Shown here in pieces: positions 1 to 64,000 of a stretch of DNA of 64,000 nucleotides (position 1 is the stretch's first letter; the number at the start of each line of letters is the position of its first letter). Source of the DNA: Gammaproteobacteria bacterium (GTDB taxonomy: Bacteria > Pseudomonadota > Gammaproteobacteria > Xanthomonadales > SZUA-36); contig JAJRRA010000037.1 in NCBI GenBank assembly GCA_024279945.1, forward strand, positions 1 to 64,000. Reading direction: 5' to 3'. The position numbers and the translations under genes were made by a program. The notes under the pieces were generated by a model that had not been told where the DNA came from, ran no database searches, and was given only the letters and a program-made list of their open reading frames with translations.

Positions 1-1
1 G

Positions 2-973
2 ATTTTCGGCCCACTCATTATCCTGATTTCGCGTGCCATGAAGGTGACACCGATCCCGTTCTTGCTGGCCGCAGCCCTGTTATCCGATACCGGCGGCGTC
101 GCCACCCTGGTCGGCGATCCGCCCAACCTGATGATCGGATCGGCCAAGGGTATTGATTTCAACACCTTCTTCATACACATGGGCGGTATTGTTTTTGTCG
201 CCTGGATTGCAATTCTGTTCACTTTGAAAATACTATTCCGTAAAGAGCTTGCGGTCGTGCCGGAGGGGGAGTTTCACGAGAAGGCCGAATACCACGACCG
301 AAAGCTGTGGATGCAAAGTGTCGGTGTGCTTGGCGTCATGGTGGTGTTGTTCGTTATCCACCACCAGATTGGCTGGGAGCCCTGGATGGTTTCGGCTGCC
401 GGGCTGACCTTGCTGTTGTTTATCGCACGCAAGGTCGAGATGGACCATGCCATGGAAGACGTCGAAATCCCGCTGCTGATTTTCTTTATTTCCCTGTTTA
501 TCCTGGTGGGTGGTGTCGAACACAGCCACTTCCTGCAGTACCTTGGGCAGTTCATTATTCCCTTTGTGCAAAATGACATGCTGATAGCGACTCTGACGCT
601 GATGTGGGTGGCCGCCCTGCTCTCGGCTGCTATTGACAACATTCCATTCACCGCCGCGATGATTCCAATCCTGCTGGGCATGGAACAAAGCGGCATCCAT
701 GTGGCGCCCCTGTGGTGGGCTCTGGCCGTGGGTGTGGGCATGGGCGGCAATGGCACGCACATCGGTTCAACGGCCAACGTCTATATCGTCACTATTTCAG
801 AGCGTCTGGCCAAACGGGAGAATGATCCTTCGCTGGCGATCACACCCTGGGTCTGGTTTCGTTACGGGACGCCGGCAATGATCGTCACACTGATTGTTTG
901 CAGTCTGATTTTCTATACGTTTTTTGACTTTTTCAACCACCCGATCCCGACAGTTAGCGGACCAGCCCACTGA
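2..973 (+). CDS. Ion-transporter-superfamily permease (ArsB/NhaD/SLC13 type), 5' truncated
   Basis: The window opens inside this gene. The frame is already open at base 2 and the first in-frame ATG (38) lies within the conserved part, so the N-terminal region is missing. The visible 323 residues are mostly hydrophobic helices. They include SDTGGVATLVGDPPNL, the loop typical of ArsB/NhaD/SLC13-like permeases, and a second loop-like segment, GMGGNGTHIGSTANVY, near the C terminus, as expected from the internal duplication of this superfamily. The protein sits in the inner membrane. Its substrate (arsenite, dicarboxylate or Na+/H+ exchange) cannot be read from the fragment. A small gene follows after 4 bases and is probably co-transcribed. 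Confidence 0.8.
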   Translation: MFGPLIILISRAMKVTPIPFLLAAALLSDTGGVATLVGDPPNLMIGSAKGIDFNTFFIHMGGIVFVAWIAILFTLKILFRKELAVVPEGEFHEKAEYHDRKLWMQSVGVLGVMVVLFVIHHQIGWEPWMVSAAGLTLLLFIARKVEMDHAMEDVEIPLLIFFISLFILVGGVEHSHFLQYLGQFIIPFVQNDMLIATLTLMWVAALLSAAIDNIPFTAAMIPILLGMEQSGIHVAPLWWALAVGVGMGGNGTHIGSTANVYIVTISERLAKRENDPSLAITPWVWFRYGTPAMIVTLIVCSLIFYTFFDFFNHPIPTVSGPAH

Positions 974-977
974 AATC

Positions 978-1349
978 ATGGACGATGAAACCCGCAACCC
1001 ACGAGCCGAACTGATTCGTGATGCTGCGGTACTGCAAATCAAACTAATCGCTGACGGTTTCCAGGATGCCCTATTGATCCCGGCTTCCCTGATTGCAGCC
1101 CTGATTGGGCTGTTGCGGGGTGGTGATGAAGCAGACCGTGAATTTCGCCGGGTAATCAAACTCGGTCAACGCAGCGAACGGTGGATCAATCTGTTCGGAC
1201 AGCAGCGACCGCTGGGAAGACCTCATCCCACTGACTCAATAGATAATGTACTGGGCCAGGTAGAGTCGGCTATCGTGAAGCAGTATAAAAAGGGGCAGCC
1301 CACAGCCGATGATCAGACACCGGAGCCGCAGGACTCAGACCAGGTGTAA
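978..1349 (+). CDS. Hypothetical protein, 123 aa
   Basis: I do not recognise this protein. The ATG at 978 lies 4 bases after the stop of the upstream permease, which favours it over an overlapping upstream start at 924. The product has a charged N terminus (MDDETRNPRAEL), then a moderately hydrophobic stretch at about residues 23-47 (DGFQDALLIPASLIAALIGLL region), then a charged, Gln/Asp-rich tail. The single hydrophobic segment could be an amphipathic or membrane-associated helix; there is no signal peptide. The tight spacing suggests an operon with the permease, so an accessory role there is possible but unproven. Confidence 0.55.
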   Translation: MDDETRNPRAELIRDAAVLQIKLIADGFQDALLIPASLIAALIGLLRGGDEADREFRRVIKLGQRSERWINLFGQQRPLGRPHPTDSIDNVLGQVESAIVKQYKKGQPTADDQTPEPQDSDQV

Positions 1350-1380
1350 GAACCTGATTACGGATTAGGCTCAGAAACAG

Positions 1381-1815
1381 CTAATACGAACCGGCTATAT
1401 ACGACGAGAGTTGCTCTACCTCGGCTTCCTTGTCCTCCAGCATGTGCTTGACCATATCGCCCAGAGAAACAATACCGGCCATGGCATCTTTGTCCATAAC
1501 GACCAGGTGCCGGCAGTGGCATTCCGTCATGGTCTCCATGGCGATGCGAACCGGCTCACCGATGTCAACGGTTATCAGCGGGGATGACATGACGTCCGCT
1601 ACGGTCGTAGTGGCTGAAGAAAGGCCTTTGAGTGCTATTTTATTCATGTAATCCCGTTCAGTAAACATGCCAAGCGGTTGTTCATCATCCCGGACGACCA
1701 GCGCACCGATACTGGCATCGGCCATGGTTTTGATTGCGTCAAGGACTGACACGTTACTGTTGACAGTAAGCACTGTTTCTCCTTTTCGGTCGAGCACATC
1801 ATGGATCGTAGACAT
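1381..1815 (-). CDS. CBS-domain pair protein
   Basis: A 144-residue protein made of two tandem CBS motifs (about residues 10-62 and 75-130). Recognisable pieces are ALVVRDDEQPLGMFTERDY in the first and HLVVMDKDAMAGIVSLGDM in the second. Stand-alone CBS pairs of this kind bind adenosine nucleotides and act as cytosolic sensors or regulators; the ligand here is unknown. The ATG at 1815 is chosen because GGAG lies about 6 bases upstream; an in-frame TTG four codons earlier lacks such support. The gene is transcribed toward the preceding hypothetical gene. Confidence 0.85.
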   Translation of the reverse strand: MSTIHDVLDRKGETVLTVNSNVSVLDAIKTMADASIGALVVRDDEQPLGMFTERDYMNKIALKGLSSATTTVADVMSSPLITVDIGEPVRIAMETMTECHCRHLVVMDKDAMAGIVSLGDMVKHMLEDKEAEVEQLSSYIAGSY

Positions 1816-1875
1816 AAGCTTCTCCAAATTTCTCTCTCATCCAATTCTATACAGAACAAGCGGAAATACAACAAC

Positions 1876-2148
1876 TCAGTCTTCGTCCCTGGAGACTACG
1901 GTATATTCAGCCTCGATTACTTCACCTTTCTCAGGCGTACCGGCAAGGGTAGCGTCACCCGGGGGAAGGTGACGCATTATCCACCATAATCGCAAACGAA
2001 AGCCCAGCCAAAACAACAGGCTGATGCCAACGGCCAGAGCCAGCACAATGAGGCCAAAGAAGAAGGCTGCAACCAGGGCCAGTACCGCTATTACAGCGGC
2101 CAGCGCTCGGGACAAGGGGTTCATCGGGGGTGGGCTGAGATAGATCAT
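1876..2148 (-). CDS. Small two-helix membrane protein
   Basis: A 90-residue protein with a continuous hydrophobic region at about residues 12-50 that could form one long or two short membrane helices. A basic segment (RLRLWWIMRHLPPGD) and an acidic C-terminal tail (VIEAEYTVVSRDED) follow. The family is not recognised. The start lies 7 bases downstream of the stop of the minus-strand SLC13 permease, so the two are probably one transcript. A second in-frame ATG at 2124 is an alternative start. A role as a small partner of the permease is only an inference from position. Confidence 0.6.
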   Translation of the reverse strand: MIYLSPPPMNPLSRALAAVIAVLALVAAFFFGLIVLALAVGISLLFWLGFRLRLWWIMRHLPPGDATLAGTPEKGEVIEAEYTVVSRDED

Positions 2149-2155
2149 CCGGGTA

Positions 2156-3994
2156 CTAGAACAAAAGGTTTACCACGGTCAGCATCACCGTAATGAATAT
2201 CACACTCATCCCACTACCAGCCCGGATAAAATCCGCAACACAGTAGCCACCGGGGCCCATAATCAATGCATTCACCTGATGTGTAGGCAGAATAAAAGAA
2301 TTCGATGTAGAGAGGGTAACGATCAGGGCGTACATCTCAGGATTGGCGCCAGTAGCAAATGCGATGCTCACCGCAATCGGGACCAGGATGGTCGTTGCAC
2401 CCACGTTCGACATGACCAGACTGAACACCGTGGCCATCACCGACAGCGCGACCTGGATGGCGATCTCGGGAACATTTCCCAGGATCACCATGATTTCCTG
2501 CGCAATCCAGGCTGCCGTGCCGGTTCGTTCCATCGCACCGCCCAGCGGAATCAGGCTGGCCAGCAGGAATACCGTCTTCCAACTGACCGCACTGTAAGCC
2601 TCATCCATGCTCAGCACGCCGGTCAGGACCATGCCCATGGCGCCCACCAGCAATGATATCGACAGGCGGTAATCAGTGAAAATGATCATGCTAATGGAGA
2701 TGGCGAAGAATATCAGTGCATGGGCCACTTTTTGCGGGCGCTGCTCTTCCTTGGGTATTTCCGTTGCGACGATGAAATCCCGTTCCCTGCTGACCGCCGA
2801 CAGATCACGCCAGGTGCTGTGCGACACCAGGCAGTCACCGGTTTCCAGTACCATATCCCGGATGCCGTCTGTGAGGATCTCACCGCGGCGATTGATTGCC
2901 AGCACGCTGATTCCATAACGCTTGCGTAAACGGGCATCGCCAACCGTTTGTCCCTCGAATTTCGAACCAGGAGGAATAACAACCTCGGAAATACCAGCCC
3001 GGCTGGCATTGAACAACCCACCAAAGGTTCTCAGGTGGGGCTGGACCCTGCACAGATTATCCAGGGCGAAGCGGCCGACAACATCACGCGTACCCATCAC
3101 ACCCAGAATGGTTCCCACCCAGATCATTTCATCCGACGGTGGAGCCAGGCGAGGCTCATCGGTGTTACGAATGGCCAGCAGGATCGGGGCACCTTCTATC
3201 TTTTCCGCCTCGCTGATTTTCATTCCAACCAGCGGACTGTCCACGGTTACCAGCAATTCAAATACATCTCCCTTGATACCGTAGACATCGGCAAAGTAGG
3301 TTTTGGTTCTGGTGGGCGACCCGGTGGGCTTTTCCTTCTGCTCGGGAAGCAGGTATTTGCCACCCAACAGGAAATAGAGGATGCCGGCTGTCAGCAAGGA
3401 AAGGCCAACGGGAAGCACGTCAAAGAGTTGAAATGTTTCAAGGGTTTCAACGCCAGGCGGCAGTGACTTGTTGGCATTTTCAATCAGGTCGTTGAGCAGA
3501 ATCAGCGGTGAGGCGCCCACCATTGTCAGGGTACCACCCAGAATGGCGCAGAAGCCCATGGGCATCAACAAGCGGGACAATGGGATCTTTGTCCTGGTTG
3601 AAATTCGCGACATCACGGGCATGAACAGGGCAGTGGCCCCGACATTCTGCATCATGCCGGAAATAATACCCACGGTGCCGGACACCAGAGGAACAATTCT
3701 GCGGGCAGTATTCCCACCGAGTTTGAGTATATTAGCCGCCACCACCGTCATCACCCCGGTCCGGTCCAGCCCGGCACCCAGAATCATCACGGCAATAATG
3801 GACAGTACTGCGTTGGAAGCAAATCCGTTGAACAGATCGGTTGGCGGCACGAGTCCCAACAGGCCGATCATAACCATCACCAGGATTGCGGAAATATCGA
3901 CACGGAGCAACTCCGAAACAAATAGCCCGATCGTGACCGTCAGCACGAATAGCACCAGCATCATGTCGCTAGTAAGTGTTAAGCCGGATTCCAT
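2156..3994 (-). CDS. SLC13-family permease with two TrkA-C (RCK_C) domains
   Basis: A 612-residue inner-membrane transporter with the SLC13/DASS-with-RCK layout: an N-terminal helix bundle (about residues 1-180), two cytosolic TrkA-C-like domains (about 200-380), and a second helix bundle to the end. The first RCK_C unit includes LVTVDSPLVGMKISEAE and the second VVIPPGSKFEGQTVGDARL. Such proteins move dicarboxylates, sulfate or related anions with Na+; the soluble domains probably bind a regulatory ligand. The ATG at 3994 is chosen; a longer frame upstream begins only with TTG at 4081 and is not hydrophobic. It shares this architecture with the permease at 42794. Confidence 0.88.
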   Translation of the reverse strand: MESGLTLTSDMMLVLFVLTVTIGLFVSELLRVDISAILVMVMIGLLGLVPPTDLFNGFASNAVLSIIAVMILGAGLDRTGVMTVVAANILKLGGNTARRIVPLVSGTVGIISGMMQNVGATALFMPVMSRISTRTKIPLSRLLMPMGFCAILGGTLTMVGASPLILLNDLIENANKSLPPGVETLETFQLFDVLPVGLSLLTAGILYFLLGGKYLLPEQKEKPTGSPTRTKTYFADVYGIKGDVFELLVTVDSPLVGMKISEAEKIEGAPILLAIRNTDEPRLAPPSDEMIWVGTILGVMGTRDVVGRFALDNLCRVQPHLRTFGGLFNASRAGISEVVIPPGSKFEGQTVGDARLRKRYGISVLAINRRGEILTDGIRDMVLETGDCLVSHSTWRDLSAVSRERDFIVATEIPKEEQRPQKVAHALIFFAISISMIIFTDYRLSISLLVGAMGMVLTGVLSMDEAYSAVSWKTVFLLASLIPLGGAMERTGTAAWIAQEIMVILGNVPEIAIQVALSVMATVFSLVMSNVGATTILVPIAVSIAFATGANPEMYALIVTLSTSNSFILPTHQVNALIMGPGGYCVADFIRAGSGMSVIFITVMLTVVNLLF

Positions 3995-4100
3995 TTTGTA
4001 CTCTGTATTGGTTATCCTGATAAATATCTGCCCGGCTATCGTAACGCGAGCGCAGCGTTGAAACCATTGCTTAACGTTCAATCAAGAATTGGTGAGCTAA

Positions 4101-4820
4101 TCAAATCTTCTTGAAAAGCAGGTCCCTGACCCGGTGCCCGAGGCATTCACCGCGTTTTTCGTACTTGGTCTGCGGCCGCCAGTCCGGTTGCTCACAGAAG
4201 TCTCCGGAGGGGGACAGATTAACAAAGTCATTTGATGACTTCATGGCTTCCAACATGTGTTCCGCATATGCCTCCCAGTCTGTTGCCAGGTGCAACAGGG
4301 CACCCAAGCGCATTCTTGAGGCCAGCAGTTTGATGAAAGCGGGCTGGATGAGCCGTCTTTTGTAATGCCGTTTCTTTGGCCAGGGATCGGGGAAATAAAT
4401 CCGCACGCCGGCCAGTGATTCCTCCGGCACCCGTGCGCGTATAAATTCAACGGCGTCATCGTTGGCAATGCGGATATTCGTTATTCCATATTCTTTCATT
4501 TTCAGCAGCAGGTGACCAACACCTGGCTGGTGGACTTCCACACCCAGGTAATTCTCGTCTGGACAGGCCTGCGCCATTTGCCAGGTCGCGTCCCCATTGC
4601 CAAAGCCGATTTCCATGATGACCGGAGCGTCGTTGCCAAAAAGAGTCCGCAAATCCAGCAGTGATTCGTTTTTGTCAATACCAAATTGTGGCCAGAACTC
4701 CCTCAGCGCCCGACTCTGCCCCGCAGTCAGCCGCCCACCGCGCAACACAAAGCTGCGCACGGCCCTCCTGCCTGCGTCCCTTTTATTACTGGTCCCTTTT
4801 ACTCCTGACGAACGGTTCAT
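4101..4820 (-). CDS. trmB: tRNA (guanine-N7-)-methyltransferase TrmB
   Basis: A 239-residue SAM-dependent enzyme that makes m7G46 in the tRNA variable loop. The SAM-binding signature VIMEIGFGNGDATWQMA lies at about residues 69-85, and the family motif RIYFPDPWPKKRHYKRRL, which holds the substrate and catalytic residues, lies about residues 140-157. The length matches the family. The basic N terminus (RSFVLRGGRLTAGQSRAL) is also typical. The gene is divergent from yqgE, with a 180-base gap between the two starts that probably holds both promoters. Confidence 0.95.
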   Translation of the reverse strand: MNRSSGVKGTSNKRDAGRRAVRSFVLRGGRLTAGQSRALREFWPQFGIDKNESLLDLRTLFGNDAPVIMEIGFGNGDATWQMAQACPDENYLGVEVHQPGVGHLLLKMKEYGITNIRIANDDAVEFIRARVPEESLAGVRIYFPDPWPKKRHYKRRLIQPAFIKLLASRMRLGALLHLATDWEAYAEHMLEAMKSSNDFVNLSPSGDFCEQPDWRPQTKYEKRGECLGHRVRDLLFKKI

Positions 4821-5000
4821 GTACCCAGTCTGCTTATGCAGTTTTGACGGCTAATTGTAGCAAGCTGACCCGTTGCAATGTTGCCCTGCCGGCTATCCTT
4901 GCCCCACTCACTCGTCGCGCCTCCCGCCAGCGATGGAAAAACACCGTCAATTAGCAGAAAACGCTTGAAAATCTGCCCGAAAATGCCCACTCTCCATATC

Positions 5001-5582
5001 ATGGCTAAAGAAGATGATTTAACCACTTCAGGCTACCTCGAACGTCAGGTATTGATTGCCATGCCGGGAATGGTGGATGGTCATTTTGCCGGCAGTGTCA
5101 CGCTTATGTGCCAGCACAATGACGACGGCGCCATCGGCATCACGATCAACCGCCTGTCAGATTTCTCGCTGGGCGAAATTCTTTCCCAGTTGCACATCGA
5201 CTGCAGTGATGACTCCATCCGGGAAATGCAAGTGCTGGAGGGTGGACCGGTAGCCCCCGACCGGGGGTTTGTGATCCACTCTCCCACCGAAGGTTTCGAA
5301 TCGAGCATGACGGTCGGACCCGATATCATGGTGACTACCTCGCGCGACATATTGGCTGCTGTCGCGGCGGGAAAAGGACCGGAAAAATACATTGTCGCAC
5401 TGGGTTATGCCGGTTGGGGTGGCGGCCAACTCGAAGGTGAATTGCGGGAAAACGCATGGTTAACCGTCAAGGCAGACAGCGACATCGTTTTTGACATGCC
5501 ACTGCCCCAGCGCTTCGATGGTGCACTGGGACGCCTGGGTATCAAGGTGGACCGCCTGCACTCGGAAGGTGGTCATGCCTGA
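5001..5582 (+). CDS. yqgE: YqgE/AlgH family protein
   Basis: A 193-residue protein of the UPF0301/AlgH family. It shows the conserved start YLERQVLIAMPGM, the CQHNDDGAIGITINRL segment and ALGYAGWGGGQLEGE. The biochemical function is not established; in Pseudomonas the homologue was linked to alginate regulation. The start is uncertain: ATG 5001 gives a length near the family norm, ATG 4983 adds six residues, and a frame back to 4878 is too long. Neither ATG has a strong ribosome site. The 3' end overlaps ruvX by 8 bases, so the two are translationally coupled. Confidence 0.9.
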   Translation: MAKEDDLTTSGYLERQVLIAMPGMVDGHFAGSVTLMCQHNDDGAIGITINRLSDFSLGEILSQLHIDCSDDSIREMQVLEGGPVAPDRGFVIHSPTEGFESSMTVGPDIMVTTSRDILAAVAAGKGPEKYIVALGYAGWGGGQLEGELRENAWLTVKADSDIVFDMPLPQRFDGALGRLGIKVDRLHSEGGHA

Positions 5583-6078
5583 CACCGCGATCATTCGCGG
5601 TTATACCCTCAGTTTTGATTTTGGTTTTCGGCGTATTGGCGTAGCAGTGGGCCAATTTACCACCCTGACGGCCACCAGCCTGGAGACCGTCGGCCATGGC
5701 AAGGAGCCGAACTGGTCCGCCATCGACCGCCTGGTGCGTGAGTGGAAGCCGGCGTTGCTGCTGGTCGGCCTGCCACTGGATGCACAGGGCAATGAAACCG
5801 ATATGTCCCGTAGCGCAAGAAAGTTTGGCGCCACTCTTCACAATCGTTACTCACTGGATGTCCGTTACGCTGACGAACGCCTCAGCTCGCGCGCGGCGGA
5901 AAGCCGTTTTGCCGAGCTGAGGGCACAGGGAAGTCTGAAAAAGAAACACGCGCGCCAGCTTGATGCCATGGCGGCACAGATCATCCTGGAAAACTGGATG
6001 CAAACTACTGCCAGGGAATTTCCTGATCGACCATCAGCAAACGACAGATTAAAACGGGGTGAATCACAAAATGACTGA
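5575..6078 (+). CDS. ruvX: Putative pre-16S rRNA nuclease / Holliday junction resolvase-like YqgF
   Basis: A 167-residue RNase H-fold protein of the RuvX/YqgF family, needed for 5' maturation of 16S rRNA in E. coli. The first catalytic segment TLSFDFGFRRIGVAVGQ carries the conserved Asp. LLLVGLPLDAQGNET and RYADERLSSRAAE supply the Glu and the DER motif, and KKHARQLDAMAAQIILE supplies the last Asp. The ATG at 5575 overlaps the yqgE stop and removes an out-of-family leader in the longer frame. The 3' end overlaps the pyrB start. The order yqgE-ruvX-pyr is common in gammaproteobacteria, but pyrR is missing here. Confidence 0.93.
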   Translation: MPDTAIIRGYTLSFDFGFRRIGVAVGQFTTLTATSLETVGHGKEPNWSAIDRLVREWKPALLLVGLPLDAQGNETDMSRSARKFGATLHNRYSLDVRYADERLSSRAAESRFAELRAQGSLKKKHARQLDAMAAQIILENWMQTTAREFPDRPSANDRLKRGESQND

Positions 6079-7003
6079 TTACAAAACGGCTGAGGCACTG
6101 CATCATTTCACCGAGATCGATCACTGCAGTCGCGCGCAACTGGAACACCTGATCGATCTGACGATGGAAATTTCATCCGACCCCACCCGGTTTGAAAATA
6201 AGCGTAAAGGGAAGATGCTGATCAACCTTTTTTATGAGGCCAGCACCCGCACACGAGTTTCATTCGAGGTTGCCGCCAAGCGCCTGGGCATGCACGTAAT
6301 CAATGTTACCGCGACTGGCAGTTCGGTAGAAAAAGGTGAAACGCTCACCGACACTTTTTATACCATTCAGGCGATGGGGCCCGATTGCATCGCCGTGCGC
6401 CACCCCGAGGAAGGAAATGCCCGCAAACTGGCCACCCTGGCAGAGCCCGGGATCCACGTGATCAACGCAGGCGATGGCATTGCAGCACATCCCACGCAAG
6501 CGCTGCTCGATGCGGTGACACTGCTGCAACATGTGGACAGCTTCGAACAACTGAAACTGGTGATGGCCGGCGACATTCGACATTCGCGCGTAGCGCGATC
6601 CGTGATAACACTGTTGAAAATGCTGGACGTGGGGGAAATCCGTCTGGCCGGCCCGCCGGCATTTATGCCCGGCGATGCAACCACCGATGGAACACGGGTT
6701 TTCGATAATCTGGATGCGGCAATCGAGGGCGCCAATGCCGTCATGATGTTACGCATTCAGAAGGAACGGATCACCGGTCTGGACATACCCGGTGCGGAGG
6801 ATTATCACCGTGAATGGGGTCTGACCGCCAGGAGACTGGGGCTGACTGAGCCGGGGTGCCACGTGCTCCACCCCGGCCCTATAAATCGGGGTGTAGAAAT
6901 TTCATCTGAAGTAGCTGACAGCCCACAATCGCTGATCCGCAACCAGGTCAAAAACGGCCTGTACGCCCGGATGGCCCTGCTGTTAACCCTGACGCGGGAA
7001 TAA
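6071..7003 (+). CDS. pyrB: Aspartate carbamoyltransferase catalytic subunit
   Basis: A 310-residue enzyme that joins carbamoyl phosphate and L-aspartate in the first committed step of pyrimidine synthesis. The carbamoyl-phosphate loop STRTR is at residues 58-62. HPTQALLDAVTL and the C-terminal HPGPINRGVEI are also diagnostic. The start at 6071 is preferred over GTG 6059 because GGGGTGA lies about 9 bases upstream. The gene overlaps ruvX by 8 bases. No pyrR and no dihydroorotase-like gene follow, unlike the Pseudomonas arrangement. A weak GCCTGT/ACAGGC hairpin follows the stop. Confidence 0.96.
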   Translation: MTDYKTAEALHHFTEIDHCSRAQLEHLIDLTMEISSDPTRFENKRKGKMLINLFYEASTRTRVSFEVAAKRLGMHVINVTATGSSVEKGETLTDTFYTIQAMGPDCIAVRHPEEGNARKLATLAEPGIHVINAGDGIAAHPTQALLDAVTLLQHVDSFEQLKLVMAGDIRHSRVARSVITLLKMLDVGEIRLAGPPAFMPGDATTDGTRVFDNLDAAIEGANAVMMLRIQKERITGLDIPGAEDYHREWGLTARRLGLTEPGCHVLHPGPINRGVEISSEVADSPQSLIRNQVKNGLYARMALLLTLTRE

Positions 7004-7034
7004 CACCGGGCCTGTTGACAGGCGCTGAATTGCC

Positions 7035-7538
7035 ATGCCACACATCCATGGATTTCCCCCGATCTGCCGGCCTGGTGCACACACACTCATTCTCGGCAGC
7101 ATGCCCAGCCGTGAGTCTCTCGCACAGCAGCGCTATTACGCACACTCGCGTAACAGTTTCTGGCCCATTGTGAGCCATCTTCTCGGCCTGACTGCAACGG
7201 ATTACACGAGCCGGGCTCTGCAGTTAACCGAAAAAGGGTTCGCGGTCTGGGACGTGCTTCAGGCCTGCACTCGCCACAGCAGTCTGGATTCAGACATTGA
7301 TGAGCGTAGTATGGTGACCAATGATTTCAGGCTGTTTTTCAAGCAGTATCCCGGCGTTAACCGCGTGTTCTTCAACGGCACCAAGGCTGAATCCGTCTAC
7401 CGGAGGCATGTTCTCCCCCGCCTGGAGGCCAGGCAGGCGGAAATCACCCTGCATCGCCTGCCTTCTACCAGCCCGGCAAATGCAGGCATGACGGTCGAAC
7501 GGAAGCTCGAGATGTGGCACGCGATTGTTACGGTCTGA
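7035..7538 (+). CDS. DNA-deoxyinosine glycosylase (hypoxanthine-DNA glycosylase family)
   Basis: A 167-residue protein of the uracil-DNA glycosylase superfamily, in the branch that removes hypoxanthine (deaminated adenine) from DNA. The N-terminal HTLILGSMPSRES is the family nucleotide-pocket motif, followed by QRYYAHSRNSFWPIV. FFNGTKAESVYRRH and the C-terminal LPSTSPANAGM correspond to later superfamily motifs. The assignment is by motif resemblance and would bear checking against the G:T/U mismatch glycosylases. It lies 31 bases after pyrB and is convergent with the CarD-like gene. Confidence 0.8.
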   Translation: MPHIHGFPPICRPGAHTLILGSMPSRESLAQQRYYAHSRNSFWPIVSHLLGLTATDYTSRALQLTEKGFAVWDVLQACTRHSSLDSDIDERSMVTNDFRLFFKQYPGVNRVFFNGTKAESVYRRHVLPRLEARQAEITLHRLPSTSPANAGMTVERKLEMWHAIVTV

Positions 7539-7580
7539 CGGGAATTCTACCCGCTGCAATCAGTTAAACCTGGCAGATTC

Positions 7581-8054
7581 CTAAATGCCGGCTATCTGAT
7601 GGCGGGCCTGCTCCGGCGTTTTACCCAGGGCATTGGCGAGTTCCTCAACCAGGAAATCCAGAGCCTGATTCAGGTGTGCCCGATCTGAAGCACGCAGTGT
7701 TCCTTCCGCCTCCAACCTGCTCAGTCCCTTGTAGACTTCGGCATAATCAAACGGGTCACCACGTTCCATGGCTATCTGATTGGCGTTGGCGCGAACCTTC
7801 CACTTGTTGCTCACGTTGCCATCCCATTTGTCGAGATGATCAAGCAATTTTTTTGCTTCACTGGCATTGATTGGATTACGAACGATATCCGCCAAATCCT
7901 GCTGACGAATCATCAATGTCAATCCGTCACGCTTGAAATATACTTGCGCAAACGTTGTTTTTTCTTCTCCTGAAAAACTTCTCTTGCGGATGGACTGAAC
8001 CTGACCAATGCCGTGGTGGGGATGGTGAACAGTAGCGCCTGGACTAATGGTAAT
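7581..8054 (-). CDS. CarD/CdnL-family RNA polymerase-binding protein, apparent AUU start
   Basis: The reading frame encodes a complete CarD_CdnL_TRCF protein of 157 residues. The N-terminal RNA polymerase-interacting domain contains GATVHHPHHGIGQVQSI and TTFAQVYFKRDGLTLMI. The C-terminal helical DNA-binding domain contains NKWKVRANANQIAMERGD and RAHLNQALDFLVEELA. CarD proteins stabilise the open promoter complex. No ATG, GTG or TTG precedes the N-terminal domain: an in-frame TAA lies at about 8081-8083 and the only candidate initiator is ATT at 8054-8052, 7 bases after a perfect AGGAG. A start at the internal TTG or ATG (7922 and inward) would delete the whole N-terminal domain. The gene is divergent from the LOG gene. 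Confidence 0.82.
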   Translation of the reverse strand: MTISPGATVHHPHHGIGQVQSIRKRSFSGEEKTTFAQVYFKRDGLTLMIRQQDLADIVRNPINASEAKKLLDHLDKWDGNVSNKWKVRANANQIAMERGDPFDYAEVYKGLSRLEAEGTLRASDRAHLNQALDFLVEELANALGKTPEQARHQIAGI

Positions 8055-8061
8055 AAGCTTT

Positions 8062-8066
8062 CTCCT
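8062..8066 (-). promoter_or_regulatory. Shine-Dalgarno AGGAG that fixes an AUU start
   Basis: On the minus strand TTTTAGGAGAAAGCTTATT runs into the CarD-like frame. AGGAG is followed by 7 bases and then ATT ACC ATT. The ideal spacing is the main evidence that translation begins at the ATT (8054-8052) rather than at a downstream codon. Confidence 0.7.
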
Positions 8067-8158
8067 AAAATTTCCTGCTGATAGATATTATTGCTAGTAA
8101 TCAATATGTTACACTATTTTCAAATACCCGTCAAACGAAAAGACTGGATGATAAGGCA

Positions 8159-8755
8159 TTGAGAAAAATTCAATTGAATCGAATCTGCGTCTACTGTGGT
8201 TCCAGCCCCGGTCGCCTGCCTGAATATCGGGCTGCAGCCCGGGCCCTGGGTCATGAACTGGCCGCACGCGGAATCGGCCTGGTCTACGGCGGCGCCGGTA
8301 TTGGCATAATGGGCGCGGTTGCTGACGCCGTACTGGAAAAAGGTGGTGAGGCTTTTGGCGTGATTCCATACGTGTTGGCCACCAGGGAAGTCGCACACCA
8401 GGGGCTGAACGAGTTGTTCGTGGTGAATTCAATGCACGAGCGCAAGGCCAAAATGGCGGAGTTATCCGATGGATTCATTGCACTACCGGGGGGATGGGGA
8501 ACTATTGAGGAAATCTTTGAGGTCTTGACCTGGGCACAACTGGGCTTGCATGAGAAGCCCTGTGGTCTATTGAATATTGCTTCTTATTACGACCCGCTCT
8601 TTGCTTTCATGGAACATGCATTTGATCAGCAATTCGTGCAGCAGGAATTTCGCCCAATGATCATGATGGATCAATCGGCCAGCGCCCTGCTGGACCGTTT
8701 TCGGGATTATCGCGCCCCGCATGTAAAGAAATGGATCGGCCCGGAAGAAACCTGA
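8159..8755 (+). CDS. LOG-family protein (nucleoside 5'-monophosphate phosphoribohydrolase)
   Basis: A 198-residue Rossmann-fold protein of the TIGR00730/LOG family. It carries the signature pieces NRICVYCGSSPG, LVYGGAGIGIMGAVADA, SMHERKAKMA (about residues 91-100) and PGGWGTIEEIFEVLTW (110-125). Family members cleave the N-glycosidic bond of nucleoside monophosphates and in some bacteria make cytokinin bases; the physiological substrate here is unknown. The start is TTG at 8159 or, five codons later, TTG 8174; no ATG is available before the conserved region. Transcribed away from the CarD-like gene. Confidence 0.88.
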   Translation: MRKIQLNRICVYCGSSPGRLPEYRAAARALGHELAARGIGLVYGGAGIGIMGAVADAVLEKGGEAFGVIPYVLATREVAHQGLNELFVVNSMHERKAKMAELSDGFIALPGGWGTIEEIFEVLTWAQLGLHEKPCGLLNIASYYDPLFAFMEHAFDQQFVQQEFRPMIMMDQSASALLDRFRDYRAPHVKKWIGPEET

Positions 8756-8761
8756 CCCGGA

Positions 8762-9625
8762 CTATTCAACCCCAAAGCCAGTCTCAAAACGCCAGGTCCG
8801 GGTGATGTGGAGAATATCCACCTGGTCGGAAATATTGTCGGGAAGAGGTGCATAGGGCGCGCACATTTGTACGATCCTTATAGCCGCCTGATCGACTTCC
8901 CGGATACCGGAACTGCGCATGATATCAATACTTTCGACCGTCCCGTTCCTGCGTATCCCCACGGTCAATACCAAGTCCCCGTGAAGTTTCTTCTGACGCA
9001 GTTCGCTGGGATAATTCATGTTGCCAACGCGCTCGACCTTTGACACCCAGGCACGCATATAGCTGGCAAACTCATATTCCTGCGTGTGGGCGGAGATGAA
9101 TTTACGTCGCGGCAGTTTTGATTTCCACTGTGCCTGCCGACTCAATTCGGGCTGCAGGCTGGCTATCTCCATGCTTTGCCGCATCAAGTGCGCAGCACTG
9201 GGCTGTTCGGTATCAGGCTGTTCACTACGGGTTTGCTCGAGCACCTCTGCAGTTTCAGCCTCCAGCGCCACAATCTCACGTGTTTCCTGTTCGGGGATTG
9301 GCAATTCCAGGCTGCTCTGCTGCTCATCCTGGCCTTGCTCCGGTATTGGCAGTTCACCGCTCACTTCTTGCGCAGGGCGTAAATTTTCGGCTACATCACC
9401 TCCACCCTGCTGTGATGCCTGGGCCAGGAATTCAGCCTCTTCCGGGGCATTTTCCGACCGCCACTTCACCAGCACGACATCCAGGGTGTCTGCCAGGCGG
9501 GACGATGATTTCAGGCCGACCTCAAAATTGACCCCGAGCAGAACCAGTGCGTGTAAAGCGGTGGCCAGTACAAGGAATAATTTGAAACGATCCTCCAGCC
9601 ATGAGTGGTTCTGGTGCCGGTCCAT
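8762..9625 (-). CDS. tonB: Energy transducer TonB-family protein
   Basis: A 287-residue protein with one N-terminal membrane anchor (about residues 14-34, FLVLATALHALVLLGVNF), a long Glu/Gln-rich periplasmic spacer, and a C-terminal TonB domain. The domain holds YPSELRQKKLHGDLVLTVGI and GTVESIDIMRSSGIREVD. It probably transmits proton-motive force to an outer-membrane partner. It sits beside gshB and pilG, as the type IV pilus-linked TonB3 does in P. aeruginosa, so a role in pilus function is plausible. The ATG at 9625 follows GGGGTGA and lies 2 bases past the gshB stop. Confidence 0.88.
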   Translation of the reverse strand: MDRHQNHSWLEDRFKLFLVLATALHALVLLGVNFEVGLKSSSRLADTLDVVLVKWRSENAPEEAEFLAQASQQGGGDVAENLRPAQEVSGELPIPEQGQDEQQSSLELPIPEQETREIVALEAETAEVLEQTRSEQPDTEQPSAAHLMRQSMEIASLQPELSRQAQWKSKLPRRKFISAHTQEYEFASYMRAWVSKVERVGNMNYPSELRQKKLHGDLVLTVGIRRNGTVESIDIMRSSGIREVDQAAIRIVQMCAPYAPLPDNISDQVDILHITRTWRFETGFGVE

Positions 9626-9627
9626 AC

Positions 9628-10605
9628 TCACCCCTGCCTTACCTGCTCCAGTGCATCGAACAGATCGGCAGCGATATTCAAGCCGAATTCGTGGTCGAGT
9701 TCACGAATACAAGTCGGGCTGGTGATATTGATTTCCGTCAACCAGTCGCCGATCACGTCCAGCCCGGCAAATACAATACCGCGATATTTCAGTTCCGGAG
9801 CAACCTGACTGACGATCCAGTAATCGCGATCGGTCAGCGCAATCCCTTTTCCCGTCCCGCCTTTTGCCAAATTACCCCTGAAGTCACCCTCCCCCGGTAT
9901 TCTGGCCAGTGCGTACGGAACCGGCTCACCATTAACTACCAGAATTCGTTTATCTCCCTGGGTGATCTCCGGTATGTATCGCTGCACCATGACCAGTTCA
10001 CGCTCCTTGTCCGTTATGGTCTCGAGTATCACATTGAGGTTAGGGTCTTGTGGACGGACCTGGAAAATGGACTCTCCACCCATTCCATCCAGCGGTTTGA
10101 CCACAGACAATCCGTGCTGGATGACAAAAGCCTTGATCTCAGCGCTGGATCGGCTGATCAGCGCCGGCACGCAACACTGAGGGAACTGCGTGATAAAACA
10201 CTTCTCATTGGCATCACGCAAAGCCTGGGGATGGTTGACCACCCGGACGCCGGCATTTGCGGCAAGATCCAGGATATAGGTCGTATAGACATAATCCATG
10301 TTGAAGGGCGGGTCCTTCCTCATCAAAAGGATGTCCAGTTCCGCAAGCTCCCCATGGGTGCGCTCCCCCAGGGTGAACCAGTCATCACTATTATCCCTGA
10401 TGCTGAGCTTCCGCATATGCCCCATGGCCGCCCCGTCTTTGATCGACAGGTCTGCAGTTTCCATATACAGCAGCTCATGCCCGCGCCTTTGCGCTTCCAG
10501 CAGCATGGCGAAAGTCGAGTCCTTGTAACTCTTGATGCTCGAGATTGGATCCATGATAACCCCGGTCCTGATGTTACCGCCGGTATTATGTTTGGAGTCG
10601 ACCAT
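9628..10605 (-). CDS. gshB: Glutathione synthetase
   Basis: A 325-residue ATP-grasp ligase that joins gamma-glutamylcysteine and glycine. Visible family pieces are GVIMDPISSIKSYKDSTFAM near the N terminus, LLMRKDPPFNMDYVYTTYIL, VVKPLDGMGGESIF in the ATP-grasp loop, and GLDVIGDWLTEINITSPT at the metal-binding end. The start at 10605 follows AAGGAAGGG closely and is preferred over a longer frame from 10689. The gene leads a minus-strand pair with tonB and is divergent from pilG, with 249 bases between the starts. Confidence 0.96.
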   Translation of the reverse strand: MVDSKHNTGGNIRTGVIMDPISSIKSYKDSTFAMLLEAQRRGHELLYMETADLSIKDGAAMGHMRKLSIRDNSDDWFTLGERTHGELAELDILLMRKDPPFNMDYVYTTYILDLAANAGVRVVNHPQALRDANEKCFITQFPQCCVPALISRSSAEIKAFVIQHGLSVVKPLDGMGGESIFQVRPQDPNLNVILETITDKERELVMVQRYIPEITQGDKRILVVNGEPVPYALARIPGEGDFRGNLAKGGTGKGIALTDRDYWIVSQVAPELKYRGIVFAGLDVIGDWLTEINITSPTCIRELDHEFGLNIAADLFDALEQVRQG

Positions 10606-10797
10606 TACCCTTCCTTGATGAAAAATCCCATTATCAACCCCCAGACTACATATTGCACCAGTCTCCTCTCCCGAAGAAGCCGAGCACAACGCAAATTGGA
10701 ATCTTAGCTTAATTTCATAAGCTATTGTAAGTTCTGGAATCTATGACTGAAAGTGGTAGACTAGATGATCCTGATTCTCATAATGGGGCTGGATTGT

Positions 10798-10828
10798 GTT
10801 CAAGCAGGCGCACAAAATACGCCTGAAC
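10798..10828 (+). promoter_or_regulatory. Inverted repeat in the pilG leader
   Basis: CAGGCG (10805-10810) pairs with CGCCTG (10820-10825) across a 9-base A-rich loop, with GTTC/GAAC pairing possible outside after a 3-base bulge. It lies about 30 bases upstream of the pilG start and just before AAGGATGGAG. There is no T-run, so a terminator is unlikely; a regulatory or mRNA-stability hairpin is an inference. A second inverted repeat, TAGCTTA/TAAGCTA (10705-10724), lies farther upstream in the same gshB-pilG gap. Confidence 0.4.
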
Positions 10829-10854
10829 CGGATTAGTTTTCTAAGGATGGAGTT

Positions 10855-11280
10855 ATGGCTGAAGAACACGCAAGAAACAATTCAGGGGTGATGAACGGCG
10901 ATGGAGCTGATGCCAGCCTGCGCATACTGGTAGTCGATGACAGCGCGACCATCAGGCGTTCCGCTGAAAGCATGCTCACCACTGCTGGCTACGATGTTGT
11001 CACAGCGGAAAATGGCTTTGAAGCGCTTTCCAAGGTCGCACGGCACAACCCCGATCTGATTTTTGTTGACATCATGATGCCGCGGCTGGACGGATACCAG
11101 ACCTGCGCCATCATCAAAAACAACTCTCAATACCGATCCACGCCTGTGGTCATGCTGACCAGTAAAGACGGTCTGTTTGACCAGGCTCGTGGCCGCGTTG
11201 TCGGATCTGACCTTTACCTTACCAAGCCGTTTACCAAAGAGGAACTACTCGCTGCGGTGCAACAGCACGCAGCCGCCTAA
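10855..11280 (+). CDS. pilG: Pil-Chp response regulator PilG
   Basis: A 141-residue single-domain CheY-like receiver. The acidic pair is D28-D29, the phospho-acceptor D72 is in VDIMMPRLDG, the switch Thr is in MLTSK (about 102), and the conserved Lys is in YLTKPF (124). A 20-residue unstructured leader precedes the domain. In the P. aeruginosa system PilG receives phosphate from ChpA and promotes pilus extension and cAMP signalling. A strong site AAGGATGGAG precedes the ATG. It heads the pilG-pilI-pilJ-chpA-chpC cluster; the usual next gene, pilH, is absent. Confidence 0.92.
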   Translation: MAEEHARNNSGVMNGDGADASLRILVVDDSATIRRSAESMLTTAGYDVVTAENGFEALSKVARHNPDLIFVDIMMPRLDGYQTCAIIKNNSQYRSTPVVMLTSKDGLFDQARGRVVGSDLYLTKPFTKEELLAAVQQHAAA

Positions 11281-11360
11281 TTCTGACCCATAGGCAGATC
11301 CATAGGCAAACCCATGCCAGGCAACATCCGTGTCCATAAACAGGGAAAGTAAAGGGACAG

Positions 11361-11909
11361 ATGAAATTAAATGGAAACATTGCCGCATTTGCGAAGCTTA
11401 TCGAATACGAGAAGCGCAGTGAAACCTTTGCACCTGGAAACAGCCACGACAGCGGTCCGTCCCGGGAATGGAGCGGCGTCACTTTCGCACTGGGGGATTC
11501 CAGGCTGGCATGCAGAATTGACCATATTCATGAAATCCTTCCCATTCCCGCCTCAACTCCCGTACCCGGGGCCAAACCCTGGATAATCGGACTGGCGAAT
11601 GTCAGAGGCTCTCTGATGACGGTGGTTGACCTGCTGTGGTTCCTGACCGGCGTGAGATCAGCAGTGACCCAGCGCAGCCGTTTACTGGCGACCCAGCTCA
11701 ATAAAGTGCCCATTGGCCTGATGATTGACGAGGTATTTGGCCAGCGGCATTTCCTCGACAGTGATGCGGTGAGCACCCGCTTACCCGAAAACTCTTCCTT
11801 GCGTGGCATCGTTAACAAGCAACACCGCTTCGGTGCGGAGACCTGGCAGGAACTCGATCTCGATCAATTATTCAATACAGCGGAGTTTCTCAATGGCGCA
11901 GCGGGCTAA
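11361..11909 (+). CDS. pilI: CheW-like adaptor PilI
   Basis: A 182-residue CheW-domain protein with the typical VTFALGDSRLACRIDHIHEI start of the fold and IIGLANVRGSLMTVVDL in the second half. It should bridge the receptor PilJ and the kinase ChpA at the cell pole. AAAGGGACAG directly precedes the ATG. The 3' end overlaps the chosen pilJ start by 17 bases, which supports co-translation. The 80-base gap before it, where pilH would be expected, has no coding potential. Confidence 0.9.
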   Translation: MKLNGNIAAFAKLIEYEKRSETFAPGNSHDSGPSREWSGVTFALGDSRLACRIDHIHEILPIPASTPVPGAKPWIIGLANVRGSLMTVVDLLWFLTGVRSAVTQRSRLLATQLNKVPIGLMIDEVFGQRHFLDSDAVSTRLPENSSLRGIVNKQHRFGAETWQELDLDQLFNTAEFLNGAAG

Positions 11910-14016
11910 TTCGCAAGGCAGAAAAGGCCGTTCGCCGCAGAAAGGATTTTTCCTCGATGGTGACAAAATGCAGCAGACAATGACCACCTCGAAATTCAGA
12001 CTCTGGATATGGGAATCTGGCGGACTCTATCTACTGGTCGGCCTGCTGGTAATTTTATTCGCGTTTGTTGCGGCTAATTTCTATCTTATTACAACAGACA
12101 GCCAGCATGAACAGGAATGGGTCAGGCTTTCAACTGATTTGCAGGTGCAGTCGCAACAAATTGCCAAATCAGCGTCTGAGGCAGTGGAGGGAAGCAGCAG
12201 CGCCTTCCTGGAACTTCGCGACTCAAGGAACTTGATTTCGAGCGCAATGAACTCGCTCAGACATGGGAACGCAGACAAATCTCTGCCTTCACTATCCTCC
12301 TCCTTGTCCAGCCCTCTGAGCAAACTCAGCAACACCTGGAACCGCATGAGCACGAATGCGAAAAATATCCTTGAGCGTGAGGCCATGATTCAGAAGTTTG
12401 TAAGGGCAAGCACTGAACTCACGAAAGCCATACCACAAATTCAATCACTTACTGACAGCGCAGTGCGGGATCTCACCCGGGAAGGCGCAGGAACCCAACA
12501 GGTATTCATCGCAGGCCGCCAACTGGTGCTGTCCGACCGCATGCTGCGGCACCTCAAGGAGATGCTCCGCGGGGGCAGCGGTTCCGGAGAAGCCGCTGAC
12601 AATTTCAGAATCGACACCGACTCCTTTGAACAGGTGCTCAGTGCCCTTCTGCAGGGCAGCAAAAGCGTTAACGTGACTCCGGTGCGCAGCAGCAGTGCGC
12701 TGAAATCCCTGCGCCAGGTTCAGCAGATTTTCAAACAAGCCCGGCCCAGCATCAATGTCATCCTCAATTCTTCAATCGATATCCTCGCCGTACGCGGCGC
12801 TGCAGATGAAATCTTTCTGGACAGTCATGACCTTTTCAGACTGTCGCGGGACATATCAGACGGCATTCTCAACCACTCCGATTCCCGCATCTGGCCGTCC
12901 TTACGGGCGGGATCGGCGGGCCTGGTTGTCATCCTGCTGATCATCACGCTGCTGGTACGCTCCTTCCTGGCTGCAGAGCGACGCCGCGCGATCAATGCCG
13001 GAATGCAAAACCAGAAAAACCAGCAGGCAATCATGCGCCTTCTCGACGAAATGAGTTCACTGGCTGATGGTGATCTCACCGTGCAGGCGACGGTAACGGA
13101 CGATATGACCGGCGCCATCGCCGACTCCATCAATTTCGCTGTGGAGCAGCTTCGTGAACTGGTAACAGGCATCAATATTACGGCACAAACCGTGGCTGAA
13201 TCAGCCCACGGAACCATGCAAATAACAGGCAAACTGGCATCCGCTTCCAGTCAGCAGGCTGAGCAGGTGCGTGAAGTCACCGATACCATCAATGACATGT
13301 CAGAATCTTTCGACATGATGGCCGAACGTTCACGCAAATCCAGCGAAGTGGCTCAAAAATCGGTGGCCATCGCCAATAACGGATCAAACATGGTGCAGCA
13401 AACCATCCGGGGCATGGATACCATTCGTAACCAAATCCAGGAGACATCAAAACGGATCAAACGCCTCGGGGAGTCCTCACAGGAAATCGGTGATATTGTT
13501 GAACTGATCAACGGAATTGCCGAGCAAACCAACATCCTGGCATTGAATGCAGCCATCCAGTCAGCCTCGGCCGGTGGTGCCGGACGAGGCTTCGCAGTCG
13601 TTGCGGATGAGGTCCAGCGCCTGGCTGAGCGCGCCACCAATGCAACGCGAAGAATTGAAATACTGGTTAAGAACATTCAGGCAGATACTTCCGAGGCTGT
13701 CATTTCTATGGAATCTACGACTTCGGAGGTTGTCAGCGGCGCCAGGAAAGCAGAAGACGCCGGGGAAGCACTGGTACAAATCGAATCCGTTTCCAAGAAC
13801 CTTTCCCGCCTGATTGAAGAAATTTCAAGCGAAGCTCAGGCCCAATCACAAACAGCAACGCAAGTCGCTGGGCAAATGACCGGAATTCGGGATATTTCGA
13901 TCAAGACTTCAGAGGGCACTAACCGCACGGCCCAGTCGATGGGTCAACTAGCTGACCTGGTCAGCAAACTCAGTGAATCAGTAGCTGATTTCAAACTACC
14001 AAAGCAGGATGCTTAG
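11893..14016 (+). CDS. pilJ: Methyl-accepting chemotaxis protein PilJ
   Basis: A 707-residue transmembrane receptor. A first membrane helix (about residues 42-64, GGLYLLVGLLVILFAF) is followed by a large periplasmic region, a second helix (about 336-357), a HAMP-like linker and a cytoplasmic signalling domain. The hairpin tip NILALNAAIQSASAGGAG with GRGFAVVADEVQRLAERA is the PilJ form (IQSASAG instead of IEAARAG). The ATG at 11893 is chosen because GGAG lies 7 bases upstream; a frame from 11803 would overlap pilI more deeply. No methyltransferase gene (pilK) follows. Confidence 0.92.
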   Translation: MAQRANSQGRKGRSPQKGFFLDGDKMQQTMTTSKFRLWIWESGGLYLLVGLLVILFAFVAANFYLITTDSQHEQEWVRLSTDLQVQSQQIAKSASEAVEGSSSAFLELRDSRNLISSAMNSLRHGNADKSLPSLSSSLSSPLSKLSNTWNRMSTNAKNILEREAMIQKFVRASTELTKAIPQIQSLTDSAVRDLTREGAGTQQVFIAGRQLVLSDRMLRHLKEMLRGGSGSGEAADNFRIDTDSFEQVLSALLQGSKSVNVTPVRSSSALKSLRQVQQIFKQARPSINVILNSSIDILAVRGAADEIFLDSHDLFRLSRDISDGILNHSDSRIWPSLRAGSAGLVVILLIITLLVRSFLAAERRRAINAGMQNQKNQQAIMRLLDEMSSLADGDLTVQATVTDDMTGAIADSINFAVEQLRELVTGINITAQTVAESAHGTMQITGKLASASSQQAEQVREVTDTINDMSESFDMMAERSRKSSEVAQKSVAIANNGSNMVQQTIRGMDTIRNQIQETSKRIKRLGESSQEIGDIVELINGIAEQTNILALNAAIQSASAGGAGRGFAVVADEVQRLAERATNATRRIEILVKNIQADTSEAVISMESTTSEVVSGARKAEDAGEALVQIESVSKNLSRLIEEISSEAQAQSQTATQVAGQMTGIRDISIKTSEGTNRTAQSMGQLADLVSKLSESVADFKLPKQDA

Positions 14017-14082
14017 AACGCTTGCAGGGACTCTCCTCACTGGAAGGCACAGCAATATGGCAGCACACATAGAGACACGAGA

Positions 14083-16581
14083 ATGATGATCGAAGGTTCA
14101 AGATCCAGTTCAGCGATCAGTTGGGTTCGTGAGGACATTGATGCCTGCCTGGAAACCATTCGCGACAACCTGGAAACCTATGCAGAGGACTCCTCACAAC
14201 GCGAACCCCTGCGAACCGTCCAGGATGAGCTTGAGCGCCTCAACCTGACCTTCCTGACCATGGAGCAGGAGGGAGCCAGCATCCTGACTGATGAAATGAT
14301 CGCCGTGGGAGGTCACATGCTGCATAACGGCAGTGCCAACCAGCATGAATCTCTGGCCGCCTTGACCGACGCGGTCATTGTACTGCCGTCCTATCTTGAT
14401 CGTCTGCAGGCCGGTCACGAGGACCTGCCCATCCTGCTACTGCCCACGCTCAACGAATTACGGGCTACTTATGACGAAACGCTGCTATCAGAGGGCACGT
14501 TGTTTGCGCCCGATCTCGATGTGATCATTCCTGAGTTGAGCGGATGCGAAGCAGATGCCATCGCAAACACTGAATTCACCTCATGGGCGCGCCGGGTCCG
14601 AGGCCAGTACCAGAGTGCACTGTTGGGCTGGTTGCAGGAACAGTCAAAAGACAGGTTATTGATCCCACTTCAGGACGTATGCGAGAAGCTTTACATTCGG
14701 CTTGGGCGTAACGAACTGCGGCGTCTTTGGTGGATTGCCCGCCTGGGCATGGAAGGCCTGCGCGACGGATCAATTGACAATGACCTGCCCCTGCGCCGCT
14801 TGTTCGCCAGGCTGGACCTAACGCTCAAGGCAATGGCGGAAAATGGTGAATACGGCCCCACCAACGACACCATTACTGCATTGTCTCGAGCCCTGTTGTT
14901 CTATGCGGCTCAAGCCCGCCCCGGCAGCAAGGCTACGGACAACTTACGCGAACGTTTCAAGCTGGATGAACTGATTCCGGACCGCGATGCTCTGATGCGA
15001 GCGCGCGGGGCTGTGACCGGCCGTGATGCAGAACTGTTCCAGTCCATCGGTGAGGCGATACGCGAAGAACTGGCGCAGGTCAAAAATACGCTGGACATGG
15101 AACTGCGCACAGGCCGCGTCGATTCAGAGGAGCGCGCCAACAGCGTGGCATCACTGCAACAATTGAGTGATACGCTCCAGATGTTGAACCTTCCCGTGCC
15201 GGCCAAGGCAATTGAGGACCTGTTGACTTCGCTGGAGGAAACTACCGGCGTCAGCAATATGGACCTTGATTCACCCTTGCTGGCGTTGGCGCAGAAGCTA
15301 CTGGTGGTTGAATCTATTCTGGATACGCATATCCAGTTGCTCGGTGAACCAGTCGATGAGAATCAGAACGCTGGATTTATCGAACTTGCCGCTCACGAAC
15401 AAAGACTGATCATCAACAGCATGCTGGATGAATGCGTCCGCAGCCTGCATGAAACCCAGGATGCCGTAAGGGCACGCCTTGAAGGAGATGCCCAGGCGAA
15501 TTTTACCCATTCATTACAACTCATCTCCGGCGCATTGGAGGTTGCATCACAAGCTGAAGTTGCTGAACTGACCGAAAAACTGGAACGGGCACTGACCGTC
15601 GAACTGACTGCCGCGCCCGATGATGAGGCTGGCCCCGAAAGCCAATTGGAGCCACTCACCGATGCGGTCGCCGCGCTGGAATTGTATCTTACCGGCTGCC
15701 GTGATGAGCAAACCGACAGCCGGCGCTATCTCGAGGTAATGCGTTCCAGACTCGAGGGCCTGTCGAAAGCTAATGCCGATGGCGGCGTGAAAACTGAGGC
15801 GGCGGTTGTCCCGGATGATATCAAGCCACTAAAACCGGTTGTTACACCGCCTAAAACGCCACGCACCAGTGTGCCGGATATCGACTCTACCATGCTTGAA
15901 ATCTTCCTCGAGGAGTTCGACACCGTGGTCGCCCAACTCCGGCAAAACCTTCACTCCTGGCTGGAAAACAGCCAGGACAACAAAGCCGCAGGCGAACTCA
16001 GGCGAGGCTTCCACACGCTCAAGGGCAGTGGCCGCATGATCGGTGCAATGGAGATTGGCGACTTCTCATGGCGCATTGAGGAACTGTTCAACAGCGTGCT
16101 GGACAACAGGATTCACTACCATACATCCATTGGCCATGCCGTCAGGCTGGCCATTGGCGCACTTGATGAGATGAAAGCCAGGCTGCTGGGTGAACCCAGC
16201 AATTTGACCACGGTCGGCATCGAGAGTCTGGCCGGTTTCGCACGACAGTTGACCAGCGGCAATGAACCGCACGTGAGCTCGCTGGAGGGGGCTATTCCCG
16301 ACAGCCTGCTGGCGCTGGTCCTGGATATTCCGGGAGCAGGAACCGGCTCCACGGCCGAACTGGTGACCCCGGTTCTGGAGAAACCTGCACCGCGAGAGCC
16401 AAAAGAGCCAAAAGAATCCACAGAAAATCTGCCATTGTCGAAGGCTCATCATCAAAACCCTTTGTCGATCCTGCCTTGCTCCAGATCATCGTGGGCGAGG
16501 TGCAGCAGTATCTCGCCGAGTTGGAACCATTCGTTTCCGGGCTGGCGTCGGGGTCCGACCAGGAAGTCAGCGCTGAGCTGA
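14083..16581 (+). CDS. chpA: Chemosensory hybrid kinase ChpA, N-terminal fragment (frameshifted)
   Basis: This 832-codon frame is the first part of a ChpA-type CheA hybrid. It is Leu/Glu-rich and helical, with a phosphotransfer (HPt) domain at about residues 610-720 whose site is GFHTLKGSGRMIG (His near 643). After a Pro/Glu/Lys linker (EKPAPREPKEPKESTEN) the frame changes character and ends in a Ser/Trp/Arg-rich tail that looks non-coding. The true continuation lies one frame back, in the gene listed from 16476. One extra A in the run at 16424-16427 would restore a single 1795-residue protein. It is either a real mutation or a sequence error. Confidence 0.75.
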   Translation: MMIEGSRSSSAISWVREDIDACLETIRDNLETYAEDSSQREPLRTVQDELERLNLTFLTMEQEGASILTDEMIAVGGHMLHNGSANQHESLAALTDAVIVLPSYLDRLQAGHEDLPILLLPTLNELRATYDETLLSEGTLFAPDLDVIIPELSGCEADAIANTEFTSWARRVRGQYQSALLGWLQEQSKDRLLIPLQDVCEKLYIRLGRNELRRLWWIARLGMEGLRDGSIDNDLPLRRLFARLDLTLKAMAENGEYGPTNDTITALSRALLFYAAQARPGSKATDNLRERFKLDELIPDRDALMRARGAVTGRDAELFQSIGEAIREELAQVKNTLDMELRTGRVDSEERANSVASLQQLSDTLQMLNLPVPAKAIEDLLTSLEETTGVSNMDLDSPLLALAQKLLVVESILDTHIQLLGEPVDENQNAGFIELAAHEQRLIINSMLDECVRSLHETQDAVRARLEGDAQANFTHSLQLISGALEVASQAEVAELTEKLERALTVELTAAPDDEAGPESQLEPLTDAVAALELYLTGCRDEQTDSRRYLEVMRSRLEGLSKANADGGVKTEAAVVPDDIKPLKPVVTPPKTPRTSVPDIDSTMLEIFLEEFDTVVAQLRQNLHSWLENSQDNKAAGELRRGFHTLKGSGRMIGAMEIGDFSWRIEELFNSVLDNRIHYHTSIGHAVRLAIGALDEMKARLLGEPSNLTTVGIESLAGFARQLTSGNEPHVSSLEGAIPDSLLALVLDIPGAGTGSTAELVTPVLEKPAPREPKEPKESTENLPLSKAHHQNPLSILPCSRSSWARCSSISPSWNHSFPGWRRGPTRKSALS

Positions 16582-19469
16582 TCCGGTCTGTCCACACACT
16601 TGCCGGAACCCTGGCTATGGTGCCACTCGGCCAGGAAGCAGACCTTGCTCGCAGCCTCGAGACCTATTTGGACAAGCGCCGGAAAAGTGATGCCCCCGTC
16701 ACCACCGGCGCCACCGGCGCCATGCAGGCCTGTCTCCACCGCTTCCACCAACGCCTTGCCATCCTGCAAGGCAGGAACGAAGCGACTTATCCGCTGGAAG
16801 ACCAGCAGTTACTTGCCCAGCTTGCCGGGCTTTCAGAGTATGAAGAAAAGCTCGCTGAAACCTTCAGAATGGCTGCTGCAGGACAGGCCATGGCGGAAGA
16901 ACCCATAGTCAAAGCTACCGATATTCCGCAGGAGTCGGTTGCGCCTGCCGCGACTGTGTCAGTTGAAGACGGCAGTATTCTCTCGATCTTCCTGGAAGAA
17001 GCAAGCGAAATTCTGGAACGTTGCGACACCTTGCTCAATACCTGGCGGGACAAACTGTCCGACCAAAAACTGGTGCAGAACCTGCAACGTGAAATACATA
17101 CCTTCAAAGGTGGCGCCAGGATGGCTGGTCTCGACACGCTGGGCAACCTGAGTCACTCCATGGAAACCCTGCTCGAGCGTATCGCGGCCAACCGCATGCA
17201 GGCCACCGTTGCAGCCGTACAGGCACTCGAAGAGGGTTGCGACCGCCTGAATATCTGGGTCGAACAACTGCAATCGGGATACCTGCCCCAGGACGGTAGC
17301 GCCCTGACCCGTTTTGAACAGCAGGTTGCCTTGCTCTCCGTCCCGCCGCTGAGCAAGGCGGGAAGCGAAGATCAGCCTGAAAAAGAACAAATCGATCAGG
17401 ATGAACGGCCCGACGTGACCGCTTTTGAGCCTTCTACGGAACAGACTACAACCGCACCATCGCCAGACGAGCAGAAAATCCAGCAACACGAACCGAAAGC
17501 GCCGACTATCACGCACAAACCCATTACCCACAAGCCGGAAAAAATTGACAGCCTGCAAGAACCTGAGCGTGAATTTCTGGAGATCCAGGACCGGCCCGCA
17601 GCCACAACAGATCGCAGCGATGACGGTGCAAGTCAGGCCCAGATTCGCGTAGCGGCTGAGCTGATGGACTCGCTGGTCAACTATGCCGGAGAAATCAGCA
17701 TTTACCGTTCGCGACTGGAGCAACAGCTGAGTTCAGTGAGCACTAATCTGAAGGAAGTGGATGCGACGGTCGCACGCCTGAAGGACCAGCTGCGCAAGCT
17801 GGAAATTGAAACCGAAGCGCAGATGATGTCGCGTTATCAGCGTGCATCGACACAAGGCTCCTCCGAATTCGATCCGCTGGAACTGGACCGATTCTCAAAC
17901 ATGCAGCAGTTATCCCGTTCGCTAACCGAATCCGTCAATGACTTGCTCAGCCTGCAGGATATGCTGGGTGATTCCGTTCGCCAGGCTGAAAGCCTGCTGA
18001 CCCAGCAGTCCCGCGTCAGTGCCGACCTGCAGGAAGGCCTGATGCATACGCGCATGACGCCATTCGGCAGCGCCGCGCCGCGCCTGCGGCGGGTAGTACG
18101 CTCCGCCGCCGCTGAAACCGGCAAAAAGGCCCGCCTGCAGTTGCGCATGGCAGGCTCTAGTGACCAGTTGGACCGCAATGTGCTCGAGCGGATCACGGCA
18201 CCTCTGGAACATATGTTGCGCAACGCAGTTGCCCACGGTATTGAAAAGCCCAAAGTACGGCGCAAACACAAGAAGCCTGAAGAAGGTCAGATTACGGTGA
18301 CCGTGGAGGCAGAAGCCACGGAGTTTGTCGTCCGGGTCCAGGATGACGGTGCAGGCATCGATCTTGATGCCGTCCGAAAGCGTGCAATCCAGCGCGGCAT
18401 GATTGATAAGAATGACCAACTTGACTCCCGCAGGATCATTGAATTCATTCGTGAAAGTGGCTTTTCAACTGCCGATAAAGTGACGGGCCTCTCCGGACGC
18501 GGCGTTGGCATGGACGTTGTCAACAACGAAATCAAACAAATTGGCGGATCGATGGAAATCGATACCGAGCCTGGCGTTGGCAGCCGCTTCACGATCCGCA
18601 TACCCTTCAGTCTCGCCGTAATGCAAACCATCGGCGTGACCATCGATGACCGGCCATTCCATATTCCATTGAACAGCGTGGCCGGCGTAGCCCGCATGAC
18701 GCCATCGGAATATGTTGCGCTGGCTCGCAGCGAATCACCCCTGTATGAATTTGCCGGTGAGCAGTTCCCTTTGCTGGAACTGGAACCTCTGCTGGATGTG
18801 CCCCCATTGCCCCTGGACAGTGAGAATGTTTCCCTGCTGATGATTCGAAGCGGCGAAAGCAAGGCTGCTTTCCGGGTTGGTGGGCTGCAGGGCCACCAGG
18901 AAGTTGTGGTCAAACCGGTCGGTCCGCAAATCAGCAGTATTCCGGGCATCCTTGGCGGCACCATTGCCGCTGATGGCAGGGTTATCATCATTCTCGACAT
19001 GGGGCCACTGATCCGCCGTGGACTGGAACAGGCCATTGAACCGGTCAAGGCGCTGGTTACCCCCAGGAAACAGGCGCGCCAGCCTCTGGTGATGGTGGTA
19101 GATGACTCCATCACCATGCGCAAGGTGACATCCCGGGTGCTGGAAAATCATTCCATCGAAGTAATGACAGCCCTCGATGGCATCGATGCCATCGAAAAAC
19201 TACATGAACGGATCCCCTACCTGATGTTGCTGGACATCGAAATGCCGCGCATGGACGGTTATGAGTTGGCCCAGCATATCCGTTCCGATGCCCGCTTGCG
19301 CCACGTTCCCATTGTAATGATCACCTCACGCTCGGGACAAAAACACCGAAAAAAAGCCAGGGATTCCGGCGCCGATGCTTACCTGACCAAGCCCTACCAG
19401 GAAGCTGACCTGGTCGCACGAGTCGGCCAAATGCTGGACATGGAACTTGTCATGCGGAGATCCGACTGA
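16476..19469 (+). CDS. chpA: Chemosensory hybrid kinase ChpA, C-terminal fragment
   Basis: This is the continuation of chpA in the -1 frame; the annotated start is a TTG inside the joined protein. It holds a degenerate HPt (SVHTLAGTLAM), a second HPt with IHTFKGGARMAG (about residue 206), a charged linker, and a CheA-type ATPase with N box NAVAHGIE (about 581), DDGAGID (622) and GRGVGMDVV (674). A CheW-like domain follows, then a receiver from VMVVDDS (about 871) with LLDIEMPRMDG. Alone it lacks the large N-terminal part, so function depends on whether the frameshift at about 16424 is real. Confidence 0.78.
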   Translation: MLQIIVGEVQQYLAELEPFVSGLASGSDQEVSAELIRSVHTLAGTLAMVPLGQEADLARSLETYLDKRRKSDAPVTTGATGAMQACLHRFHQRLAILQGRNEATYPLEDQQLLAQLAGLSEYEEKLAETFRMAAAGQAMAEEPIVKATDIPQESVAPAATVSVEDGSILSIFLEEASEILERCDTLLNTWRDKLSDQKLVQNLQREIHTFKGGARMAGLDTLGNLSHSMETLLERIAANRMQATVAAVQALEEGCDRLNIWVEQLQSGYLPQDGSALTRFEQQVALLSVPPLSKAGSEDQPEKEQIDQDERPDVTAFEPSTEQTTTAPSPDEQKIQQHEPKAPTITHKPITHKPEKIDSLQEPEREFLEIQDRPAATTDRSDDGASQAQIRVAAELMDSLVNYAGEISIYRSRLEQQLSSVSTNLKEVDATVARLKDQLRKLEIETEAQMMSRYQRASTQGSSEFDPLELDRFSNMQQLSRSLTESVNDLLSLQDMLGDSVRQAESLLTQQSRVSADLQEGLMHTRMTPFGSAAPRLRRVVRSAAAETGKKARLQLRMAGSSDQLDRNVLERITAPLEHMLRNAVAHGIEKPKVRRKHKKPEEGQITVTVEAEATEFVVRVQDDGAGIDLDAVRKRAIQRGMIDKNDQLDSRRIIEFIRESGFSTADKVTGLSGRGVGMDVVNNEIKQIGGSMEIDTEPGVGSRFTIRIPFSLAVMQTIGVTIDDRPFHIPLNSVAGVARMTPSEYVALARSESPLYEFAGEQFPLLELEPLLDVPPLPLDSENVSLLMIRSGESKAAFRVGGLQGHQEVVVKPVGPQISSIPGILGGTIAADGRVIIILDMGPLIRRGLEQAIEPVKALVTPRKQARQPLVMVVDDSITMRKVTSRVLENHSIEVMTALDGIDAIEKLHERIPYLMLLDIEMPRMDGYELAQHIRSDARLRHVPIVMITSRSGQKHRKKARDSGADAYLTKPYQEADLVARVGQMLDMELVMRRSD

Positions 19470-19470
19470 C

Positions 19471-20097
19471 ATGGCAAAAAAGAAAGTAGCAAAGAAGCTC
19501 CTGAAGAGAAAGAGGAAAGTAGTCGCCGTGGCGGAACATACCTCCGACACCCGCTCGGGAAGAAAAAAGATATCCGGCAGAAAGACGGCCAGGAAAGTGC
19601 TGCGGAAGGCCGGCAAAAGCCCGATCATACATTGCATGCTTGCACCAACGGAAGAAGATATCCTGCTACTACCCACCAATGTACTGGCTAAAGTTGTGGA
19701 TTTTCAACAACCTTCTCCCCTGGCCGATGCACCGTCGTGGCTGATCGGTCAGATCGAATGGGAAGACAGACAGGTACCCGTTTTCAGCTTTTTTGCATTG
19801 ATCAATGGCGGCGATCCGGGAAAAATTTCGTCCCGGTCGAAGATCATGATCATCAAGTCACTTTCCGAATCAGGCCGCGTGCCCTACATGGGTGTTCTGC
19901 TTGGCGATCTGCCACGCATGACCAGCATCAAAGAATTCGATCTGGAAAAAACGGGTGACAAGAACAAATCACTGGGGGTATTCAGCCGCATCAAACTGGA
20001 AGGACAGGATGCCATCATCCCTGACCTGGATCGCCTGACTCACCTAATCACCCACGCGACCTACGGCGCACTTCCCATAACCCACCTCGACGATTGA
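19471..20097 (+). CDS. chpC: CheW-like protein ChpC with basic N-terminal tail
   Basis: A 208-residue protein. The C-terminal part (about 50-205) looks like the CheW fold of ChpC, with LLLPTNVLAKVVDFQQP and WLIGQIEWEDRQVPVFSF. The first 50 residues are an unusual Lys/Arg-rich tail (MAKKKVAKKLLKRKRKVV and RSGRKKISGRKTARKVLRK) that resembles a nucleic-acid or membrane-binding extension. P. aeruginosa ChpC, at 168 residues, has no such long tail as far as I know. The gene begins 1 base after the chpA stop. Confidence 0.75.
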   Translation: MAKKKVAKKLLKRKRKVVAVAEHTSDTRSGRKKISGRKTARKVLRKAGKSPIIHCMLAPTEEDILLLPTNVLAKVVDFQQPSPLADAPSWLIGQIEWEDRQVPVFSFFALINGGDPGKISSRSKIMIIKSLSESGRVPYMGVLLGDLPRMTSIKEFDLEKTGDKNKSLGVFSRIKLEGQDAIIPDLDRLTHLITHATYGALPITHLDD

Positions 20098-20101
20098 CGT
20101 G

Positions 20102-20866
20102 ATGATAAAATTCCTGTTAAAACTGATCGTTGTACTCGGAGTAATCCTGCTGCTGGCCGTGGTCGTAACCTGGCAAGCACCCGCCAAGTGGCTCATCACT
20201 CGCGCCACTCAGCCGCATCCGGACATCCAGTATGCCCGTGTATCAGGTACCGTATGGAAAGGGATGGCTTACGATGTCAAGTGGCGTGATATTTTGCTGG
20301 GTGATATCCAATGGGATTTCATGGAACTGAGCCAGGCTTCCCCTCCTTTCACCACCTGGCACTTTGAAGGCAACGGTCTGGACTACCACTTGTCCCTGCT
20401 GGCTGATTTCGAACGTGATTCCCTCCGGCGCCTGCGTTACATCCAGGGGGAAGTTCCTGCCGGATGGGTGGATCTGAGTAAGAAAATTCCCCTTCTTTTC
20501 CTTGATGGAAACCTGCTTGTAAACCTTGACTACGTAGAACTCGAATGGGGGCCTCGCGGGCTGGCGGCAGGAACCATTCAATGGAACGATGCCGCTTTTA
20601 CCGGGCTATTTGACGAGAAACTGGGAGACATTGTCGTCACTATTGAATGGGCTGACGGCGCAACACAGGTATACTTCCACTCAACCCAAGTCAGAAACAT
20701 TATGCTCGAAGGTGAAGCCAGGCTGACACAAGGTCGCTACGAGGTATTATTGATTCTGCATGTCACTGAAAAGAAGCGCTATGTGATTGAAAAACTCGCA
20801 CGATTGGGTCAAATCCAACCGGACGGAAGCCTGCACATTACGCTGTCAGGAACAATACAACAATGA
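20102..20866 (+). CDS. Type II secretion GspN-like protein
   Basis: A 254-residue protein with a single N-terminal membrane anchor (residues 4-26, FLLKLIVVLGVILLLAVVV) and a beta-rich periplasmic part. The ARVSGTVWKGMAYDVKWRD segment and the GDIQWDF repeat resemble GspN, the pseudopilin-associated inner-membrane component of some type II secretion systems. No other gsp genes are in the window, so it may be an orphan adopted by another system. ATG 20102 is preferred over GTG 20099. It overlaps the next gene by 4 bases (ATGA). Confidence 0.6.
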   Translation: MIKFLLKLIVVLGVILLLAVVVTWQAPAKWLITRATQPHPDIQYARVSGTVWKGMAYDVKWRDILLGDIQWDFMELSQASPPFTTWHFEGNGLDYHLSLLADFERDSLRRLRYIQGEVPAGWVDLSKKIPLLFLDGNLLVNLDYVELEWGPRGLAAGTIQWNDAAFTGLFDEKLGDIVVTIEWADGATQVYFHSTQVRNIMLEGEARLTQGRYEVLLILHVTEKKRYVIEKLARLGQIQPDGSLHITLSGTIQQ

Positions 20867-21624
20867 AAACATTTCTACAGACGGCCCTTACAGCAGCAAA
20901 ATCTGCGGCTGAAGACATCATGTGTTACTACCGCGGGGATTTTAAAATAGAGCTCAAAGCCGACCAGACACCGGTTACGGTGGCAGACCGCAGGGCGGAA
21001 GAAATCATCAGTGGAATTCTGCTCGATGCATTTCCGGATCATGGGTTCTATGGCGAAGAGAGCGGCAAGAAACAGGCGGATGCAGACTACCTGTGGCTGG
21101 TCGATCCCATTGACGGCACCAAGAGTTTTGTTGGTGGCTACGGCATGTTTTCTACCCAGATTGCCCTGATGCACCGGGGCGAACTGGTGCTGGGCGTCTC
21201 ATCTGCACCGGCCCAGGGTGAACTGGCCTGGGCGGTGCGCGGAAGCGGAGCGGAACTGGACGGTGTAGCGCTACAGGTTCGCGATATTTCCACGCTGGCG
21301 GATGCCTCTGTCTCCACGGGCAATTTGCGAACCCTCGCCCGCTCGGACAAGTGGGCCAACCTGGGCAGAATCACCGCTGAAGTAAACCGGATACGTGGCT
21401 ATGGCGACTACTATCACTACCACCGACTGGCTGCCGGTCAAGTGGATGCGGTCATTGAATCCGATGTCAATATCCTGGACATCGCCGCGCTGTATGTAAT
21501 CGTCACGGAAGCCGGTGGCCTGTTCACCGACCTGCAGGGCCGACCGATCGGCCTGGACACCACTTCGGTTCTGGCTGCTTCACCGGGGCTGCATCCACTG
21601 CTTTTGGAAATATTGAATGACTAG
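20863..21624 (+). CDS. Inositol monophosphatase-family phosphatase, probable histidinol-phosphatase (HisN-like)
   Basis: A 253-residue Mg2+-dependent phosphatase of the IMPase superfamily. Metal ligands are in GFYGEESG (Glu), WLVDPIDGTKSFVGG (the DPIDGT motif) and the late VIESDVNILDIAALYVIV segment (Asp). The TPVTVADRRAEE and GTKSFVGGYGMFS wording resembles HisN-type histidinol-phosphate phosphatases more than SuhB or CysQ, and a separate CysQ lies two genes on. The substrate is therefore an inference. Start and stop overlap both neighbours, giving a tight operon with nudE and cysQ. Confidence 0.8.
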   Translation: MKTFLQTALTAAKSAAEDIMCYYRGDFKIELKADQTPVTVADRRAEEIISGILLDAFPDHGFYGEESGKKQADADYLWLVDPIDGTKSFVGGYGMFSTQIALMHRGELVLGVSSAPAQGELAWAVRGSGAELDGVALQVRDISTLADASVSTGNLRTLARSDKWANLGRITAEVNRIRGYGDYYHYHRLAAGQVDAVIESDVNILDIAALYVIVTEAGGLFTDLQGRPIGLDTTSVLAASPGLHPLLLEILND

Positions 21625-22186
21625 GAAACCCAGCGCCCCAAGCCTTCCGAAAATTCTGGACAGTCGCTGGCGCGCGCCCGGTGACCGGTTCAAGATCCAG
21701 GAATTGGACCTGGAGTTCTCCAACGGAGAACGGCGCACCTACCAGAGGATGAATCCCCACGGGCTGGGCGCTGTGATCATCGTGCCGATGAAGGATGCAA
21801 ACACCGTGCTGCTGGTGCGCGAATATGCCGCCGGGCTTCACCAGTATGAAATCGGCCTGCCCAAGGGCCGCATGGAGAAAGGGGAAACCGTGCTGGAAGC
21901 GGCACAGCGGGAAATGAAAGAAGAAATTGGTTTCGGCGCCAGGCACCTGGAAACTTTAACTACCCTGAGTCTGGCTCCGGGATACATGACGCACATCACG
22001 CACATCGTGCTGGCCCGTGACCTGTACCCGGAAAAACTGGAGGGCGATGAACCGGAGGAACTGGAAGTCGTTCCCTGGCCCATTGCAGACCTGACAACAC
22101 TGACTGCACGCAAGGACTGTACCGAAGGTCGAACCATCGCCGCGCTGTACATTGCCCGTGACTTTATGAGCGCAGAGAATTCATGA
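21617..22186 (+). CDS. nudE: ADP compounds hydrolase NudE
   Basis: A 189-residue Nudix hydrolase that cleaves ADP-ribose, NADH and diadenosine polyphosphates. The Nudix box, beginning GRMEKGETVLEAAQ and ending REMKEEIGF, spans residues 84-106. LLVREYAAGLHQYEIGLPKG just before it and LAPGYMTHITHIVLARDLYP after it are typical of NudE. The gene overlaps the upstream phosphatase by 8 bases and cysQ by 4 bases. The nudE-cysQ pair is conserved in gammaproteobacteria. Confidence 0.93.
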   Translation: MTRKPSAPSLPKILDSRWRAPGDRFKIQELDLEFSNGERRTYQRMNPHGLGAVIIVPMKDANTVLLVREYAAGLHQYEIGLPKGRMEKGETVLEAAQREMKEEIGFGARHLETLTTLSLAPGYMTHITHIVLARDLYPEKLEGDEPEELEVVPWPIADLTTLTARKDCTEGRTIAALYIARDFMSAENS

Positions 22187-23001
22187 TAGGCACCAATGAA
22201 CTGGAAACCATCGCAGCCGATATCCGGGAAATCAGCCGTCAGGCCGGGCAGGCAATCCTTGATGTTTACCAACAGGATTTTTCGGTCACGCAGAAGAAAG
22301 ACGATTCACCCCTGACCCAGGCAGACCTGGCCAGTCACAACATTATCTGCGATGCCCTCACTGCGCTGACACCGGATACTCCGCTGCTGTCGGAAGAATC
22401 TGCCGAAATTGATTTTGCGACCCGCTCCCGATGGAAACAATACTGGCTGATCGATCCGCTCGATGGCACCCGGGAGTTCGTCAACCGTAACGGCGAATTC
22501 ACGGTCAATATCGCTTTAATCAGCAACCACGTTCCCGTCTTTGGTGTGGTATACGTTCCCGTCAGTGGCATCATCTACACCGGTATCAAAGAACGGGGTG
22601 CAATCCGTCAGAATCCAGGCCAGGCAGCAGTGCCTATTGAGGTCCGCCAACCCTGTGCCAGCCCGGCAGTGGTGATCGGAAGCCGCTCTCATGCCAACCC
22701 AAAACTTCTGCAACACCTGGCCGCCATCGGCGACTACGAGTTGGTCAGCATGGGCAGTTCACTGAAATTCTGTCTGCTGGCCGAAGGAAAAGCGGATTTT
22801 TACCCCAGGCTGGGGCCTACTTCTGAATGGGATACGGCTGCCGCCCATGCAGTAGTCAACGCGGCCGGTGGCCAAATCATCACCCTGGACGGAGAGCCTC
22901 TCCAGTACAACCGCAAGGAATCCCTGCTCAACCCGGAATTCCTCGTCATAGCCGATCAATCCAGGGACTGGCTCACTCCGTTCAAAAATTATCAGGCCTG
23001 A
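22183..23001 (+). CDS. cysQ: 3'(2'),5'-bisphosphate nucleotidase CysQ
   Basis: A 272-residue IMPase-superfamily enzyme that hydrolyses 3'-phosphoadenosine 5'-phosphate, a by-product of sulfate assimilation. Metal-binding motifs are LLSEESAEID, YWLIDPLDGTREFVNRN and SEWDTAAAHAVV. SLKFCLLAEGKADFYPRLGP is the CysQ-type substrate segment. The ATG overlaps the nudE stop, so translation is coupled. It is the third gene of the phosphatase-nudE-cysQ operon. Confidence 0.95.
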   Translation: MIGTNELETIAADIREISRQAGQAILDVYQQDFSVTQKKDDSPLTQADLASHNIICDALTALTPDTPLLSEESAEIDFATRSRWKQYWLIDPLDGTREFVNRNGEFTVNIALISNHVPVFGVVYVPVSGIIYTGIKERGAIRQNPGQAAVPIEVRQPCASPAVVIGSRSHANPKLLQHLAAIGDYELVSMGSSLKFCLLAEGKADFYPRLGPTSEWDTAAAHAVVNAAGGQIITLDGEPLQYNRKESLLNPEFLVIADQSRDWLTPFKNYQA

Positions 23002-23050
23002 TCAAGACCAGGAGTTTCTGATCATCGCTTTTCGTCACTCCAAACCAGGC

Positions 23051-23770
23051 TTGAACCGAAACGGTCCGACTGAAATGTTGGTGCTGGCGATCGTGTTGGG
23101 CTCGGCCCTGATGTTCATCGTCTATCAACTGGCAAGCTCTCTGGTCGTATCGGAATCAAACCAGCTAAAGGAACGGGTGGCTTTTCTGGAGAAGGATCTT
23201 GCGTCCCTGTCCGAGCGATACAAGCACCTCCAGGCCCAACTCACCATAGTAGAGCGTGAAGCCGAAGTCTTCCGCACCGCTAATCGCCTGTTGAGATCAG
23301 CGGAAAACCAAAACCAGGCCGAACGCAACCGCGTGCAGTCAGAGCTTGATTTTTACCGCAGGCTGGCTGGCACCAGCGGCAGGCAGACTGGACTGGCCGT
23401 GTATGCGGCGGAACTCACCCCAACCGACTCGGATCGGGTATTCCGATTTATCTTGACCCTGACTCAGAATATCCGCCGGGCATCTGTGATCACCGGGCGT
23501 GTGCGCATCAATGTCGAGGGCACGCTTGATGATCAGCCGGTCACCTTTAACTGGACACAGGTTTCAGACGGTTCAACACCCGAACCTCAATTCCGCTTCA
23601 AATACTTCCAGCAAGTGGATGGTTACCTGGCCATACCGCAGGAGTTCAGTCCCACGCGTTTGCGGGTAATGCTTGAGGTGGAAGGCCAGCGCAAACCGGT
23701 AGTCCATGTCTTTGACTGGGCCGGGTTGGTCGCTGGACCGTGGGAAAATCAGGGACAGGCAAGCAAGTAG
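23051..23770 (+). CDS. DUF6776-like coiled-coil membrane protein
   Basis: A protein of at least 239 residues with one N-terminal membrane helix (about residues 9-31), a long coiled coil (about 33-100, with Glu/Leu/Gln heptads) and a C-terminal beta-rich domain. YFQQVDGYLAIPQEFSPT near the end resembles the DUF6776 family, which is of unknown function. The listed TTG start is weakly supported. The frame stays open upstream, and a perfect AGGAG at 23010-23014 is followed 6 bases later by ATC (23021), which would add ten residues (IIAFRHSKPG). The true initiator may therefore be non-canonical. Confidence 0.65.
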   Translation: MNRNGPTEMLVLAIVLGSALMFIVYQLASSLVVSESNQLKERVAFLEKDLASLSERYKHLQAQLTIVEREAEVFRTANRLLRSAENQNQAERNRVQSELDFYRRLAGTSGRQTGLAVYAAELTPTDSDRVFRFILTLTQNIRRASVITGRVRINVEGTLDDQPVTFNWTQVSDGSTPEPQFRFKYFQQVDGYLAIPQEFSPTRLRVMLEVEGQRKPVVHVFDWAGLVAGPWENQGQASK

Positions 23771-23851
23771 GGTTTATTTCCCCAGGATTGATTTGCGGGC
23801 AAAAAGCCACCATAGTATGGAACCTGTGAAGGATAGATCAAAACGGACTCA

Positions 23852-24226
23852 ATGGACAAAGTAAGCGACATCGAAGTTAACGGAAACGCCGCTATGCCCC
23901 CCGGCATCGTTTTTACCAGCGCCGCTGCCCGAAAAGTGCAGGAACTGATTATGGAAGAGGCCAATCCGAACCTGAATCTGCGGGTCTACATAAGCGGCGG
24001 GGGTTGCTCGGGGTTCCAATATGGTTTTTCATTTGATGAAGAGCGCTCAGATGATGACATCGCAGTCAACAACGATGGTGTCACACTGCTGATCGACCCC
24101 CTGAGTTTCCAGTACCTGATGGGAGCCGAAGTTGATTATTCGGAAAGCCTGCAGGGTGCGCAGTTTGTTATCCGTAACCCCAATGCTTCCACTACCTGTG
24201 GTTGTGGTTCCTCTTTTTCCGTCTGA
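23852..24226 (+). CDS. erpA: Iron-sulfur cluster insertion protein ErpA
   Basis: A 124-residue A-type carrier that delivers Fe-S clusters to target proteins such as IspG and IspH. The three conserved cysteines are C52 ([12 protein letters not shown]) and C116 and C118 (TTCGCGSSF). The length and the [12 protein letters not shown] lead-in match ErpA rather than IscA. It is preceded by an 81-base gap after the DUF6776 gene and followed 3 bases later by nudC. Confidence 0.95.
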
Positions 24227-24229
24227 GTA

Positions 24230-25228
24230 ATGGTGCAGGCTGACCTCAGTATTGACCGCATCACGCGATCACACCGCAACCGTTTCACTTCCGTCCGCCT
24301 TGACCGCCTGGTTGAGTACCGCGAAAACCCAGAATGGGTAGCGGCTGCACAGAACTCTGATGCGGCAAGATTTGTACCCTTGTGGCACAGTCGCAGCCTG
24401 CTGGCCGTATCCGATGAAGGCCAGGTAGCTATCTACCTGAAACCGGGTGAGCTCAATCATCTGGATGCCATCCAGCCCCCCACCCTGCTTGGCACGGACG
24501 GCAAACGCTATTTCTTTGCGGTTTCCATCAACGACAGCCAGCGTGAGGAAGTCCTGGCCAGGCATCCCGAAGCACAATTCATCGATCTGCGCCGTGCGAC
24601 CATGGACATGGACGCCAAACATGCAGGTGTGCTGGCCTACGCAAAGGCGCTGCATTACTGGCAGCACCGGCATATTTTTTGTGGTGTCTGCGGCAGCCCC
24701 AACCGCCTGCAATCTTCCGGCCATAAACTGGTTTGCATCAATGAAGAGTGCGCCAGGCAAACTTTTCCCCGCATTGATCCAGCCATCATCGTGTTGATTA
24801 CACACGGAAACGCCTGCCTGCTGGGTCGCAATGCCCACTGGCCGCCCAAACATTTCTCCACCCTGGCCGGTTTTGTTGAGCCCGGCGAGAGCCTGGAAGA
24901 TGCCGTGGTCAGAGAAGTCTATGAAGAAGCACAGGTCCGGCTGAGTAAACTCCGTTATGTGTCATCTCAACCGTGGCCATTTCCTGCTTCATCCATGTGC
25001 GGTTTCTATGCCGAGGCGGACAGCCGTGATTGTGCTGTTGGTGATGAACTGGAGGAACTGCGGTGGTACACCGTAGACGAACTCAATGCCGCGGTCATGG
25101 AAGATTCCCTGCGCTTGTCCCCCCCCGTCTCGATTGCATTCCGCCTGCTCGCTGACTGGTACCACAAGCAATGCGGCAAAGACCTGGAGCAACTGGTCAG
25201 AAAAGCCCGCGGCCTGAAGCGCCGCTGA
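24230..25228 (+). CDS. nudC: NAD+ diphosphatase / NAD-capped RNA hydrolase NudC
   Basis: A 332-residue enzyme that hydrolyses NAD(H) and removes NAD caps from RNA. The zinc site is C151, C154, C169 and C174 (FCGVCGSPN and CINEECA). The Nudix box, from GFVEPGESLEDAV to YEEAQV, spans residues 214-236, and the NudC signature SQPWPFPASSM is at 246-256. The start is 3 bases after erpA. The start codon is ATG, and the length is longer than E. coli NudC (257) because of an extra N-terminal domain, as in many gammaproteobacteria. Confidence 0.95.
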   Translation: MVQADLSIDRITRSHRNRFTSVRLDRLVEYRENPEWVAAAQNSDAARFVPLWHSRSLLAVSDEGQVAIYLKPGELNHLDAIQPPTLLGTDGKRYFFAVSINDSQREEVLARHPEAQFIDLRRATMDMDAKHAGVLAYAKALHYWQHRHIFCGVCGSPNRLQSSGHKLVCINEECARQTFPRIDPAIIVLITHGNACLLGRNAHWPPKHFSTLAGFVEPGESLEDAVVREVYEEAQVRLSKLRYVSSQPWPFPASSMCGFYAEADSRDCAVGDELEELRWYTVDELNAAVMEDSLRLSPPVSIAFRLLADWYHKQCGKDLEQLVRKARGLKRR

Positions 25229-25288
25229 TTTATCCTTCCTGAACTCCGCCAGGAGTCAGCGACCTCATCCAAGTATATTGACCCGCAA

Positions 25289-25391
25289 GAGGTATTGGCT
25301 GCCTGTTTTCAGGACCTTCATCTGCCGGGAGCAGATGATGAGCGCACAAGGACGTCTCGAGCGCGTCCTGAAGACAGGCAGCCAATACCTC
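25289..25391. repeat. Structured intergenic repeat, copy A (long stem plus two GGA-loop arms)
   Basis: A 26-base arm at 25290-25315 is complementary to 25365-25390, with one mismatch that would be a U-G pair in RNA. Between the arms lie a 7-base-pair hairpin CATCTGC/GCAGATG with loop CGGGA (25319-25337) and the motif CACAAGGACGT within a GCGC/GCGC arm (25342-25364). The inner end of the long stem, CCTGTTTTCAGGAC, is almost identical to copy B at 39817-39928. It lies between nudC and ampE. No T-run follows; seven C residues do. Confidence 0.85.
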
Positions 25392-25523
25392 CCCCCCGCC
25401 AATTTTTATCAACCAGCAATTCCAGCAGTTTGTTTGTATACGGACTCGCCCCGCCTTTGCTAGAATCATCTGCACGTGACCCACATCGCCGGCACGACCG
25501 GCGACCGCGAAGGAAATCAACGA

Positions 25524-26405
25524 ATGACGATTATTGCCATTCTGCTTGCATTTGCACTGTGCCACTTTATCCGCGAACTCGGCAAATGTCGCAACAACCA
25601 GTGGCTGAAATCCTGGATCAATTTCAGCAATGACGCCTTTTCCAGATTGCCGGGATGGCAGGACATACTCGGCTTCCTGCTCATCACGGGCGGCCCGATA
25701 TTGCTGCTTTTACTCATTAATCAGACGCTATATTCCGCACTGGGCACCACCGGCACTTTCCTGCTGGCTACCGCTATCCTGATCTATACTTATGGGCCGG
25801 AAGACCTGGACACCGAAGTTGCAGGCATTATTGATGCGGAAGACGATGAAACCCGGCGAACACGACTCGAAAAATTCATCGGCACAGCCATACCTGAAGA
25901 TGAAAGCGCCTGTAAGTCACTGGCCGTGGAGGCCGTGTTCCGCGAAGCACTACGCCGCTGGTTCGGTATTATTTTCTGGTTTGCGGTACTGGGCATCACC
26001 GGTGCATTTCTCTACCGCATGGTTGACTGGCTGGTGAACGAAGATTACCCGTTAGCCGAAGGCCAGAAAAGCCTTTTCATCCGCTTACAACAAATCATGG
26101 ACTGGCCGGCTGCACAACTCACTACCCTTTCGCTGGCCATTGCAACCGATTTCGACTCGGTTTATGTGGCCTGGAAGCAGTATCACAATGAACAGGGCCA
26201 CGGCCTGTTTGATGGCAATAACGGATTCCTCCTGGCCAGTGCCCGCAGCATTGTATTAACCGGTCACGCTGCCCGGGATGGGTACGCTGATCAACTTGAG
26301 GGGCCGTTTATCTGTCTGCAACAGGCGATGGACCTTGCCTGGCGCGTACTGGGTGTGTGTATGACCGCACTGGCGCTGCTACTGCTGATCGGCGTTATCA
26401 CCTGA
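25524..26405 (+). CDS. ampE: AmpE-like regulatory membrane protein
   Basis: A 293-residue inner-membrane protein with about four helices. LAFALCHFIRELGK at the N terminus, VEAVFREALRRWFGIIFWF (about 148-166) and the C-terminal LAWRVLGVCMTALALLLLIG are like AmpE of the CobD/CbiB-related family. AmpE is associated with sensing of cell-wall fragments and beta-lactamase induction, usually beside ampD, which is not in this window. ATG 25524 follows AAGGAAA and is preferred over a longer frame with a non-hydrophobic leader. Confidence 0.75.
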   Translation: MTIIAILLAFALCHFIRELGKCRNNQWLKSWINFSNDAFSRLPGWQDILGFLLITGGPILLLLLINQTLYSALGTTGTFLLATAILIYTYGPEDLDTEVAGIIDAEDDETRRTRLEKFIGTAIPEDESACKSLAVEAVFREALRRWFGIIFWFAVLGITGAFLYRMVDWLVNEDYPLAEGQKSLFIRLQQIMDWPAAQLTTLSLAIATDFDSVYVAWKQYHNEQGHGLFDGNNGFLLASARSIVLTGHAARDGYADQLEGPFICLQQAMDLAWRVLGVCMTALALLLLIGVIT

Positions 26406-26443
26406 ACATTCACAGGCATAACCCGTTTCACAATATTCCCGCA

Positions 26444-27337
26444 GTGCGATCCAGTTTTGCATGTGTCATTCTGCTGCTATTTTCCATCCACTGTTTCGCC
26501 GGAATCAGGCTGCCACAGGCAGACGGTTCCAGCCTGGAACTGAATGCACCCGCCAAACGCCTGGTCACGCTTTCTCCACATCTGGCGGAACTGGTGTTTG
26601 CCGCCGGCGCGGGAAACAAGCTGATTGCAACGGTCGAATACAGTGAGTATCCACAAGCGGCTGCAAAGCTCCCCCGCGTCGGTGACGCCTTTCGCATCGA
26701 TATAGAGCGCGTGCTGGCGCTGTCACCCGACCTGGTGATCGCCTGGGATTCGGGCAACCCGCACCAGGCCATCAAGCAGATCGTTTCACTGGGGATTCCT
26801 GTCTGGTCCATAGAAATCCGTCAACCCGGTGAAATCGCTGAGGTCATACAGGCCATCGGTGATGCCAGCGGCCAGATACAGGCTGCCGGCCTGGCCGCTG
26901 CGAATTTTCAGCGCAGACTGAATCAGCTTTCCAAGCGTTACGCATCCCGGCAAGTGCTGGATTACTTTTACCAGGTCGATGCAAAACCCCTGTATACCAT
27001 CAATGGCAAGCATTTGATCAGCCAGGGACTCCGCCTGTGCGGAGGACACAATATTTTTAGCGCCCTGCCCGGCCTCGCATTCCAGGTCACATATGAATCT
27101 GTCATTGTGGCCAACCCGGCAGCCCTGTTCGCCCCCTCGCAGAACAATGAGCCAAACCCCCTCGCCCTCTGGTGGGAGTGGCCAGGTATGCAAGCCGTGA
27201 AACGGGGTGCGCTGTTCCTGCTCCCTGCCGATAAAATCAGCCGTGCAACACCCCGGTTCCTGGATGCGCTTGAACTGGCCTGCCGTGAGTTGGATCATTT
27301 GCGTGAAGAGAGAATAAATGACAAGTCCCCTGATTGA
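26444..27337 (+). CDS. BtuF-like periplasmic metal/cobalamin-binding protein
   Basis: A 297-residue ABC-transporter-type binding protein. The proposed GTG start gives a signal peptide VRSSFACVILLLFSIHCFAG, then RLVTLSPHLAELVFAAGAG, SEYPQAAAKLPRVGDAF, LALSPDLVIAWDSGN and WWEWPGMQAVKRGALFLL, all typical of the helical-backbone BtuF/FecB class. The ligand could be cobalamin or a ferric siderophore. No permease or ATPase gene is adjacent. No ATG is available near the signal peptide. It overlaps the DUF819 gene by 20 bases. Confidence 0.8.
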   Translation: MRSSFACVILLLFSIHCFAGIRLPQADGSSLELNAPAKRLVTLSPHLAELVFAAGAGNKLIATVEYSEYPQAAAKLPRVGDAFRIDIERVLALSPDLVIAWDSGNPHQAIKQIVSLGIPVWSIEIRQPGEIAEVIQAIGDASGQIQAAGLAAANFQRRLNQLSKRYASRQVLDYFYQVDAKPLYTINGKHLISQGLRLCGGHNIFSALPGLAFQVTYESVIVANPAALFAPSQNNEPNPLALWWEWPGMQAVKRGALFLLPADKISRATPRFLDALELACRELDHLREERINDKSPD

Positions 27338-28535
27338 ATCCCCCATCGGCGTAATGGCCCTGCTCATCACCGTGGTCAGTTTCTGGTTCTGGCTGGAAAA
27401 GAAAAGCAACTGGAATATCTTTAACTTCCTGCCCCCGCTGATCTGGATTTACGCCACACCGGTAGTCCTGTCCAATACCGGCCTGATCCCGTTTGATAAT
27501 GCCGCATATGATTTCCTGCGTTCCTATGGTCTGCCCATCTTCATTTGCCTGATGTTGATCAAGGTGGATGTGGTCGGTGCAGTGCGCATCATGGGTAAAG
27601 GTGTGTTCGTCATGTTGCTCGGCAGCGTCGGTGTAGTGCTGGGTGGTTTCCTCGCCTATACCCTGGGCCAGTCAATAAGCACTCCGCAAGGTTTTCCGCT
27701 GCAGTTTCCCCTGCCTGAGGACAGTTGGAAAACCTTCGGAACCCTGGCGGGAAGTTGGATCGGCGGCACCGGCAACATGACGGCAGCCCATGCGGCACTG
27801 GAAGGCAGCGGGGAACACATGACCATGGCCGCCGCTGCAGACCAGATGGTTTACCTGATCTGGCTGCCCCTGCTACTCGGTTCAAAAGCATTTGCCGAGC
27901 GATTCAACCGCTGGATGCGGGTTTCACCGGACCGGATCGCGATGATGGACCGGGCAGCAGCCGAGTATGATCACAGCGAACCGGCGCCCACTATGATCGA
28001 CCTGCTCTACCTGGCTCTGATTGCTGTCGGCTTTACCTGGGTTTCCCTGGAACTGTCACAAATACTGCCACCAGTGGCCATCGGCGGTGCTACCGTAATC
28101 AGCGCCGGCACCTGGCTGATCCTGCTGGTCACCACACTGGCCCTGATTGCCTCAACAACTCCAGCCCGCAAGCTTCCGGCAGCACAACCTATCGCCATGG
28201 CCATTATTTACGTCTACGTGGCACGTATTGGCGCCACCATGGATCTGAGCGACGTCAGCCTGGAAACCATGGGCGCCTTCGTCGCCATGGCCTATGTCTG
28301 GATCGCCATCCACGGTGCATTCGTACTGTTCGGCGCCTGGATATTCCGCGTAGATGTACACACGCTTGCCATTGCCTCAGCCGCGAATATTGGTGGCGCA
28401 GCCTCCGCGCCCATCGTCGCGGCGCACCATCGCGAATCTCTGGTCCCCGCCTCTATCCTGATGGCTATGATCGGGTACGCTCTGGGGAATTACCTGGCCA
28501 TTCTCACCGGGCGACTGGGACAGTTGGTCGGTTAG
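27318..28535 (+). CDS. DUF819 family integral membrane protein
   Basis: A 405-residue protein with about ten to eleven hydrophobic segments. GSWIGGTGNMTAAHAAL and the C-terminal ANIGGAASAPIVAAHHRES are hallmarks of the DUF819 family, distantly related to sodium-dependent transporters; the substrate is unknown. GAAGAGAG precedes the ATG. It overlaps the BtuF-like gene, so the two may be co-expressed. The 218 bases after the stop hold a 12-base palindrome AGTACATGTACT (28632-28643) and no gene that I can support. Confidence 0.85.
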   Translation: MTSPLIESPIGVMALLITVVSFWFWLEKKSNWNIFNFLPPLIWIYATPVVLSNTGLIPFDNAAYDFLRSYGLPIFICLMLIKVDVVGAVRIMGKGVFVMLLGSVGVVLGGFLAYTLGQSISTPQGFPLQFPLPEDSWKTFGTLAGSWIGGTGNMTAAHAALEGSGEHMTMAAAADQMVYLIWLPLLLGSKAFAERFNRWMRVSPDRIAMMDRAAAEYDHSEPAPTMIDLLYLALIAVGFTWVSLELSQILPPVAIGGATVISAGTWLILLVTTLALIASTTPARKLPAAQPIAMAIIYVYVARIGATMDLSDVSLETMGAFVAMAYVWIAIHGAFVLFGAWIFRVDVHTLAIASAANIGGAASAPIVAAHHRESLVPASILMAMIGYALGNYLAILTGRLGQLVG

Positions 28536-28753
28536 CCCGCATAGAGCGTCTCACTGGCTTGTCATAAGTCATAGTGATCTCGCGTAGCCAGCCAACTCTC
28601 CGCTGATCTTCCCAGCGTCTTGGATAGCCGAAGTACATGTACTGGTTATGTGGCATCATCACTCGGATCACCTGTTGCATGGAACTTAAACATCAACAGG
28701 AAACCAAAACTGAGGGATATAGCTGCGATTAAAACATATACCATTCTGGTTTG

Positions 28754-30940
28754 TCAGTTGGCGGTCAGACCCCGGCGTTCCAGCAAAGGCTGGATATCGG
28801 GCTCGCGGCCACGGAAATTTTTAAACAGGGTCATGGCATCTTCAGCACCGCCCCGGGAAAGCAGGGTTTGACGGAAATAATCACCATTTTTACGTAACAT
28901 ACCGCCGTTTTCCTTGAACCACTCAACGGTGTCGGCATCCAGCACCTCGCTCCAGATATAAGCGTAATAGCCAGCCGAATATCCACCGATGATGTGCGAG
29001 AAGTAAGTGCTTCGGTAGCGTGGCGGAACCGTGTCCATGGCCACACCCGCCTGTTCCAGCGCATTGGCTTCGAACTCAATCACGCCATCGGCGTCAGGCA
29101 GTTCTTCAGCCATCTTCTGGTGCCAGGCCTGGTCCAGCAGAGAGGCCTCCAGGTACTCGGTGGTGGCAAAGCCCTGGTTGAACTTGGCCGTGGCCAGCAC
29201 TTTATCCAGCAATTCCTGCGGCATCGCCTCTCCGGTTTCATAATGTACCGCGTAGTTTGCCAGTACTTCCGGCCAGTCCGCCCACATCTCATTGACCTGT
29301 GAAGGATACTCAACAAAGTCGCGCGGCACGGAAGTGCCGGCGAACGAGGGATAATTCACATTGGAAAACATGCCGTGCAGGGCATGGCCGAATTCATGGA
29401 ACATGGTGGTGACCTCATCCCAGGTGAGCAGGGTCGGCTCGCCTTCTGGAGGCTTGGGCACGTTCAGGTGATTAGCCACAACGGGTTTGGTTCCCATCAG
29501 TCTGGACTGCGAAACATAGGCATTCATCCATGCACCGCCACGCTTGGACTCGCGGGCGTAGTAGTCCTGGATGAACAGGGCCAGGGTCGTTCCATCTGAA
29601 TCGAATACTTCCCAAACCTTCACATCCGGGAGGTAAACAGGCAGGTCCGTACGTTCCTTGAAGGTCAGGCCATAGACCTGCTCTGCCGCAAAGAACACAC
29701 CGTTTACCAGCACATTGTTCATTTCCAGATAAGGCTTGAGCTGTGACTCGTCAAAGTCGTAACGCTCTTTGCGAACCTTTTCTGTGTAGAAATCCCAGTC
29801 CCAGGAAGCCAGCTTAAAATCACCGCCTTCGGCATCTATCATCGCCTGCAGGTCGGCCTCTTCGCGCCTGGCATTGGCGACCGCCGGTGGCGCCAGCGTA
29901 GCCAGGCGCTTGTTCACGGCATCGGTGGTGCGGGCTGTCTGGTCTTCCAGACTGTAGGCCGCGTGGTTTTCATAGCCCAGTAATTGCGCACGTTCCGCAC
30001 GGATTTTTACAATCTTTGACAGAGTTTCCCGGTTATCAAATTCACCGCCACTCAAGCCCCGGGACAGTGAAGTTTTGTGAATGCGCTCGCGCAAAGCGCG
30101 GTTTTCCAGCGAAGACAAAGCCGGCTGACCACTGGTGTTGAGCAGGGGAATCACATACTTTCCTTCCAGGTCGCGAGCCTTGGCGGCCTCACTGGCCGCA
30201 GCAACCTGGCCTTCGCTGAAGCCAGCCAGTTCCTCAACAGAATCTACCACAATGGCCTTTGCATTCACCTCATTCAACACATTCTGACTGAACTGGGTCT
30301 GCAGGCTGGCCAATTCGGCATTCATTGCTTTGAGTGTCTCTTTATCTTTGTCGGACAGCAAAGCACCAGCCCGGACGAAATCCTTGTAGGTTTCGTCGAT
30401 CAGGCGGTAGGACTCAGGGTCCAGTTCCAGGCTGTCGCGTTGCTCATGCAGCACCTTTATTCGATCAAACAACGGGCCATTCAACAGAATGGCATCTCTG
30501 TGGGCCGAAAGCTTCGGCGCCATCTCACTACGTAGCGCTTCAATGGTGTCATTGGTGTTGGCAGAGGCCATCGAGAAAAACACGCTCGACACCCGGTTCA
30601 GCATTTGTCCGGATCGCTCCATGGCGACCAGCGTATTTTTGAACGTGGGTCTTTCGCTGTTGTTGGCGATAGCATTGATCTGGGCAATGTGCTCTTCCAT
30701 GCCGCGTTCAAAAGCCGGGGCATAGTGGCTGTCTTCTATCTGGTCAAAAGGTGGCAGGTGGAAGTACAGCGTGCTCTCGGTGAAGAACGGGTTCTCGCTC
30801 ACGGGGGTCACGATGGCCATCTCCTTGTTGCCGGTTTCTGCAGCACTATTTGTGTTAGCAGGATCAGAATCAGTTTTGGAACACGCAGTGGCGGCGAGCG
30901 CCATCACCACAGCCAGTGTCAGGGTGGGGCTGAATTTCAT
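28754..30940 (-). CDS. dcp: M3-family peptidase (peptidyl-dipeptidase Dcp-like) lipoprotein
   Basis: A 728-residue zinc metallopeptidase. The N terminus is a lipoprotein signal with lipobox ALAATAC-S (Cys20), so the enzyme is probably anchored in the envelope rather than cytosolic like E. coli Dcp. The active-site helix TMFHEFGHALHGMFS carries HEXXH, with the third ligand Glu expected in the following helix. ARDLEGKYVIPLLNTSGQPA and the C-terminal GGYSAGYYAYIWSEVLDAD are typical of the Dcp group. It is preceded by tspO on the same strand beyond a strong terminator. Confidence 0.93.
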   Translation of the reverse strand: MKFSPTLTLAVVMALAATACSKTDSDPANTNSAAETGNKEMAIVTPVSENPFFTESTLYFHLPPFDQIEDSHYAPAFERGMEEHIAQINAIANNSERPTFKNTLVAMERSGQMLNRVSSVFFSMASANTNDTIEALRSEMAPKLSAHRDAILLNGPLFDRIKVLHEQRDSLELDPESYRLIDETYKDFVRAGALLSDKDKETLKAMNAELASLQTQFSQNVLNEVNAKAIVVDSVEELAGFSEGQVAAASEAAKARDLEGKYVIPLLNTSGQPALSSLENRALRERIHKTSLSRGLSGGEFDNRETLSKIVKIRAERAQLLGYENHAAYSLEDQTARTTDAVNKRLATLAPPAVANARREEADLQAMIDAEGGDFKLASWDWDFYTEKVRKERYDFDESQLKPYLEMNNVLVNGVFFAAEQVYGLTFKERTDLPVYLPDVKVWEVFDSDGTTLALFIQDYYARESKRGGAWMNAYVSQSRLMGTKPVVANHLNVPKPPEGEPTLLTWDEVTTMFHEFGHALHGMFSNVNYPSFAGTSVPRDFVEYPSQVNEMWADWPEVLANYAVHYETGEAMPQELLDKVLATAKFNQGFATTEYLEASLLDQAWHQKMAEELPDADGVIEFEANALEQAGVAMDTVPPRYRSTYFSHIIGGYSAGYYAYIWSEVLDADTVEWFKENGGMLRKNGDYFRQTLLSRGGAEDAMTLFKNFRGREPDIQPLLERRGLTAN

Positions 30941-31017
30941 TATGGAAACACCTCGAATGCTTGAATTGCAACAAGCAAGAATACCTGAAAAGTCACTTCA
31001 GTTCCCGTATCAATCAA

Positions 31018-31071
31018 TTAAAAGGAGTCGGGTTGAATGACCTTTCGCTTATTCAACCCGCCCCCTTTTAA
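31018..31071. terminator. Bidirectional Rho-independent terminator
   Basis: CGGGTTGAAT (31029-31038) is perfectly complementary to ATTCAACCCG (31051-31060). An outer TTAAAAGG/CCTTTTAA pair is separated from it by a 3-base internal loop on each side. The loop is 12 bases. On the minus strand it ends in TTTTAA and follows the tspO stop by about 8 bases, so it should end tspO transcription before dcp. Confidence 0.85.
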
Positions 31072-31078
31072 GTCGCAT

Positions 31079-31567
31079 CTAACCCAGCAGCACCTTGCTG
31101 AATATGCCACCGTTAAGGGTCCAGGTAACCAGATTCAACACCCAGGAAAAAATGAGCCAGATCAGGTAAGGCACCATCAGGTAAGCCGAGGATTTAGATA
31201 ACAGGCGGAAAGCCCGGATACATAACACCACGATGGCAAGCAGCAAACTCAGCTCCAGCCAGGCCCAGCCCAAGCGGTGCAGACCAAAGAACAGCCACGA
31301 CCAGGCCACATTCAGAACCAACTGAATCATCCACCAGGTCAAAGCGCCGAGGCGACTGTAGTGCCCGGTGAGCCAGACTTGCCATGCGGCCAGCGCCATC
31401 GTCAGATATACAATCACCCATGTGCCGGCAATAAACCACGCAGGAGGTGTCCACCACGGCTTGTTCATCGAGTAATACCACTCACCCGCTTCAAAACTCC
31501 CTCCGATGGCTGCTGCGAGGACAACCAACAGAAGGAAAACCGCCATCGATCCATACCTGGCAATCAT
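31079..31567 (-). CDS. tspO: TspO/MBR family tryptophan-rich sensory protein
   Basis: A 162-residue five-helix membrane protein rich in Trp. Conserved pieces are YYSMNKPWWTPPAWFIAGTW, the helix with NVAWSWLFFGLH, and PYLIWLIFSWVLNLVTW. TspO proteins bind porphyrins, sterols or related ligands and respond to oxygen or stress; the specific role here is unknown. It is divergent from the rubrerythrin gene, which fits a shared stress context. Confidence 0.92.
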   Translation of the reverse strand: MIARYGSMAVFLLLVVLAAAIGGSFEAGEWYYSMNKPWWTPPAWFIAGTWVIVYLTMALAAWQVWLTGHYSRLGALTWWMIQLVLNVAWSWLFFGLHRLGWAWLELSLLLAIVVLCIRAFRLLSKSSAYLMVPYLIWLIFSWVLNLVTWTLNGGIFSKVLLG

Positions 31568-31653
31568 CGTATTTCTTCCTGATCAAGACAGGGTTGCCAG
31601 TTTCCCGCGAATCAGGAATAGAAACAAGTTGCAATCCACGAAGGCGCCATCTA

Positions 31654-31682
31654 TTGAAATGATCTATCAGTCTTATTATTAA
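31654..31682 (+). promoter_or_regulatory. Probable sigma-70 promoter of the rubrerythrin gene
   Basis: TTGAAA (31654-31659), a 17-base spacer and TATTAA (31677-31682) lie about 85 bases upstream of the rubrerythrin ATG, in an AT-rich stretch unlike its surroundings. The rest of the 200-base tspO-rubrerythrin gap shows no gene. A strong GGAGGT site precedes the start. Confidence 0.5.
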
Positions 31683-31767
31683 AATCAATTTCAACTATAG
31701 GCAATCCAGGGCTATTCTTTATCACACGGCTCAATTTTTCACTTAATCTACGGAGGTAGAAAATATC

Positions 31768-32184
31768 ATGTCCCTCAAAGACACCAAGACCGAACAAAAC
31801 CTTAAAGATGCTTTCGCAGGTGAATCACAAGCCAACCGCCGTTACCTGTACTTCGCCCAGCGCGCGGATGTGGAAGGCTATAACGATGTTTCCACTGTCT
31901 TTCGTTCTACCGCTGAAGGAGAAACCGGCCATGCACATGGTCATCTGGAATATCTGGAAGAAACAGGTGATCCGGCAACGGGCCTGCCAATCGGCGGAAC
32001 TGCTGACAATCTGCGCGCGGCCATTGCCGGTGAAACACACGAATACACCGATATGTACCCGGGTATGGCGCGCACTGCACGTGAAGAAGGCCTGGATGAA
32101 ATTGCCGACTGGTTTGAAACCCTGGCCAAGGCAGAGCGCTCTCATGCCAATCGTTTTCAGAAAGCACTGGACGACCTGGACTGA
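31768..32184 (+). CDS. Rubrerythrin (diiron domain only)
   Basis: A 138-residue ferritin-like four-helix protein that reduces hydrogen peroxide. Diiron ligands are expected at E19 ([10 protein letters not shown]), E52 and H55 ([10 protein letters not shown]), E89 or E92 ([15 protein letters not shown]), and E123 and H126 ([10 protein letters not shown]). The usual C-terminal rubredoxin domain is missing, so an external electron donor is needed. The Fe-S protein immediately downstream is a natural candidate. CGGAGGT upstream of the start predicts strong translation. Confidence 0.92.
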
Positions 32185-32200
32185 TTGTGGCCATTTGCAT

Positions 32201-32242
32201 CGTCATCCCGGACCGGCCTCAGGCCGCGTCCGGGATCCAGTA
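32201..32242. repeat. Palindromic intergenic repeat, copy 1
   Basis: A 42-base element whose ends ATCCCGGAC and GTCCGGGAT form a stem around GGCC-TCA-GGCC. Its reverse complement matches the element at 33643-33684 at 41 of 42 positions. It sits in the rubrerythrin to Fe-S protein gap. This is a REP-like unit that could act as a hairpin attenuator. Confidence 0.85.
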
Positions 32243-32301
32243 AGCACGCTTCGCATTTTTCACAATGATGGCCGGCATTGACTGATACGGGAGGAAGTTC
32301 C

Positions 32302-33633
32302 ATGCGGGAAGGCAGTCTCGAAGCTCCAACACGCCACCCACTGGACTGGCAGAATCCCGATTTCTACCAGGAAGAAAAAGTCCTGGCGGAAATGGAGCGG
32401 ATTGTTGGGATTTGCCACGGTTGCCGACGTTGCGTTTCCCTGTGCGATGCCTACCCCACGCTTTTCGACCTCGTGGATGAGTCGGAAACTTTCGAAATCG
32501 ACGGGGTAACGAAGGAAGATTACTGGAAGGTCGTCGACCAGTGTTTCATGTGCGATCTGTGCTACCAGACCAAGTGCCCGTACGTGCCGCCCCATGAATG
32601 GAACCTGGATTTTCCGCATGTAATGCTGCGCGCCAAGGCCATTCAGTTCAAAAGCGGTAAGCGCAAACTCAGCCACAAGTTACTCAGCAACACCAAAATT
32701 CAGGGCAAGCTTGCCACCATTCCCGTGATCAGCAACCTGGTCAATGCAAGCAACCGCAGCAGCGGCGTGCGCAAGGTGCTGGAAAAGCTGCTGGACCTGG
32801 ACCACCGGGCGCACCTGCCTGAATTCCACTCCGATACCCTGCGCCGCCGTGACAAATGCCGCCTGCCTGCAGCATTGGAAGCGCAGATTGCCGGCCCGAC
32901 CCGTGGCAAGGTTGCGCTGTTCGCGACCTGCTACTGCAATGTAAATACACCTGATATCGGTCAGGATCTGATCCGTATTTTTGAACACAACGACATCCCT
33001 GTGCGCCTGACCGGAAAAGAGGAATGCTGCGGCATGCCCAAACTGGAACAGGGTGACCTGGAAACCGTGGATAAGTATCGAAAAACCAATATTCCCGAAC
33101 TGCTGCACCTGATCGATGAGGGTTGGGACATTGTCGCCCCCATACCGTCCTGCGTTCTGATGTTCAAGCAGGAACTGCCGTTAATGTTCCCGGACGACCC
33201 CAACGTACAGAAAGTAAAACAGCATATTTTTGATCCTTTCGAATACCTGGTACACCGGCACAAGGCGGGTCTGCTGAAAATTGACTTCAAACAGTCACTG
33301 GGCACCGTTGTCTGGCATGTACCATGCCACCAGCGAGTACAAAAAATCGGCCCAAAAACCAGGGATATACTGGCGCTGGTTCCCAACACACAGATCCAGG
33401 TCATCGAACGCTGCTCCGGCCACGATGGTACCTACGGCGTGCGTGCCGGAACCTATGAAAAATCCCAGAAAATTGCCCGCCCGGTCATCAACCGCGTGAA
33501 GAAAATGAATGCCGACTACCTGGTTTCCGATTGCCCGATGGCCGCCAGCCAGATTGCAGACGACCTGGAACTGAAACATGGCGAGACAAATCCGCTGACC
33601 TTGCTGTGCAAGGCCTATGGCCTTGAACCGTAG
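32302..33633 (+). CDS. Heterodisulfide-reductase/GlpC-like Fe-S oxidoreductase of the rubrerythrin cluster
   Basis: A 443-residue protein with two N-terminal [4Fe-4S] motifs: C38, C41, C44, C48 (ICHGCRRCVSLC) and C81, C84, C87, C92 (QCFMCDLCYQTKCP). Two CCG-type domains follow, with FATCYCNVNTPDIG, KEECCGMPKLEQGD and VWHVPCHQRVQKIGP, as in HdrB/GlpC C-terminal halves. It is likely to move electrons between a thiol or quinone partner and rubrerythrin. ATG 32302 follows GGAGGAAG. An inverted repeat pair lies on each side of this gene. Confidence 0.88.
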   Translation: MREGSLEAPTRHPLDWQNPDFYQEEKVLAEMERIVGICHGCRRCVSLCDAYPTLFDLVDESETFEIDGVTKEDYWKVVDQCFMCDLCYQTKCPYVPPHEWNLDFPHVMLRAKAIQFKSGKRKLSHKLLSNTKIQGKLATIPVISNLVNASNRSSGVRKVLEKLLDLDHRAHLPEFHSDTLRRRDKCRLPAALEAQIAGPTRGKVALFATCYCNVNTPDIGQDLIRIFEHNDIPVRLTGKEECCGMPKLEQGDLETVDKYRKTNIPELLHLIDEGWDIVAPIPSCVLMFKQELPLMFPDDPNVQKVKQHIFDPFEYLVHRHKAGLLKIDFKQSLGTVVWHVPCHQRVQKIGPKTRDILALVPNTQIQVIERCSGHDGTYGVRAGTYEKSQKIARPVINRVKKMNADYLVSDCPMAASQIADDLELKHGETNPLTLLCKAYGLEP

Positions 33634-33642
33634 GGGGTAGGC

Positions 33643-33713
33643 TACTGGATCCCGGACGCGGCCTGCGGCCGGTCCGGGATGACGGTGAAATAAGCCGCTC
33701 CGGGATGACGGTG
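33643..33713. repeat. Palindromic intergenic repeat, copy 2, with a partial duplicate
   Basis: Bases 33643-33684 are the inverted copy of the element at 32201-32242, with a single central mismatch. Its end, TCCGGGATGACGGTG (33673-33687), is repeated exactly at 33699-33713. It separates the Fe-S gene from the DUF3501 gene by a 101-base gap. Confidence 0.85.
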
Positions 33714-33734
33714 GAGTAAAAGGAAACATCTGGT

Positions 33735-34325
33735 ATGGATAAACTGAAGCGGGAGGATTTATTCTCCCTGGAGCAATACGCAGAACGACGCGCCGGATTC
33801 CGCGACCGCGTTATGGCGCACAAAAAACACCGCCGCGTCAACATCGGCCCCCACCTGTCGCTGTATTTCGAAGACCGCCTGACCATCCAGTACCAGGTGC
33901 AGGAAATGCTGCGTATCGAGCGAATCTTCGAGGCCAATGCCATCCAGGAGGAACTCGATACCTACAATCCCCTGATTCCCGATGGCAGCAACCTCAAAGC
34001 CACGGCCATGTTGGAATTCGAGGATGTGGAACTGCGACGTAAACGCCTGGGTGAATTGGTTGGCGTTGAAAACCACATCTGGCTGCAAGTGGGTGACGGC
34101 CAAAAATCCTTTGCCATCGCCAATGAAGATTTGGAACGATCAACAGACAAAAAAACCTCGGCCGTGCATTTTCTTCGTTTTGAATTGGACGACAATATGA
34201 AAGATGCCCTTGGTAGCGGCGCCGGACTCAAAATGGGCGTTGACCACGACCTGTATCGTCATGAAACAGTACTGGAAGATGAGGTCATAGAATCACTGTT
34301 CCATGACCTTTCCGTAAAAATGTAA
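33735..34325 (+). CDS. DUF3501 family protein
   Basis: A 196-residue soluble protein with the DUF3501 look: REDLFSLEQYAERRAGFRD, RRVNIGPHLSLYFEDRLTIQ and GVDHDLYRHETVLEDEVIES. No cofactor motif is visible and the biochemical role is unknown. Its regular partner genes are rubrerythrin and the HdrB-like Fe-S protein, both present upstream in the same direction, so it belongs to a peroxide-detoxification unit. AAGGAAAC precedes the ATG. A strong hairpin follows the stop. Confidence 0.88.
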   Translation: MDKLKREDLFSLEQYAERRAGFRDRVMAHKKHRRVNIGPHLSLYFEDRLTIQYQVQEMLRIERIFEANAIQEELDTYNPLIPDGSNLKATAMLEFEDVELRRKRLGELVGVENHIWLQVGDGQKSFAIANEDLERSTDKKTSAVHFLRFELDDNMKDALGSGAGLKMGVDHDLYRHETVLEDEVIESLFHDLSVKM

Positions 34326-34330
34326 AAATA

Positions 34331-34354
34331 GGGTCAGGTTCGGGAACCTGACCC
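34331..34354. terminator. GGGTCAGG palindromic hairpin after DUF3501
   Basis: GGGTCAGGTT and AACCTGACCC form a perfect 10-pair stem with loop CGGG, 6 bases after the DUF3501 stop. No clear T-run follows on the + strand, so termination efficiency is uncertain; a repetitive extragenic palindrome is the alternative. Confidence 0.55.
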
Positions 34355-34392
34355 CGGCTCTGGTCACCCAAAGATCTGGACCCATGAATCTA

Positions 34393-34438
34393 TTGACTTA
34401 AGACCGTGCTCTGATAAACTTGCTTGTCACTAACAAGT
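34393..34438 (+). promoter_or_regulatory. Promoter and operator-like inverted repeat of the TetR-fatty-acid operon
   Basis: TTGACT (34393-34398), a 16-base spacer and TAAACT (34415-34420) form a fair sigma-70 promoter. Overlapping its downstream edge are nested inverted repeats: CTTGT-CACTA-ACAAG (34423-34437) and ACTTG...CAAGT (34418-34438). Their position suggests binding by the TetR protein encoded just downstream (autoregulation). This is an inference. Confidence 0.5.
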
Positions 34439-34450
34439 ATTTATCCGGAC

Positions 34451-35113
34451 ATGTCCCAGCCCCGTTCTGCCATGGAACAATCTGACCAGCCCCGTACCCA
34501 GGCGGAGCGCACCGCGCTGGCAGAATCCAGCATGGTTCTGGCCGCGATCGACCTGCTTAATTCAGTGGGTATACAAGGCACAACGCTGGTCGCTATCGGC
34601 GAGCGGTCAGGCTACAGCCGAGGGCTTGCAAGCCACCACTTCGGATCCAAAGCCGGCCTGTTGCGAACGGTCCTCAGACAAATGACCGCCGTGTGGACCG
34701 AAAAGCTGGTTGAAAACCTGGGTGACAAGACGGGATTGCAGGCATTCAGCACAGCCATCGACTCCCATCTGGAACACGTACTTAGCCATCCCGATTATAT
34801 TCGCGCCATGAATATATTATGGGGTGCTGCACTGGATCCCGCCTCAGAGTTTAAACCCAATGTCGCCGAGTTCATGCGAATTCAGCGGGAATCAGTTGCC
34901 GCCTGGGTGAAAGGGGGGCAGAAATCCGGTGAAATCAGGCTGGATGTCAATGCGGACCGCATTGCCGAACAGTTTTACGGCACCTTGATCGGCCTCAACA
35001 ACCAGTGGCTGGTTGCCCCGGAAATCGATCTTCGTGCTGCCTACAAAGATTTCAAACAAAACATCTTGCGCCTGTTAAGCGCAAAACTACCACCGAGGAA
35101 TTGCAATGACTGA
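34451..35113 (+). CDS. TetR/AcrR family transcriptional regulator
   Basis: A 220-residue repressor-type protein. The N-terminal helix-turn-helix (about residues 28-70) reads [20 protein letters not shown] then [20 protein letters not shown]. The rest is a helical ligand-binding and dimer domain. It leads the operon thiolase-FadJ-like-acyl-CoA dehydrogenase with an 8-base overlap, so it probably controls this fatty acid degradation set in response to an acyl-CoA. ATG 34451 is chosen; ATG 34472 is possible and the in-frame TTG at 34424 lies in the operator. Confidence 0.88.
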
Positions 35114-36314
35114 AGCCTATATCTACGACCATGTCCGTTCCCCAAGGGGCCGCGGCAAGGCCAACGGTTCCCTGCACAGCATCACCCCTACCAACCTGGC
35201 CAGCCAGGTGCTGAGTTCCCTGCGTGACCGCAATGAGCTGGACACCGCACTGGTTGATGACGTAATACTCGGCTGCGTGATGCCGATCGGCGAACAGGGC
35301 GCAAATATTGCCCGCACGGCAGTACTGAATGCCGATTATGCACAAACCGTTGCCGGCAAGCAGCTCAATCGGTTTTGTGCCTCTGGCCTTGAAGCCGTCA
35401 ATTCAGCCGCGGCCCAGGTGATGTCAGGCCAGTCCGATGTGACCATCGGCGGTGGTGTCGAGTCCATGTCCCGTATACCCATGGGTTCGGATGGCGGCGC
35501 ATGGCCCACCGATCCGCAAGTGGCCTCCAAGCTCGGCTTTACGCCCCAGGGCATCGGTGCAGATCTGATCGCAACTTTGAATGGATTTTCCCGTGAAGAT
35601 ATCGACAAATATGCGCTGGAAAGTCAGAAACGTGCTGCTCACGCCTGGGAAAATGGTTATTTTGTCAACTCAATCCTGCCGATCAAAAACCATGTCGGTG
35701 AAGTGGTGCTGGACCATGACGAACACATGCGCCCGGATTCAACCCTGGAAAGTCTCGCCAGCCTCAACCCGGCCTTTGTCATTCCGGGCCAACAAGGTGG
35801 ATTCGATGCGGTTGCTCTGCTTCGCTACCCCGAAGTTGAGGCCATTGAACACGTCCACACCGCCGCCAATTCCAGTGGTATCGTCGATGGCGCCGCCGCA
35901 ATTTTGCTTGGCAATGCGGAAGCAGGCCAGCGCATGGGCCTGAAGCCGCGCGCCCGGATTCGTGGATTTTCTTCGATCGGTAGCGAGCCCACCATCATGC
36001 TGACAGGCCCCGTGCCGGCTACTGAGAAAGTACTCAAACGTGCAGGCATGGGTGTTTCCGATATCGACCTGTTTGAATTGAACGAAGCGTTCACCTCCGT
36101 CGTCATGCTGTACATGCAGGATCTGAATATTCCGCATGAAAAAATCAACGTCAACGGCGGTGCCATTGCCATGGGCCATCCGCTGGGCGCTACCGGCGCC
36201 ATGATCCTGGGAACCGTTCTGGACGAACTGGAACGCCGTGACCTGTCGACTGCCCTGGTGACCTTGTGCATCGGCGCCGGCATGGGTACCGCTACGATTA
36301 TTGAGCGCGTCTGA
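35106..36314 (+). CDS. fadA: Acetyl-CoA C-acyltransferase (thiolase)
   Basis: A 402-residue thiolase for the last step of beta-oxidation. Catalytic residues are C91 ([13 protein letters not shown]), the GHPLGATGA His (about 360) and the C-terminal Cys in [31 protein letters not shown] is the expected loop. The gene overlaps tetR by 8 bases; GAGGAATT precedes the ATG. The gene symbol is by function, since chain-length preference cannot be read. Confidence 0.93.
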
Positions 36315-36350
36315 AGACGCCATTCAACAGACATTAAAGAGACCACCAAA

Positions 36351-38492
36351 ATGACCCATACGATTCACTACGAAGTTGGCAATGATGGAATCGCCATCCT
36401 GACCATCGACCTGCCCGGCAAATCCATGAATGTGCTGGCACCGGAATTCATGCAAGACCTGGAAACCCTGACGGACCGGGTATCCAGCGACGATGCTGTG
36501 AAAGGAGCAGTTCTGACCTCTGGCAAAAAATCCTTCATCGCCGGTGCCGATATTAAGGAATTGGTAACCGTTCATGACCGTGGTCTGAGCCCCAGCGAGG
36601 CCGCTGGGTTCAGTCGCGAACTAAACCGCCAATTGCGCAAACTGGAAACCTGCGGCAAACCCTTCGCTGCGGCGATCAACGGACTGGCACTGGGCGGTGG
36701 CCTGGAAGTCTGCCTGGCCTGCCATTACCGTGTGCTGGCCAATGAGCCCGGCGTTGTGATCGGATTTCCGGAAGTCAACATCGGGCTGCTGCCCGGCGGA
36801 GGCGGCACCCAGCGTCTGCCGCGCCTGATTGGCACGGCAGATGCCCTGCCCCTGATCCTCCAGGCCAAAAACATCCGGCCGGAAAAGGCACTGGAACTGG
36901 GAATCGTACACGAACTGGCGCCTGCGCAAGAAGTCGTTGAACGGGCAAAACAGTGGCTGCTGGAAAGTGGTGACCCGATCGCACCCTGGGACAAAAAAGG
37001 CTTTAAAGTACCCGGCGGCGCCGGCGCGATGACACCGAAGAACGCCCAGACTTTCATGGTCGGAACATCCCTGATCACGGGTAAAACCCAAAACAACTAT
37101 CCGGCCCCTCTCGCGGCGCTGTCAGCGGTGTACGAAGGCTGTATCACACCCATCGATACCGGCCTTGATATCGAATCCCAGTATTTTGGCACCTTGCTGG
37201 CCGGATCGGTGGCACGCAACATGATGCGCTCCCTGTTCATCAACAAGAGTGCTGCTGACAAACTGGTGCGCCGGCCTCAAGGGATTGAGAAATCGAAAGT
37301 CAGCAAACTGGGGATCCTCGGCGCCGGCATGATGGGTGCAGGCATCGCCTATGTTTCAGCAAAAGCCGGTATGGAAGTGGTGTTGCTCGATACCAGTATC
37401 GACAATGCCAAGCACGGCAAAGCCTATTCTGAAGGCCTGCTGAAAAAGGCTATTAAACGTGGCTACTCCACCGAAGCGAAAGCCGCAGTCCTGCTCGGCC
37501 TGATCAAGCCAACGACGGATTATGCTGATCTGAAAGGTTGCGATCTGGTTATCGAAGCGGTGTTCGAAAGCACGGAACTGAAAGCGGATGTGACGGCAAA
37601 AACAGAAGCCGTGGTGCCCGAGTCCTGTATTTTCGCCAGCAATACCTCCACGCTGCCTATTACAGGTCTGGCCAAAGCTTCAAAACGCCCGGATCAGTTT
37701 ATCGGACTCCATTTCTTCTCGCCGGTCGACAAAATGCCCCTGGTGGAAATAATCCTGGGTAAGGAAACCGGGGATGAAGCCATTGCCCGCAGCCTGGACT
37801 ATATCCAGCAGATCCGAAAAACACCCATCGTGGTCAATGACAGCCGTGGCTTCTACACCAGCCGGGTGTTCTCCACATCCACCAACGAAGGCATCACCAT
37901 GCTGGCCGAAGGCGTCAAGCCGGCACTGGTCGAGAACATCGCCAGGATGGCCGGCCTGCCGGTCGGTCCGCTGGCCGTGGTTGATGAAGTCACGCTGGAA
38001 CTGGCATATAAAATCGGCAAGGAAACAGAGCAGGCCATGGGCAAACAATACCCTGCCGACAAAGGGCAGGAGGTTGTACGCCGGATGGTAGAAGACCTGG
38101 ACCGTAAGGGTAAACGCTACGGAGCCGGTTTTTATGACTACCCCGCCGATGCGAAAAAGCACCTGTGGCCCGGACTGGCCGATGAATTCCCTCCCAGTGA
38201 CGAACAGCCCCCGGTTGAAGAGCTGATCAAGCGCCTGTTGTACATCCAGGCTCTGGAAACCACCCGCTGCTTCGAGGAGGGCGTTATTACCCACCCCGAA
38301 GATGGCGATATCGGTTCCATATTCGGCTGGGGCTTCCCGCCCTGGACCGGTGGCACACTGTCGTTTGTCGACACCATCGGCATCCAGGATTTCGTTACAG
38401 AATGTGACCGCATGGCAGAGGTCTATGGACCGCGCTTCGCTGTTTCAGACTGGCTGCGTGAGCGGGCAGAGAAAAGCCTGTCTTTTTATTGA
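36351..38492 (+). CDS. fadJ: 3-hydroxyacyl-CoA dehydrogenase / enoyl-CoA hydratase fusion (FadB/FadJ type)
   Basis: A 713-residue multifunctional beta-oxidation enzyme. The crotonase domain occupies about 1-190, with [15 protein letters not shown] forming the oxyanion loop and [20 protein letters not shown]. The NAD-binding HAD domain begins at about 312 ([18 protein letters not shown]), and [15 protein letters not shown] carries the catalytic His. The two HAD C-terminal domains complete it. Length and order fit the FadJ subfamily more than FadB; the choice is tentative. It forms one operon with thiolase and the acyl-CoA dehydrogenase. Confidence 0.93.
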
Positions 38493-38523
38493 GAACAGCG
38501 AAAATTCCTGAGGAATACTGACT

Positions 38524-39690
38524 ATGAAACGCCTGATATTCAATGAAGAACATGAGATGTTCCGCGATTCGGTGCGCCGTTTCATGCAGTCCGAAGTTGA
38601 ACCCAATGTCGAGCAATGGCGGGAGGACGGGATTTGCGACCCGTCCGCTTTCCTCAAAGCCGGTGAACAGGGCCTGCTGTGCATGTGGGCCGACGAGAAG
38701 TATGGCGGCCTGGGTATTGAGGATTTCCGCTTTGAGCAAATCATGATCGAGGAGATCATGCGCCACGGTGATATCGGCCTGTTCCTCACCCTGCACAGTC
38801 GCCTGGTCGGGCCATACATTGACCGCCTCGGCAGTGAGAAACTCAAAGCCCGGCTGCTGCCCAAGTGCATCAGTGGTGAAACCATCCTCGGCATCGCCAT
38901 GACGGAACCGTCTGCCGGCAGCGACCTTGCCGGGATAAAGTCCCGGGCGGTCCTGGATGGTGACCACTGGGTTCTGAACGGCTCAAAGACCTTTATTTCC
39001 AACGGTATCAACGGCGGCGCCTTCGTGGTGGCCGCACGCACGGTTCCGGACAATCCACACGGTATCGGCCTGTTCCTGGTTGAAGAGGGCATGGAGGGCT
39101 TCAACCGGGGTCGCAACCTAAAAAAAATGGGCCTCAAAACCCAGGATACGGCCGAACTGTTCTTCGACAACGTCCGTATACCGGCAGAAAACGTGCTGGG
39201 CGAGCCGGAAAAAGGCTTCTACAACCTGATGCACCACCTGGCCGAGGAGCGCCTGATCAGCGCCGCACAGGAAGTGGCCCATGCCCAGGTCGCTTTTGAT
39301 CTGACCATGGACTACATCCTGGAGCGCAAGGCCTTTGGCAGGCCGATCGGCGCCTTCCAGAACAGCCGCTTCAAGATGGCCGAAATGCGCACCGCGCTGG
39401 ATGTCACGCAGACTTTCGTCGACCAGTGTGTTCTGCTCCATAACCAGGGCGAACTGAGCGCAGAGGTGGCCGCTGAAGCCAAGCTGTATTCCAGCGAACT
39501 GGAATCGCAAGTGATGGATAACTGTGTGCAATTACACGGCGGTTCAGGCTACATGAGCGAATACCGCATCTCCCACATGTTCACCGATGCCCGCGTTTCC
39601 CGCATTTACGCCGGCAGCTCCGAAATCATGAAAGAGATCATCGCCCGCAGCATCGGCCTGGACGAACGGAAACTGCTTGCCGGCAACTAG
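38524..39690 (+). CDS. Acyl-CoA dehydrogenase, probably long-chain type
   Basis: A 388-residue FAD enzyme for the first step of beta-oxidation. ILGIAMTEPSAGSDLAGIKS is the flavin/substrate signature and QLHGGSGYMSEYRISHMFTD the second signature. The C-terminal sequence is SRIYAGSSEIMKEIIARSIG. The position that is the catalytic Glu in short- and medium-chain enzymes (YEGT) is Ala here, as in long-chain-type enzymes that place the base elsewhere. It is the last gene of the operon, 31 bases after fadJ. Confidence 0.92.
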   Translation: MKRLIFNEEHEMFRDSVRRFMQSEVEPNVEQWREDGICDPSAFLKAGEQGLLCMWADEKYGGLGIEDFRFEQIMIEEIMRHGDIGLFLTLHSRLVGPYIDRLGSEKLKARLLPKCISGETILGIAMTEPSAGSDLAGIKSRAVLDGDHWVLNGSKTFISNGINGGAFVVAARTVPDNPHGIGLFLVEEGMEGFNRGRNLKKMGLKTQDTAELFFDNVRIPAENVLGEPEKGFYNLMHHLAEERLISAAQEVAHAQVAFDLTMDYILERKAFGRPIGAFQNSRFKMAEMRTALDVTQTFVDQCVLLHNQGELSAEVAAEAKLYSSELESQVMDNCVQLHGGSGYMSEYRISHMFTDARVSRIYAGSSEIMKEIIARSIGLDERKLLAGN

Positions 39691-39816
39691 CTACAAATTC
39701 CAGCAACGTTTTGTACACACGATACCGAATGCCATCTGCTGAGCTTTTACCGGCGTAATCCGGCTTGTCACTCTTTCCGGCTATTCGGAGTTCTGCGTTG
39801 CAGCGTGGCACAAGCT

Positions 39817-39928
39817 GGTCCGGAGTAAGGGGCCTGTTTCCAGGACGCTTTGCGACAGGAAGTCGCAAGAGCAGGTCACATGGATGTGTTTATACCGGGT
39901 CCTGGAAACAGGCCCCTTGCTTCGGACC
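39817..39928. repeat. Structured intergenic repeat, copy B
   Basis: Arms 39817-39846 and 39899-39928 pair over 30 bases; the two mismatches are both G-U compatible. Inside are a hairpin TTGCGAC/GTCGCAA with loop AGGAA (39850-39868) and the palindrome CACATGGATGTG (39877-39888). The inner stem end CCTGTTTCCAGGAC matches copy A at 25289-25391. It occupies most of the 272-base gap between the acyl-CoA dehydrogenase and the carbonic anhydrase, which are convergent. The remainder shows no gene. Confidence 0.88.
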
Positions 39929-39962
39929 GGCGCCCCCAGTAGTGTTTTGAGCACCGAAGCTG

Positions 39963-40562
39963 CTATTCACCCGATGTAATACAGGTATCCAGGTCTTTCA
40001 GAATTCTATTCTTGATGTTGTAGATCCAGCCGTGAACGGAGAGTGTCGCCCCCTCTCTCCAGGCTTTCTGGACCACGGTGGTATTACATACGTTTACCAC
40101 CTGCTCTTTAACATTCAACTCACAAAGCAAATCAAACTGTTCAGCCGGATTCAGCCTATCCAGGCTTTCAGAATGCAAACGACCGACATCCTTGACATGA
40201 CATAACCAGTTGTCGATCAGGCCATGCTCCCCGGACTCCATTGCCGCCTTGATGCCACCGCAACCATAGTGGCCGCAGACGATGATGTGTTTCACCCTGA
40301 GTACTTCAACCGCAAACTGGATGACGGAAAGACAATTCAGATCTGTGTGAATGACAAGATTCGCGATATTTCGGTGAACGAAAACCTCGCCCGGCGGCAG
40401 GTTCACAATCTGGTTCGCAGGCACCCGGCTGTCCGAACAGCCAATCCACAGGTATTCAGGGTGCTGCTGCCGCGACAGAATGGTGAAAAAATCCGGATCT
40501 TTTTCCTTGATTGCCGTCGCCCAGGCCAGGTTCCTGTCAAAAAGATTTTTCAGAGTTTTCAT
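39963..40562 (-). CDS. can: Beta-class carbonic anhydrase
   Basis: A 199-residue zinc enzyme that interconverts CO2 and bicarbonate. Zinc ligands are C42 (IGCSDSRVP), H98 and C101 (CGHYGCGG), with the D44-R46 catalytic dyad, exactly as in E. coli Can. The ATG shares its bases with the stop of nhaD (ATGA), so the two are translationally coupled. Bicarbonate and protons from this reaction could feed or buffer the antiporter. Confidence 0.95.
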   Translation of the reverse strand: MKTLKNLFDRNLAWATAIKEKDPDFFTILSRQQHPEYLWIGCSDSRVPANQIVNLPPGEVFVHRNIANLVIHTDLNCLSVIQFAVEVLRVKHIIVCGHYGCGGIKAAMESGEHGLIDNWLCHVKDVGRLHSESLDRLNPAEQFDLLCELNVKEQVVNVCNTTVVQKAWREGATLSVHGWIYNIKNRILKDLDTCITSGE

Positions 40563-42010
40563 CGTATAAATGCTTCAGCATTCAGCCACATGTGCGTTGC
40601 AATGCTCGCTGCGTAACCGATAACAATGGCCCAGGTCCATTTCAGATGCGCGAAGAAGGTATAAATTCCGCGTGCCTGCCCCATAACCGCAACACCGGCT
40701 GCTGAGCCAATGGACAACATGGACCCCCCGACGCCGGCGGTCAGCGTTACCAGCAACCACTGACCGTGGCTCATATCCGGGTACATCTCCAGAACGGCAA
40801 ACATAACCGGAATGTTATCAACAATGGCGGATGCGAATCCAACCAGTATGTTAGCGGTGGTGGGACCGAGACCTCCATACAGAATTTCAGATCCGATGGC
40901 GAGGTATCCAAATGCGCCCAGGCCGCCAACACACATGATGATGCCATAGAAAAACATCAGGCTGTCCCACTCTGCACGCTGCAGATTACGGTAGATATCG
41001 TAGGCGGCCTTCTGCGGTGCTTTTGCCGCTTTCGGCCTGGATTCTATGGTCAGCGCGGTATTCATCAGCATGGTTTTGGCAAGATAGGCAGAGCGTTCAT
41101 CCCGACGTTGCAGGTAATAACCAAACAGTTTCAGAAAGCCCAACCCGGTCATCATTCCGGCCACCGGCGGAAGATGCAGAAGATTGTGACCTGTTACCGC
41201 CATGGCGATAGTCAGAAGGAACAGGACCGCAACAAACCATGCGCCATGTTTCAGTTCAGCCTTACCCTCAAGGGGATCCGGCTGAACGTTCGGGACGGCA
41301 AAGTTCAGGATCAAAGCCACCACCAGCCAGTACACTACGGCCGGCAGAAACAGTGCAAAAAACCCTGAAAAACCAATAATATTTTTCTGCCAAACCATCA
41401 AGGTAGTGATATCACCGAAGGGGCTGAAAACGCCCCCGGCATTGGCAGCGACAACAATGTTGATACACGCCACTGCAATAAACCGGCTATTGCCACCACC
41501 CACAGAAATGACCACAGTAGCCATCAACAGGGCAGTCGTAAGGTTGTCCGCGACCGGAGACAGGCAAAACGCAAGCAAACCAGTGAACCAGAAGATTTTG
41601 CGCAGGGAAAAGCCTTTGATCACCAGCCAATCCCGCAAAATATCAAATAGTCCACGCTCTTCCATCGTGTTGATGTAAGTCATGGCTGCAAGAAGAAACA
41701 GAAACAACTCGGCAAACTCGAGCAAATCGTGTTTGAATGCCACGCCGGCGCTGAGCGAGTCCCCTTGTTGAATAAAAGCGACGGCCACCAGCAACCAGAT
41801 CAAACCGGCCGCCACCATGATCGGCTTCGATTTGCGCAGACGTATCGCCTCCTCGCTGATGATCAGCGCATAGGCAGCGAAGAATATTACCAGGGAAAGT
41901 ATCCCCATCCAGGTACCGGTGAGGACTGTGTCAGCAACCGGTGTGGAAACAGCCCCCAGCACAGTCACAGGCGCCACAATACTGGCGAGGAAAATCAGGC
42001 CAAACAGCAT
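40559..42010 (-). CDS. nhaD: Na+/H+ antiporter NhaD
   Basis: A 483-residue antiporter with about 13 membrane helices. Conserved NhaD pieces are GIVAPVTVLGA-like N-terminal sequence, MEERGLFDILRDWLVIKGFS, CLSPVADNLTTALLMA and AGGVFSPFGDITTLMVWQ. The charged and polar residues in those helices carry Na+. The ATG at 42010 lies 5 bases after the stop of the upstream small membrane gene. The C-terminal region GGSMLSIGSAAGVAVMGQA and FASAIVDNIPVMFAVL matches the second inverted repeat of the fold. It probably serves salt and pH homeostasis. Confidence 0.93.
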   Translation of the reverse strand: MLFGLIFLASIVAPVTVLGAVSTPVADTVLTGTWMGILSLVIFFAAYALIISEEAIRLRKSKPIMVAAGLIWLLVAVAFIQQGDSLSAGVAFKHDLLEFAELFLFLLAAMTYINTMEERGLFDILRDWLVIKGFSLRKIFWFTGLLAFCLSPVADNLTTALLMATVVISVGGGNSRFIAVACINIVVAANAGGVFSPFGDITTLMVWQKNIIGFSGFFALFLPAVVYWLVVALILNFAVPNVQPDPLEGKAELKHGAWFVAVLFLLTIAMAVTGHNLLHLPPVAGMMTGLGFLKLFGYYLQRRDERSAYLAKTMLMNTALTIESRPKAAKAPQKAAYDIYRNLQRAEWDSLMFFYGIIMCVGGLGAFGYLAIGSEILYGGLGPTTANILVGFASAIVDNIPVMFAVLEMYPDMSHGQWLLVTLTAGVGGSMLSIGSAAGVAVMGQARGIYTFFAHLKWTWAIVIGYAASIATHMWLNAEAFIR

Positions 42011-42015
42011 CTTCC

Positions 42016-42342
42016 TTATTCCTGTGTCCTCCACAGGGTGGATAAGGCTGTTCCAAACAGCACCCGCAATGCCACAACCAGTAAAGCACCGCCGACAAAA
42101 ATCATGACATCGGACATCGCCGCGCCAATGAAGGCAAACTGCTTGAAAGCCGAAGCGCTCACTTCAAGGGCAATGCCCGTGATAAGAAACTTGTTGGCGT
42201 CAACATCTACAACATTGACCAATCCGACGAAAACACCAAACAGCGCCAAACCTACAGGCAGCCACGGATGTTGAAAACCAATACCTGCGCCAAATGCTAA
42301 AAGGATGCCCAATAAAAAGAGTATGTGACCAATTTGTTTCAT
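42016..42342 (-). CDS. Small membrane protein upstream of nhaD
   Basis: A 108-residue protein with about three hydrophobic helices (residues 5-24, 27-45 and 72-97). I do not recognise the family. GGGGGAAGCAGG precedes the ATG at a short spacing, and nhaD begins 5 bases after its stop. The order small-protein-nhaD-can is a compact minus-strand operon. A structural or regulatory partner of the antiporter is plausible but unproven. Confidence 0.7.
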   Translation of the reverse strand: MKQIGHILFLLGILLAFGAGIGFQHPWLPVGLALFGVFVGLVNVVDVDANKFLITGIALEVSASAFKQFAFIGAAMSDVMIFVGGALLVVALRVLFGTALSTLWRTQE

Positions 42343-42395
42343 GCCTGCTTCCCCCGATTGACAGTGGACTTTCTATACAGGTAGGATAACACAAC

Positions 42396-42429
42396 ATACG
42401 ACATATTTGTCGCGTTCTTGATGTCGTAT
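42396..42429. promoter_or_regulatory. Operator-like nested inverted repeats between nhaD operon and HTH gene
   Basis: ATACGACAT (42396-42404) is mirrored by ATGTCGTAT (42421-42429). A second, overlapping palindrome CGACA-TATT-TGTCG (42399-42412) sits in the left half. They lie in the 110-base divergent gap that must hold promoters for both directions, and a TATTAT -10-like box (42427-42432) overlaps. The small HTH protein encoded just to the right is the likely binder. Confidence 0.6.
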
Positions 42430-42452
42430 TATTGACTCGTATCACTGAGAAT

Positions 42453-42752
42453 ATGGATAGCAACGACTTCAGCAACATCAGTTGGACTTTTTTCAGCAAC
42501 AATGCACATGTGCTTGTCTGCCTGACCCAAACTCCGCAACCCACGACTCGGGAGATGGCCCTTCGCGTCGGCATCACCGAGCGTGCAGTGCAGAGGATAG
42601 TGAAGAAAATGGTCGAAGCAGGTGTCTTAAAAGTCGAGAAGGACGGTCGGCGCAATCGCTATGAAATGAATCTTGACCAGGGGCTGAGACACCCGTTGGA
42701 GTCACACAAAACGATTGGTGAGTTTCTAAACTTGATGAACTCTGAAAACTAG
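42453..42752 (+). CDS. Small winged helix-turn-helix regulator
   Basis: A 99-residue protein. The central part QTPQPTTREMALRVGITERA followed by VQRIVKKMVEAGVLKVEKDG is a MarR/ArsR-like winged helix, followed by a wing (RRNRYEMN) and a short tail. There is no visible ligand site. Divergent from the nhaD operon and next to paired inverted repeats, it is likely to control that operon, perhaps in response to salt or pH; this is inference from position. ATG 42453 is favoured over an in-frame upstream start at 42432 that overlaps the operator. Confidence 0.75.
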   Translation: MDSNDFSNISWTFFSNNAHVLVCLTQTPQPTTREMALRVGITERAVQRIVKKMVEAGVLKVEKDGRRNRYEMNLDQGLRHPLESHKTIGEFLNLMNSEN

Positions 42753-42793
42753 AACGAAATGAGGTCTGTCCCAGATGATGAAATAAAGACCCG

Positions 42794-44614
42794 ATGGCCA
42801 TTCCTGACATTCCCAATGCCCATGCGCTGGCGGTGTTGCTGCTGACGGTACTGGCATTGTTTTTGTTCACGCGGGAAAAAATTGCACTGGAGTCCTCCAG
42901 CCTGTTCGTACTCGTTGCCCTGGTCGTCGGTTTTGAGTTATTCCCATTCAATAGTGAACGCAGCGAAATAAGAGCTGCTGATTTCTTCTCCGGCTTCGGT
43001 CACGAAGCACTGGTTGCGGTGTGCGCACTGATGGTCGCGGGGCAGGCACTGGTTCGTACCGGAGCCCTGGAACCCGTTGGGCGCAGACTCGGACGGTTCT
43101 GGAAAAAGGCGCCTGCGATCGCACTGCTGGCTACCCTGGTGATCGGCGCGTTGCTGAGTGCCTTCATGAACAACACGCCGATTGTTGTTCTGATGCTGCC
43201 CCTGTTAATCGGCGCCGCCATCCGCAGCAAATCTTCTACCTCTGGGATTTTGCTGCCAATGGGTCTGGCCACATTGATTGGCGGCATGGGGACAACCATT
43301 GGCACCTCGACCAACCTGCTGGTCGTTTCGGTCGCTGCAGACATGGGCATGGAACGCTTCCAGATGTTTGATTTCGTCTTGCCGGTGGTGATTGCCGGCA
43401 CCCTCGCGCTGATATATCTGTGGCTGATCGCACCCCGGATCATCCCCGAGCGTCAGCCGCCGATGATGAATGTGTCGCATCGCATCTATAACACCCAACT
43501 GACCATTCCCCAGGGCCATCCACTGCTCGGCCATCACCTGTCGGAACTCATTCACAAGGCAGGCCCGGAGTTGCACGTGCAGCGTATTCTACGTGGCAAC
43601 AACCTCTATATCGCACCCTTGCCGGATGTACAGATCCACGCTGGTGATAATTTGTTGGTGAGCGATACCGTGGACCGGCTACAGGATTTCAAGGCTTTAC
43701 TCGGAGTGGAAATGCAAACGGAGCCGGACGCACAGGACGCATTACCGGCCGATGATCTGCAACTGGCCGAAGTGGCCATCACCCTGGGATCCAGCCTGCA
43801 CGGTATGAGGCTGGGCGAAGTGCGGCTGAAGGAAAAATACGGGCTTGAAATCCTGGCGCTACACAGCGCCAGCGATAGGCTGCCGTGTAAAACACCCGGA
43901 CTGCACGAACGTAAACTTCAGGCCAGCGACATACTATTGGTACAAGGCCGCGCCGATGACATCAGCCGTCTCAAAACCAGCGCCGAATTACTCGTGCTGG
44001 ACAGTACAACGGACCTCCCCCGCACCCGCAAAGCACCTCTGGCTTTGCTGATTATGGTGGTCATCGTTGCCCTGCCGGCGTTCGGCATCCTGCCGATCGC
44101 CGCCAGTGCCTTGCTTGGCGCCCTGGTATTGATCGCGACCCACTGCCTCCAGTGGCGCGATGCCATCAATGCACTGAGCACCCAGGTCATACTCATTATC
44201 GTTGCTTCCCTGGCGCTAGGCTCGGCCCTGATGAAAACCGGAGGCGCAGACTGGCTGGCGCAGGTCTTTCTCGCTATCACCTTCGGCGCACCGGCCTGGC
44301 TGGTGTTGTCCAGCCTGATGTTATTGATGGCAATAATGACCAATATTGTTTCCAACAATGCCGCAGCCGTTATCGGAACACCAATCGCCATCAGCATCGC
44401 GATGGAACTGGGGCTGCCGCTGGAACCCTTTGTGCTGGCCGTACTGTTCGGCGCCAACCTGAGTTTCGTCACACCGATGGCTTATAAAACCAACCTGCTG
44501 GTCATGACAGCCGGTGGTTACAAATTCAATGATTTCGTGAAAGTGGGCATCCCGCTAACTGTCCTGATGTGGGCCACACTCTCCCTCATCCTGTCCGTGT
44601 CATATCGTCTGTAG
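42794..44614 (+). CDS. SLC13-family permease with two TrkA-C domains
   Basis: A 606-residue inner-membrane transporter with the same layout as the gene at 2156: helix bundle (about 1-215) with SAFMNNTPIVVLMLPLLIG and LIGGMGTTIGTSTNLLVV, two TrkA-C-like domains (about 230-410), then a second helix bundle with SNNAAAVIGTPIAISIA. The motif NNTP/GTSTN is the SLC13 substrate and Na+ site. The counter-ion and substrate are not readable. It may be co-transcribed with the HTH gene (41-base gap). No good ribosome site is visible. Confidence 0.88.
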   Translation: MAIPDIPNAHALAVLLLTVLALFLFTREKIALESSSLFVLVALVVGFELFPFNSERSEIRAADFFSGFGHEALVAVCALMVAGQALVRTGALEPVGRRLGRFWKKAPAIALLATLVIGALLSAFMNNTPIVVLMLPLLIGAAIRSKSSTSGILLPMGLATLIGGMGTTIGTSTNLLVVSVAADMGMERFQMFDFVLPVVIAGTLALIYLWLIAPRIIPERQPPMMNVSHRIYNTQLTIPQGHPLLGHHLSELIHKAGPELHVQRILRGNNLYIAPLPDVQIHAGDNLLVSDTVDRLQDFKALLGVEMQTEPDAQDALPADDLQLAEVAITLGSSLHGMRLGEVRLKEKYGLEILALHSASDRLPCKTPGLHERKLQASDILLVQGRADDISRLKTSAELLVLDSTTDLPRTRKAPLALLIMVVIVALPAFGILPIAASALLGALVLIATHCLQWRDAINALSTQVILIIVASLALGSALMKTGGADWLAQVFLAITFGAPAWLVLSSLMLLMAIMTNIVSNNAAAVIGTPIAISIAMELGLPLEPFVLAVLFGANLSFVTPMAYKTNLLVMTAGGYKFNDFVKVGIPLTVLMWATLSLILSVSYRL

Positions 44615-44694
44615 AATTCCCGAACCGGCACAAGCCAATGGCACCGGGAAATCAATTCGTGGCATGATAGGATTTGGCAAACAAGAGTCCCACT

Positions 44695-45690
44695 ATGGCA
44701 AAATCGCCCTACAGACCCTTTACACCAAAACCGGAACAAATGGCGCTGATGCCCGAGACATCGGGAAATACAATCAACGGTATGGGCGAAGAAGAATTTC
44801 GCCGGGCATCGCACATCTACTGGCAGGACCCCGATACCATTGAGCACGGTAAACTGCAAAAGTGGTTCTATACCCAGGATCCGGATAACCCGGTTATCGC
44901 CAGGGCCCGTGAAGAACGGGCGGAAGTCCTGGATATTGAAATACCTCCCATCAGCGGCGAGCCTCTGCAGCAATCGGCCGAAGACTGGTCGCGGCAATTA
45001 GCCGCCTATGCCGCCACCAGGGAACTGGAACTATTCGGTATTGCAGCCCTGAAGCCGGAGTGGACCTATGAAGGGGAAACACTGGACTACCGATGGATCA
45101 TCATGCTCGGTGTCGCCCACGATTACGAGCAAATGAAGACTGCCCCGGAAGCTCCGGCCGGCGCCGAAGTTGTACGGCAATATGGGCGGGCATCAAAAGC
45201 CTGCAAAGACATCACCACATGGATAAGACAACGCGGATGGGACGCGGTCCCGCATGCGGGACCCATGGCCGGGGCCTTGTTAATGGTCCCGCCGGCACTC
45301 GAATGCGGCTTTGGCGAACTGGGCAAACACGGCTCCATTATCAACCGGGACTATGGCTCATCATTCCGGCTTGCCGCCGTGCTGACGAATGTGCCCCTGG
45401 TCCCCAGGCGTGACAAAGCGAACTACCACGTGGACGACTTCTGCAGCCGCTGCCAGGTCTGCGCCAATGCCTGCCCACCCGAGGCCATTGGATCAGAAAA
45501 GGTGGTGGTTCGCGGTAAAAGCAAGTGGTACGTAAATTTTGACAAATGCATACCGTTCTTCAATGAGCACTTCGGTTGCGGTATCTGCATCGTTGTCTGC
45601 CCGTGGAGTAAACCCGGGCGCGGGTCGAGAATCGTCGAACAACTGAAACGGCGCGCACAGCGGCAAAAGGTCCAGCAGTGGAAAAAGTAA
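44695..45690 (+). CDS. Short RdhA-like protein with two [4Fe-4S] motifs
   Basis: A 331-residue protein resembling reductive dehalogenase / epoxyqueuosine-reductase-like corrinoid iron-sulfur proteins. The C-terminal motif FCSRCQVCANACPPEAI (C249, C252, C255, C259) and CIPFFNEHFGCGICIVVCP (about 285-303) give two clusters. GSIINRDYGSSFRLAAVLTN is the substrate-pocket region. Unlike respiratory RdhA it has no twin-arginine signal or partner membrane anchor, so it is probably cytosolic. ATG 44695 is chosen over a TTG at 44674. It overlaps the next gene by 13 bases. Confidence 0.75.
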   Translation: MAKSPYRPFTPKPEQMALMPETSGNTINGMGEEEFRRASHIYWQDPDTIEHGKLQKWFYTQDPDNPVIARAREERAEVLDIEIPPISGEPLQQSAEDWSRQLAAYAATRELELFGIAALKPEWTYEGETLDYRWIIMLGVAHDYEQMKTAPEAPAGAEVVRQYGRASKACKDITTWIRQRGWDAVPHAGPMAGALLMVPPALECGFGELGKHGSIINRDYGSSFRLAAVLTNVPLVPRRDKANYHVDDFCSRCQVCANACPPEAIGSEKVVVRGKSKWYVNFDKCIPFFNEHFGCGICIVVCPWSKPGRGSRIVEQLKRRAQRQKVQQWKK

Positions 45691-47498
45691 TTGAATGTGT
45701 CCCGAATTTTTCCGAAGGTCATGATCTGTCTGTGATCAGGCAAATCACCGATGCGATTGGAAGCGTGCAGGGCATCCGCCTGCTGGACGTAGATCCCGGA
45801 GAAAGCACCAATCGCACGGTCGTGACCTTTGTCGGCGAGCCTGAATCGGTCAAAGAAGCGGCTTGTCGTGGTGTTCGAAAAGCGGCTGAGTTGATTGATA
45901 TGTCAAAACACAGGGGTGAGCACGCTCGCTTTGGCGCAACGGATGTGTGCCCTTTTGTCCCGGTGGCCGGTGCAACAATGGAAGAATGCGCTGAAATTGC
46001 CCGGGAAGTAGGCCGGCGTATTGGTGAAGAACTTGGTATCCCGGTCTATCTGTACGAACACGCTGCAACCGAAGCCGGACGGAAAAACCTGGCCGATGTA
46101 CGTGCCGGTGAATACGAAGCCTTGCAGGAACGGCTGGCCCAACCGGAGTGGAAGCCCGATTTCGGACCCGCTGAGTTCAATAGAAAATCCGGTGCAACTG
46201 CTGTTGGCGCCCGTGAGTTCCTGATTGCCTACAATATCAATCTCAACACCACCGACCGGCGCTATGCCAACGAAATCGCTTACGAGATGCGGGAACGTGG
46301 CCGCTGGAAGCGCAGTGGTAATATCGACCCCTTTTACTACAAAGGCGATGTCGTTTATTTTGAAGAAGGCAAATTTGCGGATGGCAATTCCGAATTCGTG
46401 GCGGGCTCATTCGATGAACTGGCGAAGTTCTACCAGGAAAACTACGGCGCCGATCTCTACCAGCGCTATCAGGCCATCGGGCTCGATCCCGCCAACCTGG
46501 TCGGGCGGCCGGTGTACAAAGACGGCATGTTCACCCACCTCAAGGGCATCGGCTGGGTGGTTGACGATTACCACTGTGCCCAGATTTCCCTCAACCTGAC
46601 CCATTACAACGTCACACCACCGCACGATGTATTGGAAGCCGCCCGCGCATTGGCGGCGAAACGCGGCATTGTTGTTACCGGCTCGGAAATTGTCGGTGTA
46701 GTGCCTTTCGATGCGCTGCGGCAAGCCGGCCGGTTTTATCTCCGCCGGATGCAAAAATCCACCGGTATCCCGACTCGCGACGTGGTAACGACTGCGGTTC
46801 AGGCCATGGGGCTTAATGACGTCGCCGAGTTTGATATCGATAAAAAGGTCATCGGCATGCCGGTGCATGACGGCCCGCTGGTCGGCATGAAAGTGGCTGA
46901 TTTTATTGATGAGGTTTCGCGTGACACACCGGCGCCCGGTGGTGGTTCGATCGCCGCGATGGCCGGTGCCCTGGGTTCAGCCCTGGCCTCGATGGTGGTT
47001 AATCTGTCGATTGGAAAAGGCGAGTTTGATCCCCGCTACGATGAACTGTGCCAACTGGCTGAGAGAGCACAATCTGTTAAAGACGACCTCGTGCGGGCTG
47101 TCGATGCGGATACCGAAGCATTCAACGAAGTGATCACCGGGCTGCGTATGGCCAAAGATACCCCTGAACAACTGGCGCTTCGCTCGAAGGCCATTCAGGC
47201 AGGTTACAAACTAGCCACTGAAGTGCCCTTGCGAACGGCCGAACTGTGCGGGGAAGTTCTGAATCTATGCCAGAGCGTTGCCGATATCGGCAACAAGGCA
47301 GTTATGAGCGATGCCGGGGTTGGCGCCCTGATGGCTTACGCCGGCGTCCAGAGCGCTATCCACAACGTGCGCATCAACCTGCCGCACACCAAAGACGAGG
47401 CTTTTATCCACAAGATGAAAGCTGAACTGGACCGACTGCTGGCCGAGTCCAAAGCAATCTGCGAGGCAATTCAACAACAGGTGGAAAGCAGTTTTTGA
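45678..47498 (+). CDS. ftcD: Fused glutamate formiminotransferase / formiminotetrahydrofolate cyclodeaminase
   Basis: A 606-residue bifunctional folate enzyme. The N-terminal half (about 1-300) is the formiminotransferase, with VIECVPNFSEGHDLSVI, ARFGATDVCPFVPV and GATAVGAREFLIAYN. The C-terminal part (about 400-606) is the cyclodeaminase, with DTPAPGGGSIAAMAGALGSA and ADIGNKAVMSDAGVGALM. Together they turn formiminoglutamate plus THF into 5,10-methenyl-THF. No hut genes for histidine breakdown are adjacent; instead it overlaps an RdhA-like Fe-S gene. Confidence 0.92.
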   Translation: MEKVIECVPNFSEGHDLSVIRQITDAIGSVQGIRLLDVDPGESTNRTVVTFVGEPESVKEAACRGVRKAAELIDMSKHRGEHARFGATDVCPFVPVAGATMEECAEIAREVGRRIGEELGIPVYLYEHAATEAGRKNLADVRAGEYEALQERLAQPEWKPDFGPAEFNRKSGATAVGAREFLIAYNINLNTTDRRYANEIAYEMRERGRWKRSGNIDPFYYKGDVVYFEEGKFADGNSEFVAGSFDELAKFYQENYGADLYQRYQAIGLDPANLVGRPVYKDGMFTHLKGIGWVVDDYHCAQISLNLTHYNVTPPHDVLEAARALAAKRGIVVTGSEIVGVVPFDALRQAGRFYLRRMQKSTGIPTRDVVTTAVQAMGLNDVAEFDIDKKVIGMPVHDGPLVGMKVADFIDEVSRDTPAPGGGSIAAMAGALGSALASMVVNLSIGKGEFDPRYDELCQLAERAQSVKDDLVRAVDADTEAFNEVITGLRMAKDTPEQLALRSKAIQAGYKLATEVPLRTAELCGEVLNLCQSVADIGNKAVMSDAGVGALMAYAGVQSAIHNVRINLPHTKDEAFIHKMKAELDRLLAESKAICEAIQQQVESSF

Positions 47499-47579
47499 TC
47501 ACTCGAAGAGATAACGGTAGCTCGGGGGGGGAGAAGCTTCCGCCAGCGACACTGCTACCACTCAATTTGAATGATACGC

Positions 47580-47774
47580 TTAGCCGATTGAACAGCTCAT
47601 ATCCTCTCCGCAGCACATGGGAGATTTGATCTTTCCATGCCCATTGGGACATTTGGATATCTGCACTTCAGTACCATTTTCCAGCTTAAGTGAGTCATTC
47701 TCCAGCGGAGCATCACATTTAGCGCAGGTGGCGTTGACACTCATTCCACATTTATCACATTCATAGGTCGCCAT
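47580..47774 (-). CDS. Small cysteine-rich zinc-ribbon protein
   Basis: A 64-residue protein with eight cysteines: CDKCGMSVNATCAKC (C6, C9, C17, C20), C42, C54-C55 and C61, plus H46. Two zinc-ribbon knuckles are likely; MCCGEDMSC resembles desulforedoxin or rubredoxin-like ends. No function is known. It is convergent with ftcD across an 81-base gap with a run of eight G and probably uses its own promoter from the 47775-47845 gap. Confidence 0.75.
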   Translation of the reverse strand: MATYECDKCGMSVNATCAKCDAPLENDSLKLENGTEVQISKCPNGHGKIKSPMCCGEDMSCSIG

Positions 47775-47845
47775 GTTTATTTCTCTCTTCAGGTATTAAA
47801 TTCAAAATTCGGAAAGCAGATTGTAACGCCGAATTGCCGCCTTGC

Positions 47846-48649
47846 CTATCCATGGATACCCCCAAAACGCAGCGACATGCAGGACAGACCACCATCAAGT
47901 AAAGCGGCCTGGCCAACGCCCATCACTTCCACCTCATACCCCGCCCGGCTAATCAATTCAGCCGTGCCGGGATAGCCTGCCGGCACCAGTACCTTACTAT
48001 TGATGCGTACCGAGTTAGCGGCCGCTTCCTCACCTGCCGGCACGGTCAGCACCTGGAACGGGGCAAAACACTCAGCCCCGCGGAGCCGCGACGTGGCGAG
48101 GATGGTTTCACTGTCCAGCACGGCGCAGTCGGATTTGAAGTGAAGCACGCTGGCCGGCGTTGTGACAGCCTGCACCGAATACCCCCAGCCAACCAGAATC
48201 TTCTTCAGGGCGGTGAATCCAACCATGTTCGTCCGTTCAGACAAGCCCACCAGGATCACCCGGTCGGTCACCAGGATATCCCCGCCATCGACACAGCCAT
48301 CCGGGCCCATCCGGTGAATTTCATGCCCCAGTTCGGACAGTGCACCGGCCATCGCAGCCGCTTCACCGGCACGCGAAGCGGCGCCCGGCCGAAGGATGAC
48401 TGTGCCTTGCGGCAGGCACAGTGCCGCATCTTCGACAAAGACGGAGTCGGGGAAGGCCTCCAGTGGAGGCAGCACTTCGACTTTCAAACCTGCCCGCTCA
48501 AGAACCCGAACGTATGCATTGTGCTCAAACTCGAAACGCCTGATATCCGGTTGACCCCGGTCAACCGCCCGCAGACCATCAACACTGCTCAAACCGGGCC
48601 TGCGCACCACGGCATGGGTGAAGTGGTATGAAAAAAAAGGGGTTTTCAT
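47846..48649 (-). CDS. Dimethylargininase (DDAH)-like guanidine hydrolase
   Basis: A 267-residue protein of the arginine-deiminase superfamily with the DDAH arrangement. FPDSVFVEDAALC (about 67-79), VLHFKSDCAVLDS with H170, and GLSCMSLRF with nucleophile C257 correspond to the known P. aeruginosa catalytic Asp, His and Cys. It likely converts NG,NG-dimethylarginine or a related methylarginine to citrulline. The ATG at 48649 lies 4 bases after the stop of the TSUP exporter; an alternative upstream frame to 48688 overlaps it. Confidence 0.85.
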   Translation of the reverse strand: MKTPFFSYHFTHAVVRRPGLSSVDGLRAVDRGQPDIRRFEFEHNAYVRVLERAGLKVEVLPPLEAFPDSVFVEDAALCLPQGTVILRPGAASRAGEAAAMAGALSELGHEIHRMGPDGCVDGGDILVTDRVILVGLSERTNMVGFTALKKILVGWGYSVQAVTTPASVLHFKSDCAVLDSETILATSRLRGAECFAPFQVLTVPAGEEAAANSVRINSKVLVPAGYPGTAELISRAGYEVEVMGVGQAALLDGGLSCMSLRFGGIHG

Positions 48650-48653
48650 GAGT

Positions 48654-49445
48654 TCAGAGAACCCCGCTGACCAGCGCCAGGCCGACACCGAAAAGAAGAA
48701 TACCGACCAGAGTCTGAATACTGCTTATTCGAACTTTGTGCAGGAATTTTTTGCCCAGCATCACACCACAGAAGGCCGAAATGGCGCCGGTCATCACCAG
48801 TGACCACCCGCTGAAGTCGCTCAGGTGACCTCCCGCAACGGTAAACAAGGCCACATAAACGGATAAGCGGGTCAGGTCCACCAAAAAACCAATCACTGCA
48901 TTGCTGCTGACAAAACGCTCGGTACTGAGGCCGGCCTTGGCGAGAAATGCCGATCTCAAGGCACCCTGATGACCTGAAAATCCACCAAAAAAACCAGACA
49001 GCATGCCACCCAGAGGCAAATAACGACGATCGAATTCGAGCGAACGAAAACGCGGCAACAATTCAAATAAGGCAAACCCCATCATTGCAAAACCGATAAT
49101 CAGCTTGACCGGAGTAATCTCGATGACGGCTTTATCACCCACCACCAGGGTGACGCTGGAATCAGACTGGGCAAGCCAGCCCAGCGCCAGGGCGCCCAAA
49201 ACCGCTGCAGCAATCGCCGGCAGCCCGAATTTCAACACCACTTCCTGGTCGGCGTGTCGCCCCAACAGGGATACCTTGAACACATTGTTGGCCCCGTGCA
49301 CCATTGCAGTAGCGACGACGGCGACTTCGGGCGGGAAAAACAAGGCGAACACGGGCAACATCATGGTTCCCAGGCCAAAACCTGAATACAGGGTAAGGCC
49401 AGCCGCCAGGAAGGCGGCGATACCAACAATCAGGAATGAAGTCAT
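48654..49445 (-). CDS. TSUP (TauE/SafE) family transporter
   Basis: A 263-residue inner-membrane protein with about eight helices. The TSUP repeat sequences are SGFGLGTMMLPVFALFFPPE (N-half) and SGFFGGFSGHQGALRSAFLA (C-half). Family members export sulfite, sulfoacetate and other organosulfonates, but many TSUP proteins have unknown substrates; none is indicated here. It is the penultimate gene of the minus-strand tyrS-to-DDAH run; a 27-base gap separates it from the dipeptidase. Confidence 0.88.
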   Translation of the reverse strand: MTSFLIVGIAAFLAAGLTLYSGFGLGTMMLPVFALFFPPEVAVVATAMVHGANNVFKVSLLGRHADQEVVLKFGLPAIAAAVLGALALGWLAQSDSSVTLVVGDKAVIEITPVKLIIGFAMMGFALFELLPRFRSLEFDRRYLPLGGMLSGFFGGFSGHQGALRSAFLAKAGLSTERFVSSNAVIGFLVDLTRLSVYVALFTVAGGHLSDFSGWSLVMTGAISAFCGVMLGKKFLHKVRISSIQTLVGILLFGVGLALVSGVL

Positions 49446-49472
49446 CACCAGCCCGTCTGAAGATTAATCCGC

Positions 49473-50684
49473 TTATTGTCCAGCCTGAGCTTGCGCATAA
49501 TCTTCCACTTCACCCCACACCCGCATCAGGTTACCGCCCATGATGCCCTGGATGTCACTGACCGTATATTCGCGCTTGAGCAGTGCCTCGATTAACGCCG
49601 GGTAGTAGGAAACATCCTTCATTCCTTCGGGCAGGCTGTCCCCTACACCATCGAAATCCGAGCCGATACCAACGTGTTCTGCACCGACCAGCTTGATTAC
49701 GTGTTCAAAATTGGCCAGCAAATCATCAAGCGTGGCATAGGGAAAGGGATGTTCCTTGCGGTAGTCTTTCTGGAATTGCTTCGCTTCCTCACCGTGCTTC
49801 TCCAGGCCGTTTTCCTCGAGGTAAGCAGCTCTCACAGCATCCATCTCATCAAACCATTCCCTTGCCTCCTGCCGCAGGAAACTCGAACCAAAATTGATCT
49901 GGATTACACCACCGTTTTTCGCCAGCGCCCGGATCATTTCATCACTCATGTTGCGCTCAAAACCGGGGGTGAAGTGTCGCGGAGAAGAATGGGAGGCAAT
50001 GACCGGAACCTTGCTGATTTCGAGCACCTGGTAAAAAGCTTCATCGGTAACATGGGAGATATCGACCATGATGCCCACCCGGTTCATCTCGGCAACCACT
50101 TCTTTGCCGAAAGGACTCAGACCGTTCCATTTTCGTTCCTTATCGTAGGAGGAATCTGAGATGTGGTTGCTCAATGAATGCGCCAGGGTGATGTACGAAA
50201 TACCCCGGTTATGGAAAAATGTCAGGTTTTCCAATTTGCCGTCAATGGGAGAGCCATTCTCCATACCCATTGCCAGGCCGATCAGTCCGTTCTCCATAGC
50301 CTTCTTCGCATCATCCGTCGATTTAACCAGGGCAAATTTCCCGGGTGCTCGACCGACCAGGGCCTCCACCGAATCGATCAACTGATTGGCCAAAGCGTAG
50401 CTGGTGCCTTCTGCTTCAGCTTCCGCCGGTGTGTAAATAGACATGAAAGGAATATTCAGACCGCCGCTGCGGGCGCGCGGGTAGTCAAACTCACCATCCT
50501 CGGTGCTTTGCGTTACATCCTCCCACCCGTTGAACAGGCGGTAAGGCACGTCGATATGCGTATCGACAATCATGCTCCTTTGGGCCAGCGTGCCGGCGGT
50601 TGCAGACAGGTCGGCTTCCTCGGCCGAAACCCCAGCAGAAACAGCCAGCGCGGACAGCAGGAAAGACAAAGATTTCAATTTCAT
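49473..50684 (-). CDS. Membrane dipeptidase (M19 renal dipeptidase family), secreted
   Basis: A 403-residue zinc dipeptidase with a cleavable signal peptide (MKLKSLSFLLSALAVSAGVSA). Metal ligands are in MIVDTHIDVPYRL (HxD), the acidic MENGSPIDG loop, VIASHSSPRHFTPGFERN (His) and HVGIGSDFDGVG (Asp). Its substrate range (L,D- or D-amino-acid dipeptides) is not readable. The 5' end overlaps the Nudix stop by 4 bases. It may release amino acids from peptidoglycan or food peptides in the periplasm. Confidence 0.92.
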   Translation of the reverse strand: MKLKSLSFLLSALAVSAGVSAEEADLSATAGTLAQRSMIVDTHIDVPYRLFNGWEDVTQSTEDGEFDYPRARSGGLNIPFMSIYTPAEAEAEGTSYALANQLIDSVEALVGRAPGKFALVKSTDDAKKAMENGLIGLAMGMENGSPIDGKLENLTFFHNRGISYITLAHSLSNHISDSSYDKERKWNGLSPFGKEVVAEMNRVGIMVDISHVTDEAFYQVLEISKVPVIASHSSPRHFTPGFERNMSDEMIRALAKNGGVIQINFGSSFLRQEAREWFDEMDAVRAAYLEENGLEKHGEEAKQFQKDYRKEHPFPYATLDDLLANFEHVIKLVGAEHVGIGSDFDGVGDSLPEGMKDVSYYPALIEALLKREYTVSDIQGIMGGNLMRVWGEVEDYAQAQAGQ

Positions 50685-51268
50685 GTGTGACTCCAGATTT
50701 CGGGGTCACGCAGGTCACCCCAGGATTCATTGTTACCATCGGGCCGGATATCGTAATCCAGCATACGATCACCATCGAAGATCCAGCGGGTGATGAAGCG
50801 TTCACCGCGAATGACCATCGGCAACCAGTATTGATCGTCTTCCCACATCTTCTCGTAAGGAATTTCATTCACCGGCACCCACAGGGGTTTTGCCTCACGG
50901 GATTCGCTTGGAGTGCCGGCAAAATCCTGGCAACGGTATACCCACACGTGGATGGAGTAGCCGTCGACGAACTGGAAGCGGTGCTGGCCGCAATACTCCA
51001 GCCCGGATACCGTGATACCCAGTTCTTCCTGGCATTCACGCACCGCGCAGGCCTCGGGCGTTTCACCGGGCTCTACTTTGCCGCCGGGTCCGTTGACCTT
51101 GCCCTTGCCCAGTCCGGTCTTTTTATTGATCAGCAGAATTTCACCATCGCGAATCACGAACACCAGCGTGGCCGGGTCCGTAGCCTGCCAGTTTGCCCAG
51201 TCGATATCCGACAGTTGCCGGAAGGCGAATGGTTTCGTCGTGGACTGCTTCACAACAGGCTTCTTCAT
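50681..51268 (-). CDS. Nudix hydrolase, probable MutT/Orf17-like
   Basis: A 195-residue Nudix protein. The Nudix box, starting GKVEPGETPEACAVRE and ending QEELGI, spans about residues 63-85. The N-terminal half has a short extension and the C-terminal part (GERFITRWIFDGDRMLDYDI) is outside the catalytic fold. 8-oxo-dGTP or a related nucleotide is the usual substrate, but other activities are possible. It overlaps tyrA by 4 bases and the dipeptidase by 4 bases, so it is in the middle of the operon. Confidence 0.85.
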   Translation of the reverse strand: MKKPVVKQSTTKPFAFRQLSDIDWANWQATDPATLVFVIRDGEILLINKKTGLGKGKVNGPGGKVEPGETPEACAVRECQEELGITVSGLEYCGQHRFQFVDGYSIHVWVYRCQDFAGTPSESREAKPLWVPVNEIPYEKMWEDDQYWLPMVIRGERFITRWIFDGDRMLDYDIRPDGNNESWGDLRDPEIWSHT

Positions 51269-52404
51269 GACCGGGAGGGCCGGGTATCAGTTTCTCCGCT
51301 GGTAAGTCGCTGTTTGGCGGCTCCCATATAACGGGTGAACACCGATTCGTCTTCCGCTGCTACCGCACTTACCAGTTCATCCAGTACCTTACGGAAATGC
51401 TCGGTCACCTCTGCAGTCTTGTCATTCCCCTGCTGGATTTCGTAGTACAAGTGTGGGTTTTCAGAAACAACCTGGGTCGCTACTGCCAGTTGCGCGTTAA
51501 AAGTAGAGCTGGAGATCTTTCTTAACAGGGGCACCGCTTCACCGCTCTGGGCCAGGGTGCTGGCAAAGGCGATATTGACCAGATGGGACAGGCCCAGCAC
51601 CCAGGCCATTACTTCATCATGATCCTCCAGGCTGAGCTCAACACAGTCGGCTGCGGTGTGAGCAAATAACTCCCTGGCCTCACGCAGCGCTTCGGCATGC
51701 CCCATATCAACGAACAGGATATGCCGCCCGGAAAGGCCAATTTCATCGGGACCAAACATCGGGTGCACGGAACACACCCGGCAACCGCTTGCACGCAATG
51801 CATCCAACCCTTCGCGCATCGGGCTTTTCAGTGAAGCAATGTCGAACACCAGGCTTTTCGGACGCAGGGTCGCCAGGCGCAGGAGAATGTCATTACTGGG
51901 CCGCAAGGGAACCGCAACCACGATCAGGTCATAGTCATCCGCGACCGCTTCCCAGTCATCCACCCGGCCAAAGGGCGTGTCACCTGTGGATGGATCGGCA
52001 ACGTCAACAGCATAGCCCACCATATCGAGGTAGCGGGACATCCAGATACCCATCCGGCCCAGGCCGCCGATTACCAGCGCACGCTGTCCCTGCCCATGTT
52101 CAGACTGAACCAGCTTGTGTGTTTCCTGCTTGCTGAGCGAATGGTGAATCAGTGTTTCAAGCACATCACGCGCGACTGCAGCAGGCAGGCCCCGGGCCTG
52201 TGCACGCGCCATACCACGCTCAATGACTTCACGCTCGCGTTCATAGTGACGCAGCGGCAAACCGGTTTTCAGCTTGTGCGATGCGATGGTGGTCACCACC
52301 GCCTGACGCTCGGCAATCAGGTCCACGATGCCGCTGTCGATCTTGTCGAGCCGCTGACGCAGTTCGAGAAGTTCCCCGGCGGTTAAAGGCAAATCACTCG
52401 ACAT
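51265..52404 (-). CDS. tyrA: Bifunctional chorismate mutase / prephenate dehydrogenase (TyrA)
   Basis: A 379-residue fusion. The chorismate mutase domain (about 1-95) begins [20 protein letters not shown]. The NAD-binding prephenate dehydrogenase part starts at [19 protein letters not shown] (about 108-126), with [16 protein letters not shown] carrying the catalytic His. It makes 4-hydroxyphenylpyruvate for tyrosine. ATG 52404 overlaps the end of tyrS by 11 bases. The tyrS-tyrA pair joins tyrosine synthesis and tRNA charging. Confidence 0.95.
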
Positions 52405-53593
52405 GTGCTTTGCAAAACTTGCGCTTGCCCACTTGCAGGACGCCGCTGAAGCCGGCTTCCAGTCTCAATGTGCGATCGCTGACTTTCTCTCCATCAATGC
52501 GCACGCCGCCTTGCTGGATCATACGGAATGCCTCGGAATTGCTGCTGACAAGACCACACTGGCTGAGTGCCGCCGCCAGTCCAATTCCATCACCGCCGGT
52601 TTCCAGGGTGTTTTCGGGAATGTCGTCGGGCATCTGCCCCTGCTGGAACCGGGCGATAAACGATTCGCGGGCGGCAACGGCCGCCCCGGCATTGTGGAAG
52701 CGTTCAATCAGTTCTTCGCACAGCAGGAACTTAACGTCACGCGGATTGCGCCCGCCTTCCACCTCGGCCTTGAGTGCCGCCAGATCTTCGTTACTGCGAA
52801 AACTCAGCAGATCGAAATAGCGCCACATCAGTTCATCCGAGATAGACATCAGCTTGCCGAACATCTCATCCGGTGAATCGGTGATGCCGACGTAGTTGTT
52901 CAGCGACTTGGACATTTTCTGCACGCCATCCAGACCTTCCAGCAAAGGCAAGGTAATGATGACCTGCGGTGGCTGACCATAGTGCTGTTGCAAGTGACGC
53001 CCGACATGCAAATTGAATTTCTGGTCCGTGCCGCCCATTTCGACATCACATTCCAGCGCAACCGAGTCGTAACCCTGGGCCAGTGGGTAGAGGAATTCAT
53101 GAATGGAAATCGGCTGATTGTTCTTGAAGCGGGCCTCGAAATCGTCCCGCTCGAGCATGCGCGCCACGGTGTACCTGGCAGCCAGGTGAATCATTCCCAC
53201 CGAACCCAGCTCATTCAACCATTCCGAGTTGAAACGAATTTCCGTTTTTTCACGGTCCAGGATTTTGAATACCTGCTGAGCATAGGTTTCGGCGTTTTCC
53301 CTGACCTGTTCGGGCGTGAGTGGCTTGCGGGTTGCACTTTTCCCGCTGGGGTCACCGATCAAGCCGGTAAAGTCCCCGATCAGGAAAATGATCGTGTGCC
53401 CCAGATCCTGGAACTGACGCATTTTGTTGATGATGACGGTGTGACCAATGTGCAAATCCGGCGCCGTCGGATCAAAACCCACTTTTACCCGCAGGGGCCG
53501 GCCCAGCTTGAGGCGATCTTCCAGTTCCTCAAGCTTGATAATGTCATCTGTACCGCGGGCAATCAGGTCCAGGGCTTGTTGTATGTCGATCAT
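52394..53593 (-). CDS. tyrS: Tyrosine--tRNA ligase
   Basis: A 399-residue class I synthetase. The HIGH motif is H48-H51 (DLHIGHTVI), and KMSKS is at residues 226-230. The C-terminal S4 RNA-binding domain contains [23 protein letters not shown] 53593 is favoured because GGAA lies 6 bases upstream and it gives the family-like [14 protein letters not shown] start; ATGs at 53605 and 53608 are alternatives. It heads the minus-strand operon tyrS-tyrA-Nudix-dipeptidase-TSUP-DDAH and is divergent from the M23 peptidase. Confidence 0.96.
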
Positions 53594-53758
53594 ATGGGTT
53601 TCCATCATCGTATTCGTTGCATTCTATGGCTTTGCAGGCTGTGTCTCCACCCCGAATTTCAATAAAAGCGAAAGCAAACCGGCGATTGACCCGCGCCCCT
53701 GCGGTCAGTATCGTTACGGTGCCCGAACCAAGCAGGATGCAACCGGCCGTATCACGAC

Positions 53759-55135
53759 ATGGAACTTCCAGGATTTATCCACAAAATCCGTCACCGAATT
53801 GAGGATGACCGCCACTGGCTGACCCGTCAGAAACTACTTGTTTTTGGCGCTACACTGGTCATTATCGGAATATCCATGGGGGCTTTCGAATCAAGCCAGG
53901 TGCCGCCTGGCAAGACAAACTATTCCCAAATTATCGAACTCAGCCTGCCTGACCGCCTGCTCCTTCAATCCGCCGCTCAAAGCGATGAAGACACTAGTCC
54001 GTCGGCACCATCATTCGGTCTGGATGATGACTGGGCAATCGGCCAATGGGATGCTGTTAAAGTCCGTTCCGGCCAGACCCTGGACACCATATTCAGGAAT
54101 CAGGGTTTCAGCGTTGCGCTGTTGCACAAAATTCTGGCCCTGAACGAGGACACCCGGGGCCTGAGGAAAATTCGCCCCGGAGAGACTTTCGAATTCCGTA
54201 AAGATACCAACGGAAAGCTGCTGCAGATGCGCTACCCGCTGGATGAATCACGCTACCTGCTGGTACGGGACGAAAACGATGTATTGTCCGCTGAAATTCA
54301 ACAGCGCCAGATCATTGCAGAAATCAGCGAAGCACAGGGCGTGATCAACTCATCACTGTTCCTGGCTGCCAAAAAAGCCGGCCTGAGCGATGCCATGATC
54401 ATGAAACTGGCCAATATCTTTGGCTGGGATATCGATTTCGTGCTGGACATTCGCCAGGGTGACCGCTTCATGCTGGTGTATGAAAAACTCTACCGTGAAG
54501 GCGAGTTCCTGCGCGACGGAAACATACTCGCCGCGACCTTCATCAACCAGGGTGAACGATTCCAGGCCGTTTATTTCGAGCATGATGGAATCTCCGCCTA
54601 TTTCGCACCGGATGGGCGCAACATGCGCAAGGCTTTTTTGCGGGCGCCGCTGAACTTTTCGTATATCAGTTCCAGCTTCAATCCACGGCGCATGCACCCG
54701 GTCCTGAAACGCATCCGTCCCCATAACGGCATTGATTACCGGGCCCCGCGCGGCACCCCGGTCTATGCTGCCGGCGATGGCATCGTGATCCGTTCCGACT
54801 ATTCCCGAGCGAACGGGCACCACGTATTTATCAGGCACGCCAACAATATCCAGACTAAATACCTGCACTTCACCCGGCGGACCGTAAAAAAGGGCCAGCA
54901 CGTCAAACAGGGTCAAACCATTGGTTATGTCGGCTCCAGCGGCCTGGCAACCGGCCCGCACCTGCACTACGAATTCCTGGTCAATGGTGTCCATCGAAAC
55001 CCCAGAACGGTATCTTTACCCAAAGCAGAGCCATTGAAAGGTGAAACACTCAAGGCCTTCCAGGCGCATGCGGCACCGATGCTGACCCAGTTGAGCCGGC
55101 GCGAGTCTGCCTCCCTGTATGCCAAACGCGAGTAA
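53759..55135 (+). CDS. M23-family peptidoglycan DD-endopeptidase (MepM-like)
   Basis: A 458-residue membrane-anchored cell-wall hydrolase. A single N-terminal anchor (about residues 26-44, LLVFGATLVIIGISMGAF) precedes a LysM-like/OapA region (about 97-170, with VRSGQTLDTIFRNQG and IRPGETFEFRKD) and a C-terminal M23 domain. Zinc ligands are in RPHNGIDYRAPRG (H and D) and TGPHLHYEFLVNG (HxH). It cleaves peptidoglycan cross-links during growth. The order with tyrS and anmK is conserved in gammaproteobacteria. Confidence 0.9.
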   Translation: MELPGFIHKIRHRIEDDRHWLTRQKLLVFGATLVIIGISMGAFESSQVPPGKTNYSQIIELSLPDRLLLQSAAQSDEDTSPSAPSFGLDDDWAIGQWDAVKVRSGQTLDTIFRNQGFSVALLHKILALNEDTRGLRKIRPGETFEFRKDTNGKLLQMRYPLDESRYLLVRDENDVLSAEIQQRQIIAEISEAQGVINSSLFLAAKKAGLSDAMIMKLANIFGWDIDFVLDIRQGDRFMLVYEKLYREGEFLRDGNILAATFINQGERFQAVYFEHDGISAYFAPDGRNMRKAFLRAPLNFSYISSSFNPRRMHPVLKRIRPHNGIDYRAPRGTPVYAAGDGIVIRSDYSRANGHHVFIRHANNIQTKYLHFTRRTVKKGQHVKQGQTIGYVGSSGLATGPHLHYEFLVNGVHRNPRTVSLPKAEPLKGETLKAFQAHAAPMLTQLSRRESASLYAKRE

Positions 55136-55185
55136 GGCCTGAGGTGAAAAGGTAAATCCCGTTCGTGTCCCTATGGTTATACCCT

Positions 55186-55358
55186 AAACGTAAATGAGGC
55201 ATAAACTGATACTGTAAGAGCCCGCTTGCGGCCCTATAGGCACACGCCAAACGTAAATGAGGCATAAAGTGATACTGTAAGAGCCCGCTTGCGTCCATAG
55301 GCACACGCCAAACGTAAATGAGGCATAAAGTGATACTGTAAGAGCCCGCTTGCGGGCG
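55186..55358. repeat. Three tandem copies of a GTAAGAG repeat unit
   Basis: Nearly identical units of 63 and 61 bases begin at 55186 and 55249; a third, partial unit begins at 55310. Each starts AAACGTAAATGAGGCATAAA (C for the last AA-G in copy 1) and contains TGTAAGAGCCCGCTTGCG. Differences are few: one substitution in the start, GGCCCT versus TCC in the middle. The GTAAGAG core recurs in single elements at 56497 and 58672. It fills most of the 249-base gap before anmK. Confidence 0.9.
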
Positions 55359-55384
55359 ACCAGCTACGTTTCAGGCAAACTTCA

Positions 55385-56500
55385 ATGTCCAGCAAGACCA
55401 ATAACAAAGAACTGTATATAGGAATGATTTCCGGCACCAGCCGGGACGGCTGCGATACCGTACTGGTCCGGTTCGAGGGCAGTCGGCCCTGTTTATTGGA
55501 CTCCCTGTGCCTGCCCTACCCGGCTGAGCTGGCCTATTTACTGAAAGAGATGATCGAAGCCGGACAAAAACCGACCGACAGTGAACTTAAGAAAGCGCAT
55601 GATTGCCTCGGTGATTTCTTCAGCCAGGCGGTCCAGACCCTACTCGACAAATCCAGCCTGGAATCCACAGCAGTCACCGCCATTGGCTCACACGGTCAGA
55701 CTGTTTGGCACAATCCCGGGGGAACCCCTCCTGAGACGATTCAGCTCGGCAATCCACAAGTCATAGCCCGTAATAGCGGCATCGTTACCATCGGCGACTT
55801 CCGCCGCGCCGATATCGAAGCGGGTGGGCAGGGTGCTCCCCTGGCCCCCTTACTACACCGCGCCCTGTTCAGGCCCCAAAGCGGAACACGTGTCATCCTT
55901 AACCTGGGCGGAATCGCCAATATCTCTGTTTTGAACAGCGATGGGTCGGTTTCCGGATTCGATACCGGCCCGGCAAACTGCCTGCTGGATGCATGGATAC
56001 GCGAACAGCGTGCCCAGCCGTATGACGAGGGCGGCTCCTGGAGTGCCGGCGGAACAGTCAGCCAACTCCTGTTGCTGAACCTGCTGATGGACTCTTGGTT
56101 CAAAAAGCCCCCACCAAAAAGCACCGGTGTGGAATACTTCAACCTGCAGTGGCTGAAACAGCAGGATATCGTCAATTCAATCGACCCACGCGATGTCCAG
56201 GCGACCCTGGCGCAACTGACCGCAAGCACCGTTGCCACCGCTATCGCCCCCTTCAAACCAGCAGATATCCTGATCTGCGGTGGCGGCGCTCACAATACAG
56301 ACCTGCTCAAACGCCTGCAGGACCTGCTGCCGGGTACGTCCGTAGTCTCCACTGAAATGCAGGATTTGCACCCCGACTGGGTCGAAGCCGTCCTGTTCGC
56401 CTGGCTGGCGCGTGAACGCCTCGCCGGTAAAGTTCAGGACACACGCAGCATTACGGGTGCCCGCAAGCCCGTGCTTCTGGGGCATGCGTTCAAACCGTAA
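55385..56500 (+). CDS. anmK: Anhydro-N-acetylmuramic acid kinase
   Basis: A 371-residue sugar kinase that recycles anhydroMurNAc released from peptidoglycan. ATP- and sugar-site motifs are YIGMISGTSRDGCDTVLV (N terminus), VTAIGSHGQTVWHNPGG, LNLGGIANISVL and ADILICGGGAHN. It supplies MurNAc-6-P for re-use and works downstream of AmpG. The stop codon lies inside the next GTAAGAG repeat. The upstream gene is the M23 endopeptidase, in the same direction. Confidence 0.95.
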   Translation: MSSKTNNKELYIGMISGTSRDGCDTVLVRFEGSRPCLLDSLCLPYPAELAYLLKEMIEAGQKPTDSELKKAHDCLGDFFSQAVQTLLDKSSLESTAVTAIGSHGQTVWHNPGGTPPETIQLGNPQVIARNSGIVTIGDFRRADIEAGGQGAPLAPLLHRALFRPQSGTRVILNLGGIANISVLNSDGSVSGFDTGPANCLLDAWIREQRAQPYDEGGSWSAGGTVSQLLLLNLLMDSWFKKPPPKSTGVEYFNLQWLKQQDIVNSIDPRDVQATLAQLTASTVATAIAPFKPADILICGGGAHNTDLLKRLQDLLPGTSVVSTEMQDLHPDWVEAVLFAWLARERLAGKVQDTRSITGARKPVLLGHAFKP

Positions 56501-56550
56501 GAGCCTGCTTGCGGGCGATGCTGTCCGGTCGGCCCCAGGGGGCCTCTTAC
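56497..56550. repeat. GTAAGAG palindromic element overlapping the anmK stop
   Basis: GTAAGAG (56497-56503) pairs with CTCTTAC (56544-56550); inner pairings include GCCTGC/GCGGGC and GGCCCC/GGGGCC. The anmK stop TAA is at 56498-56500, inside the left arm. It also sits between the convergent anmK and ampG genes, where a bidirectional terminator would be useful. Confidence 0.8.
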
Positions 56551-56563
56551 ACTGCAGGTGCTT

Positions 56564-57805
56564 CTATCGCTCCTTCCAGGGCGCCGCCTTCAACAGCATC
56601 AGCATCCCCGGTACGGCAACGGCGGTGCACAAGAGGAAGAACTGGGTATAACCCATGGCCTCGATCAGGAAACCGGTGCTGGCATTGGCAAAGGTGCGGG
56701 GCACGGCAATGAAACTGGTAAACAGCGCGAACTGGGTGGCGGTGACAGCACGGCTGGTCTCTCGTGCAATATAGGCCGTCAGGGCCACGGTGCCGAGACC
56801 GACACCCAGGTATTCGGCACTGACCACCAGGAACAGACCCACCGGGCTGTAGCCCACCACGCTGAGCCAGGCAAAGCCGAGTATCGTAATCATCTGCACA
56901 AAGCCGAATATCCACAGAGCCCGGTTGATGCTGAGCCTCAACATGGCGACACCACCAATGATCGAGCCCGCAATCACGGACCACAGAGCAGCCACCTTGG
57001 CGATGGAACCGATTTCGGTACGGCTGAATCCCATATCCAGGTAAAATGGTGTGGCCAGTGCGGTGGCCATATTGTCACCCAGTTTGTACAGGAACATGAA
57101 AGCGAGAATGGCGAATGCGGCACTCACACCATCGCGGGAAAAGAACTCGCGAAAAGGTTCGATCACGGCTTCGCGCAGCGTATTGGGCGCCATTTTGTCA
57201 TCGCTGACTTCGCGGATCAGCAGCGTTGTCACAACACCAACCAGCATGAAACTGGCCGTAATCCAGTAAACAACGGACCATGGCAGGAGATCAGACAGGA
57301 TCAGTGCCAGCGAACCCGGCACCAGCGATGCCAGGCGATAGGCGTTAACAAATATTGACGTGCCGGTGCCAAGTTCATCATCCGCCAGCAACTCCCGCCG
57401 GTACGCGTCGATCACAATGTCCTGGCTGGCTGAGAACAAAGATACCGTAAATACTACCGCAACAATAGCGGACAAGGACCGGGCCGGGTCAAACTGCCCC
57501 AGCATGCCAATGGCAAAAAACAGCGCGATCTGGGTGATCAGTGCCCAACTGCGTCGCCGCCCAAGGAACGGCAGCGAAAACCGGTCCATTAACGGCGACC
57601 ACAGGAACTTCCAGGTATAGGGCAACGACATCAGCGAAAACAGCCCAATGGTCGCGAGGTCTACGTCGTTGCTGCGCAGCCAGGCCGGCACCAGTTGGAT
57701 CAGCACATAGAGCGGCATGCCGGAAGTGAAGCCAAGAAACAAACAGACCAGCATCTTGCGGTTCAGCAGGATGGTTTTCCAATCGCGTCGCGGCTCAGTG
57801 TTCAA
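56564..57805 (-). CDS. ampG: Muropeptide permease AmpG
   Basis: A 413-residue major-facilitator transporter that imports anhydro-muropeptides from the periplasm. The family sequence LLNRKMLVCLFLGFTSGMPL at the start, LPYTWKFLWSPLMDRF and SASQDIVIDAYRRE are typical AmpG. About 12 helices. The only start in the correct place is TTG 57805, 4 bases after the xthA stop; the next ATG would delete the first helix. With anmK beside it, it forms a peptidoglycan recycling pair. Confidence 0.93.
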   Translation of the reverse strand: MNTEPRRDWKTILLNRKMLVCLFLGFTSGMPLYVLIQLVPAWLRSNDVDLATIGLFSLMSLPYTWKFLWSPLMDRFSLPFLGRRRSWALITQIALFFAIGMLGQFDPARSLSAIVAVVFTVSLFSASQDIVIDAYRRELLADDELGTGTSIFVNAYRLASLVPGSLALILSDLLPWSVVYWITASFMLVGVVTTLLIREVSDDKMAPNTLREAVIEPFREFFSRDGVSAAFAILAFMFLYKLGDNMATALATPFYLDMGFSRTEIGSIAKVAALWSVIAGSIIGGVAMLRLSINRALWIFGFVQMITILGFAWLSVVGYSPVGLFLVVSAEYLGVGLGTVALTAYIARETSRAVTATQFALFTSFIAVPRTFANASTGFLIEAMGYTQFFLLCTAVAVPGMLMLLKAAPWKER

Positions 57806-57808
57806 AGT

Positions 57809-58605
57809 TTATTCGCTTGCAGTCACGCCGGCCGCGATGTCAAAATCATAATCCATGATCAGGGGTGCATGATCCGAAAACCGTTGATCTTTGTATATTT
57901 CAGCCCGTATGGCTGATTGTGCCAAAGCGGGTGTGGTGACCTGGTAGTCAATACGCCAACCGGTGTTATTGTCCCAGGCCCGGCCACGATTCGACCACCA
58001 GGTGTATTGCTCCTCGCGCGGATCAACATGGCGAAAGGCATCAGCCATACCCACCGGACCGAACAGTTCATCCATCCAGGCGCGCTCCTCGGGCAGGAAC
58101 CCTGAATTTTTCTGATTCCCCCGCCAATTTTTGATGTCGATCTTTTTGTGCGCGATATTCCAGTCGCCGCATATGACGTAATGACGCCCATCTGAAGCCA
58201 TTTCCGCCAGCAGGGGCTGCAGGTAATCCATGGTTCGATACTTTATTTGCTGGCGCTCCTCCTTGGAGGACCCGGAAGGCAGATAGAGCGACACCACCGT
58301 CAGATCACCAATGTCCACCCGTAACCAGCGCCCTTCGCTATCCATTACATCCCATCCAATGCCGTGCTGCACCCGGTCCGGTTGGTGGCGACTGTAGATG
58401 GCCACGCCGCTATAACCTTTTTTTGCGCATCATGGTAATAGACGTGATATCCCGGTGGTGAAAACACCGGATCTTCCAGTTGATGACGCTGGGCTTTGGT
58501 TTCCTGGATGCAAACCAGGTCGGCATTTTGCCTGTCCAGCCAGTCAAAAACTCCTTTCCTGGCCGCTGCCCGGATACCGTTGGCGTTCAGTGAAATAATC
58601 CGCAT
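57809..58605 (-). pseudogene. xthA: Exodeoxyribonuclease III, broken by one-base frameshift in an A7 run
   Basis: The 5' part (58605 down to about 58418) reads MRIISLNANGIRAAARKG and LVCIQETKAQRHQLEDP, ending near YYHDAQKK. The 3' part (58405 down to 57809) reads AIYSRHQPDRVQHGIGWDV, GDWNIAHKKIDIKNWRGN and FSDHAPLIMDYDF. All ExoIII catalytic motifs (NANG, QET, GDWN, SDH) are present but in two frames. The break is at a run of seven A on the minus strand (58418-58424): eight A would restore a normal 265-residue enzyme. It may be a real mutation, slippage or a sequencing error. Confidence 0.8.
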
Positions 58606-58671
58606 TGAATTTTTACCTTCCGGATGGGTGGGTTCTGTGCAGCGCACTTCAGCAAGGTGCAACGATTTTTC

Positions 58672-58731
58672 TGTAAGAGTTCGCTTGCGAGCAATCTTCC
58701 AGAGCATGTCGGCCGCAAGCGGCCTCTTACA
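58672..58731. repeat. GTAAGAG palindromic element upstream of pyrE
   Basis: TGTAAGAG (58672-58679) pairs with CTCTTACA (58724-58731). Inner hairpins CGCTTGCGAGC and GGCCGCAAGCGGCC are visible. It lies in the 284-base gap between the divergent xthA and pyrE genes, where no gene is supported. Confidence 0.85.
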
Positions 58732-58889
58732 TCAGCATAACAAAAAAAGACACCAATGCACTTGGACCCCGGGCATCTTTTTGGGCATACTCTAGTCTGC
58801 ATTTTGCTTTGATGTGCATGTCAGGGCCCGTTAACACCTGCCTTATCATTGCGTTGCCGGCCCTGATTTTGAATGGAATGGATTCTGTG

Positions 58890-59531
58890 ATGCGGGACTA
58901 TAAAAACAGGTTCTTTGAACTGGCGTTGAGGAAAGGCAACCTCAGCTTTGGTCGTTTCACACTTAAATCCGGGCGTGTCAGTCCGTATTTTTTCAATGCC
59001 GGCGGCTTCGACGATGGCGCCTCATTGGCTGAATTGGCAGAATGCTACGCGGAATCCATCATCGACTCCGGCCTGTCTTTTGACCTGTTATTCGGCCCGG
59101 CTTACAAAGGCATCCCTCTCGCCGCAGCCACTGCCGTAGCGCTGCACAAGCAGCACGGCCGCAACGTACCCTATGCGTTCAATCGCAAAGAGGCCAAAGA
59201 CCATGGCGAAGGCGGCCTGATCGTGGGAGCGCCGTTGGCGGGCCGTGTTCTGATCATCGATGATGTAATCTCAGCCGGCACTTCCGTCAGGGAATCCATA
59301 GACATCATCAAGGCTGCAGGTGCCCAACCAGCCGGAATTGCCATCGCGCTCGACCGCCAGGAACGCGGCCAGGGTGACTTATCAGCAGCCCAGGAAATCA
59401 ATCGGGATTTCGGCATCCCCTGCACAGCTATTGCCGAATTAGATGACCTGATACATTTTCTTCAAAGCCCGGGCAAGGATAAAATCGACCTGACAGCCAT
59501 ACAACGATATCGTGAAGACTATGGAACATAG
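58890..59531 (+). CDS. pyrE: Orotate phosphoribosyltransferase
   Basis: A 213-residue enzyme that attaches PRPP to orotate, in pyrimidine synthesis. The PRPP motif is in [17 protein letters not shown] and the orotate site in [13 protein letters not shown] and [18 protein letters not shown]. The ATG at 58890 gives the exact length of E. coli PyrE (213 aa); an ATG at 58878 is possible, and the frame back to 58809 is too long. It overlaps the DUF4124 gene by 11 bases. Confidence 0.96.
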
Positions 59532-60198
59532 GCCCAAAACTGCTTCCATTTTTACCCTGATCTTTGTGTTAATGGCTATGCTGGCTACGAGTTCCACGGT
59601 GACCGCCAAGGTCTACCGCTGGGTGGACGAAAACGGTGAAGTTCACTACAGCGAGACTCTCCCCCCGAATTTTAATGACATAAAACACGATGAACTGGAC
59701 AGCCAGGGTATTGTCCGGGCCAAAGATCAGAAAATGACGCCAGAGCCTCCCAAACCTGCCTCCACGGACGAACCCAAAGAATTGCCCAGGGACTCGTCCG
59801 GTATGCAGCGATCAAAAGCCATGTATTCAGAAAAAGAATTGCAGCAACGAATGGATAATTTTCTCCTCCTTCGTTACGATTCAGAGCAGGAAATTCTGGA
59901 TGCCATGACCGTGGAAATCAATCAGCTTGAATATGACCGGATTCTGCTGCAAACCTCACAGCAGAGCATGTCAGATGCTTACCGTTCCCAAATTAGGGAA
60001 GCTGCCGCCAGGCAAAGATCCGGTGTGGAGGTTGATCAGAAGATCATCAGCACAATCAAGGATTTACGCAACCGCATGGAAACCTACCAGGAAAACCTGG
60101 CCAAACTGGAGGTAAGGGAAAATGAGATCAACAAAAAATTCAGCACCCAGTTGAAGCGCTACCAGTCCCTGGTCCATCGCCAGTTCAAGGATTCCTGA
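59521..60198 (+). CDS. DUF4124 family periplasmic coiled-coil protein
   Basis: A 225-residue protein with a signal peptide (about residues 1-29, [20 protein letters not shown]) and the DUF4124 core [21 protein letters not shown] long charged coiled coil follows (about 90-225). No enzymatic motif is present; DUF4124 proteins are periplasmic and of unknown role. ATG 59521 is inside the pyrE coding end. The preceding GTG (59512) is an alternative. Confidence 0.85.
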
Positions 60199-60252
60199 AC
60201 ACTGCTCACTTAGTGTAGTGTCCTGTATCAAGTTGTCATAGCGGGAGTCCCC

Positions 60253-61008
60253 TTGTATACACGCTGCCCCGGCTGCCACACCGTTCATCCAGTCAACGCC
60301 CTGCTGCTGGCGCAGGAGCGGGGGAAATATCGTTGCGGCAAGTGCAAGCAGGTCAACAATGCGCTTGAGTCCCTGTTTGACCAGTGGCCTGACCCCGGCG
60401 ACCCGCCGGCAATGGCCGGTAAACTGCCGGTGCTTGGAATCCAGCTTGATCTGAATGCAGCAAAACAGACCCGCTTAAAGCCTGGAGAAACCTCGTTGTC
60501 TTCAGACGAAGAGCTTGTGGAAAACCAGGCTAAAAGGCACAACAGGAAATGGGTGAGGGCTGCATGGATCACCACGGCGATCGCTCTTCTTATTCTGGTC
60601 CCTGTCTATCTCGCAGAGTTCTTCCAACAGCCCTTGCCGGACTCCACCACGATCAGGGATATGCTGGCAAGATCCGGGCAAAAGGCGGCAGCACCCTTCC
60701 GCGACCGTGAGCAGATTCAGTTGCTCAGCCGTGATCTGCGCAACCACCCTGAGCGCCCCGATACCCTGAATCTGAGCCTGACCATCGTCAACCGCGCAGC
60801 CCGTTCCCAGGCGTTCCCCGGGCTGGAAGTCATCCTGACGGACTCCGGCGGACAGGCCCTGAGCAAGCGCCTGTTCGAACCCGCTGAGTACCTCCCGGAA
60901 GACGCTGACACCAAGGCCGGTATGACCCCGGAAGCCTACCTTCACATCCGCCTGGAACTCGCCGACCCCGGGCGCCAGGCGGTCGGTTTTGAATTGAATT
61001 TTCGATAA
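60253..61008 (+). CDS. DUF3426 / zinc-ribbon membrane protein
   Basis: A 251-residue protein. The N terminus YTRCPGCHTVHPV with KYRCGKCKQVNN is an MJ0042-type zinc finger, then a charged linker, a single membrane helix (about residues 99-118, AWITTAIALLILVPVYLAEF) and a periplasmic DUF3426 domain (SLTIVNRAARSQAFPGLEVI). The start is TTG 60253, 5 bases after GGGAG; there is no ATG there. The function of DUF3426 is unknown. It often lies next to prmA or fis-linked genes. Confidence 0.85.
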   Translation: MYTRCPGCHTVHPVNALLLAQERGKYRCGKCKQVNNALESLFDQWPDPGDPPAMAGKLPVLGIQLDLNAAKQTRLKPGETSLSSDEELVENQAKRHNRKWVRAAWITTAIALLILVPVYLAEFFQQPLPDSTTIRDMLARSGQKAAAPFRDREQIQLLSRDLRNHPERPDTLNLSLTIVNRAARSQAFPGLEVILTDSGGQALSKRLFEPAEYLPEDADTKAGMTPEAYLHIRLELADPGRQAVGFELNFR

Positions 61009-61138
61009 GACACATTCTTCATGATCAGATCATGAGCTTCCCTAATAAATGACCATACAGCTTTTTTAATCAGCGCCTGATGTGGTAGGGTTAGAAGCTT
61101 CAGTCGATCCTATAAAAACAGGGCGAAATCAGTACCCG

Positions 61139-61429
61139 ATGTCCAGAAAAAATCTTATTGACCCCGCCGCTGCCCAGGACCATTCAATCCCGTTGAGACA
61201 GAATGTTCAGGATGCCATCCGACGCTACCTGGAGGATATGGGCCAATCCCAGCCCAACTGCCTGTACCAGACGCTTTTGGCAGAAGTCGAGCCCCCGTTG
61301 CTTGAAGAAGTTCTGCGTTACACCCAGGGCAACCAGTCCAGAACCGCAAAAATCCTCGGAATTACTCGTAACACCCTGAGGACCAAATTGCACCGCTACG
61401 ATATTCCGGTGACCAATGGGAAGAGCTGA
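61139..61429 (+). CDS. fis: DNA-binding protein Fis
   Basis: A 96-residue nucleoid protein and transcription factor. The C-terminal helix-turn-helix is in [20 protein letters not shown] then [11 protein letters not shown]. The N-terminal part ([16 protein letters not shown]) forms the beta hairpin and dimer helices. The ATG at 61139 gives family-typical length; an in-frame start at 61082 is too long. dusB, which usually precedes fis in enterobacteria, is absent. A perfect 15-base palindrome (CATGATC-A-GATCATG, 61020-61034) lies 105 bases upstream. Confidence 0.93.
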
Positions 61430-61431
61430 AC

Positions 61432-63021
61432 ATGATCGCAATACCCGGGAAAGATAAGCCCACCTCACCACAACGGCTGGCATTGATCAGCGTATCGGAC
61501 AAAACCGGCATCATCGAATTCGCCAGCAGGCTCAGTCAACTGGGTTACGCTCTACTGAGCACCGGTGGCACGGCAAAAGCCCTGGCCGGGGCCGGCCTGC
61601 AGGTGACCGAAGTTTCCGATTACCCGGGCTCCCCCGAAATCATGGGTGGCCGCGTAAAAACGCTGCATCCGCGAATTCACGGTGGTTTGCTGGGAAGGGC
61701 CGGCGAAGACGATGCGGTCATGAGCGACCAGGCCATTCCCCGCATCGATCTGGCTGTGATCAATCTTTATCCTTTTGAGGCGGTGACCAGCCAGCCGGAC
61801 TGCAGCTTCACGGATGCAATCGAGAACATCGATATTGGCGGCCCCGCCATGGTGCGCTCAGCCGCCAAGAATTTCGAGTCCGTTGCCATTGTTACCAGCC
61901 CGGAACAATATGACACCGTACTGGAGCGACTTGAGTCCGCTTGCGGTGAACTGGACCGCGCCAGCCGCTTTGAACTGGCCGTGGCGGCGTTCAACCGAGT
62001 CGCTCAATACGACGATTCTATCAGCAACTACCTGTCCTCATTCGCAAGCGATGGCAGCCAGGCCACTTTCCCGGACCAGATCAATAACTGTTTTGTGAAA
62101 GTTGCTGACCTGCGTTATGGTGAAAACCCACACCAGCAGGCGGCCTGGTACCGTGATGTACAACCGGCCCAGGGCAGCCTGGCTGCGGCCCGTCAGCATC
62201 AGGGCAAAGAACTTTCCTACAACAACATCGCCGATGCGGATGCGGCCTGGGAATGCGTGCGTCAATTCGATGAAACGGCCTGTGCCATCATCAAGCACGC
62301 TAACCCCTGCGGTGTAGCAGTAGCCCAGGACCCGGCCAGCGCCTATGACCTCGCATTTGCCACAGACAGCACTTCCGCCTTCGGCGGAATCATTGCCTTC
62401 AACCGGCGACTGGATGCCTTAACAGCGACCCGCATCATCAATCGCCAGTTTCTCGAATTGCTGATCGCGCCAGCCTACGACCACGAGGCACTGGCGGTGC
62501 TGACGGCCAAGAAGAATATCCGGGTTCTGGAAATGCCGGGCGGCAAACCGGTCGCGCAACAGGAAACCAAGCGCATCGGCAGTGGCCTGTTGGTCCAGAC
62601 TCCCGACCTGGACACCCTGTCACAACAGGACTGTAAAGTTGTCACCCAGCGCCAACCGAACGAACAGGAATGGCTGGACCTGATGTTTGCCTGGAAAGTC
62701 GCTCGCATGGTCAAATCCAATGCCATTGTTTACGCTGCCGGTGGCCGTACCGTGGGTGTTGGCGCGGGGCAGATGAGCCGGATTGATTCAGCCCGTATTG
62801 CCCGTTGGAAAGCGGAGAATGCCGGCCTGCCGGTCAAAGGGGCCATTATGGCGTCGGATGCCTTTTTTCCTTTCCGGGATGGCATCGATAGCGCAGCGCA
62901 AGCCGGTATAGCAGCCGTCATCCAGCCCGGCGGCTCCATGCGGGATGAAGAGGTCATTGCAGCCGCCGATGAACACGGCATGGCGATGGTATTAACCGGC
63001 ATCTGGCACTTCAGGCATTAG
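61432..63021 (+). CDS. purH: Bifunctional AICAR formyltransferase / IMP cyclohydrolase
   Basis: A 529-residue enzyme for the last two steps of purine synthesis. The IMP cyclohydrolase half is N-terminal, with [19 protein letters not shown] and [18 protein letters not shown]. The formyltransferase half has [27 protein letters not shown] and [12 protein letters not shown]. The gene begins 2 bases after fis and ends 2 bases before purD, a likely operon. Confidence 0.97.
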
Positions 63022-63023
63022 AT

Positions 63024-64000
63024 ATGAAAGTCCTTATTATTGGTAGCGGTGGTCGGGAGCATGCTCTGGCCTGGTGCACGGCCCGTTCGCCCAACGTAGA
63101 AATGGTTTATGTCGCTCCCGGCAACGCCGGTACCGCTGGTGAATCCGGTGTGGAAAACATTGCCATTTCATCAAATGACCTGCCAGGTCTGCTCAATTTT
63201 GCCCGCGAGCAGGGCATTGGCCTGACTGTCGTCGGGCCGGAAGACCCACTGGTCAGCGGGATTGTCGATCTTTTCACTGCAGCGGGCCTGGCCTGCTTTG
63301 GCCCTTCAGCAGCAGCGGCCCGCCTGGAAGGCTCCAAGAGCTTTGCCAAGGACTTCATGACACGCCATGGCATTGCCACAGCCGCCTACGGTACTTTTAC
63401 CGAGGTTGGAGCAGCCGTTGGCTTCATCCGCGAACACGGTGCACCCATTGTAGTGAAGGCGGACGGCCTGGCCGCCGGCAAGGGCGTCATCGTGGCGCAA
63501 ACCACTGCAGAAGCAGAAGTTGCTGTGCACGATATGCTGGCCGGCAACGCATTCGGAGATGCAGGCCACCGCGTGATTATCGAAGAGTTTCTCGAGGGTG
63601 AAGAAGCCAGCTTTATTGTCATTGCCGATGGCAACCATATTCTCCCGCTGGCCACCTCACAGGATCACAAGGCCGTGGGTGATGGCGACACCGGCCCCAA
63701 TACCGGCGGCATGGGCGCCTACTCCCCGGCCCCGGCCATCGACCAGGACATGCATCAAAGGGTGATGGCCCAGGTCATCAAGCCCACGGTTGAAGGCATG
63801 GCGGCTGACGGGCACCCTTTCACCGGCTTTCTCTATGCCGGCCTGATGATTTCACCAGCGGGCGAACTTCGCGTGCTCGAATTCAACGTCCGTTTTGGCG
63901 ACCCCGAAACCCAGCCAATCCTGATGCGTCTGAAGTCTGACCTGTCCGCGCACTGCCTGGCAGCCGTCGAGGGTCGCCTGGATCAGGAAAAAGTTCAGTG
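63024..64000 (+). CDS. purD: Phosphoribosylamine--glycine ligase (3' truncated by window)
   Basis: The frame is open from ATG 63024 to the window end (325 codons visible; a full enzyme is about 430). The N-domain starts MKVLIIGSGGREHALAWC and includes YVAPGNAGTAG. The ATP-grasp region has VVKADGLAAGKGVIVA, IIEEFLEGEEASFIV and GPNTGGMGAYSPAP. FNVRFGDPETQP lies near the visible end. It makes glycinamide ribonucleotide; the purH-purD order matches the E. coli operon. Confidence 0.95.
   Translation, partial: MKVLIIGSGGREHALAWCTARSPNVEMVYVAPGNAGTAGESGVENIAISSNDLPGLLNFAREQGIGLTVVGPEDPLVSGIVDLFTAAGLACFGPSAAAARLEGSKSFAKDFMTRHGIATAAYGTFTEVGAAVGFIREHGAPIVVKADGLAAGKGVIVAQTTAEAEVAVHDMLAGNAFGDAGHRVIIEEFLEGEEASFIVIADGNHILPLATSQDHKAVGDGDTGPNTGGMGAYSPAPAIDQDMHQRVMAQVIKPTVEGMAADGHPFTGFLYAGLMISPAGELRVLEFNVRFGDPETQPILMRLKSDLSAHCLAAVEGRLDQEKVQ

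Follow-up and report, generated by a model that had tools for sequence, protein, structure and literature searches.

An AUU-started CarD-type gene in a gammaproteobacterium: a start codon that looks held by selection and a possible tie to IF3

Results

The carD locus in the window

The window, which is the whole stretch of 64,000 nucleotides analysed here, carries a carD-like gene on its minus strand. The features of the gene and its start region are as follows (AUH stands for AUU, AUC or AUA, and ATH for the same codons in DNA).

7581..8054, minus strand: carD-like gene, start ATT 8054-8052, stop TAG 7583-7581, 157 aa
7593..7847, minus strand: CarD_C domain, residues 70-154 (Pfam domain match)
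7908..8045, minus strand: RNA-polymerase-interacting domain (RID), CarD_TRCF_RID, residues 4-49 (Pfam domain match and predicted strands)
8052..8054, minus strand: AUU start codon, AUH in 32/34 distinct relatives
8062..8066, minus strand: Shine-Dalgarno AGGAG, 7 nt ahead of ATT 8054-8052
8088..8090, minus strand: in-frame TAA limiting the start search, upstream of ATT 8054-8052
8106..8134, minus strand: candidate sigma-70-like promoter TTGACG-17-TAACAT, 9/12 matches

The original prediction held that this frame encodes a full CarD-type protein, and both Pfam domains of the window protein were indeed above their cut-offs: the N-terminal, Tudor-like RID (PF02559) scored 26.1 bits against 23, and the C-terminal helical CarD_C domain (PF21095) scored 55.4 bits against 23.1. 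The AlphaFold model had a mean pLDDT of 91.8 and a CarD-like fold, with RID-region strands at E8-11, E15-25, E33-40 and E45-50. The Foldseek comparison of this model with solved CarD structures gave TM values of 0.85 for 4l5g and 0.90 for 6edt, and 0.83-0.90 for several full-length CarD structures; the nearest solved structures by sequence are actinobacterial and Thermus CarD. The fold and domains are the same as those of CarD/CdnL from Mycobacterium, Thermus, Caulobacter and Myxococcus, at approximately 26% identity. Trp85 (W85) is invariant across 15 aligned members, and W86 has been reported as needed for CarD function. Judged by its domains and predicted fold, the gene product is a CarD/CdnL-type protein and a predicted RNA polymerase-binding factor.

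No ATG, GTG or TTG was found in the carD frame from the TAA at 8090-8088 to TTG 7922, which agrees with the earlier claim that a standard start is missing before the N-terminal domain, although the TAA itself had been placed at about 8081. The AGGAG at 8066-8062 is perfect and ends 7 bases before ATT 8054-8052, as predicted. This ATT had been called the sole candidate; it is the one best spaced to the Shine-Dalgarno sequence, but a second in-frame ATT lies at 8048-8046, 13 nt from it. Codon 45, TTG 7922-7920, is the earliest standard start; it would yield 113 aa and drop most of the RID, in line with the warning that a gene caller would pick an internal start and lose a domain. Among 60 long frames scanned in the window, the carD frame alone pairs a very late first standard start (codon 55 of its stop-to-stop frame) with an upstream ATH that is preceded by a Shine-Dalgarno sequence and remote from every standard start.

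We considered an RNA structure that would mask or regulate the window carD start and rejected it, because the predicted folding of this gene's leader is weaker than that of every shuffled version (z +2.7). The promoter scan returned two sites in the region versus 0.9 expected by chance. A divergent LOG-family gene lies at 8069-8752 of the window, and its first standard start, TTG 8159, is near the candidate carD promoter at 8134-8106.

Start codons across relatives

Relatives were gathered within the same family (39 genomes) and in samples of the order, class and phylum; most of these genomes are draft assemblies, probably metagenome-derived. Start codons were read in 34 distinct genes of the subfamily, from two bacterial families, and were ATT in 25, ATC in 6, ATA in 1 and ATG in 2. 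In three genes (L014, L027 and L029), the start is one codon past the aligned first codon and was placed by hand. Leaving out the near-duplicate L031 gave a set of 31 AUH genes. The alignment of homologues, which had been proposed as a check on whether the AUU and the AGGAG are conserved, thus gave AUH in 32/34 genes and a Shine-Dalgarno match in all 31. The start is AUH in 31/31 of the set, with free variation on both sides of it (codons -3 to -1 and +1 to +4). The Shine-Dalgarno pairing of the 31 genes is between -5.4 and -9.2 kcal/mol, and 12.7% of internal background positions reach -5 kcal/mol or better. In 4/31 genes a stop lies two codons upstream of the AUH, with only one other codon between. 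In a few relatives a standard codon is present at a greater distance upstream, but its Shine-Dalgarno sequence is weak. Codons 2-44 have dN far below dS; once nearly identical pairs are set aside, dN/dS ranges from approximately 0.03 to 0.24.

Three other readings of the start can be weighed against these data. The start codon could have been misread or misassembled, or a frameshift could give access to a start further upstream; this would be conceivable in a draft assembly of 91 contigs in which the pcnB frame is broken. However, AUH is found in more than 30 distinct genes, although its third base and the sequence upstream of it differ among them. Because the codon and the Shine-Dalgarno sequence recur in relatives down to approximately 42% protein identity, such an error is excluded for practical purposes. 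Translation from TTG 7922 or later, with the upstream frame untranslated, would correspond to the first standard start and to the choice of a gene caller. It is extremely improbable in our judgement, as most of the RID would be gone and purifying selection acts on the codons upstream of it, with protein-level conservation in relatives. The use of another in-frame AUH such as ATT 8048-8046, or of both, is in keeping with isoleucine at residue 3 in 22/31 genes; yet this residue varies (V, F, L, S), its spacing from the Shine-Dalgarno sequence is long (13 nt in the window), and codon 1 is invariant as AUH, which leaves this reading highly improbable. The AUU proposed in the original prediction is conserved, the N-terminal codons are under purifying selection and no alternative start exists; it is therefore well backed, and translation of the window carD almost certainly begins there.

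Selection on the start codon class

On the tree, the third base of the start codon shows five or more changes between T, C and A and none to G, while G occupies 27% of the fourfold sites of the same subfamily genes. ATT is over-represented at the start, whereas ATC dominates the internal isoleucine codons (Fisher p = 3e-6, which is only nominal because the sequences are related). Close upstream stops and this codon bias disfavour the idea of a merely conserved isoleucine within a longer protein. Since nearly all relatives keep AUU, AUC or AUA, the weak start looks selected, and we believe that the codon is held in this class by selection.

We also considered operon coupling as the cause of the odd start. 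Gene order around carD is shared only with the closest relatives and there are no conserved neighbours beyond them; therefore, the AUH start is not preserved by a shared operon, and this explanation was rejected.

The two ATG genes, L008 and L009, belong to one genus and are nested inside the AUH tree. Because these genes start seven codons further upstream, at an ATG overlapping the slyD end, they look like a derived relocation into an operon behind slyD. Their use of ATG means that the AUH start is not indispensable. Genome G006 carries two carD copies, L009 at ATG behind slyD and L053 at ATT. Genome G020 also carries two copies, L010 and L065, both with AUH starts.

infC and pcnB in the same family

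The gene infC encodes IF3, starts at AUU, AUC or AUA, and is autoregulated. In the same family, the window genome included, infC starts at ATC in 30/30 genes read. Across the family, pcnB (L135-L164) is mostly without a fitting ATG, GTG or TTG and has AUH at the expected place, which seems to extend the AUU observation made in E. coli. The parallel that the original prediction drew with infC and pcnB was therefore apt. The pcnB of the window genome (L165) has a likely ATC start after AGGAG, and upstream GTG and TTG codons also exist. This pcnB is split over two frames (contig C28, 9300-11300; matches at 10043-10792 and 9561-10019), and the split is due either to misassembly or to a gene that is really broken.

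Discussion

To our knowledge, very few bacterial genes start at AUH. The gene infC has a conserved AUH start with a Shine-Dalgarno sequence in the IF3-rejected codon class, as carD does; it encodes IF3 itself, whereas carD would be a target and not autoregulated. E. coli pcnB likewise starts at a weak AUU without coding for IF3, but it encodes poly(A) polymerase and carD encodes an RNA polymerase factor. Binns and Masters reportedly found in 2002 that E. coli pcnB is translationally limited by its AUU. On the conserved AUH class, the Shine-Dalgarno sequence, and infC and pcnB in the same genomes, carD is, as judged from sequence, a new conserved member of the genes started by IF3-rejected codons.

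Studies have shown that other bacteria also use such starts. For example, cvfC1 (AUU), ccpN (AUA) and citZ (AUA) of Staphylococcus aureus have AUH starts with strong Shine-Dalgarno sequences, like carD, although they are genes of Firmicutes and of protein families unrelated to carD (PMC13009471). The starts of cvfC1 and ccpN, the latter a transcription regulator, were mapped by Ribo-Ret and are conserved (PMC13009471).

A codon that lacks G at its 3' position is rejected by IF3 (PMC4611024). We propose that the initiator tRNA would pair with the carD start with a third-base mismatch that IF3 rejects, which is established for AUH codons and which we infer for carD from its codon class. The AUU is accompanied by a Shine-Dalgarno sequence, and the leader of the window gene is predicted to be unstructured. 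Together with the conserved codon class, these features fit low CarD synthesis that would increase when there is little free IF3 for the 30S subunits present, like that of infC, and the data are consistent with a coupling of the CarD level to the IF3 level. In other bacteria, CarD stabilises open promoter complexes, above all those of rRNA genes; here it would in this way be coupled to the state of translation initiation. CarD also activates rRNA transcription in other bacteria (PMC8820732, PMC11034885), and we infer a similar effect on rRNA in this group. We consider it probable that this is an AUU-started CarD factor whose AUH class is under selection and whose synthesis is low and rises when IF3 is short. 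That infC, pcnB and carD form a small IF3-controlled AUH group, in which the IF3-to-ribosome balance would set a globally acting activator of transcription initiation, is a tentative and somewhat doubtful extension.

A real AUU start could also act as a fixed brake that keeps CarD scarce, without a meaningful response to IF3. The sequence evidence is the same for this reading, and E. coli pcnB has been described as AUU-limited in translation. In S. aureus, expression from AUU and AUA starts is approximately 10% of that from AUG, and the AUU start of cvfC1 showed no medium dependence (PMC13009471). However, a weak Shine-Dalgarno sequence, a weak promoter or a GUG or UUG start could also lower CarD, and none of these is used here; the strict absence of a third-base G fits IF3 discrimination better. 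We regard a fixed brake as rather unlikely and the IF3-responsive start as the preferred reading.

The level of CarD elsewhere is set by Clp proteolysis and antisense RNA (PMC8820732, PMC11034885); here the choice of start codon would serve instead. As the start of a gene for a general RNA polymerase factor, a conserved AUH would be a third control of the CarD level and, if IF3 control holds true, would let translation initiation regulate transcription initiation directly. Automatic annotation probably truncates or misses carD throughout the group.

In the literature searched, no report of an AUU start for CarD or CdnL was found. Alphaproteobacterial CdnL genes mostly start at ATG (one genus is without a clear start call), unlike the AUH of the window subfamily, and an ATG is available in each of four further CarD genes from Gammaproteobacteria whose starts were read (L030, L069-L071). 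Close relatives of the window CarD were absent from plasmid collections, phage collections and viral contigs. A published survey names Alphaproteobacteria, Deltaproteobacteria and a number of other phyla as having CarD, but does not list Gammaproteobacteria (PMC8407463). In our samples, CarD_C was present in 29/39 genomes of the family, 33/299 of the order sample and 5/369 of the class sample.
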